Shown one piece after another: positions 1 through 64,000 of a stretch of 64,000 nt of DNA (the first letter of the stretch is position 1; the number at the start of each line of letters is the position of its first letter). The notes under the pieces are model-generated. The model was not told where the DNA came from, did not search any database, and saw nothing but the letters and a program-made list of their open reading frames with translations. The translations under genes were made by a program, and so were the position numbers. Origin of the DNA: Siphonobacter sp. SORGH_AS_0500 (GTDB taxonomy: Bacteria; Bacteroidota; Bacteroidia; Cytophagales; Spirosomataceae); NCBI RefSeq assembly GCF_002838835.1, contig NZ_NHPP01000005.1, positions 248,001 through 312,000 of the forward strand, in the 5' to 3' direction.

Positions 1-1165
1 CATCCAGTTGATTAGCGGCCTGTATCTGGGCGTCTTTGGCCGTGAAAACGTTTGGTTCTTCGAACGAGCCGTCCTTTACGTTCTGAATCAGGTGTTTGAT
101 GAAAGGCGTCGAAATCAGATTAATACTATCCAGCGGAAGCATTTTGAAAGTAAATGCACGATGAATATTCCAGCGAGCAATTTCATTGGTTGTTTTAAAA
201 TCAAGCTGGGGAAGCAAAGCCAGGAGTGGACCAAACTGACGAGTTTCGAAATAAGCCGTTGCTAGGTTTCGGTGAACTTCGTAATAAATAAAAGCCTGAT
301 TAGTAGAGTTTTTCTTCCATTCGCCGTAAGGAAACTTCTTCAGAAAACTTTCTGATTTACTAATCATCTGTTCCCGAGATTTTGCTCCTATTAACTCATG
401 AGAAGCGGCCAATCGGGCATAAGGCCCCGTAGGATTACCCTGAATGACCGATTGCTCTATTTGATCGGCATGGGTTTTGTCTTTCAAATCATATCTATAG
501 TACCGAGCCAACTCCATGCGATCCGCTTCTGATAAGTCAGGAATAGCCTCCAATTTGGCGAGCAATGCCGGAGCTTGCTGCGTAAAAGACTTACCCAGAA
601 TGGCTTTTTGCATGGTTAGGTACGTAGGAATGAAGTACTTTACCCGAGCGGGTTCTTTTAACTCCGTTTGGAGGGCTTTCTCGAGTATTTCTGTTGATAG
701 GGCAGGTTGCATATCATTCCAAAAAAAGGGCATATGGCTATCCAGAGTAGGCATCTGGAAGATAACGGAAGCCAACGCACCACCAGGTAAAGTCTGACCT
801 GTGGAGCTGACGGTTGTCAGTCCATAACTTTTCTGAATATCCAGTTGATCGGGCCTGAAAGGGGATCCCTGAAAAAACCGAAAGGCAACAAAGGCAGTTG
901 GGGCGGGGATCAAAAGTTGTCCCTGATAGAGATTGCCTTTTGATTCCAAAGGCAAGTCCACTCGTGTCCAGGAATAATTTTGGTAGAGTAACGCCTCCCC
1001 TAAAATGGGTACACCCGCCTGTAGCGAACTGCCTTGGGGTGAATACTGCACTTGAAGCGTCTTCCCCGCTACTGGTTTTTGCGGGGAAAGCGTGAGTTGC
1101 TGAGCCTGCAAACCCTTACTGAGCAGAAGGGCCAGACAGGCAAGAATAACAAAAGGAGATTTCAT
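1..1165 (-). CDS. Secreted thioredoxin/TlpA-like protein, N-terminal part (runs off left edge)
   Basis: The reading frame is open from an ATG at 1165 down to base 1, about 388 residues, and continues outside the window. The start MKSPFVILACLALLLSKGLQAQQ is a clear Sec signal peptide. The visible part has a beta-rich N-terminal region followed by a helical, TPR-like stretch. In Bacteroidota, proteins of this layout directly behind susD usually end in a TlpA/AhpC thioredoxin domain, and the visible end (FTAKDAQIQAANQLD) is where that domain would begin. The CxxC motif itself is not in view, so the thioredoxin assignment is inferred from context. The gap to the intended susD stop is 10 nt, so the two are cotranscribed. 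Because of a frame break in susD, the two frames are open into one another here. Confidence 0.6.
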   Translation of the reverse strand, partial: MKSPFVILACLALLLSKGLQAQQLTLSPQKPVAGKTLQVQYSPQGSSLQAGVPILGEALLYQNYSWTRVDLPLESKGNLYQGQLLIPAPTAFVAFRFFQGSPFRPDQLDIQKSYGLTTVSSTGQTLPGGALASVIFQMPTLDSHMPFFWNDMQPALSTEILEKALQTELKEPARVKYFIPTYLTMQKAILGKSFTQQAPALLAKLEAIPDLSEADRMELARYYRYDLKDKTHADQIEQSVIQGNPTGPYARLAASHELIGAKSREQMISKSESFLKKFPYGEWKKNSTNQAFIYYEVHRNLATAYFETRQFGPLLALLPQLDFKTTNEIARWNIHRAFTFKMLPLDSINLISTPFIKHLIQNVKDGSFEEPNVFTAKDAQIQAANQLD

Positions 1166-1175
1166 ATAGGAAAAA

Positions 1176-2542
1176 TTAACGGTCATTTTGCTGAATCTCA
1201 GGATTGAGATCAATGTATTTCGGTCCAATCGGGTAGACGTAGCGATTGCTGGCTGGAGCAGGGTATAACTTACATTCTTGTACGTTCGAGTGACCGATTT
1301 GGCCCATTCGCTTTCCAGACTTAGCCGACGTTGGTCGAGCCAGCGAAGACCCGTTCCCATGAGTTCCCGGCGACGTTCGTCTAATACATACCCAAGAGCC
1401 TGCTGAGCGGTAGTGGCCTGTAAGGCTTTATAATTAGCCGCCGTGAAGCGTTTGGCACGAAGGGTATTGAGTACCTGAAGGGCCTGGTCAGTCTGGTTAT
1501 TCCGAGCAAAGCCCTCGGCCTGAATTAACATCATCTCGCCAACGCTAGGTCCTGAGTTAATAGAAAGGTCTACAGTCAAGCGTCCTTTATAATATCCCCT
1601 TCCCACAATGTTCGGGGCAAAAGCCGTACCGACTCGCGTAAAGAGCATATAGCGAAGATCGTTTGTGTCGAATAGCTGTAATAAAGTAGGATTGAGCGGA
1701 ATATTTGTATTAAATAAAGCCGATCTCGAAAGAATGATCTCCGGGTTATTCAGGTGACGGGGATATTGCGTAGGGGTGGTCTGATAGGTAGTTAAATCAA
1801 CCAGCGTAGGCTGGATTTTCAGAGCTTTACTGGCATTTTCCTGAGCCAGTGCATACTCCTGACGCATCAGATAGGCTCGGGCCAATGTGGCATAAGCCGC
1901 GGCTTTTCCGGGGTGGGTATTTAAACTCGGATAAGTAGGTAAGAAAGGTAAAGCTTCGGCTATGTCCTTGAAAATCTGTTGATAAACGGTTTCCAGGGAT
2001 ACCCGATTTAACTTTTGGAAAAGATTAGGAACGAGTAATAAGGGAACCCCGAGAGTGGTGTTTGCTTTATCTTTTTGGTAAATCGGTGCGTAAAGATTAA
2101 TCAGCGTAAGGTAGGCATAGGATCGTTGCACCTGAGCTTCCGCATAAATCTTATGCTTTGCTTCGTCGGTTCCATTTTCGCTGGTCATTACTTTAGCAAG
2201 TACCTCATTGCAGACGTAGATCTGGTTATAAAGCTGATCCCAGCCCGCGTCGCTTTGCGTAGCGTCGTAATAGTTTTCGGCCCAGGTATAGACATTACTC
2301 TGGTCCGTGGTTAGACGGTTTTGGGCGGCCTGATCGGCCCCGGCATCAATATCATCACTCGAAAGCATGGGTAATGAAGGCGTTGCTGAAAAAACCGTAT
2401 AGTTATTTAAAAGAGACTGAAAATCAGAAGTATATTTCAGAAGTCGGTTGTTACTGTTATTGATTTCAATCTCCACGTATTTCCGGCATGACGAAGTCAT
2501 GACCAATAAGGAAACTGATAAAATCAAGATGTATTTTTTCAT
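1176..2542 (-). CDS. SusD/RagB-like nutrient-binding lipoprotein, one frame break near the 3' end
   Basis: Outer-membrane lipoprotein that caps a SusC transporter and binds its ligand. The start MKKYILILSVSLLVMTSSC is a lipoprotein signal with Cys19 as the lipidation site. The middle shows SusD features: a helical TPR-like core (SYAYLTLINLYAP) and the C-terminal signature ERRRELMGTGLRWLDQRRL. The expected ending (YPIGPKYIDLNPEIQQNDR, stop at 1176-1178) lies in a frame shifted by one base. One missing base near 1257-1261 (CTGCT where CTGGCT gives L-A) explains the shift. Without it the frame never closes and reads straight into the next gene. It starts 20 nt after susC ends. The whole protein would be about 455 residues, slightly shorter than most SusD proteins. 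Family is confident; substrate is unknown. Confidence 0.85.
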
Positions 2543-2562
2543 GTTCATATTGGCTAGGATCG

Positions 2563-5500
2563 TTAGAAAGAAGCGTTTAAGCCGAAGAAAAAGCTTGTTA
2601 CCGGAGGAAGATTAGCGTAGTTATTCGTGCGGTAATACTCGGGATCAACGCCCGCTTTATTTTTCACCCAAATCAGACCCAGGTTACGAGCCGTTACGTT
2701 CAAACTGGCAGATTTGACGGGTAACTTTTTTAGTAATGATTCGCCCAGTTGGTAACCTAGTGAAAGTTGCTGAAAGCGAATATGACTGGCACTCTCCGTG
2801 AGAAGATCGGATAATTTATATCGGTTTACGCTGTTATAACTTATGTTGGCCAGACCGGGTACGTTGGTGAAAGCTTCGTCCCCGGGTTTTTGCCAGCGAA
2901 GAGCCAGATCTTTCTGAGTTCCCATCAGTCCTGAAAGAGCGGTAGCCTGATAGTCAGGATAGTTATCTATTGAAGGACGACGGAAGACGTGTCCCATGGC
3001 ATAGGTAAACCGAACCGCCAGCGTCCAGCCCTTGTATGAAAAGTTATTAATGAAAGCTCCAAAATAGGGTGCCGTCGTCCGACCCACATATACCAAGTCT
3101 TCACGAGTTAAGCTATTGACACCGACTTGATCCGAAACGATTTCTCCACTTTTATTATAAATCTGTCCTTGTCCGCGGTTATCAAGGCCAGCCCAGCGAT
3201 ACGCATACAGGTAATCCGTAGGCATTCCGTTTAGAAATACATTACTCAGGATCTGACCCACGGTAGTCTGGTTAAATCGGGTATCGGTAACTTTATTGGT
3301 ATTGTAAGAAACGTTGAACGCAGAGGACCATCGGAATCCCCGGTATTGAATTACTTCTGCTTTCAAGCCTAGCTCATAACCATGATTTTCCATGGATGCC
3401 GAGTTAAACTTAAGCGTAGACCAGCCGTAGGTAGAATTGTAAGGAAACTGTCCGAGAATATCCGTAGATCTTTTCTTATAAACATCAAAGTTTCCCGAGA
3501 GGCGATTGTTAAGCAGTGCAAAATCGAGTCCTATGTTACTACTTGCCGTTTTTTCCCAGCTTAATTGACTATTGGCGGGCGTTGAAATGCTGGCATAAGC
3601 TTCATTTGTGAGGTTATCAGCTCCAAACGTATTAATTAAGGTGCTGTTGGAGGTAGCGGTTGGAATGATTCCGGCTATTCCATACGTGAGGCGAAGCTGT
3701 AAATCGTCAAAAAACGAGACGGTATTCATGAACGATTCGGACTTGATATTCCACTTTACGCCCGTAGACCACAGGGGACGGGCCCGGCGACTCCGTGAAA
3801 TGCCGGCGAGCGAATAATCATCAAAACGAATACTAGCCGATAAAGAATAGCGATTATTAAGAAATGAAAGTCCAGCATTACTGTAATACGACAGGTACCG
3901 CATGCGGTCATAAGTAATTGCTCCGTCGTTATAGCCAAGGATGCTGCTATATCCGTCAATGGTGGTGTAAGCAACAGAAGGATTAAAGGCCAGTGAACTA
4001 CGGGTATCGGCATTGTATCCGTAACGCGTTTGCTGTTGGGCATTATTGAAGGTCTGCCGAATTTCACTGCCCGCTACCATGTTTAACTGAGCAAACTGAT
4101 GCCAGCTCTTGTTGATATTGAACTGTCCACGCAACGAATAACTGTCATTAATCTGGTTTCTGCTTATCATCGACCTCCGAACGGTATGCCATATACGATG
4201 CTGCCCGTAGTGGGGCTGATGCTGGTGGCATAGTTGAGTCGGTTTCGCATGTTGTAACTTTGCAATTCGTCAAGGCTCACCCCGTTTACCAGATTTCGCT
4301 GCCATTGTCCGGCTACAGTTAGATCGAGCCAATCCGTAAGCTTACCGGTTAAGTCCGCTCCAAAGCGAAGGCGATTTTCCTGCGTGGTGTATTTCGAATA
4401 ATTCAATTCATCAATAGGATTATACCCATAGGGCAGGTAACCCTTCTTTTCAAAAGCCTGGGCGACATCCTGCCGATACACGTAATACCGTTGAATGTGA
4501 TTTCCCTGAGCGTCTTCGAGTAACTCATAGGGACGAAGGCCCAGATTACTTGTGGTAATGGCATTAATAGCCGCTGAATTATTGATGCTATTACTAATGT
4601 TATAATTGAGGCTGGTGTTGAGTCGAAGGCGGTTCTGAAAAAACTGGTTACCCAAATTAGCGGTCACAAAGTAACTTTCGGATTGATTGCTGCGAAAAAC
4701 GGGAATATCCTTGCTGTAATTCGTTGAAAGGTAATAAGTGCTATTCGGCCCACCTCCTGAAAGAGAGAGGTTATACTGCTGGGAAATTGCGTTTTGTAAA
4801 AGCAGTTTACGAATTTGACCCTGATTATTAATCCCCGCAAGAGCACTTAAGGCCGAATCCCGCTGACTAACCGTTGCTGTGCCCCGATCCACCCGGAACA
4901 TCCATTCCAACGCATCACTGAGGGGACGATTCTGGTTGAAATTCATCCAGGAAGAATCCCATTTGGTTGGGTCAGAATAAAAACCACGGTCTTTGAGCTC
5001 TTTTTCAAGAGCGATGTATTCCGCACTGCTCATGGTTGTTAAACTTGACAAATCAGCGGGACGAGAGATGCTCAGGTTCGTACTAAAATTAATGGAAGAG
5101 GTATTGGGCCGGCCCTTTTTGGTTTCAATCACGATTACGCCGTTGGCGCCTGTGCTCCCCAGATGGACGTAGCGGCGGCATCTTTCAGAACGGTGATGGA
5201 GGCAATGTCTTCTGGATTGTAACGACTTAAAATGGCACCCGCCGTATACTGGGAAGTACCACGGCTGGTTAACTCAGGATCAATGGCCGGGAAGCCATCA
5301 ATGACAATGAGTGGATTGGTATTTGCACCTGATCCAAAAGAATTTACACCCCTAATCTGGATAGTGTTCTTGCGGACATTGAAGTTCACGCCAGGCATGG
5401 CTCCTTCCAGACGCTCCATCAGGTTAATGCTGGGAACATCTTTAATTTCTTTGGTTACCTGGCTAAAAGAACCTGTAGCCCGCTCTTTTGGAATTTTCTG

Positions 5501-6129
5501 ATAACCCGTCGAGAGAATTTCAATTTGTTTTAATTCCTGCGTGTTTTCTTCCAGGATGACGTTAATCATGGTTCGGTTACCAACGGCCACCCGCTGCGTA
5601 ACCATCCCGACAAAAGATACCGTAAGGTGCTGGGTGGGTTGCGTGAGCCGAAGCGTATATTGACCGTCGCTATTGGCAGTCACGCCGACATTTCCCCGGT
5701 CGGATTTAATCGTTGCTCCAATCAGTGGTTTGCCGTGACTGTCGGTAATCGTGCCGCGAATGGTCTCAATGTAGGCAGACTCTGGCTCGACGGTTTCTGT
5801 ATAACCAGGTGCGGAAGTCTCCACTCGGTTCTTCGAGGGTTGGTCACGGGTATCTTTAATCAGGGTGTAGTAATTGTGCTGAACGTATAGAAATAAGAGT
5901 TTATTGGGGTAGAGAATTTCCTTTAGTACATTCTCTACTGGCTGGTTTTTTGACAGCGGCGTTTTGAGCTGAACATACATATTATCGGTCAAGTGTTCGG
6001 CGTAGGAAAACTTGGTTCCGTAAAAAGCTGGATTTTGACCAGAGCCTGGTTCAGGGTAATCCGTTGCTGAGCGAAGGCAACCGGACCCGTTAGGAGTAAG
6101 CAGACAAGGAACAGTAAGGGTTTTTTCAT
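2563..6129 (-). CDS. SusC/RagA-type TonB-dependent transporter with STN domain, three frame breaks
   Basis: TonB-dependent outer-membrane importer, about 1190 residues when the frame is restored. Order: signal peptide (MKKPLLFLVCLLLTGPVAFAQQ, ATG at 6129), STN domain (LNQALVKIQ, FYGTKFSYAEHL), CarboxypepD_reg-like domain (RGTITDSHGKPLIGATI), plug (NPLIVIDGFPA, SITVLKDAAATSIWGAQ) and a 22-strand type barrel ending in a terminal Phe. Breaks lie at about 6025-6030, 5146-5152 and 4167-4175; one added base at each restores family sequence, for example WGAQGANGVIVIETKKG at the second. The STN domain normally contacts FecR, which is encoded 4 nt upstream, so ligand-controlled expression through FecR and an unlinked ECF sigma factor is likely. 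The alternative is a genuinely decayed gene, but conservation between the breaks argues against it. Confidence 0.88.
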
Positions 6130-6133
6130 AAAC

Positions 6134-7165
6134 TCAGGGGGTATGTATAATCAGATGCTGGTGTTGCCTTTCGATTTTTACATCAAAAACTTTTTCAATC
6201 ACGAATAAAATGTCGTCCGGATTCGCCGCCGGAACCGTTCCATTCAACCGCTTGCTCAATGATTCTGGCTTGTCAACAGTAACGGTATATCCGTAGGTAT
6301 CTTCCAGTATGCCCACTACATCGGCCATGGTATATCCGGTAAGTTCAAGCTCTTTGTTAACCCAGGCCGCATTCGCCTGCGGACTGCGATCAAGAGCCTG
6401 CAACTGGCTGGTTCGGGCATCATAGCCCAGGCTTTCTCCCGGTTTTAGGTAACGGACGAATACGCCGGGTTTTTCAACTTTGATGCGTCCTTCCAATAGT
6501 GATATTTCCGTTTTCTGCCGTCGTGACTTGACGTTGAAACGAGTTCCTAACACCGTCAGATTCAATCCATTCACGTGTACTCGGAAGGAATCAGACTCCT
6601 GTACCCGGTTTTGAATAGCCACGTGCTTGACGTGAAAAGAAACTTCGCCTTCCGCCCATATTTCGCGGGGTTTGCTGGATTTCCAGTTCCGGGAGTAGTG
6701 AATTTTCGAATTACCGTTCAAGACCACTTCCGTCTCGTCCGGCAGGGTAATCGTGCTGAGTTGTCCAAAAGGAGTTTCTACCTGTTGATCTCCCAATTGG
6801 ATAAGTTCACGGCCTGCGAAAAAGACCAGAACGACTGCCGCCGCCGCTGAAGCCCACTGCGTGGCCCGACGGATCGGGCGGATGTATGTTCGCTGGTAAC
6901 GCTCTTTCTCTTCAATCTTTTCCCATAATTGTCCCCAGGCTTCCGTTTCAGATTGCTGAGGAATGTATAGAGGCTGGTTTTGCAACCATTCAATCCATTG
7001 CCGGGCTTCTTCTATAAAAGGACGACGATCAGGATAAGTCAGTAATAGCTCCTGCCAGAACTGCTCTTTTTCGGGCGTGGGATGTTTTACACTGTCAACG
7101 AACGTTTCATCCTTAAAGAATTCGATCGTTGTATAGGTCTGATATACTTGTAATGCTTCGTTCAT
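6134..7165 (-). CDS. FecR-family anti-sigma regulator
   Basis: Inner-membrane regulator of 343 residues that links an STN-type TonB receptor to an ECF sigma factor. The first 80 or so residues are cytoplasmic and helical (FWQELLLTYPDRRPFIEEARQW). A transmembrane segment follows near residues 85-105 (WASAAAAVVLVFFAGREL), then the FecR domain (ETPFGQLSTITLPDETEVVL, GTRFNVKS, SLLEGRIKV) and a C-terminal DUF4974-like domain with STN fold (ELTGYTMADVVGILEDTYGY). It ends 4 nt before the susC start, so the two are cotranscribed. No ECF sigma gene adjoins it; the divergent neighbour is a beta-barrel protein. The partner sigma factor is therefore encoded outside this window or elsewhere on the chromosome. 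Confidence 0.92.
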   Translation of the reverse strand: MNEALQVYQTYTTIEFFKDETFVDSVKHPTPEKEQFWQELLLTYPDRRPFIEEARQWIEWLQNQPLYIPQQSETEAWGQLWEKIEEKERYQRTYIRPIRRATQWASAAAAVVLVFFAGRELIQLGDQQVETPFGQLSTITLPDETEVVLNGNSKIHYSRNWKSSKPREIWAEGEVSFHVKHVAIQNRVQESDSFRVHVNGLNLTVLGTRFNVKSRRQKTEISLLEGRIKVEKPGVFVRYLKPGESLGYDARTSQLQALDRSPQANAAWVNKELELTGYTMADVVGILEDTYGYTVTVDKPESLSKRLNGTVPAANPDDILFVIEKVFDVKIERQHQHLIIHTP

Positions 7166-7311
7166 GGTCTCTTCAATTAGGTATACACACGGAATTTTTA
7201 ATTTATCCCTTCTTTCAGAATAAAAAGTTGAAATTTTTTAAAAACCTGAACATACCTGAATGCTTCTTTAAAAAATGCCAAAGAATAGTAGAGAATAGGA
7301 GATAGCAGAAA

Positions 7312-7327
7312 GGCTAAAATTTTAGCC
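7312..7327. promoter_or_regulatory. Perfect 16-bp palindrome between divergent fecR and barrel gene
   Basis: GGCTAAAATTTTAGCC is a perfect palindrome with no spacer. It lies about 147 nt upstream of the fecR start and 224 nt upstream of the divergent barrel gene. A site of this shape is what a dimeric regulator would bind, and it could control either gene. No cognate regulator is visible nearby. Confidence 0.45.
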
Positions 7328-7472
7328 AAGGACGGCAGGAATGAAAAGGCTTTTACAAAGAAGAAATGTTAGAAAGGACAGATAATCAAATTGTTAAGTG
7401 ATGATTAAGGGAATGGCTTACGACTGATTGAGAAGGGCGACGGTTTTCAGGACCGTACAACATCTTGATCGT

Positions 7473-7489
7473 GATTGACGTATTCAATC
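7473..7489. promoter_or_regulatory. Inverted repeat upstream of the barrel gene
   Basis: GATTGA-CGTAT-TCAATC is a perfect 6-bp inverted repeat, about 60 nt before the barrel-protein start. A weak -7-like element, CATCTTTG at 7502-7509 (consensus TAnnTTTG), follows 12 nt downstream, so the repeat would overlap the upstream promoter region. Treated as a possible operator. The rest of 7166-7550 shows only A+T-rich sequence and the palindrome at 7312. Confidence 0.3.
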
Positions 7490-7550
7490 AAAAGCATTTC
7501 TCATCTTTGTGTAGAGTCAGGAGTGAAGGACGGGGTTTATTTTTTATGCA

Positions 7551-10241
7551 ATGCGATTTCTTTGGGTTTTAATCCTGATTTGTGGGGTTTGGTCGTGGGC
7601 TAGTGCTCAGGTGCAGGTGCGAGGTCGAATTCAGGATTCGGACACTCGGGTGAATCTGTCGGATGCCAGTGTTACCCTGTTTACATTTTCGGATTCCGTT
7701 CTGGTGAAAGGAGCTCGCAGTAATGAAGCTGGGCAGTTTATCCTTTCGGGTGTTACGAAAGGCAAATACCATCTGGTCATTAGCTACGTAGGTTATCAGA
7801 ATTATAGTTCAGTTCTTCAGGTAAATACTTCGGATATTCAGCTAGACACTATTCCACTTCTCACCCAAGCCAGTACCTTAGCTGAGGTGGTTATTCGCCG
7901 GCAGGCACCGCCGGTGACGGTTAAAAAAGACACGATAGAATATAATCCAGAAGCTTTTCAGACGGAGCCCAGTGCGGTTATAGAAAAATTACTCGGCAAA
8001 TTACCCGGCATTACGGTCGATAAAGACGGAAATATCAAGGCTCAGGGCCAGGATGTGCCGAAGATTCTGGTGGATGGGCAACCATTTTTTGACGGTGATC
8101 CTAAAATGGCAACGAAAAATTTGCCCGTTGATATAGTCGAGAAAATTCAGTTGATTGATCAGAAATCAGAGCGAACCCAAATGTCAGGAATGGATGACGG
8201 GTCGCGGAGTAAAACCATCAACATTGTCACCAAAAAAGACCGACGAAAAGGTTTATTCGGCGATCAGGAATTCAGCATTGGCCCCGATCAGAGTGAAAGA
8301 AATCCGCGATATGGGGTTCGACTCAATCTAAACCGTTTTCAAGAATCGCAGCAATTTTCAGTAATTGCTCAGGCAGATAATACCAACAGTGGCCCCGGCA
8401 GTGGTTCCTCTATTAATCGAACGTTAGTAGGGGGAGTAAATTATCAAAATCGTTGGGGCAAGAAAACAGACCTGGGAGTCAACTACCGAGCTAATCGGGT
8501 GAAATCCCTTAATGACCAGCAAAGCATTCGCACGTATGCACTGCCCGATACCTCGTATCAGGTGCGGGAATCGAGTTCGTCCCATGCTGGAAACACCACC
8601 CATTCGCTAAATCTCCATTTTAACCATGAATTTGATTCGCTGACCAGTTTTCGTTTGAATTCGAATGTCTCGCTTCTGCAATCCGGTAATCTTTCCCATC
8701 GACAGTCACAAACGTTTCCCATAGGCTCAGAATTTCTGAATCCGATTAATCAAAGTAGTACTGAAAATACAACGGATAATCAAAGTTTGAATGGTTCGGT
8801 TAACGCTTTCCTGAATCGAAACTTTCACAAAAAAGGGAGAAACGTAATGGTCACCTATACGCTTTTTCTGAATCATCAACAAAATGAAGGATTAACGAAG
8901 TCTACGAACGAATTCTTTGGTCAGCGACAAAACCAGACGATTAATCAGGAAAATGAGCAAACGACCCGTTCTTCCCGTCATCAGGTATATGTTTCATACA
9001 GTGAACCGCTTTCGGAAAAAAACCGACTTGAGTTTCATTACCGATTCCAGAAAAATCCCTCGTATTCCAATCGGGAAGTTCGCAACTATAACGAAACAAC
9101 GGGCAGGTATGACCGCTTCAATGACTCCCTGTCCAATCGTTTTCGGTCGAGTTACCCCAGTCATGCAGCGGGCGTATTATTCCAGCGAAATCAAGGCCAG
9201 AATCTTTTCAATCTGGGAATGGATGTCCAGCAGGCAAGCCTTAGCAGTAGATCTACGTCGCAGAATATTACTAAAGACTTTATCAGTCTGTTACCCACAG
9301 CCATGGTAAGTTTTAAAGTAAAAAAGGATCGTTACCTCCGGCTTCATTATCAGGGGCAGACGCAAGCCCCAACCGTAGATCAGTTGCAGCCCGTGGCTGA
9401 TAATACAAATCCTTTACTCATTCGACTGGGTAATCCCGACTTGAGGCAGGAATTCCATCATTCGATGAACTTGAATTATAACTCTTTTAATTCGACGACT
9501 TTTGAGAATTTCTTTCTTAACATTAATGCTAATCAGGTCACCAATAAAATTATACAATCGGTCCGTTTTGATGAGCAGGGCGTTCAAACGACGCTTCCCC
9601 TGAATACCAACGGCCATTACATGGTATCGGGTAATGTTAATTATGGACGTCAGCTTGAGTTTCTGAAATTACAGGTTAATACAGGCTCTTCCATTAACTA
9701 TAACCGCAGCCTGACTCTGGTCAATGGCCAGGTTAATCAAGCTAATTCTTTACTGATCAGTCCCGAACTACAATTAAATTCTTCGTATCAGGAACGTTTG
9801 GGATATAACCTACGGACCATGCTGACGTACCAGTCCGCTCGCTATTCCCTGCAAAGTCAGCGAAATACATCGTTTATCAATACCTCCGTATCCGCAAGCT
9901 TTTATTACGAGTGGGATTTTTACCTGAGGCTTAGCACGGATGCGACCTATCAACATTACGGCGGAAATACGGCCGGTCCGGCCCAGCGATATACGCTCTG
10001 GAACGTAACGGTTAGTCAGAAATTTTTGAAAAAACAGCAGGCGGAAATGCAGATTCGGGTGTTTGATTTACTTAATCAGAACCGGAGCGTGACACGTAAC
10101 GTCACGGAACTCTACACGGAAGAACGGCAGAATCGGGTGTTATCCCGGTATTTTCTGGTAAGCTTTATGTATCATTTCCGAAATTTTGGGGGAATGCCAA
10201 CGCCTAATCCAGAACGTAAAACCAGGTCAGCAAGGCGTTAG
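7551..10241 (+). CDS. Outer-membrane beta-barrel protein with CarboxypepD_reg-like N-terminus (TonB-receptor-like)
   Basis: Protein of 896 residues. A signal peptide (MRFLWVLILICGVWSWASAQ) is followed by a CarboxypepD_reg-like Ig domain at about 22-105 (VRGRIQDSDTRVNLSDASV, YVGYQNY). Next come plug-like elements (AVIEKLLGKLPGITVDKDG, ILVDGQPFF) and a long barrel rich in Asn, Ser and aromatic residues (OMP_b-brl_3 type). The family sits in the outer membrane. Many members lack SusD partners and their substrates are unknown; none is suggested here. Gln/Asn-rich loops such as NQTINQENEQTTRSS fit surface-exposed regions. It is monocistronic, divergent from fecR, and its stop overlaps the convergent cbiB stop by 4 nt, so no separate terminator fits between them. 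Confidence 0.85.
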   Translation: MRFLWVLILICGVWSWASAQVQVRGRIQDSDTRVNLSDASVTLFTFSDSVLVKGARSNEAGQFILSGVTKGKYHLVISYVGYQNYSSVLQVNTSDIQLDTIPLLTQASTLAEVVIRRQAPPVTVKKDTIEYNPEAFQTEPSAVIEKLLGKLPGITVDKDGNIKAQGQDVPKILVDGQPFFDGDPKMATKNLPVDIVEKIQLIDQKSERTQMSGMDDGSRSKTINIVTKKDRRKGLFGDQEFSIGPDQSERNPRYGVRLNLNRFQESQQFSVIAQADNTNSGPGSGSSINRTLVGGVNYQNRWGKKTDLGVNYRANRVKSLNDQQSIRTYALPDTSYQVRESSSSHAGNTTHSLNLHFNHEFDSLTSFRLNSNVSLLQSGNLSHRQSQTFPIGSEFLNPINQSSTENTTDNQSLNGSVNAFLNRNFHKKGRNVMVTYTLFLNHQQNEGLTKSTNEFFGQRQNQTINQENEQTTRSSRHQVYVSYSEPLSEKNRLEFHYRFQKNPSYSNREVRNYNETTGRYDRFNDSLSNRFRSSYPSHAAGVLFQRNQGQNLFNLGMDVQQASLSSRSTSQNITKDFISLLPTAMVSFKVKKDRYLRLHYQGQTQAPTVDQLQPVADNTNPLLIRLGNPDLRQEFHHSMNLNYNSFNSTTFENFFLNINANQVTNKIIQSVRFDEQGVQTTLPLNTNGHYMVSGNVNYGRQLEFLKLQVNTGSSINYNRSLTLVNGQVNQANSLLISPELQLNSSYQERLGYNLRTMLTYQSARYSLQSQRNTSFINTSVSASFYYEWDFYLRLSTDATYQHYGGNTAGPAQRYTLWNVTVSQKFLKKQQAEMQIRVFDLLNQNRSVTRNVTELYTEERQNRVLSRYFLVSFMYHFRNFGGMPTPNPERKTRSARR

Positions 10242-11166
10242 GATAAAGCGTAGAAAATCATAGCAATAAGCAGGATCATCCATAAACAGGTCAAATGGTT
10301 AATACGGCTGACCTGTTTGATTTCTTGATCTTCAATCATTCGTTCCGTCGCTCCGATGTAGGGCTTATCCACGAGCTTCCCATGATAGACATTGGGTCCG
10401 CCGAAACGGCAATTTAAAATACCCGCCAAAGCTGCTTCGGGGTAACCCGAATTCGGACTTTTATGCTGGTTGCCGTAACGGAAAACGAACGTAAGCCCGC
10501 GTTTGCTGAAGGTAACCAGGATCATTAATAAGGCCGTTAATCGGGCGGGAATGAAGTTGGCAACGTCGTCCAGGCGAGCGGCAAATTTGCCGAATTGCTC
10601 GTACCGTTCATTGCGATACCCAATCATCGAATCCAGCGTATTAATCATTTTGTAGGTCATCATTCCGGGAACCCCCGCAAGAGCATAATAAAACAAGGGA
10701 GCAATTACGCCATCGCTTAGATTTTCGGACATGGTTTCCAGTACCGCAATTCTGATTTGCTGAGGGCTTAAGTTTCGGGTATCGCGACCAACAATCCGCG
10801 AAAGCTGGGTTCTCCCTGCTTCAACACCGCCTTCATTCAAGGCTTTAAAAACGTTTTTCCCTCGCTGATTAAGTTGTGATTCGCCAGTCCGTACCACACC
10901 ATAATTCCGTTGAAAATCAACCAGATACTTTGAGGAAGGAGTTGGAGTAAATGGTTAATGCAAGTAAAAAAAGCAAACACCAACAGACCTAAGAACAGGC
11001 TCATACCCAAGCCTTTCCAGAACCGATGGTTACCTGTATTGAATCGTTTTTCTCCTGCATAAATAGCATTACCAAACACCCGAATGGGATGCGGCCAGTG
11101 ATCAGGATCACCGATGAATAAATCCAGTGCATAGCCGATGAATAAAGCGGCAAGGCTTAAAACCAT
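10238..11166 (-). CDS. cbiB: Adenosylcobinamide-phosphate synthase CbiB, one frame break
   Basis: Integral membrane enzyme that attaches the aminopropanol (phosphate) arm to adenosylcobyric acid in late cobalamin synthesis. The N-terminal part carries the family start YALDLFIGDPDHWPHPIRVFG; the C-terminal part carries NEGGVEAGRTQLSRIVGRDT, SENLSDGVIAPLFYYALAG and a final membrane helix. The two parts are in different frames. One missing A in the run at 10854-10858 (read on the minus strand as GGAAAAACG) explains this, because restoring it gives SEGKNVFKALNEGG. Full length is about 309 residues, typical of CbiB. It overlaps the end of the upstream cobD-like gene by 10 nt and is last in the cobalamin operon. 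Confidence 0.9.
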
Positions 11167-12161
11167 TCGTGTAAGGCAGAAAGTAATAATTGATTTTGAG
11201 AAGGACGAAGCGTAGCCAGCCTGAAATGTTGCGGGCTTAAGTCTCTAAAATTACTGGCGTTTCGAATTAATAAACCGTGCTCTTCCAGCAAATAAGATTT
11301 CAATGCTGCCGCTGTATCTTTACGGGTTTTTACCAGAAAAAAATGAGTTTCGCTGTCCTCAACTTCCAGGAATTCTATCTGCTTTAACGCCTGAACAAAC
11401 GACTCTTTATCTGCTAACAGGGATAGTAAAGGAATCTGAATTTCGTTAAAATGTTCGAAGATAAAATGTCCTGCTTCGAGAGCTAAGGTATTAACCGTCC
11501 AAGGCTGTTTCTGGTACTTTAATCGATCAATTAACCCGGGAGAAGCCAATACATAACCCAGTCGAAGACCGGGAATAGCATACGTTTTTGTCAGGGAACG
11601 AAGGATAATCAGATTCGAATACTGAGCTAATAAATGAATGCTGGATGCAAGGGCTTTGGTGAAATCAATAAAAGCCTCGTCTACAACAAAAAGGGTGGAT
11701 GGATAATCGAATAACCACTTTTCCAGTTCGCTGAAAATAGCTCCGGTTGGATTGTTGGGATTACAGATAAAAACCAGATCGCTTTGGGGTAATACTTCTT
11801 TTTTCGACCAGTTTACAAACTGAAGCTGATGCTGAAAACGCGTACAGGCATCTTCATATTCGGCGAAGGCGGGGGTAATAATGGTGGTTTGGGCACCCGC
11901 AAATGCCTGAGCAATTAGGTAAATACTTTCGGTTGAACCGCTGTTAACCAAAACCTGATGCGTAGACAACTGATGATGTTGGGCAATCCGCTCAGACAGG
12001 CTTTCTGCCAATACTTCGGGGTAACGATTTACTTTTTCCCAGCGGTCAAATAAATAGGCTTTCAGGCCCACAGGCTCCCCGCCGTACCAGACATTGGTAC
12101 TGAAGTCGGCCCGAATTTTTCCCGAAAAACGATACCCATCGTCGCCGTGTCCTTCCAGCAT
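11157..12161 (-). CDS. cobD: Threonine-phosphate decarboxylase-like PLP enzyme (CobD type)
   Basis: Class I/II PLP-dependent enzyme of 334 residues. Between cobQ and cbiB the expected role is L-threonine-O-3-phosphate decarboxylase, which supplies aminopropanol phosphate for the cobalamin lower-loop linker. Visible motifs are FSTNVWYGG near the start, VNSGSTESIYL, ICNPNNPTG, FVVDEAFIDF, and the PLP-lysine segment SLTKTYAIPGLRLGY. Sequence alone separates it poorly from histidinol-phosphate aminotransferase; the call rests on the cobalamin neighbours. The gap to cobQ is 3 nt and it overlaps cbiB by 10 nt, so translation is probably coupled. Confidence 0.85.
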   Translation of the reverse strand: MLEGHGDDGYRFSGKIRADFSTNVWYGGEPVGLKAYLFDRWEKVNRYPEVLAESLSERIAQHHQLSTHQVLVNSGSTESIYLIAQAFAGAQTTIITPAFAEYEDACTRFQHQLQFVNWSKKEVLPQSDLVFICNPNNPTGAIFSELEKWLFDYPSTLFVVDEAFIDFTKALASSIHLLAQYSNLIILRSLTKTYAIPGLRLGYVLASPGLIDRLKYQKQPWTVNTLALEAGHFIFEHFNEIQIPLLSLLADKESFVQALKQIEFLEVEDSETHFFLVKTRKDTAAALKSYLLEEHGLLIRNASNFRDLSPQHFRLATLRPSQNQLLLSALHEWF

Positions 12162-12164
12162 ACC

Positions 12165-13646
12165 TTACTTTTTTAAATGACTGTAAATCAATTCTAAATC
12201 AACATTCGTCCGAATCATATCGGCGAGCTTATCGTATTGTTCTTCCTTGTAGGCAGCATAATCGAAAGGGGTTACCTCCGCCGATGTAAAGCGGGAAAGT
12301 AGCGAATCGACTACGACTTGATTATCCAGAATACCGTGCAGGTAACTACCCCAGCAGGTCTCGTCTAGGTAATAACCCTCGCTTTCACCCGAATCGAACT
12401 GGGTTAAGGGCTGACTTTCGCCATTTACGTAAGTTTCCCCCATGTGAATTTCGTAGCCCAGGCAACGTTCTTCCGAGGCCCGGAAACGAAACTGTCGCTG
12501 AAGCGTGGTTTTCGTGGCCTGTAACACTGTGCGAACGGGCAAAAGTCCGAGACCCGGAATAGAATCGACAGTCGATTCTATGTGCAAAGGATCTTCAATT
12601 TGTTCGCCGAGCATCTGGTATCCTCCACAAATGCCAATCACCGTTTTTCCCGATTTATGAGCCTTAATAATAGCTTCGGCCATGCCGTTGTTTTTCAGGA
12701 AAAGTAAATCTTCAATTGTATTCTTACTACCGGGCAGAATAATGAGGTCCGATTGCTCAAGGTCAGCCGGGCGGTGGGTGTAAAACAGGTGGACGCGGGA
12801 GTCTTTTTCCAGTCGATCAAAATCGGTAAAGTTTGAAAGGCGGGGTAGTAGAATCACCGCGACATTGACCTTATTTTTCGTAGGGTTTCGCTGTTTCAAT
12901 TCCAGCGAAACGGAGTCTTCGGCTTCAATGAATATATCCCGAAAATAAGGTAGTATTCCCACGACAGGTAAGCCCGTGAGTTCTTCGAGCATTTGTTTTC
13001 CATCCTCAAAAAGTCGGGCGTCGCCGCGAAATTTATTGACGATGATGCCTTTCATGCAGGTCCGTTCCTCGGGTGTCAGAAGAGCAATGGTTCCGTAAAC
13101 GGAGCCGAATAAGCCACCACGATCAATATCACCGATTAAGTAAGTGGCCGCCCCAGCGTGCTGAGCCATGCGAAGATTAGTAATATCCCGATGTTTTAAA
13201 TTAAGCTCCGAAATACTGCCTGCCCCCTCCATAACGATGGGAGAATAACGACGGGATAATCGGTCAAAAGCCTGGGTTACCGAGGCAAACAGCTCCGTTC
13301 GGTCGGTCGTGCGGAAATACTCGTATGCCGACTGAGAGCCTACGGGTTTACCGTTCAAAATCACCTGCGAACGCTGATCGGTGGTAGGTTTGAGTAGTAC
13401 CGGGTTCATATCCGTATGGCAGGGAATACCCGCAGCCTCTGCCTGCACGGCCTGAGCCCGGCCCATTTCATGCCCCTCTGGCGTGGCATAACTGTTCAGG
13501 GACATGTTCTGAGCCTTAAATGGGGCGGGAGCATAACCATCCTGTTTAAAAATCCGGCAAAATCCGGCGGTAATGATGCTCTTGCCTACGTCAGAAGCCG
13601 TCCCCACAAACATAATAGGTCGAAGAGATGAATGCACGCGATTCAT
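12165..13646 (-). CDS. cobQ: Cobyric acid synthase CobQ/CbiP
   Basis: Glutamine-dependent amidotransferase of 493 residues that amidates cobyrinic acid a,c-diamide (adenosylated) at four side chains. The N-terminal synthetase domain has a modified P-loop (FVGTASDVGKSIITAGFCR) and the family segment FKAQNMSLNSYATPEGHEMG. The C-terminal class I glutaminase domain has the nucleophile Cys in IGICGGYQMLG and the catalytic His in SYLHGILDN. Length and both domains match the family. It abuts the chelatase gene with no spacer and precedes the cobD-like gene by 3 nt, in an operon for the late cobalamin steps. Confidence 0.96.
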   Translation of the reverse strand: MNRVHSSLRPIMFVGTASDVGKSIITAGFCRIFKQDGYAPAPFKAQNMSLNSYATPEGHEMGRAQAVQAEAAGIPCHTDMNPVLLKPTTDQRSQVILNGKPVGSQSAYEYFRTTDRTELFASVTQAFDRLSRRYSPIVMEGAGSISELNLKHRDITNLRMAQHAGAATYLIGDIDRGGLFGSVYGTIALLTPEERTCMKGIIVNKFRGDARLFEDGKQMLEELTGLPVVGILPYFRDIFIEAEDSVSLELKQRNPTKNKVNVAVILLPRLSNFTDFDRLEKDSRVHLFYTHRPADLEQSDLIILPGSKNTIEDLLFLKNNGMAEAIIKAHKSGKTVIGICGGYQMLGEQIEDPLHIESTVDSIPGLGLLPVRTVLQATKTTLQRQFRFRASEERCLGYEIHMGETYVNGESQPLTQFDSGESEGYYLDETCWGSYLHGILDNQVVVDSLLSRFTSAEVTPFDYAAYKEEQYDKLADMIRTNVDLELIYSHLKK

Positions 13647-15518
13647 TTATTGGAGTTGCTTAACAATGGTTCGGGTCAGGGTTTCGGCGGATAATGCTTC
13701 CAGCGATACGCAATCCGCTCCCAACGCCGCCGCCAGTTCGCTGGCTTTGCCGAGCCGCAGGTAATCCGTATCGGTGTCCAGCACGAGGGTGGGTACCTGT
13801 CGCAGGGATTGAGCGATTTCCAGGGATTGCTGCCAGGCATCGCCGCCGCCGGGTAGCGGAACGTTTGCTTTGCCATCGCTCAAAATAATCAGTAAGGGGT
13901 TTTCTTTCCGCTGATTCAGTAAGTTCTGGGCCAGTTGTAACGCTTGAGGTAATGGCGTTCGTCCGCCAGTGGGCAAAGCCCGTAGAGCCGTTTCGGCCCG
14001 CTCGACGCTTTGGGTAGGTTCAAGTACCAACTGAGCTTCTACGCCCCGAAAAGCAATGACGGCTACCGTGTCCCGACGCTGATAAGCATCAGTTAATAAA
14101 CTCAGGACGCTTCCCTTCACGGCTTCCATCCGACGACTAGCCGCCATTGAACCCGAGGCATCCACTACGAAAACAATCAGATGTCCGGTTTTGCCACTTC
14201 GGACGTTTGCCTGAAGATCCTCTTTTTGTAAGGAAAAATGATCAGGATTACGGATGATAGCCTGCTGAACGCTGGCCTGAATGGCTAAATCTTTGGTCTG
14301 GGCATTGGCGATGGTTTGCGTCACAAAGCCCCGGTTACTGTTTTCCGTAACGCTGCGTCGCCCCGCCGAAGCGTTCATTCGAAAATCTTCGACTTGCAAA
14401 GAGGGCAAAGAAGCCACCGGTGCACTGTCAAAAACTTCTTCGGAAGAATCGGAATCCGTGGAATCTGCGGGGTTATTTTCGCGGGTATCGTTATTCCCTG
14501 TTTCTTCCGGTGGTGGCGGTAACTGATTCATTAACTCATCCAGCTCCGAGTTATTCCAGTGATTCGGTTCAAACGGTTTTTTGCGGCGGCGGTGCGGTAA
14601 TACCAATTCGGCAGCCTGTTTGACATCATCAGCCGTAACGGTAGTCCGGTTATGGTAAGCGGCTAAGGTCAACGCCGTTTTGTAAAGAACAATATCGGCC
14701 CGTAAACTGCTGACATTTAGTTGGGTGCAAAGTTGACTGATGAGGGTTAATAATCCTTCTGGCATAGCTACCAAAGGTAACAACTGTCGGGCCCGCTCGA
14801 TTTGTTGCGTTAGGTTCGTTTGTTCGGCAGTCCATGTATCGATGAACGCTTTGGGGTTTGTTTCATAGGCGATGCGGCGGCGAATGACTTCGGTTCGTTC
14901 GTTGACATCCGTTGGGGCCTGCACGTCTACCATTAATCCAAAACGATCCAGAAACTGAGGCCGAAGATTACCCTCTTCGGGATTCATCGTGCCGATGAGC
15001 ATAAACCGCGATGGGTGACTAATCGACAAACCATCGCGTTGAACGGTATTCACTCCCATCGCGGCTACGTCAAGCAGCACATCTACCAGATGGTCCGACA
15101 GCAAGTTTACCTCATCAATGTATAAAATGCCCCGGTGAGCCGTGGCCAACAGGCCGGGTTGTAGTTTCTTCCGCTTTTCATTGAGAACACTTTCCAAATC
15201 CAGATGTCCCAAAACCCGGTCCTCCGTAGCTCCGAGGGGAAGCGTAACAAAAGGAACCGGAACGACTTCGAAAGAACCAGGATTCAGCTGGCATGCTTCA
15301 CAGCATTCGAGTAACTCCTCGGGGGAGGCATTGTAACGAGACTGAGCCACGCGTTGCAGGGATGGCATTAACTCAGCCAGCCCGCGGGCCGCGGTGCTTT
15401 TAGCCGTTCCCTTGTCGCCCTGAATCAAAATACCGCCAATGCCGGGATTGATAGCACAGAGTAATAAAGCCAGTTTCAGGGGTTCCTGCCCAACGAGGGC
15501 GGCAAAGGGGTAAGCCAT
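13647..15518 (-). CDS. Fused ChlI/ChlD-type metal chelatase ATPase (probably cobaltochelatase-associated)
   Basis: Protein of 623 residues. The N-terminal AAA+ domain resembles ChlI/BchI, with Walker A GDKGTAKSTAARGLAE and sensor region GILYIDEVNLLSDHLVDVLL. An acidic, Asn/Ser-rich linker follows at about 345-385, and the C-terminal VWA domain has the MIDAS motif VDASGSMAASRR. This BchI-BchD fusion is the usual partner of CobN-like or BchH-like large subunits. Inside a cobalamin operon its likely job is ATP-driven cobalt (less likely magnesium) insertion. No CobN large subunit is in the window, so the partner must be elsewhere. It directly precedes cobQ with no spacer and starts 9 nt after the methyltransferase gene. 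Confidence 0.9.
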   Translation of the reverse strand: MAYPFAALVGQEPLKLALLLCAINPGIGGILIQGDKGTAKSTAARGLAELMPSLQRVAQSRYNASPEELLECCEACQLNPGSFEVVPVPFVTLPLGATEDRVLGHLDLESVLNEKRKKLQPGLLATAHRGILYIDEVNLLSDHLVDVLLDVAAMGVNTVQRDGLSISHPSRFMLIGTMNPEEGNLRPQFLDRFGLMVDVQAPTDVNERTEVIRRRIAYETNPKAFIDTWTAEQTNLTQQIERARQLLPLVAMPEGLLTLISQLCTQLNVSSLRADIVLYKTALTLAAYHNRTTVTADDVKQAAELVLPHRRRKKPFEPNHWNNSELDELMNQLPPPPEETGNNDTRENNPADSTDSDSSEEVFDSAPVASLPSLQVEDFRMNASAGRRSVTENSNRGFVTQTIANAQTKDLAIQASVQQAIIRNPDHFSLQKEDLQANVRSGKTGHLIVFVVDASGSMAASRRMEAVKGSVLSLLTDAYQRRDTVAVIAFRGVEAQLVLEPTQSVERAETALRALPTGGRTPLPQALQLAQNLLNQRKENPLLIILSDGKANVPLPGGGDAWQQSLEIAQSLRQVPTLVLDTDTDYLRLGKASELAAALGADCVSLEALSAETLTRTIVKQLQ

Positions 15519-15527
15519 AACGGAGAT

Positions 15528-16181
15528 TTACTTTTGAGCGGTAATAAGTACAAAGGTACGCACAACCGGGTGTCCGGCATTACTCAAAATTTCTTCCGTT
15601 TGCTGATTCGTAGTTACGATCTGAAAACCAGCTTCTTGTAAAAGCTCTACTGCCGTTTCTTCTTCATAAAGCTCAAAGCCGTGTTGGGTAAAAGGTAAAT
15701 GTTCCATGAATTCTTTCACCGCAAAAGCCAGGAGTAGCGTACCGCCAGGTTTTAGGCACCGAGCCATTTCCTGAGCATAAGCCAGGGGTTCTTTCCAGAA
15801 ATAAAGGGTATTCACGGTATAAAGAGCATCAAAGCTCGCGTCAGCAAAGGGTAATTTTTCTCCATCAATTAACTGAAAATGAGCCTGATTTGAACGAACA
15901 AGTCGCCGGGCTTCGCTTACCATGGTTTCCGAAATGTCCACGCCCCGATAGGTAACATGAGGGTATTTTTCGAGTAAATAATTGACGTGCCTCCCATTAC
16001 CCGGTCCAATTTCCAATACGTTCTGACCCGGAAGCAACTCCAGCGAATCAATGGTAAGGGAGGTCATGAAGGCGTTGTTAATGTTCATATGTTCACCCGT
16101 TTTAATTCCTTCTTCGCCGTCGGGGCAGCTGAGTTGGCGGGCTAATTCTTTCATATGTTCTACTTGTTGTTGATGGCTCAT
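15528..16181 (-). CDS. Class I SAM-dependent methyltransferase
   Basis: Protein of 217 residues with Rossmann methyltransferase motifs: motif I VLEIGPGNGRHVNYLL, acidic residue after beta-2 in YRGVDISETMV, and motif IV FDALYTVNTLYFW, followed by the post-motif ARCLKPGGTLLLAF. It belongs to the broad UbiE/Methyltransf_11 group and the substrate cannot be read from sequence. It is first in the minus-strand cobalamin operon, 9 nt before the chelatase gene, so a role in corrinoid chemistry is possible. However, it does not resemble the precorrin methyltransferases (tetrapyrrole methylase fold). Confidence 0.85.
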   Translation of the reverse strand: MSHQQQVEHMKELARQLSCPDGEEGIKTGEHMNINNAFMTSLTIDSLELLPGQNVLEIGPGNGRHVNYLLEKYPHVTYRGVDISETMVSEARRLVRSNQAHFQLIDGEKLPFADASFDALYTVNTLYFWKEPLAYAQEMARCLKPGGTLLLAFAVKEFMEHLPFTQHGFELYEEETAVELLQEAGFQIVTTNQQTEEILSNAGHPVVRTFVLITAQK

Positions 16182-16250
16182 GGCAATAATGTTTTCAAAT
16201 TTGCGGCAATTTCTGATGTAATTTTAAAAAGCCTGAGCCAGTGTAAATAG

Positions 16251-16290
16251 CTTCCTAAATTCTACAAACTGTTTGTCCACTTTTAGGAAG
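16251..16290. promoter_or_regulatory. Nested inverted repeat between divergent operons
   Basis: The outer arms CTTCCTAAA (16251-16259) and TTTAGGAAG (16282-16290) enclose a second perfect repeat, ACAAAC-T-GTTTGT (16264-16276). It lies in the 195-nt gap between the cobalamin operon and the sigma gene, roughly 70 nt from the first and 87 nt from the second. It could be a double operator or an RNA stem. It has no T-run on either side, so a terminator is unlikely. Confidence 0.45.
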
Positions 16291-16376
16291 TTAATCCGAT
16301 GATTTATTTAAAAAGAATGATGTAATGAATAGTGGTACTTAATTTTTTTTAAGTAAAATAGTATCGGAATGAATTA

Positions 16377-17291
16377 ATGGTTAGCTCTATGTACTTAAAA
16401 CCCAGCGACGGTCTTTCAAAGGAACTACGAATGTATCGAGGTCTTTTTCTGGGAAGGGCTTTTCAATCAATCCCTATTTCTGAAGAAAAAGCAACGGTAT
16501 TTGCCGACTGGCTTAGTAATAATCGACTGGAACAGAATCGTTTGTCGGAGTTATCGATTGATTATGCATTAATCTGGACTCGGGCTGATGAGGCTTTAGT
16601 ACAGGCTACTATTACCGTCGAAGAAAGAATGGAATGGTTGCAAAAACTCGAACAACGATTTCAGGAGAAGACGATTTTATTAGCGAAAGAAAAAACGCAG
16701 GAAGCACTTTTACGTTTTCCAAATGATACTCAATTACAGCAATTAGTGGCTATACTTAAACTGAATGATTATACTCAACTAAGAAAGGAATTAGGACTAA
16801 TTCGAAGGCAGTATAATGCTGCTATTGAAGAGTTTATAAAACTGGTCTATTATAAATTTTATCGCCATGTTTCGAATAATAGCCCAGTTGATATTCGGGA
16901 TGATACGGACACGTTACTCACTAAAGTCCTGCATAAATTCATGGATGCCATTGAGCGGGGAAGTTATCAGGGGCCAGAGAAAGCTACGATATTAGTTTAT
17001 ATTCATCCGATGATGGTGCATGGTTGGATTGATATACTCCGTACCCGAAAACCAACCGGTGATTTCCCGGAATTGACGGAAGAGTCGGTAGATGATACAA
17101 AAGCATTTGTAGAAGATGCTTTAAAACAGCTAGGCCAGCCCTGTCAGAGTATCATCATTGAAAGGGATATTCATGGGTGTTCCTGGGAGGAAGTGGCCGA
17201 ACGAATCTCCATTTCTAAAGGGCATGCCAAAAACTCCTACCGGGGCTGTCAGGAACAACTGCGAAGCATTTTGGTTCAACGAGGCTGGTAA
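16377..17291 (+). CDS. ECF-like sigma-70 factor with long N-terminal extension
   Basis: Protein of 304 residues. The C-terminal half reads as a sigma-70 family core. A region-2-like segment (FIKLVYYKFYRHV, DTLLTKVLHKFMDAI, YIHPMMVHGWIDILRTRK) lies at about 150-222, and a region-4 helix-turn-helix (IIERDIHGCSWEEVAERI, KGHAKNSYRGCQEQL) at about 258-298. About 145 charged, helical residues precede region 2, which is unusual for an ECF factor and may be a sensing or partner-binding module. It is followed after 40 nt by a membrane protein with an anti-sigma-like N-terminus and then by an exported caspase. The sigma assignment is by pattern and context; region 4 is the clearest part. Confidence 0.72.
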   Translation: MVSSMYLKPSDGLSKELRMYRGLFLGRAFQSIPISEEKATVFADWLSNNRLEQNRLSELSIDYALIWTRADEALVQATITVEERMEWLQKLEQRFQEKTILLAKEKTQEALLRFPNDTQLQQLVAILKLNDYTQLRKELGLIRRQYNAAIEEFIKLVYYKFYRHVSNNSPVDIRDDTDTLLTKVLHKFMDAIERGSYQGPEKATILVYIHPMMVHGWIDILRTRKPTGDFPELTEESVDDTKAFVEDALKQLGQPCQSIIIERDIHGCSWEEVAERISISKGHAKNSYRGCQEQLRSILVQRGW

Positions 17292-17331
17292 TAGATAAAC
17301 GGACTAATGACATCACTAATTTTAGCGTATA

Positions 17332-18077
17332 ATGGCATTTGATTTTGACCAGAGAGATATTGAGGCTTATGTGAAAAACCAGATGCTAAAGTCTGAACGT
17401 GAGGACTTTGAGCAAAGGCTACAACAGGAGCCAGAGCTACGTAAACGATTAGACACCTATCAGCGTCTTCATCGGGGACTGGAAGAATTGAGTTTGGAAT
17501 ACCAGGTTCAGCAAATAAGCCCGACCGTTGAAAAGGAGGGTAATCACGAGGATGCAACGCCCGTGCGATCCTTGAAATCCATGAAGCGTTATGCGTGGCT
17601 TGTGGCTTCACTGGTAGTACTTCTGGGAATAGGTTACGTTATGCTGATGCAGGTTCGTGCGTATCGGCAGGATCAGGTGTTTGAAGCTTATTACCAACCC
17701 GAAGCCGAAAGCGTGGGGATGACCAAGGTGTTTTCTGTAGTGATTTACCTGCGTCCATTCGTCAGTCGTATTACAACGGCTTATTCGAACAAACGCTACG
17801 TTTGACCCAATCGAGATTAAAGCTGAGTTGTGCCTTATACTATCACGGTCTGGCTAATTTGGCCCTGAAAAATGAAGAAGCTGCTATTTCAGATTTCAAA
17901 AAGGTGTTAAGCAAAGAACCCGTAGGAATGCTCAAAGAAAGAACGGAATGGTATCTGACGTTAGCGTATTTATTAAATCATCAGCGGGAAAATGCTCTTG
18001 ATTTATTAAAGCGAATGGCTGGTAATAAGCAACATTCTTACCAATCTTCTGCCCGGAAAATGCTGGAATCTTTATAG
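17332..18077 (+). CDS. Membrane anti-sigma-like protein with C-terminal TPR region, one frame break
   Basis: About 248 residues once one base is restored in the G run at 17715-17718. Reading on from there gives DQGVFCSDLPASIRQ and then NGLFEQTLRLTQSRLKLSC. The N-terminal segment (DIEAYVKNQMLKSEREDFEQRL, then EPELRKRLDTY) has the spacing of bacterial anti-sigma N-termini. A single membrane helix lies at about residues 87-107 (WLVASLVVLLGIGYVMLM) preceded by basic residues, which predicts a cytoplasmic N-terminus. The periplasmic part has TPR-like helices (CALYYHGLANLALKNEEAAI). Sitting between a sigma factor and an exported protease, it would suit a protein that holds the sigma factor at the membrane. 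Function is inferred. Confidence 0.65.
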
Positions 18078-18084
18078 GGAAGCT

Positions 18085-20025
18085 ATGGCAAAAAGCTTGA
18101 TTCTTCACCGCCTCTGGGTGTTCGGATGGCTCTTTCTGGGTTCAGCATCCTGGAGTTTGGCGAAAAATCCATCCAAAAAAGCCCTACTTATTACTATTGC
18201 TCATTACGCGGACAAGAATTGGGCTCCCTTAAATGCAGATCGCGATCGGCTGGTACTGACAGAGACCTTGCAACGTCAGGAATTTGTCAGTATCCTGACC
18301 TGTATCAACGCTCAGGCTACTCGAAAAGGCATTACTCAATCCCTGCAACAGCTTTATAATCAGGCCCAGCCGGGGGACAAGTTAGTAATTCATTATTCTG
18401 GGCACGGCTGTCAGTTAAAGGACGATACGGGTGACGAAGCCGATGGCAAAGACGAATGCCTGGTACCTTACGACGCTCCTAAGCGTTTTGATGCCTCTTA
18501 CTCGGGGATGCTTCACCTGAGGGATGATGAATTAGGCACCTGGCTGGATCGTTTGCGGGAAAAGGTAGGTTCGTCTGGGCAAGTGGTGCTGTTTCTGGAT
18601 TCCTGCCATTCGGGAACGGCCTCTCGCGGAGAGTCGCAAGTGAGGGGGGAAAGTGGGATGACCAGCGATTTTCTTTCCACCGAAAATGGCTCGGGTTTGT
18701 TTGAAAGCCGCTCGGGGCGAGGCTTAGGTAAGCTTGTATTTATCAGCGGAGCGAAATCAACGCAGCCTAATTACGAAACCAAAGATGACGAAGGCAAGAA
18801 AATAGGGTCGCTAAGCTATGCCATTAGTAAAGCTTTCGAACAGTTGGAAAAAGGGACGGTTTATCGTGTTTTTTTCGAAGTAATTTCAACCATTATGGCC
18901 CAAAAGGCCCCGGGTCAAACGCCTCAGTTAGAGGGAGATTCCGAAGAATTGGTTCTGGGTGGGATGGGGGTTACTCGTCCGACATTTTATTCTATAACTG
19001 GATTTGTTGACCAGTTTCGTACCCAAGTAACGGTGGCGGCAGGAACACTTTCGGGCTTGTTCAAGGGAGCGAAAGTTCGATTACGTTCGGTTGATAGCCC
19101 TCGAGGCGACGACGATCTGGAAGGAGAAGTAATAGAGAGTAGTGCTTTTCAGTCCAAGGTTCGTTTAAAGCAGCCACTTCCTACTTCTTCAATGGATTTC
19201 TACAAAGTTTATGAATACTCAAAAGCTTTGGATAACTGGCAGCTTTTCCTCAAAACGAAGTTGTCAGAGAATCGGCAACGTACTCTTTATCAGAGACTTG
19301 AGCATAATAAGGCCTTGGTGTGGGTTAGCGATTCTGCGGAGGTTCTGGTAAAAGAACAAAGGGATACTCTTTTCATCATTCACCAGCAGGATGCAGAGGT
19401 TTGGCAAAAGTTGCCGTTGAACGACCAATGGGTTTATAAAACGGAAGAGGCCCTGCAAAATTACATTCAGGCGAAATTGTTGCGGGAGTTAACCCTCCAG
19501 TCTTCGAATTCTTTTCAGGCAAAACTCGAACTCGTACCCGTTCGTCTGGAAAAAGACGAAAAGGGCAACTACAAAGTTGTAGAAAAACGAACAGCTTCGG
19601 GTGGTTACCCTATTTTTTCCACGCAGGATCAGGGTTGGCTGAGCATCACTAATACGGGCAAGACGGCTTTTTACTTCAACCTGATCGATATTGAGCCTCA
19701 GGGTAAAACATCGGTTCTTCTACCGGGAAAAGGATGGGGCAAGGAAGGGCTTTACCTTAAGCCGCAACAAACACTTCATTACCCAATTGAAACGATTTCC
19801 CCGCCTTATGGTATCGAAATGTACAAGCTATTGATGGCCTCCCAGCCCTTTGACTTACGAATGGCTGTACTTAATCGGGGCAATATCCCAGAACAAGAAT
19901 CTGACCATCCTTATCAGAAGCTTTTTCGGTCGAATTTTCGTGGAAGTAAACCCGATGAAATGTCCTTAGATCAGTTAGGAACAGCGTCCTTTGTTTTTGA
20001 AATCATCCCGGCCAGGAAAAAATAA
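18085..20025 (+). CDS. Exported caspase-fold (C14, metacaspase-like) protease
   Basis: Protein of 646 residues with a signal peptide (cleavage near residue 26, WSLAKNPS). The caspase p20-like domain spans about 30-290: it begins KKALLITIAHYADKNWAPL, has catalytic His107 in VIHYSGHG and catalytic Cys174 in LDSCHSG, and an acidic GDEADGKDECLVPYD segment typical of metacaspases. Both catalytic residues are intact. The remaining 350 residues include a DUF4384-like stretch (WLSITNTGKTAFYFNLID, TSVLLPGKGWGKEGLYLKP) that may bind ligands. Metacaspases cut after Arg or Lys. The gene starts 7 nt after the anti-sigma-like gene, so the three genes form one operon and the protease probably acts in the periplasm, possibly on its neighbour. 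Confidence 0.9.
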   Translation: MAKSLILHRLWVFGWLFLGSASWSLAKNPSKKALLITIAHYADKNWAPLNADRDRLVLTETLQRQEFVSILTCINAQATRKGITQSLQQLYNQAQPGDKLVIHYSGHGCQLKDDTGDEADGKDECLVPYDAPKRFDASYSGMLHLRDDELGTWLDRLREKVGSSGQVVLFLDSCHSGTASRGESQVRGESGMTSDFLSTENGSGLFESRSGRGLGKLVFISGAKSTQPNYETKDDEGKKIGSLSYAISKAFEQLEKGTVYRVFFEVISTIMAQKAPGQTPQLEGDSEELVLGGMGVTRPTFYSITGFVDQFRTQVTVAAGTLSGLFKGAKVRLRSVDSPRGDDDLEGEVIESSAFQSKVRLKQPLPTSSMDFYKVYEYSKALDNWQLFLKTKLSENRQRTLYQRLEHNKALVWVSDSAEVLVKEQRDTLFIIHQQDAEVWQKLPLNDQWVYKTEEALQNYIQAKLLRELTLQSSNSFQAKLELVPVRLEKDEKGNYKVVEKRTASGGYPIFSTQDQGWLSITNTGKTAFYFNLIDIEPQGKTSVLLPGKGWGKEGLYLKPQQTLHYPIETISPPYGIEMYKLLMASQPFDLRMAVLNRGNIPEQESDHPYQKLFRSNFRGSKPDEMSLDQLGTASFVFEIIPARKK

Positions 20026-20144
20026 TACAGCTATAATTCTGATTTATAGATAATTATGAAATATTTTTTAGAAAAGGAAATTTTCACCTGACGTTTCAGT
20101 GCAGTCGTCCCGATTCAGTAGTGAATTAGAAAAACACTACAATC

Positions 20145-20719
20145 ATGAGAGCCAGACTCGCACGAAACAAAAAGGAAATCTCAGAAGCTTACGCACTGGT
20201 GGAGCGGCGTTACTGGGAGACCCACCAGATTGAAGCCAGTAAATTGCATACGAGTCAACGCTACCGTACGAAAGTGCTGGTGGTATATGACCAGAATAAC
20301 AAGCTTCTCGGTACGGCATCTCTTATGTTCCTACGAATGGAATTTTTCCGGGAGAAGATCTTTTTCAGGTAGATTTTCACAAATCTTCATTACCGCTCGA
20401 CTGGAACCGCACCGTAGAGTATGGACGCTTGGCAATTGAGCCTCAGGCCCCTCCTGAAGTACTTCTTTTGATACAAAAAGCTTTTTTGTATTACGGAAAA
20501 CGCTGGAATTTATCGGGATTCGTTGCCATTGTCCGAACGGCTTTAGGACGGACCCTGCGGAAGTCATTCCAGTTCGAAACCATTCCTACTTGCCTTAATG
20601 ACAGAAAAGAAGGCAGTTTTCTTGAAAATCTTCCCTACCTCGGTACTTACCCAAAGAATGAAAATCTCTACTTCATTGCAGTGACTTTCCAAATGATGGC
20701 TGAAGGCCTCAGCCGATAA
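20145..20719 (+). CDS. GNAT/autoinducer-synthase-like acyltransferase, one frame break
   Basis: About 191 residues if one missing base near 20319-20325 is restored, which joins KLLGTAS to SYVPTNGIFPGEDLFQVDF and on to the second half (EYGRLAIEPQAPPEVLLLIQ). The layout is an N-terminal helix with RRYWETHQIEAS, a central sheet (KVLVVYDQNNKLLGTAS), the E-x-x-R-like EYGRLAI strand and a long helix. It resembles N-acyl amino acid synthases of the FeeM group and LuxI-type enzymes. It was not recognised by a diagnostic motif, so the family is tentative. It is preceded by a 119-nt gap after the caspase gene and probably has its own promoter. Confidence 0.5.
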
Positions 20720-20807
20720 GTTTCCCTACTTCTCCATTTTACTTTTTTAATCCTGGTAGCCAACACTACACGGGCTGAAAAAACTCGGCCCTAAATCTCT
20801 ACGCTCA

Positions 20808-21458
20808 ATGAAAAATTACTTTAAAGTAGCCTTCACTTTATTGCTCTTTTATGGCTTGCCTGTTTTGATTTATTTCCTACGTAATCACGACTTAAGCTTA
20901 ACTACTTGGCAACTAATACCAGTAGTCGTCGGATGTGCAATGCTGTTGATAACCCAGCCAACTATCACCAAAGCAGATTTTGAAAACACGAAGGACCGAG
21001 GTTCAATGATTATTCTTTTAGTAACCAGCTGGCTAGGGCAATGGGTTTTGATGATAGACTGGATTTTTATAAGAAATATGCCTGATTTTCAGGAAAATAA
21101 TTATGCATTCTATCTGGGACTTATGGGTATGATTACGGGCTTGACCTTTCGATACATAGCCATTCGAGAACTTAAAGAAAACTTTACGAATACCGTTGGA
21201 AAGATCACCCCAACGTTAATAAAAACGGGGCCTTATAGCTATTTAAGACACCCTAGTTACACAGGAGCATGGCTATTTCTGGTAGCAACGGGTGTGACTT
21301 TACAAGGCTTTTGGAGTACAATGATTATTCTGATCCTTATTACGGGATCATACGTCTATCGTGTTTCAATTGAAGAGAAGTTTTTAATTAGCATTTTTGG
21401 AGAAAAATACACTGACTATCAAAAACATACCTGGAAATTGTTTCCATTCATTTGGTAA
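20808..21458 (+). CDS. Membrane methyltransferase of the isoprenylcysteine carboxyl methyltransferase (ICMT/PEMT) family
   Basis: Protein of 216 residues with about five hydrophobic segments. The conserved C-terminal part reads TLIKTGPYSYLRHPSYTG, then EEKFLISIFGEKYTDYQKHTW, which is the SAM-binding signature of ICMT, PEMT and related NnrU-like proteins (RHP, EE, Y-x-x-Y). It would methylate a lipid or small hydrophobic substrate at the inner membrane; the substrate cannot be told. It is downstream of the acyltransferase-like gene with an 88-nt gap. Confidence 0.85.
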   Translation: MKNYFKVAFTLLLFYGLPVLIYFLRNHDLSLTTWQLIPVVVGCAMLLITQPTITKADFENTKDRGSMIILLVTSWLGQWVLMIDWIFIRNMPDFQENNYAFYLGLMGMITGLTFRYIAIRELKENFTNTVGKITPTLIKTGPYSYLRHPSYTGAWLFLVATGVTLQGFWSTMIILILITGSYVYRVSIEEKFLISIFGEKYTDYQKHTWKLFPFIW

Positions 21459-21740
21459 ATATCCTTCATTACACAGGTATGGTTAGACGATATAATACTG
21501 GATTTACGAATGAATATTCTGTACAAAGAATAGTGATTATATCGCTTGTTCCATCTAGGACAATCTCTTTACTGATGGGTCTTAAGGACGTTGATAAATG
21601 ATTATAAATGTAACGATCTGTCGAGGGTATGAGATGAATAAGGGGTAATTGTTGTCATATTTTTATTTTGTATATGATTAATTTAGAAATAGTATCTCTA
21701 ATAGGCTCATGCTATTCATAAAATGAGTGATCTGCGAAAT

Positions 21741-21759
21741 ACCCCCTATTTTTAGGGGT
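21741..21759. promoter_or_regulatory. C-run/G-run inverted repeat in a gene-poor stretch
   Basis: ACCCCCTATTTTTAGGGGT is an inverted repeat with one extra C, in the middle of a 1.1-kb stretch (21459-22618) without a confident gene. It resembles a dimeric operator more than a terminator, since no T-run follows. No nearby gene start makes its target obvious. The rest of the stretch is A+T-rich and shows no family matches apart from the small ORF at 22209. Confidence 0.3.
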
Positions 21760-22208
21760 TGGTTTAATAATCTTCAAAGGTCAATTTTGCTTCGCTTAGG
21801 GTACTGCTTATCGCCATAGGCGGTAACCAGGCAAAGGACAGGATTTGAAATTAAAGACTAAAGATTCGCAATACTTTCCAACTCACGATATGTTGTAACA
21901 GACTGAAGCATAGTACTATTGAAGACGTGATTCTGATAGGTGAAGCTAATGTTTAGCTATTGAGATCTGGATAAGATTATTATGCTTTTTTCTGTTATGA
22001 TAGATGTTTAACTCTCTTTGAAACTGGTTGATGGGTAATCTCTAACGCAAGTGGATTACTGAAATTCCATTACTCACCATTTTATAAAGGTCACCGCCGA
22101 AAGGCCTTAATAAAGTAGCCAAATGATCCTACTGTTTGTTGCCCATCAAGTTGTAAAAACTGTATTTATTCCGTTTGCTCTCCTAGACTTCAACCTTAGT
22201 ATTTATTG

Positions 22209-22328
22209 ATGCCCATCATTAATGATATTCCTAACTGTAATTGTGCTGCTATATTAGGTTATGGAGTATACATTGATGATGGGAATTGTAAAATTCCACC
22301 TATACCTAAAGATTATCTGCTCATTTAA
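22209..22328 (+). CDS. Possible small Cys-containing protein (39 residues)
   Basis: The ORF begins ATG, starts MPIINDIPNCNCAAILGYG and ends KIPPIPKDYLLI. It contains three cysteines (CNC, NC) and four prolines and has no signal peptide. A strong G+C-rich hairpin at 22341-22370 follows the stop by 12 nt, which is the main support for a real transcript. No family is recognised. It could instead be the relic end of a larger gene, but no upstream frame with conserved sequence was found. Confidence 0.3.
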   Translation: MPIINDIPNCNCAAILGYGVYIDDGNCKIPPIPKDYLLI

Positions 22329-22340
22329 CACCCGAATCCT

Positions 22341-22370
22341 GACTGCCCCGGCCTTTGGCTGGGGCCAGTC
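22341..22370. terminator. Strong G+C-rich hairpin after the small ORF
   Basis: The stem pairs GACTG, CCCC and GGCC with GGCT, GGGG and CAGTC around a 3-nt loop, with one bulged C. At least a dozen G-C-rich pairs stand out in an A+T-rich stretch. A long T-run is missing, so termination is likely but not certain. Confidence 0.5.
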
Positions 22371-22618
22371 TAATCATTTGAAATGCTTGCGTATAATATA
22401 ATGAGTCAGTTAATACTTTCGGTTTAAGGGGTTACTTTTTCAAATTACCACTAACAGAAGGCAAAGTGGTTTTTATAAACAGAATCTCTTTAAAGACCTA
22501 TGTGCAAATCTAGAAAATGACTAATCCGCCAATTACCTTTCAAGTGTGGTATTCAATGAAAAGGTGTTTGATGATCTGTTGAGCAAAACAGATAATGTTA
22601 GCATTACTCTGTTCGAAT

Positions 22619-23707
22619 ATGAAAAAAATACCTGCTTTCTTCGCATTAATGATTTATTTTTTAACAGGCCCGAAGGGCTTTACTCAGGATACTTCTGATA
22701 AAGAATTATTGGGGATCATGAAGGCTATGGAAAAGGATCGTGAAGAAACGGTTAAGAATAAAGCCATACATTTAAAAAATATCGAATTTGAATACGGAGC
22801 GAATCAATTAACCGCTTCTGCCCAAGTATATCTAACGGCTGTATCATGCTATTTTAAACAGATTCCTAAAGCGAAGTTGGTTCTGGAGGGGCATACGGAT
22901 AATACGGGGGAGCCTCAAAAGAATAAGGCTCTTTCTACTAGTCGAGCAGTAATGGTAAGACACTTTTTAATTACCAAAGGAATAATGCCATTGCAATTAA
23001 GCACGAGAGGATTTGGGTCTGCAGTTCCCCTTGCATCCAACCATACGCAAAAAGGCCGCAGTAAGAACCGCCGGGTTGAACTGCAATTGATTGGTAATAG
23101 TGACGATGTACCTATACTTTTTAGGGGAAACGGAGAAGAAATAAAACAGACAGAAATGGATGCTGATGAAATGGTAGGTTATAAAGTAGAATTAGAACAA
23201 CCCATTGTCAAAGCAAAAAAAGGGTATGGTACTAATGCCGACCCCTGGGTTAAACATAAAAAGTATGAATGCCAGGAAACGGCAAAACTAAAGACACAAC
23301 CAGGTTTTGATTTTCAGGAAAAAAAAACAGATCAGTTATCGAAGCTCATGCGAATAGATATATATGCAGATCTTGGGCTTATTTCTGTAATCAATACAAA
23401 AAGATTAATTATTTATATTAACTACAGGGATAAGCCTATCACTCAGGAGCAACTAATACATCAATTCAATTTTAAACAGAACTATTGTACATGTAGTGAA
23501 CAAGTGGAGCTCGAACGTAAGTCTGAAACATTACTGACTAACCTATTTAACCCCCATAGAAAGGAAAGATATAACATTATAATATATCAAGGGAGAAATT
23601 TTACGAATTTGAACAAAAGCCTGCAACAGGTGGTGAATAAATCTTGGTTAAGAGATCATTTGCAAGAGATTGGTTTTGAAAATAGTATTTATATTTTATG
23701 TAAATAA
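22619..23707 (+). CDS. OmpA-like peptidoglycan-binding protein with unknown C-terminal region
   Basis: The start ATG at 22619 is preferred over an in-frame upstream start because it gives a clean signal peptide (MKKIPAFFALMIYFLTGPKG). Residues of about 45-165 form an OmpA_C domain: IEFEYGANQLTASAQVYL, LVLEGHTDNTGEPQKN, and the closing GRSKNRRVEL. OmpA domains bind diaminopimelate in peptidoglycan, which would place the protein in the periplasm. About 190 Lys-rich residues follow, with no recognised domain and a central proline-poor part. The gene lies about 275 nt upstream of the second caspase gene on the same strand and may belong to the same signalling group. Confidence 0.85.
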   Translation: MKKIPAFFALMIYFLTGPKGFTQDTSDKELLGIMKAMEKDREETVKNKAIHLKNIEFEYGANQLTASAQVYLTAVSCYFKQIPKAKLVLEGHTDNTGEPQKNKALSTSRAVMVRHFLITKGIMPLQLSTRGFGSAVPLASNHTQKGRSKNRRVELQLIGNSDDVPILFRGNGEEIKQTEMDADEMVGYKVELEQPIVKAKKGYGTNADPWVKHKKYECQETAKLKTQPGFDFQEKKTDQLSKLMRIDIYADLGLISVINTKRLIIYINYRDKPITQEQLIHQFNFKQNYCTCSEQVELERKSETLLTNLFNPHRKERYNIIIYQGRNFTNLNKSLQQVVNKSWLRDHLQEIGFENSIYILCK

Positions 23708-23982
23708 TCAATAGTGACAGTAATATAATATTAGTTTATTTTTAAAAAGGTGCCTTAATAAGCAAAAAGTTTGTTTTAAAATTAAGATTAGTTTTATTTT
23801 GAATATATGATTTATAAAATTATTAGAATATAAATAATACAATACTATCAATATATAGGCGTGTTTGGTAACTATCATTAAGAATGAATTTATCTTGCTA
23901 ATAAACTTGAATTATTTAAGTCCTTAGGCTACCGTTGCCTATTCCTTACATTAACGAGGAGCATCAGAAGAGAATTAAGAGT

Positions 23983-25335
23983 ATGAGGTTTGAACATTGC
24001 AAAACGGAATTTATTAGACGATATTTATTGTTTTTTATTGCAGTCGGTCTAATTACAAAGGCGAATGCTCAGGTGGGTTATTTAAGGTGGAATGACCTAT
24101 TTGAAATCAGTCTAGCCAAAGGTGTAAACAGAGAAGGAATAATTGCAGACCTGGGTTTTGTATACGAAAAGGCATTTATCAATTCTGAAACGCATAAACT
24201 TTGCATTGAATTTAAAAGAACCATGCAGGGGAATGAGGGAGAATGGAATGAAAGCATTACGTACTGTGAGGGAAGTCCACGTTTAACTTTTGTGATCGAA
24301 AACCCGACTCAGGTTTTTAAAATGAGAAGAGATTTAGTCCAACAATTTGGCTTTGTAGATTCCGGTAGCCATAGCCAACGTAGGGATAAAACCTTTAGAA
24401 CAACGTTAGTAAAAGGCCATAGTCGCGTTGAAACGATTGGTAAATATTTGAATGGGAAAACGATTTATTTCATCGTTTTAACTATTGTTTCAGAAGATGT
24501 TAATGCAGATGTGAAACCCTATCCCCTGGCACCGAGAGGTACAGAAATAGGAGACGCTCCCGTAGGAACTATTTCTAAAACTATTGAAGGAAACTATTAT
24601 GCTTTACTGATTGGAATTAATGACTATCAGGTTAGTAAAGGGCTGAATCCTTTGAGTTATCCTATTGCTGACGCGACCATGCTTAAGGAAGTATTGCTGA
24701 GTAACTATACGTTTGAACCGGAAAATGTTCAGTTACTGACCAATCCTAACCGGGCTAGTTTGCTGCATGCTTTTGAACAATTGCGAAGAAAAGTAACGGA
24801 AAAAGATAATGTTCTGATTTATTACGCAGGGCATGGCCATTGGGACGAGGAAAGTAAGGCGGGTTACTGGTTACCTGTGGATGCCGAGCGGGAGTCCGAT
24901 GCCGAATGGGTGAGCAACAACGATATTGTAACGAAGCTCAGGGTAATCAAATGCCGACACCTATTAGTGGTTGTAGATGCGTGCTTCAGCGGCACTCTTT
25001 TTCAGACCAACCGATCAACAAAAACGGCGGGTGAGATTTTGAACGCAAAAGTGGCTGAGCGGTATCAAACCACCCGCAGTCGTCACGCTTTAACCAGTGG
25101 AGCTAAAGAAGAAGTACCCGATCAAAGCATTTTTGCCCAGCTTCTGGTCGAAAACCTACGGCAATCCCCTCTCCCTTATTTACAGGGAAGTTACCTGTAT
25201 TTTCAGATATTACAGGCACTGGAGTCCAATCCTGGGTTTTCAGGAATTAAGCAACAGCCTCAGTACGGTATTATTTACAACGTTGGTGATGACGGAAAGG
25301 GTGGAGATTTTATATTTATTCGTCAAAAAAAGTAG
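23983..25335 (+). CDS. Exported caspase-fold (C14) protease linked to a two-component system
   Basis: The ATG at 23983 is chosen over an upstream TTG at 23935 because it gives a signal peptide (RRYLLFFIAVGLITKANAQ). The protein has about 450 residues. Residues of about 30-200 form a domain not recognised here (LRWNDLFEISLAKGVNREG). The C-terminal half is a C14 caspase domain: YYALLIGINDYQ, His284 in LIYYAGHGHWDE, acidic YWLPVDAE, and Cys334 in LVVVDACFSGTLF. Both catalytic residues are intact. It differs from the first caspase in domain order, since the protease domain is C-terminal. It stops 29 nt before the response regulator, so caspase, regulator and kinase are probably cotranscribed. Confidence 0.88.
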   Translation: MRFEHCKTEFIRRYLLFFIAVGLITKANAQVGYLRWNDLFEISLAKGVNREGIIADLGFVYEKAFINSETHKLCIEFKRTMQGNEGEWNESITYCEGSPRLTFVIENPTQVFKMRRDLVQQFGFVDSGSHSQRRDKTFRTTLVKGHSRVETIGKYLNGKTIYFIVLTIVSEDVNADVKPYPLAPRGTEIGDAPVGTISKTIEGNYYALLIGINDYQVSKGLNPLSYPIADATMLKEVLLSNYTFEPENVQLLTNPNRASLLHAFEQLRRKVTEKDNVLIYYAGHGHWDEESKAGYWLPVDAERESDAEWVSNNDIVTKLRVIKCRHLLVVVDACFSGTLFQTNRSTKTAGEILNAKVAERYQTTRSRHALTSGAKEEVPDQSIFAQLLVENLRQSPLPYLQGSYLYFQILQALESNPGFSGIKQQPQYGIIYNVGDDGKGGDFIFIRQKK

Positions 25336-25364
25336 TAGTATTTCAACCTCATTTGTGAACATCT

Positions 25365-26036
25365 ATGAACAATTATCCCATTATTCAATTATTAATTGTG
25401 GAAGATCAGCATATATTAGCTGAATCTTTTCAAAGGTTATTCTCTGAACAGAGCCAATTTAACGTAGTAGGTATTTGTACAAATAAAGTAGAAGCGTTAC
25501 GAGCCTTATCCTTACTCAAAGTAGATATTGTTTTACTGGATTTGAGTATTCCAGAACATGGCAAGTTAACACCGAATGTAGATCGCGGCTTTCAGATTCT
25601 GGAATATCTTCAGGAGCATATGCCACACGTTAAAAGTATTGTTCTATCCAGTTATAATGACTATAGCCTCATTAAAAAATCCATTCAACTTGGAGCGATG
25701 GGCTATTTGCTTAAAAATACCTCATTGACAGAGTTATTAAAAGCTATCCAGCAAGTGCATTCCGGCACCAAGTATTTGCAAAATCAGGTTGAAGAGATAC
25801 TTCACAGAAAAGATCTCAGAAATGAAACTAAGATTACTGAAACGGTACAGTTAACCCGGCGTGAAAAGGAAGTACTAACATTCATTGCTCAAGGGTTAAC
25901 CGATATGGACATTGCCGATGAAATAGGACTTAAAAAATTTACTGTCAGTGAATTTAGATCACATTTATTAAGAAAATTTAGTGCAAAAAATGCGGCAGAA
26001 TTGGTGAATAAAGCACACCGACAGGGTATATTATGA
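25365..26036 (+). CDS. LuxR/NarL-type response regulator
   Basis: Protein of 223 residues. The receiver domain has the acidic pair in LLIVEDQHILAES, phospho-acceptor Asp59 in VDIVLLDLSIPE, Ser in SIVLSSYND and Lys in GYLLKNTS. The C-terminal LuxR-type helix-turn-helix reads LTRREKEVLTFIAQGLTD and KKFTVSEFRSHLLRKF. It is the partner of the kinase that follows: its stop and the kinase start overlap as ATGA. Likely targets include its own operon with the caspase. Confidence 0.95.
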   Translation: MNNYPIIQLLIVEDQHILAESFQRLFSEQSQFNVVGICTNKVEALRALSLLKVDIVLLDLSIPEHGKLTPNVDRGFQILEYLQEHMPHVKSIVLSSYNDYSLIKKSIQLGAMGYLLKNTSLTELLKAIQQVHSGTKYLQNQVEEILHRKDLRNETKITETVQLTRREKEVLTFIAQGLTDMDIADEIGLKKFTVSEFRSHLLRKFSAKNAAELVNKAHRQGIL

Positions 26037-27841
26037 AAAAACAATACTTATTGCTTCTTTTCTTTATATGTAAATTGATAGCTGTTTCTTATGCACAGGA
26101 TACCTTACTTGTTTCTAATAAATTTACCAACGCTGACTTAATACCAGTTACGTTTTTTTCTGAAGATTCCTTAGGGGGATCATGGAAAAAAATACCGGGT
26201 GAAAACATGGGTAGCCGTAAAGAACCAGTTTATTTTCAAAGTTTTCTGAAAAATACAGGTTCACATCCCATTACTTTAATGTTTGTTACGAAAGGGATTG
26301 ACTTTCTTGAAGGCTATATTCAGGGAAGTCGCCTTCAATTCCTTCCTCAAATAGGCACCGTACAACCCCTCTGTAAACGAATTTACCCAACGAATTTTCT
26401 TATTTATACCTTCACCCTAGAGCCCGGTAAAACGAATCGTTTGTTTCTAAGAGTTAAAGAAAATAACTATAAGCTTTCCTTGAGTCCATTTTATTTATTT
26501 GAAAAAACGGTAGGGCAGGAGTTTATTTCCAAACAAACCTTATATCAGCACTTGTATGTAGGGGGAATGATGTTAATGTTATGTTTTGGAATTGCCCTGA
26601 TGCTGTTGTTTCGAAGTAGACTTTATTTCTTATACAGTGCCTGCGTAAGTACATCTTTGATGGTCATGCTTATGCAGAATGAATATTATTATTACTGGAC
26701 CTCAGCAATTCCTGAAATAGTCTACAATAAAGATGTGTTCGGGATTTTAGTAGTTTCTATTGCTATTTGTTATTTCTTCTTCACAAAAGAATTTCTAAAA
26801 ATAAATAAACCCTCCGACCAGTTTTGGTTGAAAATAGGCTATGTGCTGATCGCTATTCTTCTGATTCTATTGATTACAACCTATATCGCAGATCTACGGT
26901 TATTTGAATTAAGGGCCGTGTTTTATCCCTTTTTAGATGGACTGTTTTTAGTTACCTTACTATTTGCGGTTAAATCCTTCAGGAGAAAATATAAACCTGC
27001 GTGGCTTTTTGCTTTTGCCACAGTTCCTGTAATTGTCATTGGTTTTATAGAATCACTTTCAAACTGGCATCAGATTGCCTCCAGTCAGTTATTCAATGCT
27101 TATTACATGGGAACCCTCTGGGAAATGTTCTTACTAACGCTTGGCATTGCGTATCGTTTTTACCTGGATCAGCTGCAATTATTGCGAGTGAAGGAGACCC
27201 AGTATCGCGTTGAAATGCAGACTCGTCACGAAGAACGGGAACGCATGGCCCGCGATCTTCACGATAAAATGGGGGCGTTACTTTCTGCCATTCGACTGAA
27301 TGTCGGGCTGTTGAAAAAAATGTCTTCGGAGAATATGAAAGACGTTTTTGATCAAACAGATCAAATGCTTTTACTGGCCTCGGAGGAATGCAGAAATATT
27401 GCTCACAATATTTACCCAGCGGCTCTGCTGCAATTAGGCCTATTGGAAATGATTACCGAAATGTATGGTCAGATCGAATCGCCCAAATTTACCATTCATT
27501 CCGAAGGCTTCGAAAAAGACCGTCTCGAAACGGTAATGGAAGTGACCTTGTACAGCATCATTCAGGAAACGATTAATAATATTTTCAAACACGCAGAGGC
27601 CAAGGAAGTTACGATACAGCTTACCTGGTATAAAAAGCAGATTAACCTGATTATTGAAGATGATGGCAGGGGATTTGAGCCGTCACTGGTAAAAAAGCGG
27701 GGGATGGGGCTTCAAAGCATGAAAAGAAGGGTTGCTATTATGAATGGCAAAATGGAAATAGATTCCAAACCCGGCCGGGGAACAATCATACTGGTAAAAA
27801 TTAATTATTCTGCCGGTCGGACTTCACGATTTCTAAGCTAA
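26033..27841 (+). CDS. 7TMR-DISM-like sensor histidine kinase (HisKA_3 type)
   Basis: Protein of 602 residues. A signal peptide or first helix is followed by an extracellular beta-rich sensor (about 25-165) and a block of about seven membrane helices (about 180-375). Next comes a dimerisation domain with His410 in ERERMARDLHDKMGALLSAI, and a HATPase domain with N box ETINNIFKHAEAKEVTIQL, G1 EDDGRGFEP and G2 GMGLQSMKRR. The layout matches 7TMR-DISM kinases paired with NarL-type regulators. Kinases of this type sense periplasmic or membrane signals; the nearby exported caspase and OmpA-domain protein suggest a cell-envelope cue. Its 4-nt overlap with the regulator implies translational coupling. 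Confidence 0.93.
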   Translation: MKKQYLLLLFFICKLIAVSYAQDTLLVSNKFTNADLIPVTFFSEDSLGGSWKKIPGENMGSRKEPVYFQSFLKNTGSHPITLMFVTKGIDFLEGYIQGSRLQFLPQIGTVQPLCKRIYPTNFLIYTFTLEPGKTNRLFLRVKENNYKLSLSPFYLFEKTVGQEFISKQTLYQHLYVGGMMLMLCFGIALMLLFRSRLYFLYSACVSTSLMVMLMQNEYYYYWTSAIPEIVYNKDVFGILVVSIAICYFFFTKEFLKINKPSDQFWLKIGYVLIAILLILLITTYIADLRLFELRAVFYPFLDGLFLVTLLFAVKSFRRKYKPAWLFAFATVPVIVIGFIESLSNWHQIASSQLFNAYYMGTLWEMFLLTLGIAYRFYLDQLQLLRVKETQYRVEMQTRHEERERMARDLHDKMGALLSAIRLNVGLLKKMSSENMKDVFDQTDQMLLLASEECRNIAHNIYPAALLQLGLLEMITEMYGQIESPKFTIHSEGFEKDRLETVMEVTLYSIIQETINNIFKHAEAKEVTIQLTWYKKQINLIIEDDGRGFEPSLVKKRGMGLQSMKRRVAIMNGKMEIDSKPGRGTIILVKINYSAGRTSRFLS

Positions 27842-27844
27842 TGA

Positions 27845-27871
27845 AAAAGCCTTTAGGCAGTAAAGGCTTTT
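27845..27871. terminator. Bidirectional terminator between kinase and FGE genes
   Basis: A perfect 11-bp stem, AAAAGCCTTTA and TAAAGGCTTTT, with loop GGCAG, lies between two convergent genes. A runs at the left arm and T runs at the right arm allow termination in both directions. Confidence 0.85.
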
Positions 27872-27874
27872 CGT

Positions 27875-28936
27875 TTATAAACTTTTTACGCAGCGAAATC
27901 CCAGGTTATTACTGCCGCTGCTTACTTCGCCTTTTCCGCGACTGCCGGACTTGTAGCGAATGCAATACTGATCGCTGCATAAGAACGAACCACCGCGTTG
28001 CACCCGTTTTACCGCTCCTGGCTCCTGTGGATCGTAACTATCCTGAGGGCCTTTAGGGTTATCTTTGCTACTTTGTGCGTAGTAATCAGGACGATAAAAA
28101 TCCGAGCACCATTCCCAGACATTGCCTTCCATGTCATACAATCCATACGCATTGGCCGGATAGGTTTTCACGGGAGCTAATTCGGCAAAGCCATCTTCCT
28201 GAGCGTTATGGTCCGGGAAGTGGCCCTGATGGATATTGGCTACCCATTGCCCTTTCGGCTTGAGATCATTACCCCAGTAATAAACGGTGGCTTGTGCCTT
28301 TCCGCCCCGAGCGGCAAACTCCCATTCGGCTTCGGTAGGGAGCCGCTTACCGGCCCATTGAGCATACGCGGCGGCATCTTCGTAGGACACGTGGATAACG
28401 GGATCGTTCGGCTTATAAATGCTATGGGGACCTTTAGGGTGTTTCCAGTTCGCTCCCGGCACGTAGCTCCACCAGCGAAGCGGATTCTCCAGCGAAACCG
28501 GCTGCGTAGGAGGGGTAAAGACCGCCGAACCTGGAACGAGGTCAGCCGCCGGAACACCTGGAAAATCTGCGGGATTTAGAGGACGCTCGGCAACCGTTAC
28601 GTAATGCGTTGCTTTTACAAAGGCCGCAAATTCCGCGTTGGTTACCTCGTGTTCGTCCATCCAGAAGGCATCTACGTGAACGGCGTGTAAGGGTTGGGTA
28701 TCTTCGAATTCGTTGGACCCCATGGTGAAATCACCGCCGGGAATGCGAACCATTCCCTGGGTGGAACCGGGCTTTACTTTCGTACGGCTGGAATTCGTTT
28801 TAATGTAAGCGACTCGGCTGGGAATGGCTTCCCCTGTTTCACATACCGGAATGGTAGCTTGGTTGGTTGCGGGTTGTTTTCGATCCTGGCAGGAGTTTAA
28901 CAGAATCAGACCCAGTAACCATGAAATTCGAAACAT
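27875..28936 (-). CDS. Formylglycine-generating enzyme (SUMF1/FGE family) lipoprotein
   Basis: Protein of 353 residues with a lipoprotein-type start (MFRISWLLGLILLNSC, Cys16). The FGE-sulfatase domain covers about 60-350: VRIPGGDFTMGSNEFEDTQP, HEVTNAEFAAFVKAT, RLPTEAEWEFAARGG, GNVWEWCSDFY. It ends with GGSFLCSDQYCIRYKSGSR and NLGFRC, so the Cys pair that binds copper and activates oxygen in true FGEs is present. The product therefore probably converts the active-site Cys of a sulfatase to formylglycine, in the cell envelope. It starts 61 nt after the sulfatase gene stop, on the same strand, which is the expected pairing. Confidence 0.93.
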   Translation of the reverse strand: MFRISWLLGLILLNSCQDRKQPATNQATIPVCETGEAIPSRVAYIKTNSSRTKVKPGSTQGMVRIPGGDFTMGSNEFEDTQPLHAVHVDAFWMDEHEVTNAEFAAFVKATHYVTVAERPLNPADFPGVPAADLVPGSAVFTPPTQPVSLENPLRWWSYVPGANWKHPKGPHSIYKPNDPVIHVSYEDAAAYAQWAGKRLPTEAEWEFAARGGKAQATVYYWGNDLKPKGQWVANIHQGHFPDHNAQEDGFAELAPVKTYPANAYGLYDMEGNVWEWCSDFYRPDYYAQSSKDNPKGPQDSYDPQEPGAVKRVQRGGSFLCSDQYCIRYKSGSRGKGEVSSGSNNLGFRCVKSL

Positions 28937-28997
28937 GCACGAATGAGTTTAGTTTAGAGAAGGCAGTAACTAAAAGGCACCGCTACATTCCTCAAAA

Positions 28998-30542
28998 TTA
29001 ATTAACTAATTTATTCAGCAAGCGTAGAGCTTCCTGATCATCGTAGTCAATCATCAGTTGCTTTAGCTGACTTTTCAGTTCAGTCGTGATTTTTTCAGTG
29101 CTCTTCTCGCCGTACAAATTTTTTAGCTGGTGAGGATCTTTCTGCAAATCATAGAGTTCCCAGCGTTCAATCTCGCCGTAAAAATGTACCAACGTATAAC
29201 GATCCGTACGAACGCCGAAGTGCGGATAGACGTGGTGAGGCTCCGGGAATTCGTAATAATGGTAATAAGCCGCTTTCCGCCAGTCGGCAGGTTTTTGTTC
29301 TTTCAAAAGCGGTAAAAAAGATTTTCCCTGAATTTCCGGCGGAATTTTTGTGCCGGTAATGTCCAAAATGGTCGGAGCCCAGTCAATGTTGGAAACCAGC
29401 GGAGCCACCTTGATTCCGGGTTTAATTACGCCCGGATAGCGAATCACAAAGGGCGTTTTCAGGGATTCTTCGTAGATGAATCGCTTGTCAAACCAGCCGT
29501 GTTCGCCCATGTAAAACCCCTGATCGGAAGCATACACCACTACCGTATTTTTCGACAGTCCCGACTGATCGAGGTAATCGAGCAATTGACCAATGTTACG
29601 GTCCAGCGACTTGGCGGTAGCGAGGTAATCTTTCAGGTAACGCTGGTATTTCCACTCGGTCAGGGCTTTGCCGCTTAACTTTTTCTCATCAAATTCTTTA
29701 CTGACTTTGCCTTCGTAATAATCCCGGAACGCTTTCTTCTGCTCGGGGGTAAAGCGTTTATACTCCCCATAGAGCCTTTGGGCTTCGTAGTCCAGATGTA
29801 CCTTTAAATCTTCCTTCAATCGCATCGTTTTTTCGATGGTCATGTCCTGCTTTTCCGCCGCTTCCCGGTTTTGATAGGCATCGTAAAAATTGGCGGGTAG
29901 GGGGAAAGTAACGCCGTCGTACGCTCCTAAATCCTGAATATCGGGTAACCATTCGCGGTGGGTGGCCTTATGACCTACCACCAGAAAAAAGGGTTTAGAC
30001 TGATCTCGTTTTTCTAACCAGTTCAGCGAAAGCTCAGTGATTACGTTACTGACATACTTCCCTTCATGCCGAACGGTATCCCGTTTTCCGTTGATAAAAT
30101 CCGGACTGTAATAATGACCCTGACCGGGTAAAACGTCGATGTAGTCGAAGCCATTGGGGAGGCTTCCCAGGTGCATTTTTCCAATCCACGCGGTTTGATA
30201 ACCGTTTTTTTGTAAGGATTCCGGGAAAACGGGCTGGTTAATATCAAACTTGCGTTCGTTGACGGTATAGCCATTTTTATGACTGTACTTCCCTGTCAGC
30301 AAAGTAGCCCGGCTGGGGCCACAAATGGAGTTAGTCACCACATTGTTCTGAAGCAAAGCTCCTTCGCGGGCAATGCGGTCAATGTTAGGCGTTTGAGCCA
30401 GCTTGCTGCCATAAGCACTAATGGCCTGATACGCGTGGTCATCCGAGAAAATGAAGACGATGTTGGGTCGCTGCGGCGTTTGAGCCTGCCCCAGGCTGAT
30501 CCCCCAAAGGGCAGTGAAGAAGTATAAAAAGGTACGCTTCAT
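28998..30542 (-). CDS. Secreted type I sulfatase
   Basis: Protein of 514 residues with a signal peptide (TALWGISLGQAQ). The metal-binding start PNIVFIFSDDHAYQA is followed by the sulfatase signature ICGPSRATLLTGKYSHKNGY with Cys74, the residue converted to formylglycine. Later motifs are GKMHLG, VYASDQGFYMGEHGWFDKR and a C-terminal subdomain (RWELYDLQKDPHQLKNLYG). The family hydrolyses sulfate esters on glycans or small molecules; the exact substrate is not readable. The downstream FGE gene would activate it. A promoter-region operator at 30731-30746 resembles the one at the tlpA promoter. Confidence 0.95.
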   Translation of the reverse strand: MKRTFLYFFTALWGISLGQAQTPQRPNIVFIFSDDHAYQAISAYGSKLAQTPNIDRIAREGALLQNNVVTNSICGPSRATLLTGKYSHKNGYTVNERKFDINQPVFPESLQKNGYQTAWIGKMHLGSLPNGFDYIDVLPGQGHYYSPDFINGKRDTVRHEGKYVSNVITELSLNWLEKRDQSKPFFLVVGHKATHREWLPDIQDLGAYDGVTFPLPANFYDAYQNREAAEKQDMTIEKTMRLKEDLKVHLDYEAQRLYGEYKRFTPEQKKAFRDYYEGKVSKEFDEKKLSGKALTEWKYQRYLKDYLATAKSLDRNIGQLLDYLDQSGLSKNTVVVYASDQGFYMGEHGWFDKRFIYEESLKTPFVIRYPGVIKPGIKVAPLVSNIDWAPTILDITGTKIPPEIQGKSFLPLLKEQKPADWRKAAYYHYYEFPEPHHVYPHFGVRTDRYTLVHFYGEIERWELYDLQKDPHQLKNLYGEKSTEKITTELKSQLKQLMIDYDDQEALRLLNKLVN

Positions 30543-30730
30543 TTCGATAGAGTGAGGCTAACAATAGACTAGTTTTAAGCAGTCCAGGTACTCAATTAAT
30601 GATGAAACCATACGAGCAAATTCCTGCCTGAACTACTTTCAAGAATGACAAATCGACCCAGAGAGAAAAGCAAAATGGATGTCTTTTACAGACTGCAAAT
30701 CTTGTTATTATTCCACAGAAATGAAAATAA

Positions 30731-30746
30731 TCTATAAAATCTATAG
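30731..30746 (-). promoter_or_regulatory. CTATAG-containing operator upstream of the sulfatase
   Basis: The 16-bp site TCTATAAAATCTATAG is an imperfect inverted repeat (CTATA-N5-TATAG). The same 16 bases occur in reverse complement at 39623-39638, upstream of the tlpA operon. In both places a TTTGCAG element lies about 31-33 nt further towards the gene (here AAGATTTG, near the -7 consensus TAnnTTTG), so the spacing to the promoter is kept. Confidence 0.5.
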
Positions 30747-30788
30747 GCTATATTAGTAATTTGCAACACTGCGTTTCATCTTTACAAT

Positions 30789-30830
30789 GTTATAAAAGCC
30801 TCTGAATACGTTATAAAAGCCTCTGAATAC
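30789..30830. repeat. Tandem duplication of a 21-bp unit
   Basis: Two exact, adjacent copies of a 21-bp unit (30789-30809 and 30810-30830), beginning GTTATAAAAGCC. It is followed 9 nt later by a second, unrelated tandem duplication. The stretch lies in the 516-nt gap between the divergent sulfatase and aminotransferase genes. Confidence 0.85.
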
Positions 30831-30839
30831 GATGGTTGG

Positions 30840-30867
30840 GTTGAGGATTATCAGTTGAGGATTATCA
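30840..30867. repeat. Tandem duplication of a 14-bp unit
   Basis: Two exact adjacent copies of GTTGAGGATTATCA (30840-30853 and 30854-30867). Together with the 21-bp duplication just before it, this suggests recent slippage or duplication in the intergenic region. Confidence 0.85.
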
Positions 30868-30940
30868 TTAGAAATCTTATTGGAATGCCTTGGGTTTCTA
30901 ATAACTTATCATCGAAAATTCAGATGAATTAGTCTCAGAT

Positions 30941-30974
30941 TTAATATAACGTATATATGAAATCGTTATATTAA
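30941..30974. promoter_or_regulatory. Perfect 11-bp inverted repeat upstream of the aminotransferase
   Basis: TTAATATAACG (30941-30951) and CGTTATATTAA (30964-30974) are perfect complements with a 12-nt A+T-rich spacer. The site lies about 85 nt before the aminotransferase start. A dimeric operator is the likeliest reading, since no T-run follows to make it a terminator. Confidence 0.5.
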
Positions 30975-31058
30975 GTTGTGGCCATCACTAAATTTCTGAT
31001 AAGCTCAGATGGTTTCCTTAAATACATTGAAAATAAAGACTAGTGAATTTTGACAGCG

Positions 31059-32129
31059 ATGAAAAAAAGACACGTTTACGCGATTGTTTTCCTGATCTTG
31101 AGCCTGATCACGCGAATGGAAGCTCAGGTTATTCCTCTTTCGCTGAATGAGAATCCCTATGGCCCTTCTCCTGCGGTTTATCAGCGACTGGAAGCGGAAA
31201 AAAATCGATTAAGTCGGTATACGGGTGAAGAAGGGGAGTTACTACTAAAAGCCATCGCTCAACGAGAAGGGGTCTCGGCAGATCAGATTGTGATGGGTGA
31301 AATTCTGGATCAACTGGGAATTTACCTGGGATTAAAGGGCGGGGCTGGGAGCGAGTTCATTTACTCCGTTCCGGGTTACCCCGTGTTGGTTCACGCGGCG
31401 GCCCGGGTGGGTGGAAAGGTAATCTCGGTGCCACTGAATGCGAATAAAGAAAACGATTTACCTGCCCTGAGTAAGCAGGTAAATGAACGAACCCAAGCCA
31501 TCTTTCTGGTGAATCCGCATAACCCCTCGGGAACGGTGAATGACGCGAAGGCCTTCCATAATTTTATTGAGAAAACCAGTAAGAAAGCCTTGGTTATAGT
31601 GGATGAAGCGTATCTGGAATTTACGGGTGGCTTTCAGGGCCGAACCGCCGTGGCTGATCTTAAAAAGGGTAATAATGTTATGGTTTTCAGAACCTTTGCT
31701 AAAGCCTATGGACTGGCGGGTTTATCGATCGGTTATGCCGTCATGACTAAAGAATTAGCCAGTTACCTGAAAGCTCAGGGGTTGGGTAATGTCCATGATT
31801 TAAACCGCCTGTCGGTGGTAGCGGCTCTGGCTTCGCTGGAGGACGAAGCTTATTTACCCAAAGTAACCCAACAAATCCAGCAAGAACGTCAAAAGTGGAA
31901 TCAATGGCTTGATGAATGGAAGGTAACTCATACGAATTCTCAGGCCAATTTTGTGTATCTGGATACGAAAAAACCATATACTGAAACGGAAGCGGCCTTC
32001 ACGAAAGCTGGTATTAAAATTGGACGGGCCTTTGCTCCCTACGAGACCTGGATTCGCATTACCATTGGCTTACCCGAAGAAAATAAAAAGGCTCAGGAAG
32101 TTCTAAAGACGATCATTGTTAATAAATAA
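31059..32129 (+). CDS. Exported PLP-dependent aminotransferase (HisC-like fold)
   Basis: The ATG at 31059 is preferred to an upstream TTG at 31050. The product has about 356 residues. The fold-type I aminotransferase motifs are complete: PLSLNENPYGPSP at the start, VPGYPVLVHAAARVGG, LVNPHNPSGT, ALVIVDEAYLEF and the PLP-lysine segment FRTFAKAYGLAGLSIGY. It resembles histidinol-phosphate aminotransferase. What is odd is a hydrophobic N-terminus ending ITRMEAQ, which looks like a Sec signal peptide and would send the enzyme to the periplasm. Some Bacteroidota and other bacteria encode such exported HisC-like proteins, with unknown substrates. It stands alone and no histidine gene is nearby. Confidence 0.85.
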   Translation: MKKRHVYAIVFLILSLITRMEAQVIPLSLNENPYGPSPAVYQRLEAEKNRLSRYTGEEGELLLKAIAQREGVSADQIVMGEILDQLGIYLGLKGGAGSEFIYSVPGYPVLVHAAARVGGKVISVPLNANKENDLPALSKQVNERTQAIFLVNPHNPSGTVNDAKAFHNFIEKTSKKALVIVDEAYLEFTGGFQGRTAVADLKKGNNVMVFRTFAKAYGLAGLSIGYAVMTKELASYLKAQGLGNVHDLNRLSVVAALASLEDEAYLPKVTQQIQQERQKWNQWLDEWKVTHTNSQANFVYLDTKKPYTETEAAFTKAGIKIGRAFAPYETWIRITIGLPEENKKAQEVLKTIIVNK

Positions 32130-32197
32130 AACCGCCGACTCTGATAGCCGACGGTTAAGATTAAAGCTAAACGCGAATCTATAGATGAAGTGAATCG

Positions 32198-32956
32198 TTA
32201 GTTGTGCAGGAGGGAAACCACTTTCAAGGCACCCGGCGAACCCTGAGTAAAGAGGGTGTAAATTTTTCCGTCCTGAAACGTGTAGGAGGCTGAGTGGAGA
32301 ACACCCGTCGTATTACTGACGTTAAGCGTTTTCGTTCCAGCAGTTACTTCTACAAAGGGCCCGAGCGTGTAGGCACTTGACGTTTCTCCGGTCAGGGCTG
32401 AATTCGCCGCTCTTCCGTAAGCCACATTCGTAAAAGTAACATCCGAACCCGTTACCGTCACAGCTCCCTGATCGGGGGAAAGATTAACGAAACGAAACTT
32501 GGCTTTGCCCGCAGCCGGAGTAGTCAGATTATCGTAGAAGAGAATGAGTGTGTCTCCAGAAGTCCGGTTTTTACGAGTGGCAAAAACGGTATGATAAAAA
32601 TCCGCAATGGGACCATTCGGCCCGCCAGAACTGCTAAAAGTGGCACTGTTTCCAAACTGTTGAGACGCTTTGTAACTCGTTCCCGAACCTTCCGTCAGGT
32701 TAATCTGAACGTTTCCAAAAACCGTAGGCAGATACGCAGATGCATTACCGGGGGCTAAGGCAGTGGAAGTGATCTGATTGGTAAACGTCCAGAACTGAAC
32801 GGGCGTGGCGGTAGTACGGGCGTTCACAAAGCGAACATAGGCCGCTAATGCAGGACGTTCGGAGGCGTTAATATCAAGATAATCGGTTTTGTTGCAGGAA
32901 GTCAAACCTGTAATGAACGTGAGTAACAGACCTGCTTTTATGAAGAGCTTGTTCAT
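32198..32956 (-). CDS. DUF4397-like lipoprotein
   Basis: Protein of 252 residues with lipoprotein signal (GLLLTFITGLTSC, Cys21). Two beta-sandwich-like halves follow, with the DUF4397 feel of YVRFVNARTTATPVQFW and FRFVNLSPDQGAVTV, then YTLGPFVEVTAGTKTLNV and KIYTLFTQGSPGALKVV. The family is surface- or periplasm-exposed and of unknown function. It lies 11 nt after the TonB receptor gene, so it is likely a receptor-associated lipoprotein, comparable in position to SusD but unrelated in sequence. Confidence 0.85.
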   Translation of the reverse strand: MNKLFIKAGLLLTFITGLTSCNKTDYLDINASERPALAAYVRFVNARTTATPVQFWTFTNQITSTALAPGNASAYLPTVFGNVQINLTEGSGTSYKASQQFGNSATFSSSGGPNGPIADFYHTVFATRKNRTSGDTLILFYDNLTTPAAGKAKFRFVNLSPDQGAVTVTGSDVTFTNVAYGRAANSALTGETSSAYTLGPFVEVTAGTKTLNVSNTTGVLHSASYTFQDGKIYTLFTQGSPGALKVVSLLHN

Positions 32957-32967
32957 GGATGCTGTTT

Positions 32968-35718
32968 TTAGAAAGTGACAGAAAGGCGGGCGAAGGGCTG
33001 AATCCCTGCACTGCCGTTTTGAATCCCAACTACCGTCGGATTACGCAGGCTGACTACCTGAGAATAATCGCCGAGCTGATTAAAGAGGTTATTGACACCA
33101 GCCGTTACCTGAATGGCCGAAGAAACGCGGTAACCTACCGAAGCGTCCGTTACCCAGATAGGATTGAGTTTTTGGAAGAAATAATCAGGTCGGGGGAAGG
33201 TGGCATTCAGGGCTGTAGCCGTAGTAACCGATCCGAAATATACCGTGCGAAGCAGGTAATTAAAACGTCCCTGACGGTAGAAAGCCTGAAGTGTAATTTT
33301 CTGACCGGGAATGTTGGAGGTAACCCGGGCCTTTTCGCCTTCGTTAAAAATAATGTAACGATAGGCTTCCAACCCTTTGGGTGTATGGACATTGGTTACT
33401 TCATTCTTTACAAAGTTGCCTCCCACCAGAAGCGTTAACTGACCACTGCGGAAGGGTGTTTTATAACTTCCTGTAAACTCAATACCCTTCGTGCGGGTAC
33501 TAAAGGAGTTATAGAAAAACTTGGCCTGTGTCGTTCCCGTTTGCACGAAGAGGGTACGTACTTCCAGGGGTAAATTGGTATCGGTTGCTGAGAAGTTACC
33601 CGTATTGCCTACCCGATTGTTCACCTCAACCAGATACGCATCCGCTGTTAACTCCAGATTCCGAACGGGTTGGGAAGTAAACCCGAAGGTGTACCCTTTT
33701 GATTTTTCAGGCGTTAGGGAAGGGAACCCTAATGCCCGGGTAGCGGCACTTTTGTTGGAAGCCGTTACCTGATCAATAGCCCGGCCCTGCTGGAAACTCG
33801 TGGACGTTTCGGTATAATAGAACTGAGCCAGATCGGGGGCCCGGAAGCCGGTGTTATGCGAAGCCCGGATGCTTAACCAGTTGCTGAATTTGTAACGGGT
33901 GGCTACTTTATAGGTGGTTACGTTTCCAAAATCTGAAAAATTCTCTACCCTAAAGGCCCCCGACAGTAACCAGTTCTGGGTAAGGTTTGCTTCTAGGTCC
34001 AGGTAACCCGCTGAAATGGCCCGGTTTACATTGACCTCGTTGGCTGGACGGAATCCGGCGTGGATTTGTGAGCCGGGCGAAAGACCGTTTAGACCAATGC
34101 TGCCTGCATTATTCAGGTAAGGAATACCTGCCGTCGTGGTATCAATGTCATAAATCGTGCGTAAATCGGCTTTGCTGTAGGATGCTTCCTCTCCCGCAAT
34201 GATCTGATAGGTTTCCACCCGGTACTGGGCACCCAGGGCAACGTTCAATCCTTTCAACACCCGATCAAAGTAACGACTGAAATCAAGGCTGGCCGTGTTT
34301 TGACTGGCGTTATACTTTCCTGCGTCAAACGTAGTTGGGCTTTTCAAACCCAGACTAGCATTGATGGAATTGGTGATGACGTTACCGAAATCATTCTTCC
34401 CATAAACATTCGAAAAATCAACATTCCACCCGTGTACTTTTCCTTTAATGCCCAGCGTCAGAGACTTATCGGTGATGATGTTTTCCATCGCGGGTAGAAA
34501 ACCGTCGGGGTATAAAAACGAGTTGGTTCGCTCACTCCAGCCGGGCAGACGATAGACTGCCGTAAACTGTGAGTTGCGGTGACTGATTCCGCCAAAAGCA
34601 TAGATTTCCGCTTCTTCTTTCAGGGGAATGGCCGCGTTGAAAAAGAGTAACGCGTCTTTGGCTTTGTTAGAACCGCCACCGCGTTGATCAAAAAAGTGCC
34701 GATCAATGCCTCGCTTGGCGAGGATAGCCTCATCAATTTCTTTGGTATAAATGGCATCGTAAGCCCGGGTATTGGCTCCTCCGCCGTAAATCGGGCCGTT
34801 GTACAAACCCGAATCGTCTTTGCCGGGAGTCAGGGAAATTCCTTGCGTGGCAAATTCAGCCGTTGCATTGAAAAAACCGCCTTTGTTACCCAGCGAAAAT
34901 CCATAATTGGCACTGGTTCGCGTCGTAGTTCCATCGCCGCGACGCCGCGTGCTGACGGTTGAGGTTGCCGTTAGTTCGTCGGTGCTTTTCCGCAAAACGA
35001 TGTTAATAACCCCGGCAATCGCGTCTGAGCCGTATTGAGCAGCGGCTCCGTCCCGGAGTATTTCCACGCGTTCAATCGAACCCGTTGGAATAGAGTTCAG
35101 GTCATAACCCGTAGCTCCGTTGCCCAATCCACCCCAGTTAACATTAGAGCTTTTATGGCGACGTTTGCCGTTCACCAGTACTAAGACCTGATCTACGCCT
35201 AAACCCCGTAGCTGCGAAAGATTCAGGGCCGAACCCGCATCCCCGGCATTACTGCCATTGACCGAGTGAAAGGAAGGCGAAACGTATTGCAGAAGTTGGG
35301 TAATACTCACTTGGGGAGCCGATTCTTTCAAGGGTTTCAGATCAATTACATCGACGGGAACGGGAGAATCTGTTCGGGTACGACTGGCGTTTCGGGAGCC
35401 TACTACTTCAATTTCACCCAATTGATTCGCCAAAGATTCCAGCCGGATGACGTATTGATTCGACTCATTCAGAGCCACTTCCTGCGTCTGGTAACCGATG
35501 GCAGAAATAATAAGGGTAGTCCCTTTATTGAACGTAAGCCTGAAGTTACCCTGGACATCGGTTGAGCTGCCATGTGTGGTATCTTTGATGTAAACAGAAG
35601 CTCCCGGAATGGGACCGCTGTCGGCGGAAGAGCTTACATTACCACTGATAATTCGTTGCTGTGCCTTCGTAGTTAAACTGATAATCAGTAAGAAAGTCAG
35701 GTAAAGATAGTGTTTCAT
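32968..35718 (-). CDS. TonB-dependent receptor (non-SusC type)
   Basis: Protein of 916 residues. Signal peptide (MKHYLYLTFLLIISLTTKAQQ), a CarboxypepD_reg-like domain (ISGNVSSSADSGPIPGASVY), a plug domain (VLVLVNGKRRHKSSNVNWGG, RVEILRDGAAAQYGSDAIAG) and a barrel ending in Phe (PFARLSVTF). The plug variant with NGKRRH, GATGYDLNSIP and RDGAAAQYGSDAIAGV is typical of vitamin B12- or siderophore-like and sugar receptors; the ligand is unknown. It forms an operon with the DUF4397 lipoprotein. A terminator at 35769-35793 separates it from the upstream peroxidase gene, and the CTATAG-type element at 35729-35748 lies just before its start. Confidence 0.92.
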   Translation of the reverse strand: MKHYLYLTFLLIISLTTKAQQRIISGNVSSSADSGPIPGASVYIKDTTHGSSTDVQGNFRLTFNKGTTLIISAIGYQTQEVALNESNQYVIRLESLANQLGEIEVVGSRNASRTRTDSPVPVDVIDLKPLKESAPQVSITQLLQYVSPSFHSVNGSNAGDAGSALNLSQLRGLGVDQVLVLVNGKRRHKSSNVNWGGLGNGATGYDLNSIPTGSIERVEILRDGAAAQYGSDAIAGVINIVLRKSTDELTATSTVSTRRRGDGTTTRTSANYGFSLGNKGGFFNATAEFATQGISLTPGKDDSGLYNGPIYGGGANTRAYDAIYTKEIDEAILAKRGIDRHFFDQRGGGSNKAKDALLFFNAAIPLKEEAEIYAFGGISHRNSQFTAVYRLPGWSERTNSFLYPDGFLPAMENIITDKSLTLGIKGKVHGWNVDFSNVYGKNDFGNVITNSINASLGLKSPTTFDAGKYNASQNTASLDFSRYFDRVLKGLNVALGAQYRVETYQIIAGEEASYSKADLRTIYDIDTTTAGIPYLNNAGSIGLNGLSPGSQIHAGFRPANEVNVNRAISAGYLDLEANLTQNWLLSGAFRVENFSDFGNVTTYKVATRYKFSNWLSIRASHNTGFRAPDLAQFYYTETSTSFQQGRAIDQVTASNKSAATRALGFPSLTPEKSKGYTFGFTSQPVRNLELTADAYLVEVNNRVGNTGNFSATDTNLPLEVRTLFVQTGTTQAKFFYNSFSTRTKGIEFTGSYKTPFRSGQLTLLVGGNFVKNEVTNVHTPKGLEAYRYIIFNEGEKARVTSNIPGQKITLQAFYRQGRFNYLLRTVYFGSVTTATALNATFPRPDYFFQKLNPIWVTDASVGYRVSSAIQVTAGVNNLFNQLGDYSQVVSLRNPTVVGIQNGSAGIQPFARLSVTF

Positions 35719-35728
35719 ATATTAATTT

Positions 35729-35748
35729 ACTAAATCTATAGAATTAGT
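35729..35748 (-). promoter_or_regulatory. CTATAG-containing near-palindrome before the TonB receptor
   Basis: ACTAAATCTATAGAATTAGT is palindromic at 18 of 20 positions and ends 11 nt before the start codon. A site at 44842-44861 (ACTAAATATATAGAGTAAGT) matches it at 17 of 20 positions. The core ATCTATAGA is also present at 39622 and 32177. Its closeness to the start codon means it would overlap the leader or block initiation if bound. Confidence 0.45.
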
Positions 35749-35768
35749 AGAATAAATGAGTTGAAAGA

Positions 35769-35793
35769 AACCCGAGCAGGGGAAGCTCGGGTT
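35769..35793 (-). terminator. Terminator after the peroxidase gene
   Basis: A 9-bp perfect stem (AACCCGAGC and GCTCGGGTT) with a 7-nt loop. On the minus strand it is followed by TTTCTTTC, so it ends the tlpA-yceI-peroxidase transcript. Confidence 0.75.
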
Positions 35794-35800
35794 CATTGAT

Positions 35801-36742
35801 TTACTTTTTAGTGAACTGATCGTCGGTCAACGCATGCAGAAACGCCTCCAGATCAGTAATGTCACCTTCGCTTAAATTCAGGGGGGTACTAAGAGAGGGG
35901 TCCCGGTTGAAACCATTCTTGACAAACTGGTCGGGATGGTTGTAATAATTAATGACTTCCCGCAGTGTCTTGAACATACCGTTATGCATATACGGAGCCG
36001 TTAAGGCCACGTTACGCAAGCCCGGAACTTTAAAGTGACCCAGGTAAGTACTGTCTTTTACAATCCTGAACCGCCCCTGATCCAGCAAATCCTTTCCATC
36101 GAATAAACCAATGTTCTTGAACCGATCTGCCGTGAAATCTTCTCCTGAGTGGCAATTGGCACAATTGGCTTTACCAATGAACAGATTTCTGCCACGAATG
36201 GCCGAAGCCGACATGGCCGCATCGTCCCCATTGATATACCGGTCATAGGGCGTATTACTGGTTTCCAGCGTTCGCTCATAGGCCGCAATTACCTCTGCCA
36301 GTTGAGTAGCCGTAACGTCTGATTTATAAAGTTTACGAAAAGCCTTTGCGTAAAACTTGTCGCCATTAAGGCGGGATACAGCTTCGGCGATGGGCAAGTT
36401 CATTTCGGTTGGGTTCGCAATCGGCTCCAGAGCCTGCATTTCTAGAGACGATGACCTCCCATCCCAAAAGAGTTGCAACCGACCTGCCAGATTCATCGCC
36501 GAAGGCGTATTACGTTCACCGGGGGTATTTCGCACACCCAGACTGAAGGACATCGTATCCGCAAAGGCAAATTCGGGTTTGTGACAGGAAGCACAGCTAA
36601 TGGTGCGATCTTCGGAAAGAATAGGGTCAAAAAAGAGCTTTTTGCCCAGTTCTACTTTGCTTAGGGGTTCTTCTGAAGTAATAAACCTGAAGTTCAGAAA
36701 GAGTAATAGAATCCCCCCCAGAGCGAGGAAAAAGACTTTCAT
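35801..36742 (-). CDS. Di-haem cytochrome c peroxidase
   Basis: Protein of 313 residues with a membrane-anchoring or signal helix (FFLALGGILLLFLNFRF). Two c-type haem sites are visible: CASCH in SCASCHKPEFAFAD and CANCH in NCANCHSGEDFTAD. Family motifs include LGKKLFFDPILSEDRTISC, NTPSAMNLA, LFWDGRSSSLEMQALEPI and YMHNGMFKTLREVINYYN. CcpA/MauG-like enzymes reduce hydrogen peroxide in the periplasm using electrons from cytochromes. Its start overlaps the end of the upstream DsbD-N-like gene as ATGA, which suggests translational coupling and a role in oxidant defence together with the TlpA thiol protein. Confidence 0.95.
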   Translation of the reverse strand: MKVFFLALGGILLLFLNFRFITSEEPLSKVELGKKLFFDPILSEDRTISCASCHKPEFAFADTMSFSLGVRNTPGERNTPSAMNLAGRLQLFWDGRSSSLEMQALEPIANPTEMNLPIAEAVSRLNGDKFYAKAFRKLYKSDVTATQLAEVIAAYERTLETSNTPYDRYINGDDAAMSASAIRGRNLFIGKANCANCHSGEDFTADRFKNIGLFDGKDLLDQGRFRIVKDSTYLGHFKVPGLRNVALTAPYMHNGMFKTLREVINYYNHPDQFVKNGFNRDPSLSTPLNLSEGDITDLEAFLHALTDDQFTKK

Positions 36743-37221
36743 TGGGCATTTCGGGGATCAAAATTAAACGCTTGTCGGAAAGGAACGCATAAGCCTTTTT
36801 TATCGTGACAAACCTGACCAGTGATGTAGCCTGTGAAAAAATAATCCAGTTTATCGATTCTGACCTTCTGGCGAAATTCGGCCTGTTTCGTGAAGTAAGA
36901 GACATTCATTTCCCAGGTTTTGTCTTGCTTCGTTTGGGGCGAAATGGGAACGACCGGACCTAGCACTGAATACGTGCCATTAGATACGAACTCGAAATGA
37001 GTGGGCTGAGGACCTATATCTGCCTTAAAATCAGAAGAGTACAAAGACCATCCTTTTTCAACTTTGGCTCTCACGATGAGCTCTACTTCGTCACCGGGCT
37101 GGAGAGCGGTCTTCGATAGCGAATAATCCCATTCGAGTTGCTGAACGCTTTCCTGAGCCCATAGCGAGGTCACACTGGCTAGTAAAACGACTAGCCTAGT
37201 AAAAATTTTTCTCATAAACAA
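36739..37221 (-). CDS. Secreted protein resembling the DsbD N-terminal/DsbC-corrector domain
   Basis: Protein of 160 residues with a signal peptide (TRLVVLLASVTSLWAQ). The body (LQPGDEVELIVRAKVEKGW, LYSSDF, PTHFEFVS, WEMNVSYFTKQAEF) matches the immunoglobulin-like periplasmic domain at the start of DsbD. The two cysteines, near GQVCHDKKGLCVPF, sit where the DsbD alpha domain carries its redox pair. It lacks the membrane part of DsbD, so it would accept or hand on electrons as a separate protein. It lies between yceI (7-nt gap) and the peroxidase gene (4-nt overlap). Confidence 0.8.
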   Translation of the reverse strand: MFMRKIFTRLVVLLASVTSLWAQESVQQLEWDYSLSKTALQPGDEVELIVRAKVEKGWSLYSSDFKADIGPQPTHFEFVSNGTYSVLGPVVPISPQTKQDKTWEMNVSYFTKQAEFRQKVRIDKLDYFFTGYITGQVCHDKKGLCVPFRQAFNFDPRNAQ

Positions 37222-37228
37222 GGAAAGA

Positions 37229-37837
37229 TTATCGACTCGCCGAAGCCGTGCCGCCCGCGTTAGCCACTAAGTTTACATCCAGTTCAAAGTCATTGTGGAT
37301 GGCTTTGTCACCCAGATTTTCGAAGAAATTAGTCGAACGGAATTTGATATCGTATTTGGTACGATCTACCGGAATTTTAGCTGATGCCGTTAACTGGTTT
37401 TTATCAGCCTTTACCGTGGCAGGAAAGCTTACTTCCTGCGTAATGCCCTTGATGGTTAACTTCCCTTTGACCTGCACCTGACCCGCTGCCTGTGGGGTTA
37501 CCGACGTAATCACAAAGGTTGATTTAGGGTGTTTGTCAACCGCGAAGAAATCATCCCCTTTGAGGTGATTGACTAGCTTCTGGTTGTATTCCTGATCTTT
37601 TAAATCTGTAACCGTCAGCGTGCGAAGATCGCTTTCAAACGAACCGCCTTTCAACTTACCATTATCAGCAATTAGGGTGCCGCTGGTAAGGGTAACGTTG
37701 CCATAGTGTTCACCGGTCACTTTTTTACCTTTCCACACGATAGTGCTTTTCTGGGTATCTACTTTGTAAGTAACCGTAGCCTGAGGCTTTGTAAATGCGA
37801 ATGACGCAAGGGCGAGGAGAGCGAGTACTTTTTTCAT
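37229..37837 (-). CDS. YceI-family lipocalin-like periplasmic protein
   Basis: Protein of 202 residues with a signal peptide (MKKVLALLALASFAFTKPQA). It follows the YceI pattern: YKVDTQKSTIVWKGKKVTGE, a strand with GGSFESDLRTLTVTD, HPKSTFVITSV, KGKLTIKGITQEVSFP and KFRSTNFFENLGDKAI. YceI proteins form a barrel that binds isoprenoids or similar lipids in the periplasm. Its first strands begin 124 nt after tlpA, with a strong hairpin at 37900-37926 in between, so its expression may be tuned separately. Confidence 0.95.
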   Translation of the reverse strand: MKKVLALLALASFAFTKPQATVTYKVDTQKSTIVWKGKKVTGEHYGNVTLTSGTLIADNGKLKGGSFESDLRTLTVTDLKDQEYNQKLVNHLKGDDFFAVDKHPKSTFVITSVTPQAAGQVQVKGKLTIKGITQEVSFPATVKADKNQLTASAKIPVDRTKYDIKFRSTNFFENLGDKAIHNDFELDVNLVANAGGTASASR

Positions 37838-37899
37838 GACAAGTTTTGTTTAGGTTTTTGTAAATGTAGTTGATTAGTAGCGAATTATGGTTTTTTAAG

Positions 37900-37926
37900 G
37901 AGTATCGGGTAAACTACCCGATACTC
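37900..37926 (-). terminator. 12-bp hairpin between tlpA and yceI
   Basis: A perfect 12-bp stem (37900-37911 and 37915-37926) with a 3-nt loop, in the 124-nt gap between the two genes. The minus-strand sequence after the stem is CCTTAAAAAACC, which is not a U-tract. It may act as a processing or stability hairpin rather than a true terminator. Confidence 0.5.
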
Positions 37927-37961
37927 GAATACATGGCAAATCAACTTTGACGATCGAACGA

Positions 37962-39251
37962 TTATCGTGCGGCCACATCGCTGCTGGCCGGAGCTTCTTC
38001 AGCAATGTATTTGTCCAGGTCTTTATTCCACTTCTTCACGTAGTTTTTGTAGTATTTCCCCGTTACTTCCCCGGTATAACCCGTGTGGATTTGCTTCACG
38101 GTTCCATCCCGACCAATGATGATCGTTGTTGGGAACGCCATCATTTTATTGAGGGCCGCGAATTTCTCGGAAGCCAGTTTTTTATCCGCAATACCACCGA
38201 AGAGAATGTCGTATTCAATACCGTATTTCTCTTTCAGTTTACCCAGCGTGTACTTGGCGTATTCCAGATCATCTTTCTGTTCAAAACCAACCGCGATGGC
38301 TTCTACACCGCGATGTTTATTGGCCTTATACCAGGGGGAAAGAAAAGCCGTCTGATCCGTGCAATTGGGGCACCAAGTCCCAATGATTTCCACGATGACC
38401 ACTTTGCCTTTGTATTTGGCATCGCTCAGTTTTACGGTTTTTCCATTCAGATCGGGGAAAGTGAAATCTAATTTATTCCGACCTTCCTTCAGTTGAGTCA
38501 GAGCATAGGGATCCGGAAGTTCGGCCTTTTTGTTTTTCGTCCACTCCAGCTTTTGAGTAACGTATAACCCACGATCAATTTCGGCGGATAAGGTTTTGTC
38601 CTCGTTGATTTTTCCTTTGATCAATACGGGATTAGGCCCGGTGAAGCCCGAAAGAACAAATTCATTTCCCTGAACAGTCCCCTCCAGTTCACGGGAATCA
38701 CCCACGACCGTCATGATCACGCCCGTCAGTTTATTCCCCTTTTGTTCGAGTAAAGCGACCTGATTCGCAACCGGTTCTTTACTAATGAGTTTGATTTCCC
38801 ATTTCCCGCTCAGGTTAGCCGCTGGTGCAATGTCTTTACCGGGTTCAACGAATCGGTAAGACTTACCGTATTCCGCCGTAAAAGGCAGCGAGTTACCCCG
38901 GAAGCTGGGCACCAGACTACGGTATTCACCCGTGAGGTGGCCGTCGGGGTGAACCTTAGCTACCAGTGCGGCATCGTACGTATTCATTTTAATAAATAAA
39001 GAATCAGAAGCCGTTTGTTTGACGTGGAAGTGATCCTGACGGGTGCCATTGATGAGGGTGAAAGTAGCGTCTTCGGCTTTATTACCCTTTACTTCAAAAT
39101 TAAAGGGAACCTTCTGTTCGTTAATGGTGAAAACGCCCCGCCAAACGCCTTCTTTCGGGAATTGAGTTTGCTGAGCCTGCGAAGAAAAACCACTGAGTAC
39201 GGACAAAGTAAGGGCCGTGCCTTTCAGGAATGAAATGGCTTTCATTTTCAT
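37962..39251 (-). CDS. TlpA-family thiol-disulfide reductase with large N-terminal domain
   Basis: Protein of 429 residues with a signal peptide (ALTLSVLSGFSSQAQQ). The first 245 residues are a beta-rich domain typical of Bacteroidota TlpA proteins (GVWRGVFTINEQKVPFNFEV, GKWEIKLIS). The thioredoxin domain follows, with active site CPNC in EIIGTWCPNCTDQTAF and cis-Pro in MMAFPTTIIIGRDGTV. CPNC departs from the commoner CGPC. It reduces disulfides in the periplasm. It is the first gene behind the Cys-rich leader ORF at 39381 and the promoter at 39585, and leads an operon with yceI, the DsbD-N-like gene and the peroxidase. Confidence 0.93.
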   Translation of the reverse strand: MKMKAISFLKGTALTLSVLSGFSSQAQQTQFPKEGVWRGVFTINEQKVPFNFEVKGNKAEDATFTLINGTRQDHFHVKQTASDSLFIKMNTYDAALVAKVHPDGHLTGEYRSLVPSFRGNSLPFTAEYGKSYRFVEPGKDIAPAANLSGKWEIKLISKEPVANQVALLEQKGNKLTGVIMTVVGDSRELEGTVQGNEFVLSGFTGPNPVLIKGKINEDKTLSAEIDRGLYVTQKLEWTKNKKAELPDPYALTQLKEGRNKLDFTFPDLNGKTVKLSDAKYKGKVVIVEIIGTWCPNCTDQTAFLSPWYKANKHRGVEAIAVGFEQKDDLEYAKYTLGKLKEKYGIEYDILFGGIADKKLASEKFAALNKMMAFPTTIIIGRDGTVKQIHTGYTGEVTGKYYKNYVKKWNKDLDKYIAEEAPASSDVAAR

Positions 39252-39280
39252 AAATAGATGTGTTAGAAATAGTTAGGAAA

Positions 39281-39304
39281 TGCACTCGCGTTGAAACGCG
39301 TGCA
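39281..39304 (-). promoter_or_regulatory. Bulged hairpin between Cys leader and tlpA
   Basis: The arms TGCA plus CGCGT pair with ACGCG plus TGCA around loop TGAA, with a 2-nt bulge. It starts 30 nt upstream of the tlpA start, so it would be in the leader transcript. It has no strong U-tract after it, but further TGCA copies lie upstream (39301-39345), so competing pairings are possible. Confidence 0.4.
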
Positions 39305-39380
39305 GAGAAAGAAAGCATATACACCAGTGCAGGCAGGCAGATGCAAATGACTTTCGTGATTAGTTGAGGTTGGACGGATC

Positions 39381-39434
39381 TCAGCAGCAGCAGGTGCAGC
39401 AGCGAGCATTGCAGGCGAATAGCTTAGCGTTCAT
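39381..39434 (-). CDS. Cysteine-rich leader peptide upstream of tlpA (17 residues)
   Basis: The ORF reads MNAKLFACNARCCTCCC, with six Cys among 17 residues, five of them in the last six. Codons are TGC throughout, and the stop follows the final Cys. It lies about 143 nt after the predicted start of transcription and 129 nt before tlpA. A second ORF with the same C-terminal feature lies upstream of susC at 44593, also right after a promoter. Runs of one codon at the end of a short leader are the mark of ribosome-mediated attenuation, here by cysteine supply. The sequence supports an ORF; the mechanism is inferred. Confidence 0.65.
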   Translation of the reverse strand: MNAKLFACNARCCTCCC

Positions 39435-39584
39435 GGTTGGTTGTTGGGTTTATAGTTCCTAAAAATGTTAGGCAGGTTAGCACTGATTCCGTTCAGGAAA
39501 GTTGCTAAGGATTCAAAGAGCCTGTCTCTCCACCTTTCTTTATAAGCCGTAACTACTTTTGCAGGGAAGTAATTGAAGACTCTG

Positions 39585-39617
39585 CAAAGATATATACGTG
39601 AAAATACATTATCCAAA
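39585..39617 (-). promoter_or_regulatory. Bacteroidota-type promoter of the tlpA operon
   Basis: On the minus strand TTTG (39614-39617) is separated by 21 nt from TATCTTTG (39585-39592), which matches the -33/-7 pattern TTTG-N19-21-TAnnTTTG. Transcription would start near 39577. The CTATAG-type operator at 39623-39638 lies just upstream of the -33 element, as an activator site would. Confidence 0.7.
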
Positions 39618-39622
39618 TAAAT

Positions 39623-39638
39623 CTATAGATTTTATAGA
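39623..39638 (-). promoter_or_regulatory. CTATAG-containing operator upstream of the tlpA promoter
   Basis: CTATAGATTTTATAGA on the plus strand; the 16 bases are the exact reverse complement of the site before the sulfatase (30731-30746). It ends 6 nt upstream of the -33 element. Shared sequence and position suggest one regulator controls sulfatase and tlpA operons. Confidence 0.55.
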
Positions 39639-39712
39639 CTAATAACGTTTATTTTTTTAGCCAAACCTATTAATCATTTGTCAATCAGTAGATTGAGAAT
39701 TGAGGTTAGATT

Positions 39713-39751
39713 AGGCAGCAGGCATTTATTCAAGCTAGATGCCTGCTGCCT
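39713..39751 (-). terminator. Hairpin after susD
   Basis: A perfect 13-bp stem (39713-39725 and 39739-39751) with a 13-nt loop begins 4 nt after the susD stop. The minus-strand sequence after it is AATCTAACCTC, so a U-tract is weak. It still sits where the susC-susD transcript should end. Confidence 0.6.
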
Positions 39752-39755
39752 GTGA

Positions 39756-41231
39756 TTAATTACGGGTCATTAGCTTATTAGCGGTTAACTCACTGGCTGG
39801 AATGAGCCATACATAGGTAGGATCGCTCGGTACGATGGCCGGTACAGTGCCTTTTGCTGGAAACGTTAGATTCTGCCGGTAAATGTCAATAGAGCGTAAG
39901 CCTTCGCCTAAAAACTCAATGCGGCGTTCTTTTAGAATCGTTTCCAGCAAAGCACTGGCATTAGGAAAGCTGGCGGTAGTCCACTGCGTGGAAGCATCCG
40001 ACCTTGATCGCACGGCACTCAGCAACTGAACGGCTCGGGCATCTACTGAATTGGTCGAGCGGGTTCGTGCCTCAGCAAGGTTCAATAGCACTTCCGCGTA
40101 GCGAATAATTGGAGCTTTGTCGGTATAAGGCGACGGACTCGAGTATTTCGATAACCACTGCTGCCCGCCCGAAGTAACCACAAACTGGCGGCGGGCATCG
40201 GTCGATTTCCAGGTGCTTTCGCCCAGAATTCCTGCCGGGTTCAGGTAATACTCCCTGTTACCTGTCGGTAGGTAGTAAAAGCCAAATTGATTCTGCGTTC
40301 CTGGGTTGTCCTGATTGGTGAAAACGAGCGAGAAGATGCTTTCCGTTGTGGTTTGCGGTACGGCAAAGACCGAAGCAATATTGGCTTGCAAGGCATGCTT
40401 TACGCCCGTGGTGGCCGTAAAGGGAGCAGAAGCGGAAACAATCTTGTCAGCTTCCCGGATTACGTCATCCCATTTAGATTGAGCCAGATAAACTTTCGTT
40501 TTAAACGCAATTGCCGAATTCCGATGCGGATGCGAGACATTGGTCAATTCATCGGTATAATTTAACGGAAGGTTCTGCTCGGCGAAATTCAAATCCTCAA
40601 TAATCTGAGCGTAAACTTCGGCCACCGTACTCCGGGCCAGATCGTTATTCGCTGCATTGGTTTCAGCCTGAAGCCGAAGCGGCAAGCCCGGACTGGAACC
40701 ATTAGAAGTTGCCCCATACGACCGGGCATAAAACTGCAGTACGTAGAAATAAGCCACCGCTCTCACGAACCGAGCTTCGGCTTTGTATTTTAGCACTTGC
40801 TGGTCATAGTTGGCCGGAAACGTAGGAGGTACGAATTTGCTGGCGTTATCATCCAGACCTTTTAAAAATACGTTAACTTTATTAATAGAAGCATAAGCCG
40901 CGTCCCAGATGCCACCCGTCTGCGATTCGTTTTGTGTAAAGCTCCACACGTTAAAACCAGTACCCTGGTTGGCCTTGACATTCAGGAATTCTTCTCCCTG
41001 AATATCGCTATAAATGTGATAACGCCCTCCTAGAAAGGCTCCTGATTTAATGGACGAAGAACTGAATAACCCGTTCACCTGCTGGGCAATGCGGGCAGGT
41101 GTATCGAAAACGACAATGTCGGTGAAAAACGTAGTGGGTGTGGGTTCTAGTTTGTCTTCGTTGCAGGAAGAAAGTGCAAGTACGATTCCAAGGCCTAGTA
41201 CGCGGGACGTATGTTTGAGTAAGTGATTCAT
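39756..41231 (-). CDS. SusD/RagB-like lipoprotein
   Basis: Protein of 491 residues with lipoprotein signal (LGLGIVLALSSC, Cys23). It has the SusD layout: an early YHIYSDIQGEEFLN region, helical TPR-like core (KYKAEARFVRAVAYFYVLQF), FAEQNLPLNY, PIIRYAEVLLNLAEARTRS and the late ERRIEFLGEGLRSIDIYRQ with ending VWLIPASELTANKLM. It binds the ligand of the partner SusC encoded 12 nt upstream. The pair follows a Cys-codon leader, so the import system may respond to sulfur amino acid supply, but the substrate is not visible. Confidence 0.93.
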   Translation of the reverse strand: MNHLLKHTSRVLGLGIVLALSSCNEDKLEPTPTTFFTDIVVFDTPARIAQQVNGLFSSSSIKSGAFLGGRYHIYSDIQGEEFLNVKANQGTGFNVWSFTQNESQTGGIWDAAYASINKVNVFLKGLDDNASKFVPPTFPANYDQQVLKYKAEARFVRAVAYFYVLQFYARSYGATSNGSSPGLPLRLQAETNAANNDLARSTVAEVYAQIIEDLNFAEQNLPLNYTDELTNVSHPHRNSAIAFKTKVYLAQSKWDDVIREADKIVSASAPFTATTGVKHALQANIASVFAVPQTTTESIFSLVFTNQDNPGTQNQFGFYYLPTGNREYYLNPAGILGESTWKSTDARRQFVVTSGGQQWLSKYSSPSPYTDKAPIIRYAEVLLNLAEARTRSTNSVDARAVQLLSAVRSRSDASTQWTTASFPNASALLETILKERRIEFLGEGLRSIDIYRQNLTFPAKGTVPAIVPSDPTYVWLIPASELTANKLMTRN

Positions 41232-41243
41232 AATTAGGAAGGG

Positions 41244-44200
41244 TTAAAAGCCAATAGTAATACCGAGGGATACTGTACGGGTTTGTCCCAATGCATTCCG
41301 GTCCACGCCGGGGCCCGTATTGCTGTTTCCATTCACCGTAGATTCGGGATCATAACCGCTGTACTTCGTAAAAACCAGAGCATTCTGCACCTGAGCGTAC
41401 ACGCGGGCACTCGATACATGAAGGCGGTTCAGAACATTTGGATTGAGTTTGTACCCCAGCGAAACATTCCGCAGACGAGCAAAATCGCCTTTTTCAATAT
41501 TTTCGGAAATGGAGATAGCCGCTCCGCCGTTGGAAATGTTATCTCCGTAAACCGCCCGTGGTAATTTCCCATCCTTATTAGTCGGTGTCCAGCGGTCGAG
41601 GAGATCCGTGCTGTTGTTATAGCCGCGTTGATCACGAGTTCCAGGTTTGGTGCCGTTCAGAACCTTATTACCTCCCGAGAATTGCAGGAATAAACCCAGA
41701 TCGAAGTTTTTGTAGGTAAACGTGTTATCAAATCCGCCGTACCATTTGGCAAAGCCGGGCCTTGATTTCTACCGTCCGCCAGCGTCGTTGCAGCAGATAC
41801 GGACGTGCCTTCCAGCGTCGTCCATCGTTGGGATGCGGAGGCCGAATGATCGTATTGAACCACGGTTCCGTCGGCTTTCTGGAATAAACGGCGACCATTT
41901 TCAGGATTAACCCCCAGCGTAGTAACGGCCCAGAGACTGGAAACCGATTTTCCAATTTCAATTACGTTTTCACCGTTGATTATCCGCTGGTTATCGCCAT
42001 TCAGGCTAATGACCTTATTTTTCAGCGTCGTTACATTCGCATTGATTTTCCAGCTGAACTCATCCGTACGAACGGCATGGGCCTGTACGCTGAACTCCAG
42101 CCCGGTATTTTGCATCGAGCCAATATTGAGTAACAGAGAATTGGAGGGGATCCCTTTGGAAGATGCCTGCGGAACATTGAGAATCAGGCCATCCACATCG
42201 TTTTGGTAATAGGCGATTTCTCCGGTAATGCGATCATTGAGTAAGCCAAAAGCAAATCCAAAATCAGTTTTCTTGCTGGTTTCCCAGGACAGACTTCGGT
42301 TTCCCGCCTGATCGTAATAAAGCGTAGGGGAATCGCCCTGTAAACCAGCCGCGTAGGATTGCAGCGAAGCATAGTCATTAATGCCCTGATTATTCCCAAC
42401 CAGACCGTAGCTACCCCGGAATTTCAGGTAACTTACGATTCGACTGATGGCTGAATTCGCCCAGAAAGTTTCATCTGAGATGGAGTAACCCAGCGAAGCA
42501 CCGTAGAAGTTACCAAACTTTTTACCACTCGCAAAAGCTGAATAGCCGTCCCGACGGAAGTTAAGAGTAGCGAAATATTTTTTACCGAAATCATAATTCA
42601 AACGTCCGAAATAGGATAACAGGAAGTTTTCCGTTTGAGCCATGCTCACCGGAACTGTATTTACAAAGTTCCCCTTGACACTCCTGAAAAGTGGATCGGA
42701 CTGGTTCGTTCGGTTTAAACCCCAACGGTCCACTGTAGAAAGTTGCTGTTCATTGCCGATTAACAAAGAAATATTATGCTTTCCAGCCAATGAAAAATCG
42801 TATTGAGCCGTATTCTGCCAGTTCCAACGGTAGTTATTGCGATAACGGCTGGTCGCACTGCCACCCACAAATACGCCGGGAGGAGTAAGCGGACTTTCAT
42901 ACGATTCATCGACTACACTCAACCGATCAATCCCATATTGAGTACGGATGTTCAGCCCTTTGATGATTTCCCAATTGGCGTATAAACTTCCCTGCGTGGC
43001 GGCACCCGACGAACGATAGCGATCATTATCCATCACCGCCGCCAGATTGGACCAGATGGACGGAATACGGTTATTCATCTGACCGATCAAACCACCAGAA
43101 CCGATATTATACGAGCCATCGCTATTGTATGGACTCAGGTTAGGGTCAGGGCTTAAGGCTAAACGCGGACCGTTGGTGTAGGAATAGACTTCCCCACTTA
43201 CTGAACCTGAATTGACGGAAAGGGTGCTGGTGTTACTGATAGCAAAATTAGCTCCAATCGTAAAGGTTTTGAAAAGCTTATGGTCGATTTTAACACGAGC
43301 ATTTTTACGATCAAATTCGTTATGCTTCACAATCCCCGCCTGATCGGTATATCCCAGTGAAACGTAATAATTAGTTCGCTCCGAACCGCCTGAAAAACTC
43401 AAAGCGTGCGACTGCGAAAATCCATTATTCTGGTAAAATAGTTTTTTATAGTCGGTATCAATTAAGTTGCCGTTGGCGTCATAATTTAAAGCGTAACCGG
43501 GCGTTTGTCCGGCATTGGCAAGGGCTTCATTTTTCAGGGTAACAAAATCTTCTGCCCCCAGCATTTGGATTTTGTTAAGTCGGTAGGGGTTCGACCAGCT
43601 TACCCAGGAATCCAGACTTACTTTTACATTACCCTTTTTGCCCTGTTTAGTGGTAATCAGAATGACCCCGGCACTGGCCCGTGAACCGTAAATAGCAGTG
43701 GCCGAAGCATCTTTTAATACCTCAACGCTCTCAATATCAGCCGGATTAATATTAGATAATGGGTTATTGGAAGCCGAATTGGTAGAGATATTATCCGTAT
43801 ACGTAGGTACGCCATCTACCACAACCAGCGGGAAGGAACTCAGGTTAATTGAGTTAATCCCGCGAATACGAATGACGGGTGTAGCGTTCAGAGCTCCGCC
43901 GGGGGTTGAAATGTTAACTCCAGCGGCTCTTCCCTGTAGGGCCTGATCAAAACTCTGCACAGGAGCAGCGGCAAGGTCTTTACCCGAAACCGTTGCGATC
44001 GAGCCCGTTAAATCCCGTTTCTGCTGGGTACCATACCCCACAACAACCACTTCATTCAACTGGCTGGTCTGCGATTCCAGATGGATATCCACGCGAGTTC
44101 GAGTACCTACGATTACTTCCTGTGAAATAAAGCCAACAAAAGAAAAAACTAATGTCGCTTTTGCATCAGCTATGTGAAGCTGATAATTTCCGTTGGCGTC

Positions 44201-44455
44201 GGTCGTAGTGCCGACGGTGGTTCCCTTAATGGCGACCGACACGCCAGGTAGAGGTGTACCATCGCTTTGAGCAGTTACTTTCCCCTGAATCACTAGGTCT
44301 TTTGATGAGATGAGTAGGGGCTGATGGAGAGGAGCGGCTTCGGCTGGCGGTGTGCCCGATAAAGCATAACTCAGTAATAACAAACCCAGAATCTGCTGAG
44401 CGGAAATGATAGGTTTTTTCATACTCTTGTCAATGAAAAGATGGGAATAAGGCAC
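41244..44455 (-). CDS. SusC/RagA-type TonB-dependent transporter, one frame break
   Basis: About 1070 residues after restoring one base near 41751-41762. Upstream of the break the frame reads through ALPNGTADL and stops early; with the base restored it continues PGFAKWYGGFDNTFTYKN, then LDRWTPTNKDGKLPRAVYG, and ends SLGITIGF with terminal Phe. Domains: signal sequence, CarboxypepD_reg-like (VIQGKVTAQSDGTPLPGVSV), the SusC TonB box region (LNEVVVVGYGTQQKRDLTG), plug (PLVVVDGVPTYTDN, SVEVLKDASATAIYGSRAS) and barrel. It has no STN domain, so no FecR partner is expected. It follows a 28-residue leader ORF ending SCCC. Importer of an unknown ligand together with SusD. Confidence 0.93.
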
Positions 44456-44551
44456 ACAAAGGAGTACTGATAAAGCAATAGGAGAACTTCAGACCTAATC
44501 AATAGCTAAGTCTGACACTAGGGGAATTCGTAAAAAGAAGGCGGAGAATCT

Positions 44552-44570
44552 TCCGAAATAATACTTCGGA
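44552..44570 (-). promoter_or_regulatory. Hairpin after the Cys leader, upstream of susC
   Basis: TCCGAA and TTCGGA pair around a 7-nt loop, 22 nt after the leader stop. On the minus strand the right arm TTCGGA can also pair through CGGA with TCCG just downstream, which is followed by CCTTCTTTTT. Two mutually exclusive stems before a T-rich run are what an attenuator would need, though the second stem is only 4 bp. Confidence 0.4.
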
Positions 44571-44592
44571 GATCAATGGAATAATGGAATAC

Positions 44593-44679
44593 CTAGCAAC
44601 AACACGATTTGAAGTAGAGATCGTGTAAGAGAGCGACAGAAGAATACTCGGTGAGAAAATTATATACAGCTTGTTTCAT
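44593..44679 (-). CDS. Leader peptide ending in three cysteines, upstream of susC (28 residues)
   Basis: The ORF starts MKQAVYNFLTEYSSVALL and ends FKSCCC with codons TGT TGT TGC then TAG. It begins about 27 nt after the predicted transcription start (promoter at 44713-44744) and stops 137 nt before susC. Position, small size and terminal Cys run match an attenuation leader peptide. The peptide resembles the one at 39381 only in ending in Cys codons, which is what selection on codons rather than on peptide sequence would leave. Confidence 0.62.
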   Translation of the reverse strand: MKQAVYNFLTEYSSVALLHDLYFKSCCC

Positions 44680-44712
44680 TATGGAAGATTTAAAGTCTAT
44701 AAAATTGGTAGG

Positions 44713-44744
44713 CAAAGTAGGATAAACTTAAATGCTTTTCCAAA
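44713..44744 (-). promoter_or_regulatory. Bacteroidota-type promoter of susC
   Basis: On the minus strand TTTG (44741-44744) is followed after 21 nt by TACTTTG (44713-44719), one base short of the consensus TAnnTTTG. Transcription would begin about 44706, 27 nt before the leader ORF. Confidence 0.5.
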
Positions 44745-44841
44745 TGCTTTTAAAAACTTTATTTTAAAGCTTCTGTATAGATTATTCAAAAATCACCTTC
44801 GCTGGGGATTGACAGGATAGTATATTTTCATATAATAACAT

Positions 44842-44870
44842 ACTAAATATATAGAGTAAGTGTATATTTG
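44842..44870 (+). promoter_or_regulatory. Operator plus -7 element before the TPR gene
   Basis: ACTAAATATATAGAGTAAGT (44842-44861) matches the element before the TonB receptor (35729) at 17 of 20 positions. TATATTTG (44863-44870) fits the -7 consensus TAnnTTTG and points to the plus strand, 78 nt before the TPR gene start. The operator would lie over the -33 region. Confidence 0.45.
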
Positions 44871-44947
44871 ATTCAGATTTTGTTTTAGGAGTTGCCTGTC
44901 TGTTCTTTTCTATCGGATAAAAAACAGTCTTTCCGTCTGAATCCCTT

Positions 44948-46656
44948 ATGAAACTTCGCTTACTAGCTTTGAGTTTACTTTCCCTGCCTGCCCTGAGTCA
45001 ACGGGTGTATCACGATGATCATCACCACGATCCAGAAGGTCGGGCGATGAATCACGATCATCTTACTCATATTCAGGAATATCGTAAAGAAACGGTTTAT
45101 GTACATCATCTTCCGGCTCCACAAGTAATGTCGGGAATTGGTACTTCTGATCTGAAAATTCAAACGAAATCTTCTTTAACTCAAACCTATTTCAATCAGG
45201 CGTTGCCTTACTGCATGGTTTCTGGGATTTTGAGGCGTATCGGGCTTTTAAAGAAGCGTCCCGTCAGGATTCAACCGCCCTCATGCCTTATTGGGGTATT
45301 TATAGTGCAATTGGTTCCATGGAAGGGGATGACTTTGCGGAAGACCGGATTCGGGCTGTGGCAAAAATTAAAGCGTTGAAAGATAAGGCCCCTCCGCATG
45401 AAAGGCGTTATGCGGAAGCCATTCTGGCCCGCGAGGTATCGGGGGCAAACCACAAAAAGGAGTATGAACGTATTCTGGAGTTACTGGTTCACGAATACCC
45501 CGACGATGTAGATGCCAAGCTCTTTCTGGCTTTAAGCAAAATGAGCGGCTATGATCTCAAGCTGAATCCCAGAGAGGGAACGATGTATGCCGAATACCTG
45601 CTGCGAGACGTACTAAAATCGCATCCCGATAACGCCGGAGCTCATCATTACTGGATTCACCTGAAGGAAAATTGTTGCCCGGAAGAGGCTCTTGAAAGCT
45701 GTGAAAAATTACCTAAACTCGGTCCGGCTTCGAGTCATCTGGTGCACATGCCGGGTCACGTGTACTATAAGTTAGGCGAATACCAGAAAGCCTTCGATAC
45801 ATTCAAAGCTTCCGTCGCGGTGGACTCCGTTTATATGAAAAAGCAGAATATTCAGGAAGTTGATGCTTGGAATTACATTCACAATATCAATTACTTATTG
45901 GCCAATTGTGCCGAAGATGGACGTTACGCAACGGCATTGTACTATGCCGAAAAGCTCCAGAATATGCCTGCTTCGAAAGAACGCAAACGCAAGTACGAAG
46001 GTCGTTTCTTTTATCAGGGCATTCTTGCTCCCGTAAAAATGGAAATCTGTTTTGGGCATTACGACCGGGCGGCCCAACGTCTTAAAGCCATTTTGCCCAC
46101 TGACAGTTTGTATTCAGTCAAAGCAATGGCGTATAAAGATGGACTATATTATTTTTCTGCAGGAATGGACGCCATCAAGCGAAATAAAATTGAGGAAGCT
46201 CAGAAGTTGGTTGATGCACTGGATGCTACGCTTTGGCGAAATGTCAACCAGTTTAGCGAAGCAGATATTATCAATTCGCGGCGGGTGAATGACTTAAATG
46301 TAGCTTCGCTGGAATTACAGGGACTGATCAAAAACGCTCAGGGACATACCAAAGAAGCGATTGCCTTATTGGAAAAAGCAAAGGTCAAGGAAGAAGAATT
46401 AGGGTATAGCGAACCGCCTTCGTATGCCCGTCCGGTATTGATTAGCCTCGGCGAAGTGCAGTTACAGGCCAAAAATTACGATCAGGCTATTAAAGCGTAT
46501 ATGGATTTATTGCATAAACATCCCAATTCAGCCAACGGACTCTGGGGCTTGTATAAAGTATATCGAAAAAAAGGCGATTCGACCAAAGCCAAAGAATACG
46601 CCGATTTGCTAGCGAGAATCTGTCGTTATGGCGATAAGAGTCTGTATCCGCTTTAA
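44948..46656 (+). CDS. Exported TPR protein with His-rich N-terminus, one frame break
   Basis: About 570 residues when one missing C near 45205-45208 is restored; this joins TYFNQALP to LLHGFWDFEAYRAFKEAS and then MPYWGIYSAIG. A signal peptide (LLALSLLSLPALSQ) is followed by a His-rich stretch (YHDDHHHDPEGRAMNHDHL) that could bind metal. Then come TPR helices, including the family segments SSHLVHMPGHVYYKLGEY and SLGEVQLQAKNYDQAIKAYM. It is a known family of periplasmic TPR proteins of unclear role. The gene is divergent from susC and shares a CTATAG-type operator; it is followed after 84 nt by a TlpA gene. Confidence 0.8.
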
Positions 46657-46740
46657 TGTCAGCCGTTTTTAAACGCACTCCCATCGCTATACGCAGAAGG
46701 AGTTCTGAAAACTTTCTTTTCAATTCAAACCAATCACTCA

Positions 46741-47751
46741 ATGAATCTGCTCAAATCTTTAACGCTGGTGGCTGGACTAGGTCTGAACTCACTGGCTCAG
46801 GCTCAAACACCCGTGAATATTTCAGGAACCGTTGCGGGTATTAACACCGGAAAAGTGTACTTGCAACGCTTCCACAATAAAATGTTTTATACGGTTGAAG
46901 CCGTACCCGTGAAAGATGGGAAGTTTCAGATTCAGCGGAAGCTACAGTTACCCGAAGTATATGGTATCACGGTCGATACCACCCGTGGAAATCAGTTTCT
47001 GTTTCTGGACGCTACCGATACTAAAGTAACGATCAGTCTGGATAGTGCAGCTCGCTACCGGAACACAAAAGTAACGGGCTCCAAGGGGCAGGAGCTGCTG
47101 GCAAGTTTCCGTCAGGGGCAGGAAGGGAAGATTGAGGATTTCATTAAAAAGAATCCAACGTCCATTGTTCCAACCTATATTCTGTATCGGGAATATTCGT
47201 ACCGACTAACACCGGAAGAAATTGAGAAAAACGTAGCCTTACTCGACGCGTCGCTTCAAAAAACACCTTATGTGAAAACGCTGAAAGAGCTGGTGACTAC
47301 CCTGCGAAGTGTGCAGGTAGGAGAAAAAGCCAAAGACTTTCAGGCCAACACACCCGAAGGGAAGCCCCTGCGGTTGTCAAGTCTGTACGGAAAGAGCTAT
47401 ATTCTGGTAGATTTCTGGGCGGCCTGGTGTGGCCCCTGCCGGCACGAAAACCCGAACCTGGTAAAGACCTATGGAAAATACAAAGGGCAGGGCTTTACTA
47501 TTCTTGGCGTATCACTGGATCATACCAAAGAAGCCTGGCTGAAAGCCATCGCCAAAGACCAACTGACCTGGCATCAAGTATCGGATCTGAAATACTGGAA
47601 CAGCGAACCCGCTCAGTTATACGGCGTTCGAGCCATCCCATCAAACGTGTTACTCGATGCCGAAGGACGAATTGTTGCTCGTAATTTAAGAGGGGAAGAG
47701 TTAGGAGCTAAATTAGAGGACTTGTATTCAAAGTCGGCGGCTAATAAGTGA
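46741..47751 (+). CDS. TlpA-family thioredoxin with DUF4369-like N-terminal domain
   Basis: Protein of 336 residues with a signal peptide (GLGLNSLAQAQ). The N-terminal part (INTGKVYLQRFHNKMFYTVE, GKFQIQRKLQLPEVYGI) fits the DUF4369 fold. The C-terminal thioredoxin domain has CGPC in FWAAWCGPCRHENPN and cis-Pro in VRAIPSNVLLDAEG. It keeps periplasmic disulfides or a client thiol reduced. The length and both domains are typical. It lies downstream of the TPR gene and ends before a 23-bp hairpin terminator. Confidence 0.94.
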   Translation: MNLLKSLTLVAGLGLNSLAQAQTPVNISGTVAGINTGKVYLQRFHNKMFYTVEAVPVKDGKFQIQRKLQLPEVYGITVDTTRGNQFLFLDATDTKVTISLDSAARYRNTKVTGSKGQELLASFRQGQEGKIEDFIKKNPTSIVPTYILYREYSYRLTPEEIEKNVALLDASLQKTPYVKTLKELVTTLRSVQVGEKAKDFQANTPEGKPLRLSSLYGKSYILVDFWAAWCGPCRHENPNLVKTYGKYKGQGFTILGVSLDHTKEAWLKAIAKDQLTWHQVSDLKYWNSEPAQLYGVRAIPSNVLLDAEGRIVARNLRGEELGAKLEDLYSKSAANK

Positions 47752-47845
47752 TGTAAGAAGTTAAGGATAAGTTCTTGTAATAATTTAATACATAGATAAA
47801 TGGATTGTAAAATGCTTAATATTAAACTATTAACTAACAATATAG

Positions 47846-47901
47846 CAAAATCTAGAGGCCACCTGTAGTGATAACCCCCTACAGGTGGCCTCTAGATTTT
47901 G
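47846..47901. terminator. Long bidirectional hairpin terminator
   Basis: Perfect 23-bp arms (47846-47868 and 47879-47901) with a 10-nt loop lie between the convergent tlpA gene and the lipoprotein gene at 47934. The stem is flanked by A and T runs on both sides (CAAAATC and ATTTTG). Confidence 0.85.
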
Positions 47902-47933
47902 TTGATCCGCCAGAGAATGCTGGCTTTTATGGA

Positions 47934-48575
47934 CTACGCGTGTTTTTTGATGTAGGTCTGAATGTTCTTCAAATCCTGACGCAGGCGATCATCCATTTTT
48001 TTCGCGTCTTGCTTCGCTGCTTTTTCTCTGGCATCGAGCGAAGTGCGAGCGGTGTTTATAAGTTTAAGACCCTCTTCCTTACTGGATTTATCCATTTTAC
48101 CCACGTGTTTTTCCAGGTCATTAAGCGTAACCTTGAGGGGGTCGGTCGTTACTTCTGGCAATACAAGGATATCCTCAATTGCCTGGTGGCCTACCGTTAG
48201 TTCGGCTGCGGTTACGGCTTCATTCAGTTCTGCTTCCGTTAATTTCTTTTCTTTGGCCCGCTCTACCAGTTTTTCGAGGTCTTTCAGGTGATTATCAAAG
48301 AGTGACAGGTTTTCACCCTTCAGATTTTTGCCTTCCACTTTGAGAGCAGCAATACCTGATTGTAAATCTTTTACTGCGGTCTCTGGAGCATTGGTCTGCA
48401 AAGCCACTAGAGCCTGATCGAAATACGCATCCGAAGGATTTTCCAGTACTTGCGTTTCTTCCGCCGCGATAAGGGTAGTATCCGTAGTGGAAGTTTGTGC
48501 TTCTTGTTTTTTGGGTGATGACTGGCAAGAGGCCAGTGCAATCATTAGGCTGATGGCTAACAGGTTAGATTTCAT
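47934..48575 (-). CDS. Helical lipoprotein of unknown function
   Basis: Protein of 213 residues with a lipoprotein signal (AISLMIALASC, Cys17). The body is almost all charged helices (VKDLQSGIAALKVEG, NHLKDLEKLVERAKEK, AAKQDAKKMDDRLRQDLK) rich in Lys, Glu and Leu, compatible with a coiled coil or helical bundle. No family is recognised. It lies 11 nt after the DUF4136 gene on the same strand, so the two are probably one transcript of cell-envelope proteins. Confidence 0.75.
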   Translation of the reverse strand: MKSNLLAISLMIALASCQSSPKKQEAQTSTTDTTLIAAEETQVLENPSDAYFDQALVALQTNAPETAVKDLQSGIAALKVEGKNLKGENLSLFDNHLKDLEKLVERAKEKKLTEAELNEAVTAAELTVGHQAIEDILVLPEVTTDPLKVTLNDLEKHVGKMDKSSKEEGLKLINTARTSLDAREKAAKQDAKKMDDRLRQDLKNIQTYIKKHA

Positions 48576-48586
48576 GATTTTACTAG

Positions 48587-49173
48587 TTATGAGTGTTGAA
48601 GATGTTGAGGATAACGAGCGAGAATTTTTTCGGCTTCGTGGGCAAACTGTTTACTCAGTTCAGCCGGATCGTTTACTGGGTTTTCCAGTGAACCACGCCA
48701 GAGTAATTGCTGGGTTTTAGCATCAATGACGTCGACGATCAATGTACCGTCCGTGTAGTGTTCGGTATGATAACCGGTATTCCAGGGTTGGTAATAATAA
48801 CCGAAGCCTACGGGCATCCAGCGACGTTGGTACCAGATGTTATACGGAACGTAATAGGGATAAGGATAGGAAGGATTGGCTACCTGCTGGCTTTTATTTT
48901 CAAAATACTCGTGCGTCGAAACTAACAAGTCAGGTTGATTATCATCCCGAACCAATCCTTTTTTGTAAGCTCGGCAGCAATCGCATTTTGAATCATGTCA
49001 TCGGTAATGCCGCTTCGATACAAGGGGTTTTTATTACCCTGAATATCTGGTTTAACAAAGGTAAATTTGCGAAAGTCATTAAAATTGACGGCACTTTTTT
49101 GCTGTACCTGAACGGCTGTACATCCACTCATCCAGAGTAGAATAAAGCCCATAAAAAGCCATTGCGTTTTCAT
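48587..49173 (-). CDS. DUF4136 lipoprotein, one frame break
   Basis: About 195 residues after adding one A to the run at 48959-48964 (minus strand AAAAAAGG); this joins AAELTKK to GLVRDDNQPDLLVSTHEYFE. The ATG at 49173 is chosen over one 9 nt upstream because it gives a lipoprotein start (FMGFILLWMSGC). The DUF4136 pattern is seen in FNDFRKFTFVKPD, DDMIQNAIAAELTKKG, LLVSTHEYF and the closing GTLIVDVIDAKTQQLLWRG. The family is exported and of unknown role. It shares an operon with the helical lipoprotein that follows. Confidence 0.88.
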
Positions 49174-49292
49174 GGTTGACATGCATAGTTGATAGTGTTG
49201 AATTTGTTTTTAATACTGCCTTTGTGTAAGCAAAGCTCTTCCCAGAGCTTTAAATTGATTTATAAATACGCTTAAAATGGTCTTAAAAAAGA

Positions 49293-49345
49293 AGAGTCAA
49301 ATAGAAAGGAACGCCAAAAGCTGGCGTTCCTTTCTATTTGACTCT
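49293..49345 (-). terminator. Long hairpin terminator after carbonic anhydrase
   Basis: A perfect 24-bp stem (49293-49316 and 49322-49345) with loop AAAGC. On the minus strand it is followed by TTCTTTTTTAAG, a strong U-tract. It is the last of three consecutive hairpins in this gap when read from the carbonic anhydrase gene. Confidence 0.9.
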
Positions 49346-49379
49346 GTAGGGTCAGTCTTTTGTTTTTGGGAGATTCCTA

Positions 49380-49409
49380 GCAGTCGCTCGGCTCTAGCCG
49401 AGCGACTGC
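49380..49409. repeat. G+C-rich hairpin in the carbonic anhydrase 3' region
   Basis: GCAGTCGCTCGGCT and AGCCGAGCGACTGC are perfect 14-bp complements with a 2-nt centre. No T-run follows; it may be an RNA stability element or a mobile palindrome in the transcript end. Confidence 0.7.
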
Positions 49410-49414
49410 GGCAT

Positions 49415-49441
49415 TTTCCGAAATTTTAAAATTTTCGGAAA
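49415..49441. repeat. A+T-rich near-palindrome after carbonic anhydrase
   Basis: Arms TTTCCGAA and TTCGGAAA flank TTTT/AAAA runs. It is palindromic except for one asymmetric base at the centre, and ends 17 nt before the carbonic anhydrase stop side (49459). Confidence 0.6.
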
Positions 49442-49458
49442 GTGCTACTCATATACAA

Positions 49459-50121
49459 TTACACGTTTTTATCGGCTGGTTTTTCAGGCTCGTTAGGATC
49501 CAGGTGATAAATCTGCATGATGTTTTCCAGTAATTTGATAAAATCAATATTTAGATCAATCAGCTTTCCGGTGTGTACATCAAACACCCATCCATGAACG
49601 GTAAGGTCTCGTTCCCGGCGGGCTTTCTGTACTTCCGCCGTTTTAATCACATTGATGCATTGCTCTTCTACGTTCAGCTCTACCAGTCTTTTGTAACGCA
49701 ATTCTTCATCTTTGATCGCATCTAATTCGGCCTGGTGAGTCCGGTATACGTCACGAATATTTCTTAACCACGGATTCAAAATTCCCAGATCCTGCGATTT
49801 CATGGCTGCCTGAACGCCACCGCAGTAATAGTGACCACAAACAACAATGTGGTTCACTTTCAGGTGCTGAACGGCGTAGTTGATAACCGACATGGCACTC
49901 AGGTCGGTGTTGGGAACCATGTTAGCAATATTTCGGTGTACAAAGGCTTGACCCGGTGCGATACCCATCAACTCTTCAGCCGTTACCCGACTGTCGGAAC
50001 AACCGATATACAGAATATCAGGCGTTTGGCCTTTAGACAGATCGCTGAAATAGTTTGGCTCTACACTTAGCTTTTTCTGAACCCAGTCTTGGTTGTTTTT
50101 GAAAATTTGAGAAATATCCAT
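49459..50121 (-). CDS. Beta-carbonic anhydrase
   Basis: Protein of 220 residues that interconverts carbon dioxide and bicarbonate in the cytoplasm. Zinc ligands and active-site residues are visible: Cys and Asp in YIGCSDSRVTAEE, and His and Cys in VVCGHYYCGGVQAAM. The segment FVHRNIANMVPNTDLSAMS is also typical. The C-terminus (GWVFDVHTGKLIDL) matches the plant-type beta class. It is monocistronic, with its own terminator at 49293-49345. No signal peptide is present. Confidence 0.97.
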   Translation of the reverse strand: MDISQIFKNNQDWVQKKLSVEPNYFSDLSKGQTPDILYIGCSDSRVTAEELMGIAPGQAFVHRNIANMVPNTDLSAMSVINYAVQHLKVNHIVVCGHYYCGGVQAAMKSQDLGILNPWLRNIRDVYRTHQAELDAIKDEELRYKRLVELNVEEQCINVIKTAEVQKARRERDLTVHGWVFDVHTGKLIDLNIDFIKLLENIMQIYHLDPNEPEKPADKNV

Positions 50122-50351
50122 TTATATGTTGTTACGTTAATTTCTTTTTCAAACGATTCGAAGGGATGCATGAAATGCCTTTACCAAAGTTTCCTCGTAG
50201 GAAGAATTTCAGTCTTAACATCCAGAACCGCTATAGGGTTTATAAATAGTTATGCTTAAATGTCCTATTGAATGCGTATTTTGCGGGTACGGACAAGTAT
50301 ACAGCCCTTTACTCGCCCAAAATTAACTTTCTGAAAGTCCATTAAACAAAA

Positions 50352-50381
50352 AGAGCGACTAGTTTATTACAAGTACGCTCT
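50352..50381 (-). terminator. Terminator of the AraC regulator gene
   Basis: On the minus strand AGAGCG (plus ACT/AGT after a 1-nt bulge) pairs with CGCTCT and is followed by TTTTTGTTT. It begins 57 nt after the AraC stop. The rest of the 316-nt gap 50122-50437 should hold the carbonic anhydrase promoter, but no clear -33/-7 pair stands out. Confidence 0.75.
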
Positions 50382-50437
50382 CGTTGAATTCCGTAAAAGT
50401 CTGTTATTAAGCAATAGGGTAAACAACGACACAGGGT

Positions 50438-51286
50438 CTACATCCGATACGTACGGATATACTGACTTGGGGGCATGCCCACGATTTCTTTGAACTGACG
50501 ATTAAAATTGGACATATTGGTGTACCCACAGGATTCCGCAATCTGACTCATGGGGTCCTTCGATTCCCGCAGTAAGCGACAGGCATTTTCGATTCGGATT
50601 TCATTCAGTAAATGCGAAAAGGTTTTGCGAGTATGCTGACGGAAAAAGCGACAAAAAGCTCCCGGCGTGAGATTGGCTACATTGGCTACGTCTTCCAGCG
50701 AAATGGACGAAGCGTAGTTTTGTAATAAATAAGAAAATACCCGTTCAAGGCGGTAATGGTCGTCTGGACGACTGGGACGCTCGTAAGCCGTTCTCGATAA
50801 AACCTCGCGACCTTCTTCATTTACAAGTTTATCTAGTACTTTTAATAAAAAGAGGAACTGGTGAAAAGGCCGCTGTTGCGAGAGCTGCCGGAATTCATCA
50901 ATAATTGGATCATTTTCCTGACAACGCAGACGAACCCCCTGTTTGGCCTCTGAAAGTAACTGCCGCAAATGGCTTACTTCGGGAAATTCCAGCCAGTGTT
51001 GTTCCAGCGAGTCGTTCATGAAAAACATCGTAGTCGAGGTAGCTCGCTCGTGCGAGTCACTGCTGCGAAGCACGTGGGGCAGGTTGCTCCCAAATAATAG
51101 TAAATCGAGCGGTTGGAACCGGTCAATTCGGTCTCCGGCAATGAGTGTGCCTTCGCCTCGTTCGATCAGGGTTAACTGAACTTCGGGGTGGAAGTGTAAC
51201 TGAGCATAAAAGGTAGGACCATCGTCAATTTGAACTCGGAATGACCGCTGGTCCACGCTGGGTACCCGGAACAGTAGTGGTTTCAT
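50438..51286 (-). CDS. AraC-family transcriptional regulator of the hydroxyproline operon
   Basis: Protein of 282 residues. The N-terminal cupin-like domain (QLHFHPEVQLTLIERGEGTL, DLLLFGSNLPHVL) would bind the inducer. The C-terminal AraC domain has two helix-turn-helix units: SISLEDVANVANLTPGAFC and SQIAESCGYTNMSNFNRQFK, then GMPPSQYIRTYR. It is divergent from the hydroxyproline operon across a 150-nt gap, the usual place for a pathway-specific activator. The inducer is probably hydroxyproline or an intermediate, by inference. Confidence 0.93.
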   Translation of the reverse strand: MKPLLFRVPSVDQRSFRVQIDDGPTFYAQLHFHPEVQLTLIERGEGTLIAGDRIDRFQPLDLLLFGSNLPHVLRSSDSHERATSTTMFFMNDSLEQHWLEFPEVSHLRQLLSEAKQGVRLRCQENDPIIDEFRQLSQQRPFHQFLFLLKVLDKLVNEEGREVLSRTAYERPSRPDDHYRLERVFSYLLQNYASSISLEDVANVANLTPGAFCRFFRQHTRKTFSHLLNEIRIENACRLLRESKDPMSQIAESCGYTNMSNFNRQFKEIVGMPPSQYIRTYRM

Positions 51287-51436
51287 AGAGGTAAGAATAA
51301 TACATTTTTGGTATATAATCTTATTGACGGTATAAAACTAGTGAAAAAAGTATTAAAGGCAATCAAATATTGAGAATAACCTTTCCCTCAAGTTTCCGAC
51401 CTTTGACTAAATCAATCACCAGAAAAACTAACGCTC

Positions 51437-52348
51437 ATGAACACTATCGTTACCTGGCAAGGTGTGTATCCAGCCATGCTTACCCCATTCACTGCTGAAG
51501 ATACCCTGGACCTGCCTTTATTCCAGAAAAATATAATTGCTCAGATGAAAGCCGGTATTACCGGAATCATCATTGGTGGCTCGCTGGGTGAAGCCAGTAC
51601 GCTTACTCCCGAAGAAAAGCTGGAATTACTGGCTTCAGCTTTGGAAATAACTCAGGGACAAATTCCTGTTATTGTTAACATTGCTGAGCAGGCTACTCGC
51701 GAAGCCGTAGCACGGGCGAAAGAAGCAGAAGCAAACGGAGCCGACGGTTTGATGTTGTTACCTCCGATGCGTTATTACTCAGACGCACGCGAAACAGTTG
51801 AGTATTTCAAAGCCGTGGCTCAGGCAACGTCATTACCCATCATGATTTACAACAATCCCGTGGATTACAAAATCATGACGACGATTGCGATGTTCCAGGA
51901 ATTGTCAGAATGCCCTAACATTCAGGCTGTTAAAGAATCAACTCGCGACCTGACGAACATCGTTCGGATGCGTAATGCTTTCGGTGATCGCTTCAAAATC
52001 ATGGGTGGTGTGGATACCTTAATCATGGAAGCCGTAGTATTAGGTGCGGATGGTCTGGTAGGAGGTTTAGTGGATGCCTTCCCTGAAGAAACGGTAGCCT
52101 TATTCAATCTGACTCAACAGGGACAACTGGCCGAAGCTCTGGAAATTTACAAATGGTTCATGCCATTACTCGAACTGGACATTCACCCCAAACTGGTTCA
52201 AAATATTAAATTAGCTGCTACAGCAACGGGTATTGCTTCAGAATACGTTCGGGCTCCCCGTTTACCTTTAATCGGTGAAGAGCGTGCTCATGTGCAGGCA
52301 ATTATCGACAAGGCACTGGCAACTCGCCCCGTATTAACCCCCGCCTAA
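51437..52348 (+). CDS. DapA-family deaminase, probably 1-pyrroline-4-hydroxy-2-carboxylate deaminase
   Basis: Protein of 303 residues of the DHDPS/N-acetylneuraminate lyase family. It has the Schiff-base Lys166 in IQAVKEST, catalytic Tyr138 in PIMIYNNPVDY, and the start GVYPAMLTPFTAED with GGSLGEASTLTPEE. Beside a hydroxyproline epimerase, an FAD amino acid oxidase and an aldehyde dehydrogenase, the likely reaction is conversion of 1-pyrroline-4-hydroxy-2-carboxylate to alpha-ketoglutarate semialdehyde and ammonia. The YNNP motif rather than YNVP fits this branch. It is first in the operon. Confidence 0.88.
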   Translation: MNTIVTWQGVYPAMLTPFTAEDTLDLPLFQKNIIAQMKAGITGIIIGGSLGEASTLTPEEKLELLASALEITQGQIPVIVNIAEQATREAVARAKEAEANGADGLMLLPPMRYYSDARETVEYFKAVAQATSLPIMIYNNPVDYKIMTTIAMFQELSECPNIQAVKESTRDLTNIVRMRNAFGDRFKIMGGVDTLIMEAVVLGADGLVGGLVDAFPEETVALFNLTQQGQLAEALEIYKWFMPLLELDIHPKLVQNIKLAATATGIASEYVRAPRLPLIGEERAHVQAIIDKALATRPVLTPA

Positions 52349-52382
52349 TTTCTTTTTCTGAGTTTATTAATCGAGTGAATTC

Positions 52383-53390
52383 ATGTCTACAGCGTATCAT
52401 TTTTTTTGTATTGATGCTCACACCTGCGGCAATCCGGTTCGGGTGGTAACAGGGGGAAGTATTCCCTTTTTGCAGGGAAATTCCATGAGCGAAAAGCGGC
52501 AGCATTTTCTGCGTGAGTACGACTGGATTCGCAAAGGACTGATGTTTGAGCCCCGGGGCCATGATATGATGTCGGGAAGTATACTTTATCCGCCCATCGA
52601 TCCGGCCAACGACGCAGGCGTACTTTTCATTGAGACTTCGGGTTGCCTGCCCATGTGCGGTCACGGAACCATTGGTACGGTAACGGTAGCCATTGAGCAA
52701 AACCTAATTACGCCGAAAACCCCCGGCGTACTCAATCTGGAAGTACCCGCTGGCCTCGTACGGGCCGAGTACGTCATGGACGGTCGTAAAGTAACTTCGG
52801 TGAAAATTACCAACATCAAGTCTTATCTGGCGGCTGAAAACCTGACGGTAGAGTGTCCGGATTTAGGAGAATTAACCGTTGATGTAGCCTACGGAGGAAA
52901 CTTCTACGCCATTGTGGACGTACAGGAAAACTTCCCCGGACTCGAACACTTCAGTGCCGATCAGCTCGTGAGCTGGTCGCGGGTATTACGGAAACAACTG
53001 AATGAAAAGTATAGCTTCGTTCACCCGGAAAATGATACCATTCGCGGATTGAGCCATTTACTCTGGACGGGAAAAACCATTCAGGAAAGCTCAACCGCCC
53101 GCAATGCCGTTTTTTACGGCGATAAAGCCATTGACCGCTCTCCCTGTGGCACGGGTACATCCGCCCGGATGGCTCAGTGGTATGCCAAAGGAAAGCTGAA
53201 GTCTGGCGATGTCTTCGTGCATGAAAGCATCATTGGTTCCATTTTTAACGGACGTATCGAAGCCGAAACCCAGTTGGGCGATCACCCGGCTATCGTGCCG
53301 AGCATTGAAGGCTGGGCGAGAATTCACGGATACAATCACCTCATTATTGATGAAGACGATCCTTACGGATTTGGTTTTCAGGTTATTTAA
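52383..53390 (+). CDS. 4-hydroxyproline 2-epimerase (proline racemase family)
   Basis: Protein of 335 residues that inverts trans-4-hydroxy-L-proline to cis-4-hydroxy-D-proline. The two catalytic cysteines are present: Cys92 in CLPMCGHGTIG and Cys255 in IDRSPCGTGTSARMAQ. The start (FFCIDAHTCGNPVRVV) and EPRGHDMMSGSILYPP are typical of the family. Having both Cys residues excludes the dehydratase branch, where one is replaced by Thr. It follows the deaminase gene by 34 nt and precedes the oxidase by 24 nt. Confidence 0.95.
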   Translation: MSTAYHFFCIDAHTCGNPVRVVTGGSIPFLQGNSMSEKRQHFLREYDWIRKGLMFEPRGHDMMSGSILYPPIDPANDAGVLFIETSGCLPMCGHGTIGTVTVAIEQNLITPKTPGVLNLEVPAGLVRAEYVMDGRKVTSVKITNIKSYLAAENLTVECPDLGELTVDVAYGGNFYAIVDVQENFPGLEHFSADQLVSWSRVLRKQLNEKYSFVHPENDTIRGLSHLLWTGKTIQESSTARNAVFYGDKAIDRSPCGTGTSARMAQWYAKGKLKSGDVFVHESIIGSIFNGRIEAETQLGDHPAIVPSIEGWARIHGYNHLIIDEDDPYGFGFQVI

Positions 53391-53414
53391 CCACCAAAAT
53401 CAGGCCATACGCGT

Positions 53415-54656
53415 ATGAAACACGTTGGAATTGTGGGAGGCGGCATCATTGGTCTAAGTTCGGCCTATTACCTGCAACAGGCAGGTTATCAGGTGACGAT
53501 TTTCGATCAGACGGTCATTGCCGATGGATGTTCCTACGGCAATGCCGGGATGATCGTTCCCAGCCATATTATTCCGCTGGCCCAGCCCGGCATGATTGCC
53601 AAGGGGTTACGCTGGATGCTGGATTCAAAAAGTCCTTTTTACGTCAAACCCCGGCTCAATGCCGATCTGATGAAATGGGGCTGGCTGTTTTACAAGCACT
53701 CCACCGAGAAGCACGTCGAAGCATCCATTCCGGCACTGCGGGACATCAGTCTGCTAAGCAAGACTTTGTATCAGCAAATGGCTGATACACTGGACATGGG
53801 CTGGCACGAGCGGGGCTTATTAATGCTTTTCAAAACGCCTTCGGCTGCTCACGAAATGCAGCATGAAGCCGATGTGGCAAATGCCGCCGGTATTGAGGCT
53901 CAGTTACTAAACCCCGATCAGGTGCAGTCACTGGAGCCGGATGTTCGGGTGACAGTGGCGGGTGCAGTGTATTACCCTGGTGATGCTCAGGTTGTTCCAA
54001 CGCAGGTCATGTCTTCGCTCATTACCCACCTGAAACAATCGGGCGTTACGTTTAAGGAAGCCAAAGAGGTAACAGGTTTTACGAGACAGGGGTCACGGGT
54101 GACGGCTATTGAAACGACAGCAGGGGCTTTCCCGGTGGATGAAGTTGTGATTGCCGGAGGAGCCTGGTCTTCTGAAATCGTCAAGCAATTACAGTTGTCT
54201 TTACCCTTGCAGGGTGGCAAAGGCTATAGTTTCATGTTGAAAGACGTGAAGCAGAACGTACGGGTTCCGGCGATTATGCTGGAAGCTCGGGCCACAGCTA
54301 CGCCAATGGGGGGAGATTTACGTTTCGCAGGAACCATGGAAATTGCTGGAACAGACATGAGTGTCAACATGAATCGGGTGCAGGGTATTGCTGAATCTAT
54401 TAATCAGTATTATCCAGATATTCCGGTTCAGTTACCCGCTAAAAATCAGGTCTGGAAAGGATTACGTCCGTGTTCGCCTGATGGGTTACCCTACCTCGGT
54501 CGATTGAATAACTACGAAAACGTAGTAATTGCGACCGGGCATGGCATGATGGGACTCAGCCTCGGCCCTGCTACAGGAAAACTGGTGGCAGAAGTAATTG
54601 CCGATCAGCCCCTTAGCATGAGCCTTACTGCATTTGCCCCGAATCGATTTGATTAA
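53415..54656 (+). CDS. FAD-dependent D-amino acid (cis-4-hydroxy-D-proline) oxidase/dehydrogenase
   Basis: Protein of 413 residues of the DAO family. It has the FAD-binding GxGxxG in VGIVGGGIIGLSSAYYL, the DGCSYGNAGMIVPSH motif typical of DadA-like enzymes, and VWKGLRPCSPDGLPYLGR with ATGHGMMGLSLGPATG near the end. In this operon it should oxidise cis-4-hydroxy-D-proline to 1-pyrroline-4-hydroxy-2-carboxylate. It is cytoplasmic or membrane-associated. The assignment among DadA-like enzymes rests on the neighbours. Confidence 0.92.
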   Translation: MKHVGIVGGGIIGLSSAYYLQQAGYQVTIFDQTVIADGCSYGNAGMIVPSHIIPLAQPGMIAKGLRWMLDSKSPFYVKPRLNADLMKWGWLFYKHSTEKHVEASIPALRDISLLSKTLYQQMADTLDMGWHERGLLMLFKTPSAAHEMQHEADVANAAGIEAQLLNPDQVQSLEPDVRVTVAGAVYYPGDAQVVPTQVMSSLITHLKQSGVTFKEAKEVTGFTRQGSRVTAIETTAGAFPVDEVVIAGGAWSSEIVKQLQLSLPLQGGKGYSFMLKDVKQNVRVPAIMLEARATATPMGGDLRFAGTMEIAGTDMSVNMNRVQGIAESINQYYPDIPVQLPAKNQVWKGLRPCSPDGLPYLGRLNNYENVVIATGHGMMGLSLGPATGKLVAEVIADQPLSMSLTAFAPNRFD

Positions 54657-54682
54657 ATTTTCGTTTTACCTACCGAGCCTCT

Positions 54683-56944
54683 ATGCGTTATACCTTTCTT
54701 CTTCTGACCTTATTTTCCGTTCAGCAACTCTGTGCTCAGGGCACATTGGCTGATTATCAGCGAAGTCAGTCCCTAAAAAAACAGTGGACAGATAAAGCTT
54801 ATTATATTCCCCGGCAGACCAACTGGCAGGATAATAGCCAGCGATTAGTCTACACCATTCAGACCCCCAAAGGTCGGGAATATATTCAGGTGAACCGGAA
54901 AACGGGTAAGCGGGAACCCGCTTTTAATCAGGAAGAACTGGCTAAACAACTCAGTGCTCAGGTAGGTAAAACCATTTCCGCGTACGAGCTTTCACTCCAA
55001 AACTTAAAACCCACGGATAAGGGTTATTCCTTCGTGGCTGAAAATGTCCGCTGGACTCTTGAAGACGGACGATTACATAAAAAAGGGGAGGTTCCATCCG
55101 GTCGTTACTGGGGCGAGCGATGGGAAGAAGACGAAACCCGCCGAACGTATAGCCCTGACAGTAGCTTATCCGCAGCAATAAAGAACAGCAATGTTTACCT
55201 GCGGGACGAAAAAACAAAGAAGGAAACGCCATTGAGTTTCGACGGTTCGCCGGGGGATGCTTACAGTAGCGATCTTCGCTGGTCGCCAGACGGCAAGAAA
55301 CTGGCTGGAGTGAAGATTCGTAAACCAACCCCTCATCTCTTATACCTGATTCGTTCTTCGCCTGTCGATCAGCTACAGCCTAAACTGGAAACGCGGAATT
55401 ACCCCAAACCCGGTGATAATCTGGCTATTTCAGAGCCGGCTCTTTTCGACATTGCGTCAAAAAAACAATACCGGATTTCGATGGATTTGATTGCCCAGCA
55501 ATACGATTTATCGCGTCCGCACTGGCGAAAAGATAGTAAGAGTTTTACGCTTGAATACAATCAGCGGGGGCATCAGGTTTATCGTGTGCTGGATGTGAAC
55601 GCAGAAAATGGAGCCATCCGGCCTGTTATCGAAGAAAAATGTAAAACCTTTTTCAGTTACAGTGGCAAACGATTCCGTCAGGATGTTTCCGACGAAAAAG
55701 AAATCATCTGGGCTTCCGAACGGGATGGATGGAATCATTTATACCTCTATGATGCCGCCACTGGTCAGGTTAAAAATCAGATTACGAAAGGGGACTGGGT
55801 TGTTCGTAGAGTAATGAATGTGGATGATAAAACCCGCACCATTCTGTTCGCTGCCAGCGGCATGAATGCCGGAGAAGATCCCTATTACCTGCATTATTAC
55901 CAAATTAATTTTGATGGTTCAGGACTGAAAAGTCTGACGCCCGAACTGGCTAATCACGAAGTTACCTTTTCGGATGATTACGAAAGCTTCATTGACACAT
56001 ATTCCCGAATTAATCAGGCTCCAGTCACTGTGCTGCGGAGCAGTAAAGACGGCTCGATTATTTCGACTTTAGAAAAAGCTGATCTTTCCGTTTGGGAAAA
56101 ATCGGGTTGGAAAGCACCCGAGCCCTTTGTGGCCAAAGGGCGTGACCAGCAAACAGACATTTATGGGATGATTATTCGTCCGACGAATTTCAATCCATCC
56201 CGCAAGTATCCGGTCATTGAAATGATCTATGCTGGCCCTCATGATTCCTTTGTTCCCAAGTCGTTTACGACGAATACGGCCTTGCATGAACTGGCCGAAT
56301 TAGGTTTTATTGTAGTGCAGATTGACGGTATGGGTACGTCCAATCGTTCCAAAGCCTTCCATGATGTGTGCTGGCAAAACCTGAAAGATGCCGGTTTCCC
56401 GGATCGGATTCTGTGGATGCAGGCGGCAGCTAAAAAGTACTCTTTTATGGACCTGGATCGGGTGGGTATTTACGGCACCTCGGCGGGCGGGCAGAGTTCG
56501 ACAGGAGCAGTTTTGTTTCACCCTGAATTCTACAAAGTTGCCGTTTCGTCCTGCGGTTGCCACGACAACCGGATGGATAAAATCTGGTGGAATGAGCAGT
56601 GGATGGGTTATCCCATTGGTCCGCATTATGCCGATTGTTCAAACGTCACTCACGCTGACCAATTGCAGGGAAATTTGATGCTGATTTTGGGTGAAATGGA
56701 CGATAACGTCGATCCCTCGTCAACCTATCAGTTGGCCGATGCTCTGATTAAGGCTAATAAAGAATTTCAGTTGGTAGTGGTGCCCAATATGGGCCATTCC
56801 TCGGGTGGTGAATACGGCGAACGTAAACGCCGGGACTTTTTTGTGCAGCATTTGCTTCACGTGCAGCCTCCCCACTGGAATGCAAAGGATACCACCGTGC
56901 CAGCACCTGAAAAATCCGCGAAAACGACTCGTCAACAGCGGTAG
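54683..56944 (+). CDS. Secreted S9-family dipeptidyl peptidase (DPP4-like)
   Basis: Protein of 753 residues with a signal peptide (LLLTLFSVQQLCAQG). An N-terminal beta-propeller (DLRWSPDGKKLAGVKIR, HWRKDSKSFTLEYNQRG, WASERDGWNHLYLYDAATG) is followed by an alpha/beta-hydrolase domain. The catalytic Ser is in VGIYGTSAGGQSS, Asp in LGEMDDNVDPSS and His in VPNMGHSSGGEYG. S9 enzymes release X-Pro dipeptides. In this operon, between the oxidase and a DUF885 protein, it would act in the periplasm on collagen-like peptides to release hydroxyproline. The role is inferred from context. Confidence 0.93.
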   Translation: MRYTFLLLTLFSVQQLCAQGTLADYQRSQSLKKQWTDKAYYIPRQTNWQDNSQRLVYTIQTPKGREYIQVNRKTGKREPAFNQEELAKQLSAQVGKTISAYELSLQNLKPTDKGYSFVAENVRWTLEDGRLHKKGEVPSGRYWGERWEEDETRRTYSPDSSLSAAIKNSNVYLRDEKTKKETPLSFDGSPGDAYSSDLRWSPDGKKLAGVKIRKPTPHLLYLIRSSPVDQLQPKLETRNYPKPGDNLAISEPALFDIASKKQYRISMDLIAQQYDLSRPHWRKDSKSFTLEYNQRGHQVYRVLDVNAENGAIRPVIEEKCKTFFSYSGKRFRQDVSDEKEIIWASERDGWNHLYLYDAATGQVKNQITKGDWVVRRVMNVDDKTRTILFAASGMNAGEDPYYLHYYQINFDGSGLKSLTPELANHEVTFSDDYESFIDTYSRINQAPVTVLRSSKDGSIISTLEKADLSVWEKSGWKAPEPFVAKGRDQQTDIYGMIIRPTNFNPSRKYPVIEMIYAGPHDSFVPKSFTTNTALHELAELGFIVVQIDGMGTSNRSKAFHDVCWQNLKDAGFPDRILWMQAAAKKYSFMDLDRVGIYGTSAGGQSSTGAVLFHPEFYKVAVSSCGCHDNRMDKIWWNEQWMGYPIGPHYADCSNVTHADQLQGNLMLILGEMDDNVDPSSTYQLADALIKANKEFQLVVVPNMGHSSGGEYGERKRRDFFVQHLLHVQPPHWNAKDTTVPAPEKSAKTTRQQR

Positions 56945-56974
56945 TTTTTTCTTACTCTTAACCATCCATAACCT

Positions 56975-58686
56975 ATGTCTCTGGCACGTTGTCTTCTGCT
57001 GATTGGCCTTTTGCTAAGTTTTTCAAGTAAGGCTCAAATGCCGACCGATCCTACGCAGTTGAGCCAGCATATTATCCAGTATGAAGCCGACAAAGGCAGT
57101 TTGCGTCGCTTTTACGTGATTGCGAATTCGCCTGAACGCCGCCAACGGCTAAAAGAACTGAATCAGCAGTATATCACCCGGTTAAATGCATTGAATTTTA
57201 AGCAGTTAACGCCTAATAATCAGGTGGATTACTTACTATTTCGCCGGGATCTGGAGGACGAGTTGCGTGAATATGCTACGGCAGAAAAAGAATCAGAGCA
57301 AATTAAAGACTGGTTTCCATTTGCCGAACCGATTTACGCACTGGAGAAAAAACGACGGAGAGGCATTTACCTGAACTCAGAAGAACTGGCCCGTGATTTT
57401 GAAAGCTGGACGACTCAGGTTGCCCAGGCTGAGAAGAAATTAGGGGAGATGAAAACAATGAATCCTCTGCTGGCGAGTCGGGCTGAGGAAACAACAAAAG
57501 GACTACAACAAGCCATTAGAAGCGTTTTTGAGTTTTACAATCAATACGATCCGATGTTCACATGGTGGATGGAAAAACCCTATCCGCGATTGAATGAACA
57601 ACTGGAGAAATTAACGAAATTCTTTCAGCCCAAAGGCCAGCTGGGTACAATGGCTAATGATGGCAGCGGTATCCAGGGTGTTGCGGTAGGTCGTGACGAG
57701 TTAATCCGTCAGTTAAAGCTTGAATACATCCCTTATTCGCCCGAAGAGTTACTGGCCATCGCTAATCAGGAATTTGCTTGGTGCGACAAGGAGTTACTGA
57801 AAGCCAGTAAGGAAATGGGCTTTGGCGAAAACTGGCGGGCGGCTCAGGAGAAAGTAAAGAACAGCTACGTTCCTGTGGGTAAACAACCCGAGTTAATTCT
57901 ACGATTGTATAACGAATCGGTTGATTTTCTCAAAAAACATGACCTGGTAACCATTCCACCGCTGGCCGAAGAAACCTGGCGAATGGGTATGATGGCGCCC
58001 GAGCGTCAACTGGTGAATCCCTTCTTTCTGGGCGGAGAACAAATCCTGATTTCCTACCCGACGGCGAGTATGGAACACGCCGATAAGCTGATGAGTATGC
58101 GGGGTAATAATCCCCATTTTTCCCGTTCGACGGTTCACCATGAACTCATCGCAGGTCATCACCTGCAACAGTTTATGAATAACCGCTTCGAGACGCATCG
58201 CCGTCGCTTTAACTCGCCATTCTGGATTGAAGGCTGGTCATTGTACTGGGAAATGGTACTTTGGGATAAGGGATTCCCGCAGTCACCCGAAGACAAAATC
58301 GGGATGCTGTTCTGGCGAATGCACCGCTGTGCCCGGATTATCTTTTCACTTAATTACCACCTCGGCAAATGGACGCCTCAACAGTGCATCAACTTTCTGG
58401 TAGATCGGGTAGGGCACGAGCGGGCGAATGCGAGGGGGAAGTTCGTCGTTCATTCATTGGAGGGTACGAACCGCTGTATCAATTGGCCTATATGGTGGGT
58501 GGTTTGCAGTTTGTAGCCCTGCGAAAAGAGCTGGTAGACAGCGGAAAAATGACGGACAAACAATTTCATGATTCTATATTGCAACTCAATCAATTGCCCG
58601 TTGAGTTAATTCGGGCTTTGCTTACAAAACAACCGCTTCAGCAGGATTTTAAAACTAGCTGGCGGTTTTATACGATTAATAAGTAA
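56975..58686 (+). CDS. DUF885 metallopeptidase-like protein, one frame break
   Basis: About 571 residues if one G is added to the run at 58434-58438, which joins HERANARG to EVRRSFIGGYEPLYQLAYM. It has a signal peptide (LLLIGLLLSFSSKAQ). The DUF885 domain shows SPEELLAIANQEFAWCDKEL, VHHELIAGHHLQQFMNNRF (an H-E-x-x-x-G-H-x-x-Q motif for metal binding), FNSPFWIEGWSLYWEMVLWD and IGMLFWRMHRCARI. DUF885 proteins are zinc peptidases by fold. It follows the DPP4-like gene by 30 nt and likely takes part in releasing proline or hydroxyproline from peptides. Confidence 0.9.
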
Positions 58687-58698
58687 TCATCTGAACTT

Positions 58699-60231
58699 AT
58701 GAACGAATCTGGTTTTCAGGCCATTAATCCCGCTACGGGCGAATTATTACCGGGCGTTTTTCAGGAATCTACGTCTCAGGAAATAAACGAAGCCGGACTT
58801 CGGGCGGCACAAGCTTTTGCCGAATACCGATTACTTTCCGGGTCAGCGAAAGCTGATTTTTTAGAAGAAATTGCCCGACAGATCGAAGCGTTGGGCGATG
58901 AGCTCTTACAACGGGCAAACGCCGAAACGGCTTTACCGCTAGCCCGTCTGACGGGAGAAAGAGGCCGTACAACGGGGCAGTTACGTCTGTTTGCCAGTTA
59001 CCTGCGGGAAGGTTCCTGGGTAGAAGCCCGCATTGATCCAGCCCTGCCTGAGCGTCAGCCCCTGCCTCGTCCTGATTTGCGGCAAATGCTGCGGCCACTC
59101 GGCCCGGTAGGTATTTTCGGAGCTAGTAACTTCCCTCTGGCGTTTTCCGTAGCGGGTGGCGATACCGCTTCGGCTCTGGCTGCGGGTTGCCCCGTCGTAG
59201 TGAAGGCTCACCCAGCCCATCCCGGCACGTCTGAACTGGTAGCTCAGGCCATTCATAAAGCGATTAAAGTAACGGGTGTTCCGAAAGATACGTTTCAGTT
59301 GATTCAGGGCCGTACCACGGCTACCGGATTAGATCTGGTTCGTCATCCTTCCATCAAAGCCATTGGCTTTACGGGATCGTTTCAGGGTGGTAAAGCTCTG
59401 TTCGATGCGGCCAATCAACGCCCCGAACCCATTCCGGTATACGCAGAAATGGGCAGTACGAACCCTGTGTTCTTTTTACCTCAAATCCTGAAACAGCAGG
59501 GAGCAACGTTAGCCCAGAATTACGTATCTTCCCTAACGCTGGGAACGGGACAGTTTTGCACCAATCCCGGCTTAAGTATTCTGCCTATATCAGAAGATTC
59601 GCAGGCGTTTATTCAGGCCGCTCAGGAGTCCCTAACTACACTTTCGCCCACGGCCATGCTAACGCAGGGCATTCAAAAGGCTTTTGCTCAGGGAATCACT
59701 AAATTAAAAGAGCAGGCTAACGTAGAGGTTGTTGCCGAAGCTCAGGAGCTGGAAGGCTTCGCAGCAGGTCGTCCGGTGTTACTGAAAAGTTCGGTAACGG
59801 CTTTGCTGGCTAATCCTTTACTGGCTCACGAAGTGTTTGGGCCGAGCAGTATTATTGTGCAGGCTGAAACCAGTGAAGAGTTACTACAGGTAGCACGTTC
59901 GTTGGAAGGTCACCTAACGGCTACGGTGTTTGGTACTGAAGAGGAGTTACTGGCCAATGCCGAGTTATTATCCGAGCTGGAACAGAAAGTAGGTCGATTA
60001 ATTATTAATGCCTTCCCAACGGGCGTAGAAGTAAGCCACGCCATGCAACACGGGGGGCCTTACCCCGCTACAACGGATTCACGGAGCACTTCCGTAGGTA
60101 CGAATGCCATCAAGCGTTTTGCCCGTCCGGTGTGTTACCAGGGTTTTCCGCAAGGACTTTTACCCGATGAATTAAAAGATAGTAATCCGCTGAATATCTT
60201 CCGTTTAGTGGACGGTGCCTTTCAAAAATAA
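58699..60231 (+). CDS. Aldehyde dehydrogenase, probably alpha-ketoglutarate semialdehyde dehydrogenase
   Basis: Protein of 510 residues with the ALDH fold. Substrate-binding segment FGASNFPLAFSVAGGD, VKAHPAHPGTSELV, NAD(P) region FTGSFQGGKALF, general base Glu in YAEMGSTNPVFF and nucleophile Cys in TGQFCTNPGL. The GQFCTNPG pattern and AEMGSTNPVF fit the NADP-dependent alpha-ketoglutarate semialdehyde branch. It completes the hydroxyproline pathway to alpha-ketoglutarate. It starts 12 nt after the DUF885 gene, so is in the same operon. Confidence 0.93.
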   Translation: MNESGFQAINPATGELLPGVFQESTSQEINEAGLRAAQAFAEYRLLSGSAKADFLEEIARQIEALGDELLQRANAETALPLARLTGERGRTTGQLRLFASYLREGSWVEARIDPALPERQPLPRPDLRQMLRPLGPVGIFGASNFPLAFSVAGGDTASALAAGCPVVVKAHPAHPGTSELVAQAIHKAIKVTGVPKDTFQLIQGRTTATGLDLVRHPSIKAIGFTGSFQGGKALFDAANQRPEPIPVYAEMGSTNPVFFLPQILKQQGATLAQNYVSSLTLGTGQFCTNPGLSILPISEDSQAFIQAAQESLTTLSPTAMLTQGIQKAFAQGITKLKEQANVEVVAEAQELEGFAAGRPVLLKSSVTALLANPLLAHEVFGPSSIIVQAETSEELLQVARSLEGHLTATVFGTEEELLANAELLSELEQKVGRLIINAFPTGVEVSHAMQHGGPYPATTDSRSTSVGTNAIKRFARPVCYQGFPQGLLPDELKDSNPLNIFRLVDGAFQK

Positions 60232-60236
60232 AAACG

Positions 60237-60266
60237 GTCTTCCGGGGAAATCCTAACCCGGAAGAC
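60237..60266 (+). terminator. Hairpin after the aldehyde dehydrogenase gene
   Basis: GTCTTCCGGG and CCCGGAAGAC form a perfect 10-bp stem with a 10-nt loop, between the dehydrogenase stop and the next start 10 nt further. No T-run follows, so it may attenuate rather than fully stop the operon. Confidence 0.55.
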
Positions 60267-60276
60267 TTCCCCCCTT

Positions 60277-63024
60277 ATGACTACTGCTACCTACCTGAAA
60301 AAGCACCGGGGTCTATTGATCGCTGGGTTACTAAGTGTTACTCAACTGAGCTGGGCTCAGCAATCGCCCTGGAAAAAGCTGGAGGAAAAACCATCCACGC
60401 TTCATCTGGAGCAGGGGTATCAAACCTTTGCTACGCCGGAGCTGGAACTAAAGCTGGTAAAGTCTTCTCAGACGGTGGCAGGTTTACATCCGGTCAGCGA
60501 GAAGAGTTTCGACTTTACACCAGGCGATCGACTCAAAGTGCGTAGCGGTGACGGACTGTATCAACTGGGGGATATTAATCTTCGCCTGAAGGTAGGGAAT
60601 GAGTGGAAATCGTTCTCTTCAGCGAGCAAACGTTCAGCAGTAAAAGCATTAACGCCAAAGTCTAAACAGGTCTGGGCTATAGCGAATCTTTCGCCTAGTT
60701 TTCCTTCTGATTTCCCCCTGGAAATTCAACGTTCCTGGGAGCAAACGAATGGAGGCGTAATCCTTCGCTTTCAGATCAAAAATCCCGGTAAAGAAGCGAT
60801 TGAACTAGGTTCGTTAGGTATCCCTCTGATTTTCAATAACATTCTGGAAGGAAATACGCTCGAGCAGGCTCATGCTCGAAACGTCTTTTTTGATCCCTAC
60901 ATTGGGGCCGATGCCGGATACTTACAGGTAGCTCGTTTGCACGGCAAAGGGTCGGTATTACTGGTACTACCCGAAGGAAACACGCCATTTGAGGCCTATA
61001 ACCCTTTGCTGGATGATCCTACGCCGCGAGGAATTGTCTTTGAGGGTTTTCATGAATGGATGATTCATAGTAAAGCTCACGCTGAAAAAGATTGGGCGAA
61101 GGCTCAACCCTGGAATACCGCTACTTCCGTTACGTTAAAACCCGGCGAAACGAAAAGTTATGGTCTGAAATTGGTACTGGCTCCCAGCATTCGGGAGATT
61201 GAAAAAACGTTGATTGCTCATAAACGTCCGGTTGCGGTAGGAATTCCGGGTTATGTAGTCCCACAAGACGTAGAAGCAAAGCTGTTTTTGCAACATTCAA
61301 GTAAAGTAAAATCAATGGAAGTGGAGCCTGCCGAAGCTCTAAGCTGGCAATCTATTCCCTCTCAAAAGAAGAATCTTCAGAGTTACCTGATTCGGGGTAA
61401 AAAATGGGGGCGTGCTCGTTTAACCATTCAGTATCAGGATGGATTGAAGCAAACGATCCATTATAAAATCATTAAACCAGAAAGCGAAACCATTGCCGAT
61501 TTTGGGAATTTCCTAACGACAAAGCAGTGGTTCGAAGTACCTAAAGATACATTTCATCGAAGCCCATCGGTGATTAGCTATGATTACGAAACCAAGCAAC
61601 AGGTAACGCAGGACAGCCGAGCCTGGGTAGCGGGCCTGAGCGACGAAGGCGGAGCTGGAAGCTGGCTCGGAGCGACCATGAAACAACTCGTGTTGCCCAA
61701 ACCTGAAGAAGTACAAAAGCTGGAACGTTTTGTGAATGAAACCCTGTGGGGAAACATTCAGCATAAAGAAGGGCCCTACCAATACGGCGTTCGGAAGAGT
61801 CTGTTTTATTATCAGCCCGACTCCATGCCTCCCCATACCTACAGCCCGACGGTGAACTACAAAAGCTGGTCGGCCTGGCCCCATAAGGAAGCCGAGTCAC
61901 TGGGACGTTCGTATAACTACCCGCACGTGGCGGCGGCTCACTGGGTATTATACCGATTGCAGCGAAATCATCAGCACCTGGTAAAGCAGGGGAACTGGAA
62001 AAGTTATCTGGAGAATGCCGCCCAAACAGCTCTGGGCATGGTGAAACTTGCTCCTTATTACGCTCAGTTTGGTCAAATGGAGGGAACAGTATTTTATCTG
62101 ATTCTAAAAGATTTAAAACGGGAAGGATTAACGGAGCTGGCCGCCGAACTGGAAAGCACCATGAAAAAACGGGCCGATCTCTGGCGTTCGCTGGAGTATC
62201 CGTTTGGTAGCGAAATGCCCTGGGATTCAACGGGTCAGGAAGAAGTTTACGTTTGGTCGTATTACTTTGGGTATCGTGACAAAGCGGAAGTTACCCTTAA
62301 CGCGATTCTGGGGTACATGCCAACCATTCCGCACTGGGCTTACAATGGAAATGCCCGTCGCTATTGGGACTTTTTATACGGCGGAAAATTGTCTCGCGTG
62401 GAGCGGCAGATTCACCATTATGGTTCTGGACTCAATGCCATTCCAGTGTTAATGGCGTATCGCGATCAGCCGGATGATTTTTACCTGCTACGCGTCGGCT
62501 ACGGTGGATTGATGGGAGCTATCGCCAATATCACCGAAGATGGGTTCGGCCCGGCGGCGTTTCATTCCTATCCCTCTACGCTGGAGATAGATGCTTTGTC
62601 CGGCGATTATGGTTGTGGATTCTTCGGTTATGCGGTTAACACCATATCCTACTTAACGCAACATCCCGAATTTGGATGGCTGAGTTTTGGAGGTAACGTC
62701 AGACAGCAGGGGAATGAAGTGATACTCAAACCCACCACGGCGGCCCGGTCGAATGTGTATCTTTCACCCATTGGACTTCAGGTCAGTCTGGATGCCGGAA
62801 TGATTGAGCAGGTTGCCTACAATTCAGTAACTAAAGCAATAAAAATTCGATTACAACCTGCTTCCGAAATTACACCAACCGCCTACCTGCGACTGGAATA
62901 TCCAGCCCAGAAAAAATCGCAGAGGTATAAATTACAGAAATCCTATCCTCAGGAACGGGAAGCCTTTGCGATTCCTCTGAAGGAAAATGCACTGGAGCTA
63001 GAACTGATTCTAAACCCGAAGTAA
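60277..63024 (+). CDS. Large secreted protein, DUF5695-like (possible carbohydrate-active fold)
   Basis: Protein of 915 residues with a signal peptide (GLLIAGLLSVTQLSWAQQ). The N-terminal third is beta-rich (LELKLVKSSQTVAGLHPVS, GGVILRFQIKNPGKEA). A long helical region follows (AAHWVLYRLQRNHQHL, YGSGLNAIPVLMAYRDQPDD) with many Trp and Tyr, like an alpha/alpha toroid of glycoside hydrolases, and a C-terminal beta part. I associate it with DUF5695 from memory of the family layout, not from a diagnostic motif. Its substrate is unknown. It is on the same strand as the hydroxyproline operon, 45 nt after the dehydrogenase with a hairpin between. Confidence 0.6.
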   Translation: MTTATYLKKHRGLLIAGLLSVTQLSWAQQSPWKKLEEKPSTLHLEQGYQTFATPELELKLVKSSQTVAGLHPVSEKSFDFTPGDRLKVRSGDGLYQLGDINLRLKVGNEWKSFSSASKRSAVKALTPKSKQVWAIANLSPSFPSDFPLEIQRSWEQTNGGVILRFQIKNPGKEAIELGSLGIPLIFNNILEGNTLEQAHARNVFFDPYIGADAGYLQVARLHGKGSVLLVLPEGNTPFEAYNPLLDDPTPRGIVFEGFHEWMIHSKAHAEKDWAKAQPWNTATSVTLKPGETKSYGLKLVLAPSIREIEKTLIAHKRPVAVGIPGYVVPQDVEAKLFLQHSSKVKSMEVEPAEALSWQSIPSQKKNLQSYLIRGKKWGRARLTIQYQDGLKQTIHYKIIKPESETIADFGNFLTTKQWFEVPKDTFHRSPSVISYDYETKQQVTQDSRAWVAGLSDEGGAGSWLGATMKQLVLPKPEEVQKLERFVNETLWGNIQHKEGPYQYGVRKSLFYYQPDSMPPHTYSPTVNYKSWSAWPHKEAESLGRSYNYPHVAAAHWVLYRLQRNHQHLVKQGNWKSYLENAAQTALGMVKLAPYYAQFGQMEGTVFYLILKDLKREGLTELAAELESTMKKRADLWRSLEYPFGSEMPWDSTGQEEVYVWSYYFGYRDKAEVTLNAILGYMPTIPHWAYNGNARRYWDFLYGGKLSRVERQIHHYGSGLNAIPVLMAYRDQPDDFYLLRVGYGGLMGAIANITEDGFGPAAFHSYPSTLEIDALSGDYGCGFFGYAVNTISYLTQHPEFGWLSFGGNVRQQGNEVILKPTTAARSNVYLSPIGLQVSLDAGMIEQVAYNSVTKAIKIRLQPASEITPTAYLRLEYPAQKKSQRYKLQKSYPQEREAFAIPLKENALELELILNPK

Positions 63025-63160
63025 CGCGGATTTATTCGATAACTGTGTGGGTCGTTAACATTTGGTTATGAATAGATTACCTATGGCTGCGAGAGCAGAA
63101 GCTTATCCAGGTCTATACTTATTCAAAATCTGCTTGTTAAACAAAAGAATAATCTTGAGG

Positions 63161-63220
63161 TAAAACAGCGGATAATGGACTCAAATAATTACTTATATTC
63201 GCCCATTATCCGCTGTTTTA
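63161..63220. repeat. Perfect 18-bp inverted repeat with 24-nt loop
   Basis: The arms are 63161-63178 and 63203-63220, exact complements that include CAGCGGATAATGG and CCATTATCCGCTG. The repeat ends 11 nt before the next start codon. It could be a terminator of the preceding gene or an operator; runs of A and T flank both ends (TAAAAC and GTTTTA). Confidence 0.75.
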
Positions 63221-63231
63221 CTCATAAGATT

Positions 63232-63912
63232 ATGAATGTCCACACTATCACCGAACAAGTATTCAAAACCTGGACGTCCGACTGGAAGGCCCTGGAGTTT
63301 GAAACCGCCACTTTTCCGTTTTTTGCCAACGAATACAGCATCCAAACGGGAGTTGTTCTGAACCAAAAAACCCTGGAGTATCTGCTTTCTACGCCCGGTA
63401 CGAGTACCATCAAAATCAGATTCGGGTTCTCGAAAGAAGAGGAAAACTTTTTTCAGGTCATACTCTGGGGAACGGATGAGTTAGAGCAACGAATCACCCC
63501 TTATTATCACGCGAAGGAAGCAATTTTTGAGAAGCGTCCTGATCAGTCCAATGGAGGACTTGTACCAGCAGAGTTACAAAAGCAATGGCGGTTTTACTGG
63601 CTTACCAAAGCGAACGATGATCTAATCAGTGTTCAGAATTTCCTGGTAACCCATGGATTTTTGAAAGGGTATAACTATGAACTGGAAGAATTCATGGAAG
63701 CCCTTCTAATTGACCGAAAGGCGACGGATGTACGTATTAATTTCGGGCTTCACGAACACCTTTCTCCTACATATCAGGAAGGAGATCCAGCCGTATATAC
63801 GTTTGGTTTGTTACTACGTGCGGAAACCGGACTTCAGAAATTAAAAGATGACAGTGATGATGATGACGGATATTTTGATTTAAGTAGACCCTGTCCGCCG
63901 ACTTGTAAATAG
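63232..63912 (+). CDS. Unrecognised cytoplasmic protein
   Basis: The ATG at 63232 is preferred over an in-frame ATG at 63175, because the longer form would start inside the 18-bp inverted repeat. The product has about 226 residues, without a signal peptide or membrane segment. It has alternating beta and helix segments (TIKIRFGFSKEEENFFQVIL, DVRINFGLHEHLSPTYQEG) in two similar-looking halves, each with a RINFG/KIRFG strand, which suggests an internal duplication. The end is acidic (KLKDDSDDDDGYFD) and finishes CPPTCK. No family recognised. Confidence 0.65.
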   Translation: MNVHTITEQVFKTWTSDWKALEFETATFPFFANEYSIQTGVVLNQKTLEYLLSTPGTSTIKIRFGFSKEEENFFQVILWGTDELEQRITPYYHAKEAIFEKRPDQSNGGLVPAELQKQWRFYWLTKANDDLISVQNFLVTHGFLKGYNYELEEFMEALLIDRKATDVRINFGLHEHLSPTYQEGDPAVYTFGLLLRAETGLQKLKDDSDDDDGYFDLSRPCPPTCK

Positions 63913-63923
63913 AATATTGTAAA

Positions 63924-64000
63924 ATGCACTATTCTGTACAACAAATCATACTTTCAGTAGCAATTGTACCAATGTGGATCGCAACTATTACCGCCGGAAT
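63924..64000 (+). CDS. Start of a further gene (partial, runs off right edge)
   Basis: An ATG at 63924 opens a frame that is still open at the window edge (25 codons): MHYSVQQIILSVAIVPMWIA. The start is hydrophobic, so a membrane or exported protein is likely. It lies 11 nt after the previous stop on the same strand, which supports an operon with the unknown protein. Confidence 0.35.
   Translation, partial: MHYSVQQIILSVAIVPMWIATITAG

Follow-up and report, generated by a model that had tools for sequence, protein, structure and literature searches.

A conserved gene module of Bacteroidota with a putative sigma factor, a membrane TPR protein resembling anti-sigma factors, and an exported metacaspase homolog

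The window, the whole 64,000-nucleotide stretch of Siphonobacter sp. SORGH_AS_0500 DNA analyzed here, contains a sigma-like gene, an anti-sigma-like TPR gene, and a caspase gene. The three genes are adjacent and co-oriented on the + strand at positions 16377-20025, as the earlier note had claimed and the open reading frames bear out. The locus is a conserved module, and the linkage of its genes is well supported. The triad represents one version of a broader pattern in Bacteroidota, where an anti-sigma-TPR gene has a caspase gene, a CHAT-TPR gene, the two together, or none of these as neighbors. The presence of a protease beside the sigma factor and inhibitor pair in many Bacteroidota suggests that the protease may activate genes by cutting the inhibitor. 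If this is true, a relative of caspases controls transcription across a membrane. To our knowledge, neither a substrate nor a role is known for most prokaryotic caspase homologs. Next to the caspase of the module is a plausible substrate that is also a plausible sigma-factor inhibitor, which enables a direct test of the role of a caspase homolog. The module is present in cultured species, including S. aquaeclarae and a gut commensal, and is therefore amenable to testing.

Genes of the triad

The triad and its parts are as follows:

16377..17291, + strand: Sigma-70/ECF-like factor, 304 amino acids (TIGR02937, AlphaFold2, Foldseek, S. aquaeclarae ortholog)
17332..18077, + strand: anti-sigma-like single-span TPR protein, frame-broken (open reading frames, tblastn with the S. 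aquaeclarae protein, aligned relatives)
17593..17652, + strand: predicted membrane span, approximately residues 88-107 (sequence, hydropathy of relatives, S. aquaeclarae model)
17653..17725, + strand: putative periplasmic linker between the span and the TPRs, containing the frame slip and the position of Arg-Gly in relatives (S. aquaeclarae model)
18085..20025, + strand: exported caspase homolog of metacaspase/orthocaspase type, 646 amino acids (Peptidase_C14, PDB relatives)
18085..18165, + strand: predicted signal peptide, approximately residues 1-27 (by eye and hydropathy, N-termini of relatives)
18403..18405, + strand: codon of the catalytic His107 (alignment)
18598..18606, + strand: Asp172, in the S1 pocket and equivalent to Asp211 of TbMCA2, to the catalytic Cys174 (alignment; PMC4357240 for the TbMCA2 residues)
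18985..20022, + strand: C-terminal region of the caspase, weakly DUF4384-like at residues 523-578 (DUF4384, E=0.0035, under the cut-off)

The core of the sigma-like protein, residues 150-298, matches the sigma70-ECF superfamily model TIGR02937 across both regions 2 and 4 of sigma-70 with an E-value of 1.3e-7, which is under the cut-off of the model. The match to Pfam region 4 of sigma-70 is weak (E=0.0012), and Pfam region 2 gave no match to the protein. The predicted fold resembles structures of ECF sigma factors with a Foldseek probability near 1 and E-values no better than 0.005. The N-terminal extension, previously given as 145 residues long, is present and has a length of about 149 residues, as the core model starts at residue 150. 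Residues 1-149 are all-helical in the AlphaFold2 model (pLDDT 83.7), and Foldseek found no fold match for them. The S. aquaeclarae ortholog of the sigma factor is 36% identical. When the sigma factor from the window was used as a query, only a genome of the same genus was matched at E<1e-10, and the sigma factor was therefore traced through its gene neighborhood.

The middle gene is represented by two open reading frames, 17332-17805 (157 residues) and 17802-18077 (91 residues). The anti-sigma-like N-terminus, single span, and TPRs described in the earlier note are recognizable from weak matches, but they do not lie in one open frame. The N-terminus weakly matches the NCBI "anti-sigma factor" model (E=1.4e-7, well under the cut-off), and the 91-residue open reading frame at 17802-18077 matches TPR_6 with an E-value of 2.6e-4. 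The identities of both the sigma and the anti-sigma protein in the window rest on weak profile scores. The intact 241-residue S. aquaeclarae protein aligns by tblastn to frame 1 of the window at 17338-17703 and then to frame 3 at 17694-18074; the division of the match between two frames points to a single-base slip near 17694-17725. Other genes are broken alike, namely the FeeM-like neighbor at 20145-20719, cobD at 10238-11166, which consists of two overlapping open reading frames matching consecutive portions of a single family, and a probable TonB-receptor gene at 2563-5992, which is in three pieces. The completeness of the genome is 92.6%, compared to 98-99% across its genus. Because of the scattered slips of the same type and the lower completeness, the break in the middle gene is most likely an assembly or sequencing error. 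Programmed frameshifting was set aside, because the S. aquaeclarae frame is intact and several unrelated genes of the window are broken. The relatives keep the frame intact, and the middle gene is therefore treated here as normally intact. In the predicted structure of the S. aquaeclarae anti-sigma protein (pLDDT 83.7), a helix of residues 80-114 is followed by a coil of residues 115-126, which includes Arg123-Gly124 and joins the membrane helix to the TPRs. The modeled TPR part matches TPR structures.

Peptidase_C14 matches residues 31-283 of the caspase with an E-value of 1.6e-17, and its nearest solved structures are metacaspases (7qp0, 4f6o, and 4afr). The His107 and Cys174 residues reported previously are present, and the N-terminus is hydrophobic, as in a Sec signal. 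Metacaspases prefer Arg or Lys in the P1 position and are generally Ca2+-dependent (PMC4357240). Because the protease is of the metacaspase type, it is expected to cut after Arg or Lys. The signal peptide of the caspase and the single span of the TPR protein would place the protease and the TPR part in a common periplasmic compartment, and the same-side topology put forward in the earlier note holds across relatives as judged from hydropathy.

Conservation and linkage of the genes

The earlier note had made its reading depend on the recurrence of the triad beyond this genome, and the triad was found in eight other genomes of the family and at loci from a scan of GTDB. Matches to the caspase at E<1e-20 are present in 20 of 150 genomes of the family. 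Seven genomes contain sigma/anti-sigma/caspase blocks (S. aquaeclarae, which is G046, and G069, G063, G071, G005, G055, and G065), and the eighth, G056, has a CHAT gene inserted between the anti-sigma and the caspase. The anti-sigma-TPR family is more widespread, with matches in 98 of 121 genomes of the family and 143 of 295 genomes of the class. In 60 further anti-sigma neighborhoods, the sigma gene is located directly upstream almost everywhere, and the other neighbor is in many of them a CHAT-TPR gene. The anti-sigma genes of a Spirosoma-type clade (L104-L119) usually have neither a caspase nor a CHAT neighbor.

The GTDB scan was performed with the caspase alignment alone and provided a sample of 50 loci; it relied on a single peptide pattern around Asp123-Asp130, which fixes the acidic residues there by design. 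A sigma gene directly followed by an anti-sigma gene lies within three genes of the caspase at 30 of the 50 loci, with all genes on the strand of the caspase in 29 of the 30. The linkage persists after thinning of the sample (26 of 45 clusters at 70% identity, 16 of 29 at 50%). A profile search detected about 1-9 anti-sigma genes of this kind per genome, and we therefore estimate the probability of chance placement within three genes at about 1% at most. The gene order is sigma-anti-caspase in Cytophagales and mostly caspase-sigma-anti-CHAT in Bacteroidales, for example at loci L194 and L196. Parabacteroides distasonis (L190) retains caspase-sigma-anti, with the CHAT gene upstream on the opposite strand. 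The genes could be frequent pairs in large Bacteroidota genomes without any functional tie, a reading in keeping with the 40% of scan caspases that are unlinked. Nevertheless, the linkage is far above the chance estimate, survives reordering, and spans orders, which makes a neutral neighborhood highly improbable. The distances among caspases and among anti-sigma proteins correlate with r=0.80; shared ancestry alone could produce this correlation, and it was set aside as proof of partnership.

The catalytic residues are retained wherever the triad was found. The linked caspases contain the catalytic Cys and the S1-pocket Asp172 in 30 of 30 cases and the catalytic His in all 29 sequences covering the position. 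Residues Asp147-Asp148 align with the Ca2+-binding Asp-Asp of solved metacaspases, and both are kept at 29 of the 30 linked loci. The N-terminus is strongly hydrophobic in 26 of the 30 linked caspases, where export was judged from hydropathy and not by a trained signal-peptide predictor, and two Spirosoma members have lipoprotein-like N-termini. The 20 of 50 scan caspases without an adjacent sigma/anti-sigma pair have mostly intact catalytic residues, which indicates that the protease family has other roles. Unlinked members are also exported according to hydropathy.

A CHAT gene is also found within three genes at 22 of the 30 linked caspase loci, and CHAT alone partners many anti-sigma proteins. 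Such arrangements could reflect a cascade, in which activation by the metacaspase enables the CHAT-TPR protease to cut the anti-sigma, comparable to the action of Csx29 on Csx30. The triads in the window and in S. aquaeclarae have no adjacent CHAT gene, and we regard a cascade as very unlikely.

Proposed signaling mechanism

Based on the topology of the predicted proteins and the linkage of their genes, a mechanism of transmembrane signaling can be proposed. The cytoplasmic N-terminal region of the single-span TPR protein would hold the sigma factor at the membrane. Upon a signal, the secreted metacaspase would cut the linker that leads from the membrane helix to the TPRs, probably after a conserved Arg. 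By analogy with RseA, the truncated anti-sigma would then be degraded by a protease acting within the membrane or in the cytoplasm, and the sigma factor would be freed. We consider this mechanism plausible, at somewhat short of an even chance. More tentatively still, secreted metacaspases of Bacteroidota may serve specifically as the site-1 proteases of membrane anti-sigma factors, cutting after the conserved Arg of the linker.

Arg-Gly lies in the 50 residues that follow the span in 23 of 32 caspase-linked anti-sigma proteins, 15 of 29 with CHAT only, and 14 of 35 unlinked ones. In the Spirosoma-type clade without protease neighbors it is rare (3 of 17, from a list read by eye) and at a non-equivalent place. 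The Arg-Gly of the linker is a candidate caspase site, and it is suggestive only, because the difference between the clades may be one evolutionary event. It was rejected as proof of a cleavage site, since anti-sigma proteins with no caspase neighbor can have the motif as well.

ECF sigma factors commonly activate the operon that encodes them. The caspase may thus be the output of the system: the sigma factor would drive expression of the secreted caspase, together with CHAT where present, as the effector of a response of envelope stress or lysis, and another protease would cut the anti-sigma. This is consistent with the export and intact residues of unlinked caspases of the family and with the many genomes in which the anti-sigma family has no caspase neighbor. 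However, taken alone, it does not account for the pairing of the anti-sigma with two clan CD proteins, caspase or CHAT, according to lineage, and leaves the Arg-Gly of the linker without explanation. We consider a role of the caspase solely as output a serious but rather unlikely alternative. It is also conceivable that the TPR part restrains the caspase or CHAT, so that a signal releases the protease and the sigma factor together, and the membrane protein would act as a common restraint on both rather than as a substrate. TPRs are protein-binding folds, which the modeled anti-sigma resembles, and the partner alternates between caspase and CHAT-TPR while the architecture of the anti-sigma is constant. 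Nevertheless, the conserved motif of the linker would go unexplained, and a shared restraint appears quite improbable.

The triad of the window is followed by further genes, some of which may be related to the signal in the proposed cleavage mechanism:

20145..20719, + strand: FeeM-like N-acyl amino acid synthase, frame-broken (S. aquaeclarae ortholog matches FeeM with E=1.1e-6; two-frame tblastn)
20808..21458, + strand: ICMT/PEMT-like methyltransferase, a conserved neighbor in Siphonobacter (S. aquaeclarae comparison)
23935..25335, + strand: second exported caspase homolog (Peptidase_C14, E=1.3e-16; S. aquaeclarae ortholog 41%)
25365..26036, + strand: LuxR-type response regulator (its orthologs adjoin the triad in Pseudarcicella and in a Cytophagales MAG)
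26033..27841, + strand: sensor histidine kinase (its orthologs adjoin the triad in the two genomes named for the response regulator; 32% over 597 residues)

The FeeM-like synthase gene is a conserved neighbor in the long-sigma form of the module, in which a histidine kinase, a response regulator, and the FeeM-like synthase are encoded beside the triad in Pseudarcicella hirudinis and the Cytophagales MAG. Because their orthologs adjoin the triad in other genomes, the signal to the triad may arrive through the kinase, response regulator, or FeeM-like synthase.

Comparison with known systems

The earlier note did not know the triad as a described system. The occurrence of sigma factors near caspases has already been published from other phyla (PMC3501461, PMC8195603), and only the membrane-topology form of the pairing appears to be new. 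A search of an open-access library, largely without subscription papers and preprints, gave no description of a secreted metacaspase paired with a TPR anti-sigma of the membrane. In a survey from 2020, just 6% of the ECF sigma factors of Bacteroidetes had a class I anti-sigma domain as a neighbor (PMC7406223), and the widespread TPR anti-sigma family could therefore help explain the control of these factors.

Operons with a metacaspase and a sigma-70 gene, as in the triad, were noted in 2012 in Myxococcus, Anaeromyxobacter, Haliangium, Sorangium, Ralstonia, and Fibrobacter; the section on these operons describes no anti-sigma, membrane topology, or Bacteroidota case of such kind (PMC3501461). 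A caspase, an ECF sigma factor, and a TPR protein are also encoded side by side in EACC2-caspase neighborhoods, for which a transcriptional output was proposed. Unlike in the triad, the caspase there is joined with EACC2 and with effector domains that vary, the TPR protein is DUF1822, and the term anti-sigma is absent from the paper (PMC8195603). The EACC1-associated caspase model matches only residues 32-112 of the window caspase, under the cut-off, and EACC systems appear to be a poor fit. Neighboring proteases, including CHAT and subtilase proteases, were proposed to control ECF54 sigma factors by proteolysis, but that proposal concerns sigma factors without an anti-sigma (PMC8999054).

Craspase of type III-E CRISPR (Csx29 TPR-CHAT, Csx30, and CASP-sigma) combines, as predicted for the triad, a clan CD protease, an ECF-like sigma factor, and its inhibitor, and cleavage of the inhibitor was reported to relieve the inhibition of sigma. 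In contrast to the triad, Craspase is RNA-guided with Cas7-11, its protease is CHAT and not a secreted C14 peptidase, and Csx30 differs from the single-span TPR protein (PMC10028731). In the window and in S. aquaeclarae alike, the triad is flanked by neither a CHAT gene nor a Cas7-11-sized open reading frame, which makes type III-E CRISPR a poor fit. The triad resembles the DegS/RseA/sigma E system in the predicted layout of its single-span anti-sigma, with a putative cytoplasmic sigma-binding end and a periplasmic part, and in the expected cut on the periplasmic side. In the triad, a cysteine metacaspase would take the place of the DegS-type serine protease at site 1, and TPRs are predicted to make up the periplasmic part, unlike in RseA.

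Neighbours of the long-sigma triad

Genes for a FeeM-like acyl synthase, a LuxR response regulator and a histidine kinase are conserved neighbours of the triad version whose sigma factor carries an N-terminal extension, both in the genera Siphonobacter and Pseudarcicella and in one Cytophagales MAG. The window also encodes a second exported caspase homolog.

20145-20719, FeeM-like acyl synthase, conserved near the long-sigma triad (loci L031 and L043 of relatives)
23935-25335, second exported caspase homolog, immediately 5' of the response regulator
25365-27841, LuxR response regulator and histidine kinase, conserved near the long-sigma triad (L031, L043)

An ortholog of the second caspase homolog occupies the equivalent position in S. 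aquaeclarae (41% identity).

Frame breaks in the window

The genes of a probable TonB receptor (2563-5992), cobD (10238-11166), the anti-sigma protein (17332-18077) and the FeeM-like synthase (20145-20719) are split by frame breaks, which suggests that the assembly of the window is error-prone. Two same-strand ORFs that overlap at 44948-46656 but are read in different frames, the second encoding a TPR protein, possibly represent another break.

Variation among relatives

Two further proteins come from triad loci of relatives.

L043 3474-6740, triad caspase, 1088 aa
L031 2465-6163, 1233-aa protein matching the caspase profile, with a WD40-like start

The former seems to contain a second caspase-like domain and additional repeats, and the gene of the latter is convergent to the triad. 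The Spirosoma-type anti-sigma clade (L104-L119) mostly lacks a neighbouring caspase or CHAT gene; the opposite strand there carries a conserved block encoding proteins of about 553, 302 and 747 aa, the last of which resembles a protein kinase at its N-terminal start.

Follow-up and report, generated by a model that had tools for sequence, protein, structure and literature searches.

The window analyzed here, a 64,000-nucleotide stretch of the Siphonobacter sp. SORGH_AS_0500 genome, contains a 28-codon open reading frame that ends in three cysteine codons and lies between a promoter-like pair and a susC/susD gene pair. We consider, with a probability of roughly 60%, that this frame (leader ORF 2) is a lineage-specific candidate for a Cys leader attenuator placed before a sulfur-linked SusC/SusD importer. 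We infer the translation of leader 2, the stalling, the effect on susC and the RNA step that is controlled: when charged tRNA-Cys is scarce, ribosomes would slow on the terminal TGT TGT TGC codons, and the slowed ribosome would alter the fate of the downstream RNA, either by termination or by how accessible the susC start is, and susC expression would rise. With plentiful cysteine, ribosomes would finish the leader fast, and susC expression would be low.

A terminal Cys run upstream of susC

Leader ORF 2 (positions 44593 to 44679, minus strand) runs from the ATG at 44679 to the TAG at 44593, encodes MKQAVYNFLTEYSSVALLHDLYFKSCCC, and has TCG TGT TGT TGC TAG as its 3' end, exactly as the original prediction had described. 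The anticipated promoter-like pair was also found, and it is of the Bacteroidota type (44713 to 44744, minus strand), with TTTG at 44744 to 44741 (-33) and CTACTTTG at 44720 to 44713 (-7). The TTTG-to-TTTG gap of this putative promoter is 24 nt, and the TTTG-N24/25-TTTG arrangement is common to it, to the unit at 39381, and to the other operator promoters of the group. As in a Cys leader-peptide attenuator, a short ORF with clustered Cys codons is thus sited between the promoter-like pair and susC; the Cys content of 3 in 28 residues was counted against this reading. A perfect TTGACA-N16-TATAAT was also observed at 44809 to 44836 on the plus strand, between divergent genes, which is unexpected for a Bacteroidota genome.

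The distance of 137 nt that had been given between leader 2 and susC holds if counted to the GTG at 44455. Nevertheless, the susC start is better set at the ATG at 44422, which opens a signal peptide (MKKPIISAQQILGLLLLSYALSG), and the gap is therefore about 170 nt. The susC gene (SusC/RagA family, TIGR04056 match; 41246 to 44422, minus strand) is accompanied by an intact susD (Pfam SusD-like_3 and SusD_RagB; 39756 to 41231, minus strand). The first frame of susC covers 44422 to 41657, and the remainder lies in another frame down to about 41246. Alignment to the SusC of G088, a genome of another genus in the same family, indicates a one-base frameshift near 41745, with residues 889 to 1055 of the G088 protein aligning in the other frame and no further break seen. 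The frameshift could be a mutation of recent origin or an error of the assembly; if it is real, the susC locus may be decaying, and perhaps its regulation too.

Next, the rarity of such frames was evaluated by pattern searches, on which all genome-wide statements rest, in the genome of the window (5.08 Mb, 31 contigs, 92.6% complete). The genome holds 33 copies of TGYTGYTGYTRR, and among the 30 examined, only those at 44593 and 39381 close an intergenic ATG-initiated short ORF (sORF) ending in Cys-Cys-Cys-stop; two of the three copies left out read TGG instead of a stop. Shuffles of the noncoding DNA of the window gave an expectation of 0.3 such sORFs per 5.08-Mb genome and of about 0.004 in the window's noncoding DNA, where two were seen on the same strand, 5.2 kb apart. 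Two Cys-run leaders at this distance are therefore unlikely by chance, as had been argued, and the two share no sequence except the Cys run. These numbers bear on the main alternative, namely, that leader 2 is a chance frame in a long 5' leader and that susC is under the sulfur operator described below, another regulator, or nothing, which we regard as possible but doubtful. The expectation for the whole genome leaves room for a chance frame, whereas the one for the window argues against it, as does the proximity to a conserved Cys leader.

In a family search for CCxCCC-stop, none of the 18 stop-ending matches examined resembled a leader before a sulfur gene, and many lay within or opposite coding sequence. 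At locus L132 (G139:C125:3356 and 3592), the poly-Cys ends of two ORFs lie 236 nt from each other. The first of these ends closes a 57-residue ORF (MKKEFFKSQFATQTENAK...DVYACCCCCCC) that looks more like the precursor of a modified peptide than like a leader.

The neighboring Cys-rich leader and the palindromic operator

The frame at 39381, leader ORF 1 (MNAKLFACNARCCTCCC; 39381 to 39434, minus strand), closely follows a SAM-I riboswitch (Rfam RF00162, 71.2 bits; 39447 to 39548, minus strand). It precedes a thioredoxin/TlpA-like gene (AhpC-TSA by Pfam; 37962 to 39242, minus strand), the first of an operon that encodes thioredoxin-like, DsbD-like, and di-haem (MauG-like) proteins. In three congeners, G005, G001, and G004, whose thioredoxin/TlpA-like orthologs are 98%, 95%, and 86% identical, a Cys-rich sORF occupies the equivalent place with a diverged peptide (MNPKQYLCLSCTSRC, MTPFTSTCCCC, and MNCTTCLPCQRGAC, respectively). 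The versions of the four species contain 6, 3, 4, and 4 Cys in 17, 15, 11, and 14 residues, with a Cys spacing that is not kept, and in comparison with the nearest congener, G005, the sORF is 69% identical and the stretch just upstream 92%. Since the peptide diverges while the Cys richness stays, selection on the Cys codons, and not on the peptide sequence, would be the simplest reading, and the assignment of leader 1 as a putative Cys-rich leader is well supported by these sequence comparisons. G001 has kept the Cys run, but its SAM aptamer is eroded and gives no Rfam call.

Two hairpins are predicted between the leader 1 sORF and the gene in three species, and the consensus fold places a hairpin before the thioredoxin-like gene at 39281 to 39304 (minus strand). 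In each of the species, the folding energy of the region is lower than that of shuffles (z, -2.3 to -3.1). Across the predicted structure of the whole leader, 4 of the 27 pairs changed on both sides with pairing kept, with a covariation term that was unfavorable overall.

The arrangement of a fast-evolving Cys-rich leader ORF behind a SAM-I riboswitch was observed in the window (39381 to 39548, minus strand) and at loci L162, L163, and L164, and it persists in congeners, apart from the eroded aptamer of G001. Cysteine desulfurase genes that follow a SAM riboswitch (L111, L216, and L222) have a short ORF with one Cys, whose place is kept (MALSPTRNRPACFILRS and MALHPTQNGPACFVLRS in two congeners and MSFLPNLRNRSACSLLMS in the genome of the window). 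At locus L109 (G000:C31:41310), a 50-codon ORF with SSCCGLHAE in its translation lies behind a SAM riboswitch that precedes an O-acetylhomoserine sulfhydrylase-like gene. No Cys leaders were seen before cysH in relatives within the flanks examined.

The thioredoxin-like operon also carries, just 5' of its -33 element, an exact palindrome of the form TCTATA-N5-TATAGA (TAGTCTATAAAATCTATAGATTT; 39619 to 39641, minus strand), which is kept in four congeners. In the genus, this operator is found, exact or with one mismatch, before cysH, FMN reductase, and several susC genes and also before the cysteine desulfurase behind a SAM riboswitch. The palindrome was further observed at L208:4452 and, across genomes of the Spirosoma family, at the promoters of genes related to sulfur. 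Genome-wide, one-mismatch copies are clearly above a reversed-pattern control in only some genomes, so little weight can be placed on single sites that lie outside conserved promoters.

To rank sites, we used a matrix trained only on sites outside the window, which is not fully independent of the pattern since the training sites were picked by pattern match. The top four sites in the 64 kb were those of the thioredoxin-like operon, a sulfatase gene (rank 2, one mismatch; 30728 to 30750, minus strand), a TonB-dependent receptor (rank 3, operator-like; 35732 to 35754, minus strand), and the susC promoter (rank 4; 44693 to 44715, minus strand); the sulfatase gene matched arylsulfatase models below their cut-offs. 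The susC site (TTGCCTACCAATTTTATAGACTT) reads as a degraded sulfur-type operator with three core mismatches. Its score of 17.7 to 18.1 was reached by 6 of 3,000 shuffles of the intergenic region, and in whole-window shuffles, a score of 18 corresponded to 0.025 sites per window. Unlike most other sites, it overlaps the -7 box, together with the presumed start of the susC promoter. The operator of trx, nifS, and several further susC promoters, in contrast, sits just upstream of the -33 element. Judged from its sequence, the degraded site is an uncertain candidate for a working operator. The genome encodes one Rrf2-family regulator, and nothing ties it to the palindrome.

Relatives of the SusC/SusD pair and folding of the susC leader

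Among the 222 family genomes searched, the nearest relative of the pair is that of G088 (SusC, 72%; SusD, 73 to 74%). No close orthologs were found in the genus, where the best SusC reached 48%; the best SusD match in GTDB contigs was 53%, and the best match of a susC/susD search in plasmids was 46%. An exact palindromic operator in G088 ends 37 nt 5' of the susC start codon, so this susC has no room for such a leader. Indeed, a Cys-run sORF was absent before susC in G088, in the 52 to 55% relatives, and in the other susC regions examined, and in the genus, none was found before other susC and FMN-reductase genes that bear the operator. The expectation that the Cys codons would be conserved in orthologous susC leaders thus failed, and since no orthologous susC carries it, leader 2 is known from one sequence.

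The proposed sulfur link of the SusC/SusD pair gained separate support from the sulfur-type operator at the G088 susC promoter and its degraded copy here. Two TldD/PmbA peptidases lie beside the related pair in G088 and an M20 amidohydrolase beside that in G073 and, by sequence resemblance, in G033. The G073 relative also has a SAM riboswitch and a PLP enzyme of Cys/Met metabolism in its neighborhood. From these neighbors, sulfur-containing peptides or acylated amino acids would be a reasonable guess for the substrate.

In the RNA between leader 2 and susC, folding predicted hairpin A (44547 to 44574, minus strand; core, 44570 to 44552), followed by the T-rich stretch CTTCTTTTT, and hairpin C (TCAGACTTAG...TTAGGTCTGA; 44489 to 44515, minus strand), without a T run directly 3'. 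A hairpin with two mutually exclusive folds had been proposed 22 nt after the leader 2 stop; the hairpin itself is there, as hairpin A, with a computed energy of -7.0 to -10.3 kcal/mol, but the alternative fold, at -3.2 to -3.7 kcal/mol, is more than 3 kcal/mol weaker. Hairpin A is not stronger than composition predicts, the full leader 2 region folded no better than shuffles (z, -1.04; best sub-stretch, -1.9), and a modelled ribosome masked at the Cys codons or the stop left hairpins A and C largely intact. Judged by the computed energies, which are near random, a mutually exclusive hairpin is not credible as the RNA switch, and such a switch is, in these models, a weak proposal for leader 2. 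SAM riboswitch control of susC found no support: an Rfam search of 44300 to 45000 (E up to 10) recovered no known RNA element and no SAM aptamer in the susC leader.

Overall, the attenuator reading of leader 2 is favored by the finding of only two Cys-Cys-Cys-stop sORFs, lying so close together, by the neighboring leader 1, which stays Cys rich in four species, by the exact G088 operator together with the fourth-best site of the window at susC, and by the surroundings of the G073 relative. It is weakened by the absence of the leader from orthologous susC genes and of any Cys-run sORF from the genus's other susC leaders with an operator, by the susC frameshift, and by the lack of a credible predicted ribosome-dependent switch. 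The absence of the leader from orthologs, the ordinary folding, and the frameshift would also suit a chance frame, whereas the position of leader 2 speaks against one, as the gene behind it has an ortholog with a sulfur-type operator. Since conservation failed and the RNA energies are near random, membership of leader 2 in the attenuator class is not established.

Comparison with known leaders and significance

In attenuators of the trp and his type, hairpins follow a leader ORF in which the regulating amino acid is encoded. Leader 2 resembles them in its Cys codons and 3' hairpins but lacks a convincing mutually exclusive terminator/antiterminator. SAM-I (S-box) units are resembled by the neighboring operon, which has a Cys-rich leader ORF next to its SAM-I aptamer, whereas no such aptamer was found 5' of the window's susC. 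As summarized in two citing articles, the mycobacterial polycysteine leader ORFs are leaderless and conserved and regulate through ribosome slowing at Cys codons (Canestrari et al. 2020, as cited in PMC9094748 and PMC13236596). From those summaries, leader 2 would share with them a short ORF that has a Cys run and precedes genes linked to the supply of cysteine, and would differ in following a short 5' UTR, in having no ortholog, and in preceding a Bacteroidota outer-membrane importer. A limited literature search found no description of Cys-codon attenuation in Bacteroidota; it is documented in mycobacteria.

The copper uORF CruR, whose product belongs to DUF2946, has both CXXC and RAPP motifs (Roy et al. 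2022, PMC9426467). Like leader 2, it is a Cys-bearing upstream ORF before a TonB-dependent transporter gene, which CruR controls (PMC9426467), but leader 2 lacks both motifs. By analogy, a Cys-rich nascent peptide might bind a metal or sense thiol redox rather than tRNA-Cys charging, as the shared position of CruR and the proteins of the neighboring operon could suggest, but this is very improbable given the varying Cys spacing of leader 1, the terminal run without CXXC in leader 2, and the SAM riboswitch adjoining leader 1.

Taking leader 2 as a candidate attenuator, we tentatively propose, at slightly less than even odds, that one sulfur regulon in the Spirosoma-family group is regulated at three levels, by the palindromic operator, by SAM-I riboswitches, and by Cys-rich leader ORFs that evolve fast. 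The last of these levels would have spread to a SusC/SusD importer absent from the other sampled species of the genus, and in G001, the Cys leader would have outlasted the SAM aptamer. If Cys-codon attenuation is real here, outer-membrane nutrient import in Bacteroidota can be linked directly to the charging of tRNA-Cys, and a Cys leader could flag sulfur-scavenging SusC/SusD pairs among the many that lack an assigned substrate.
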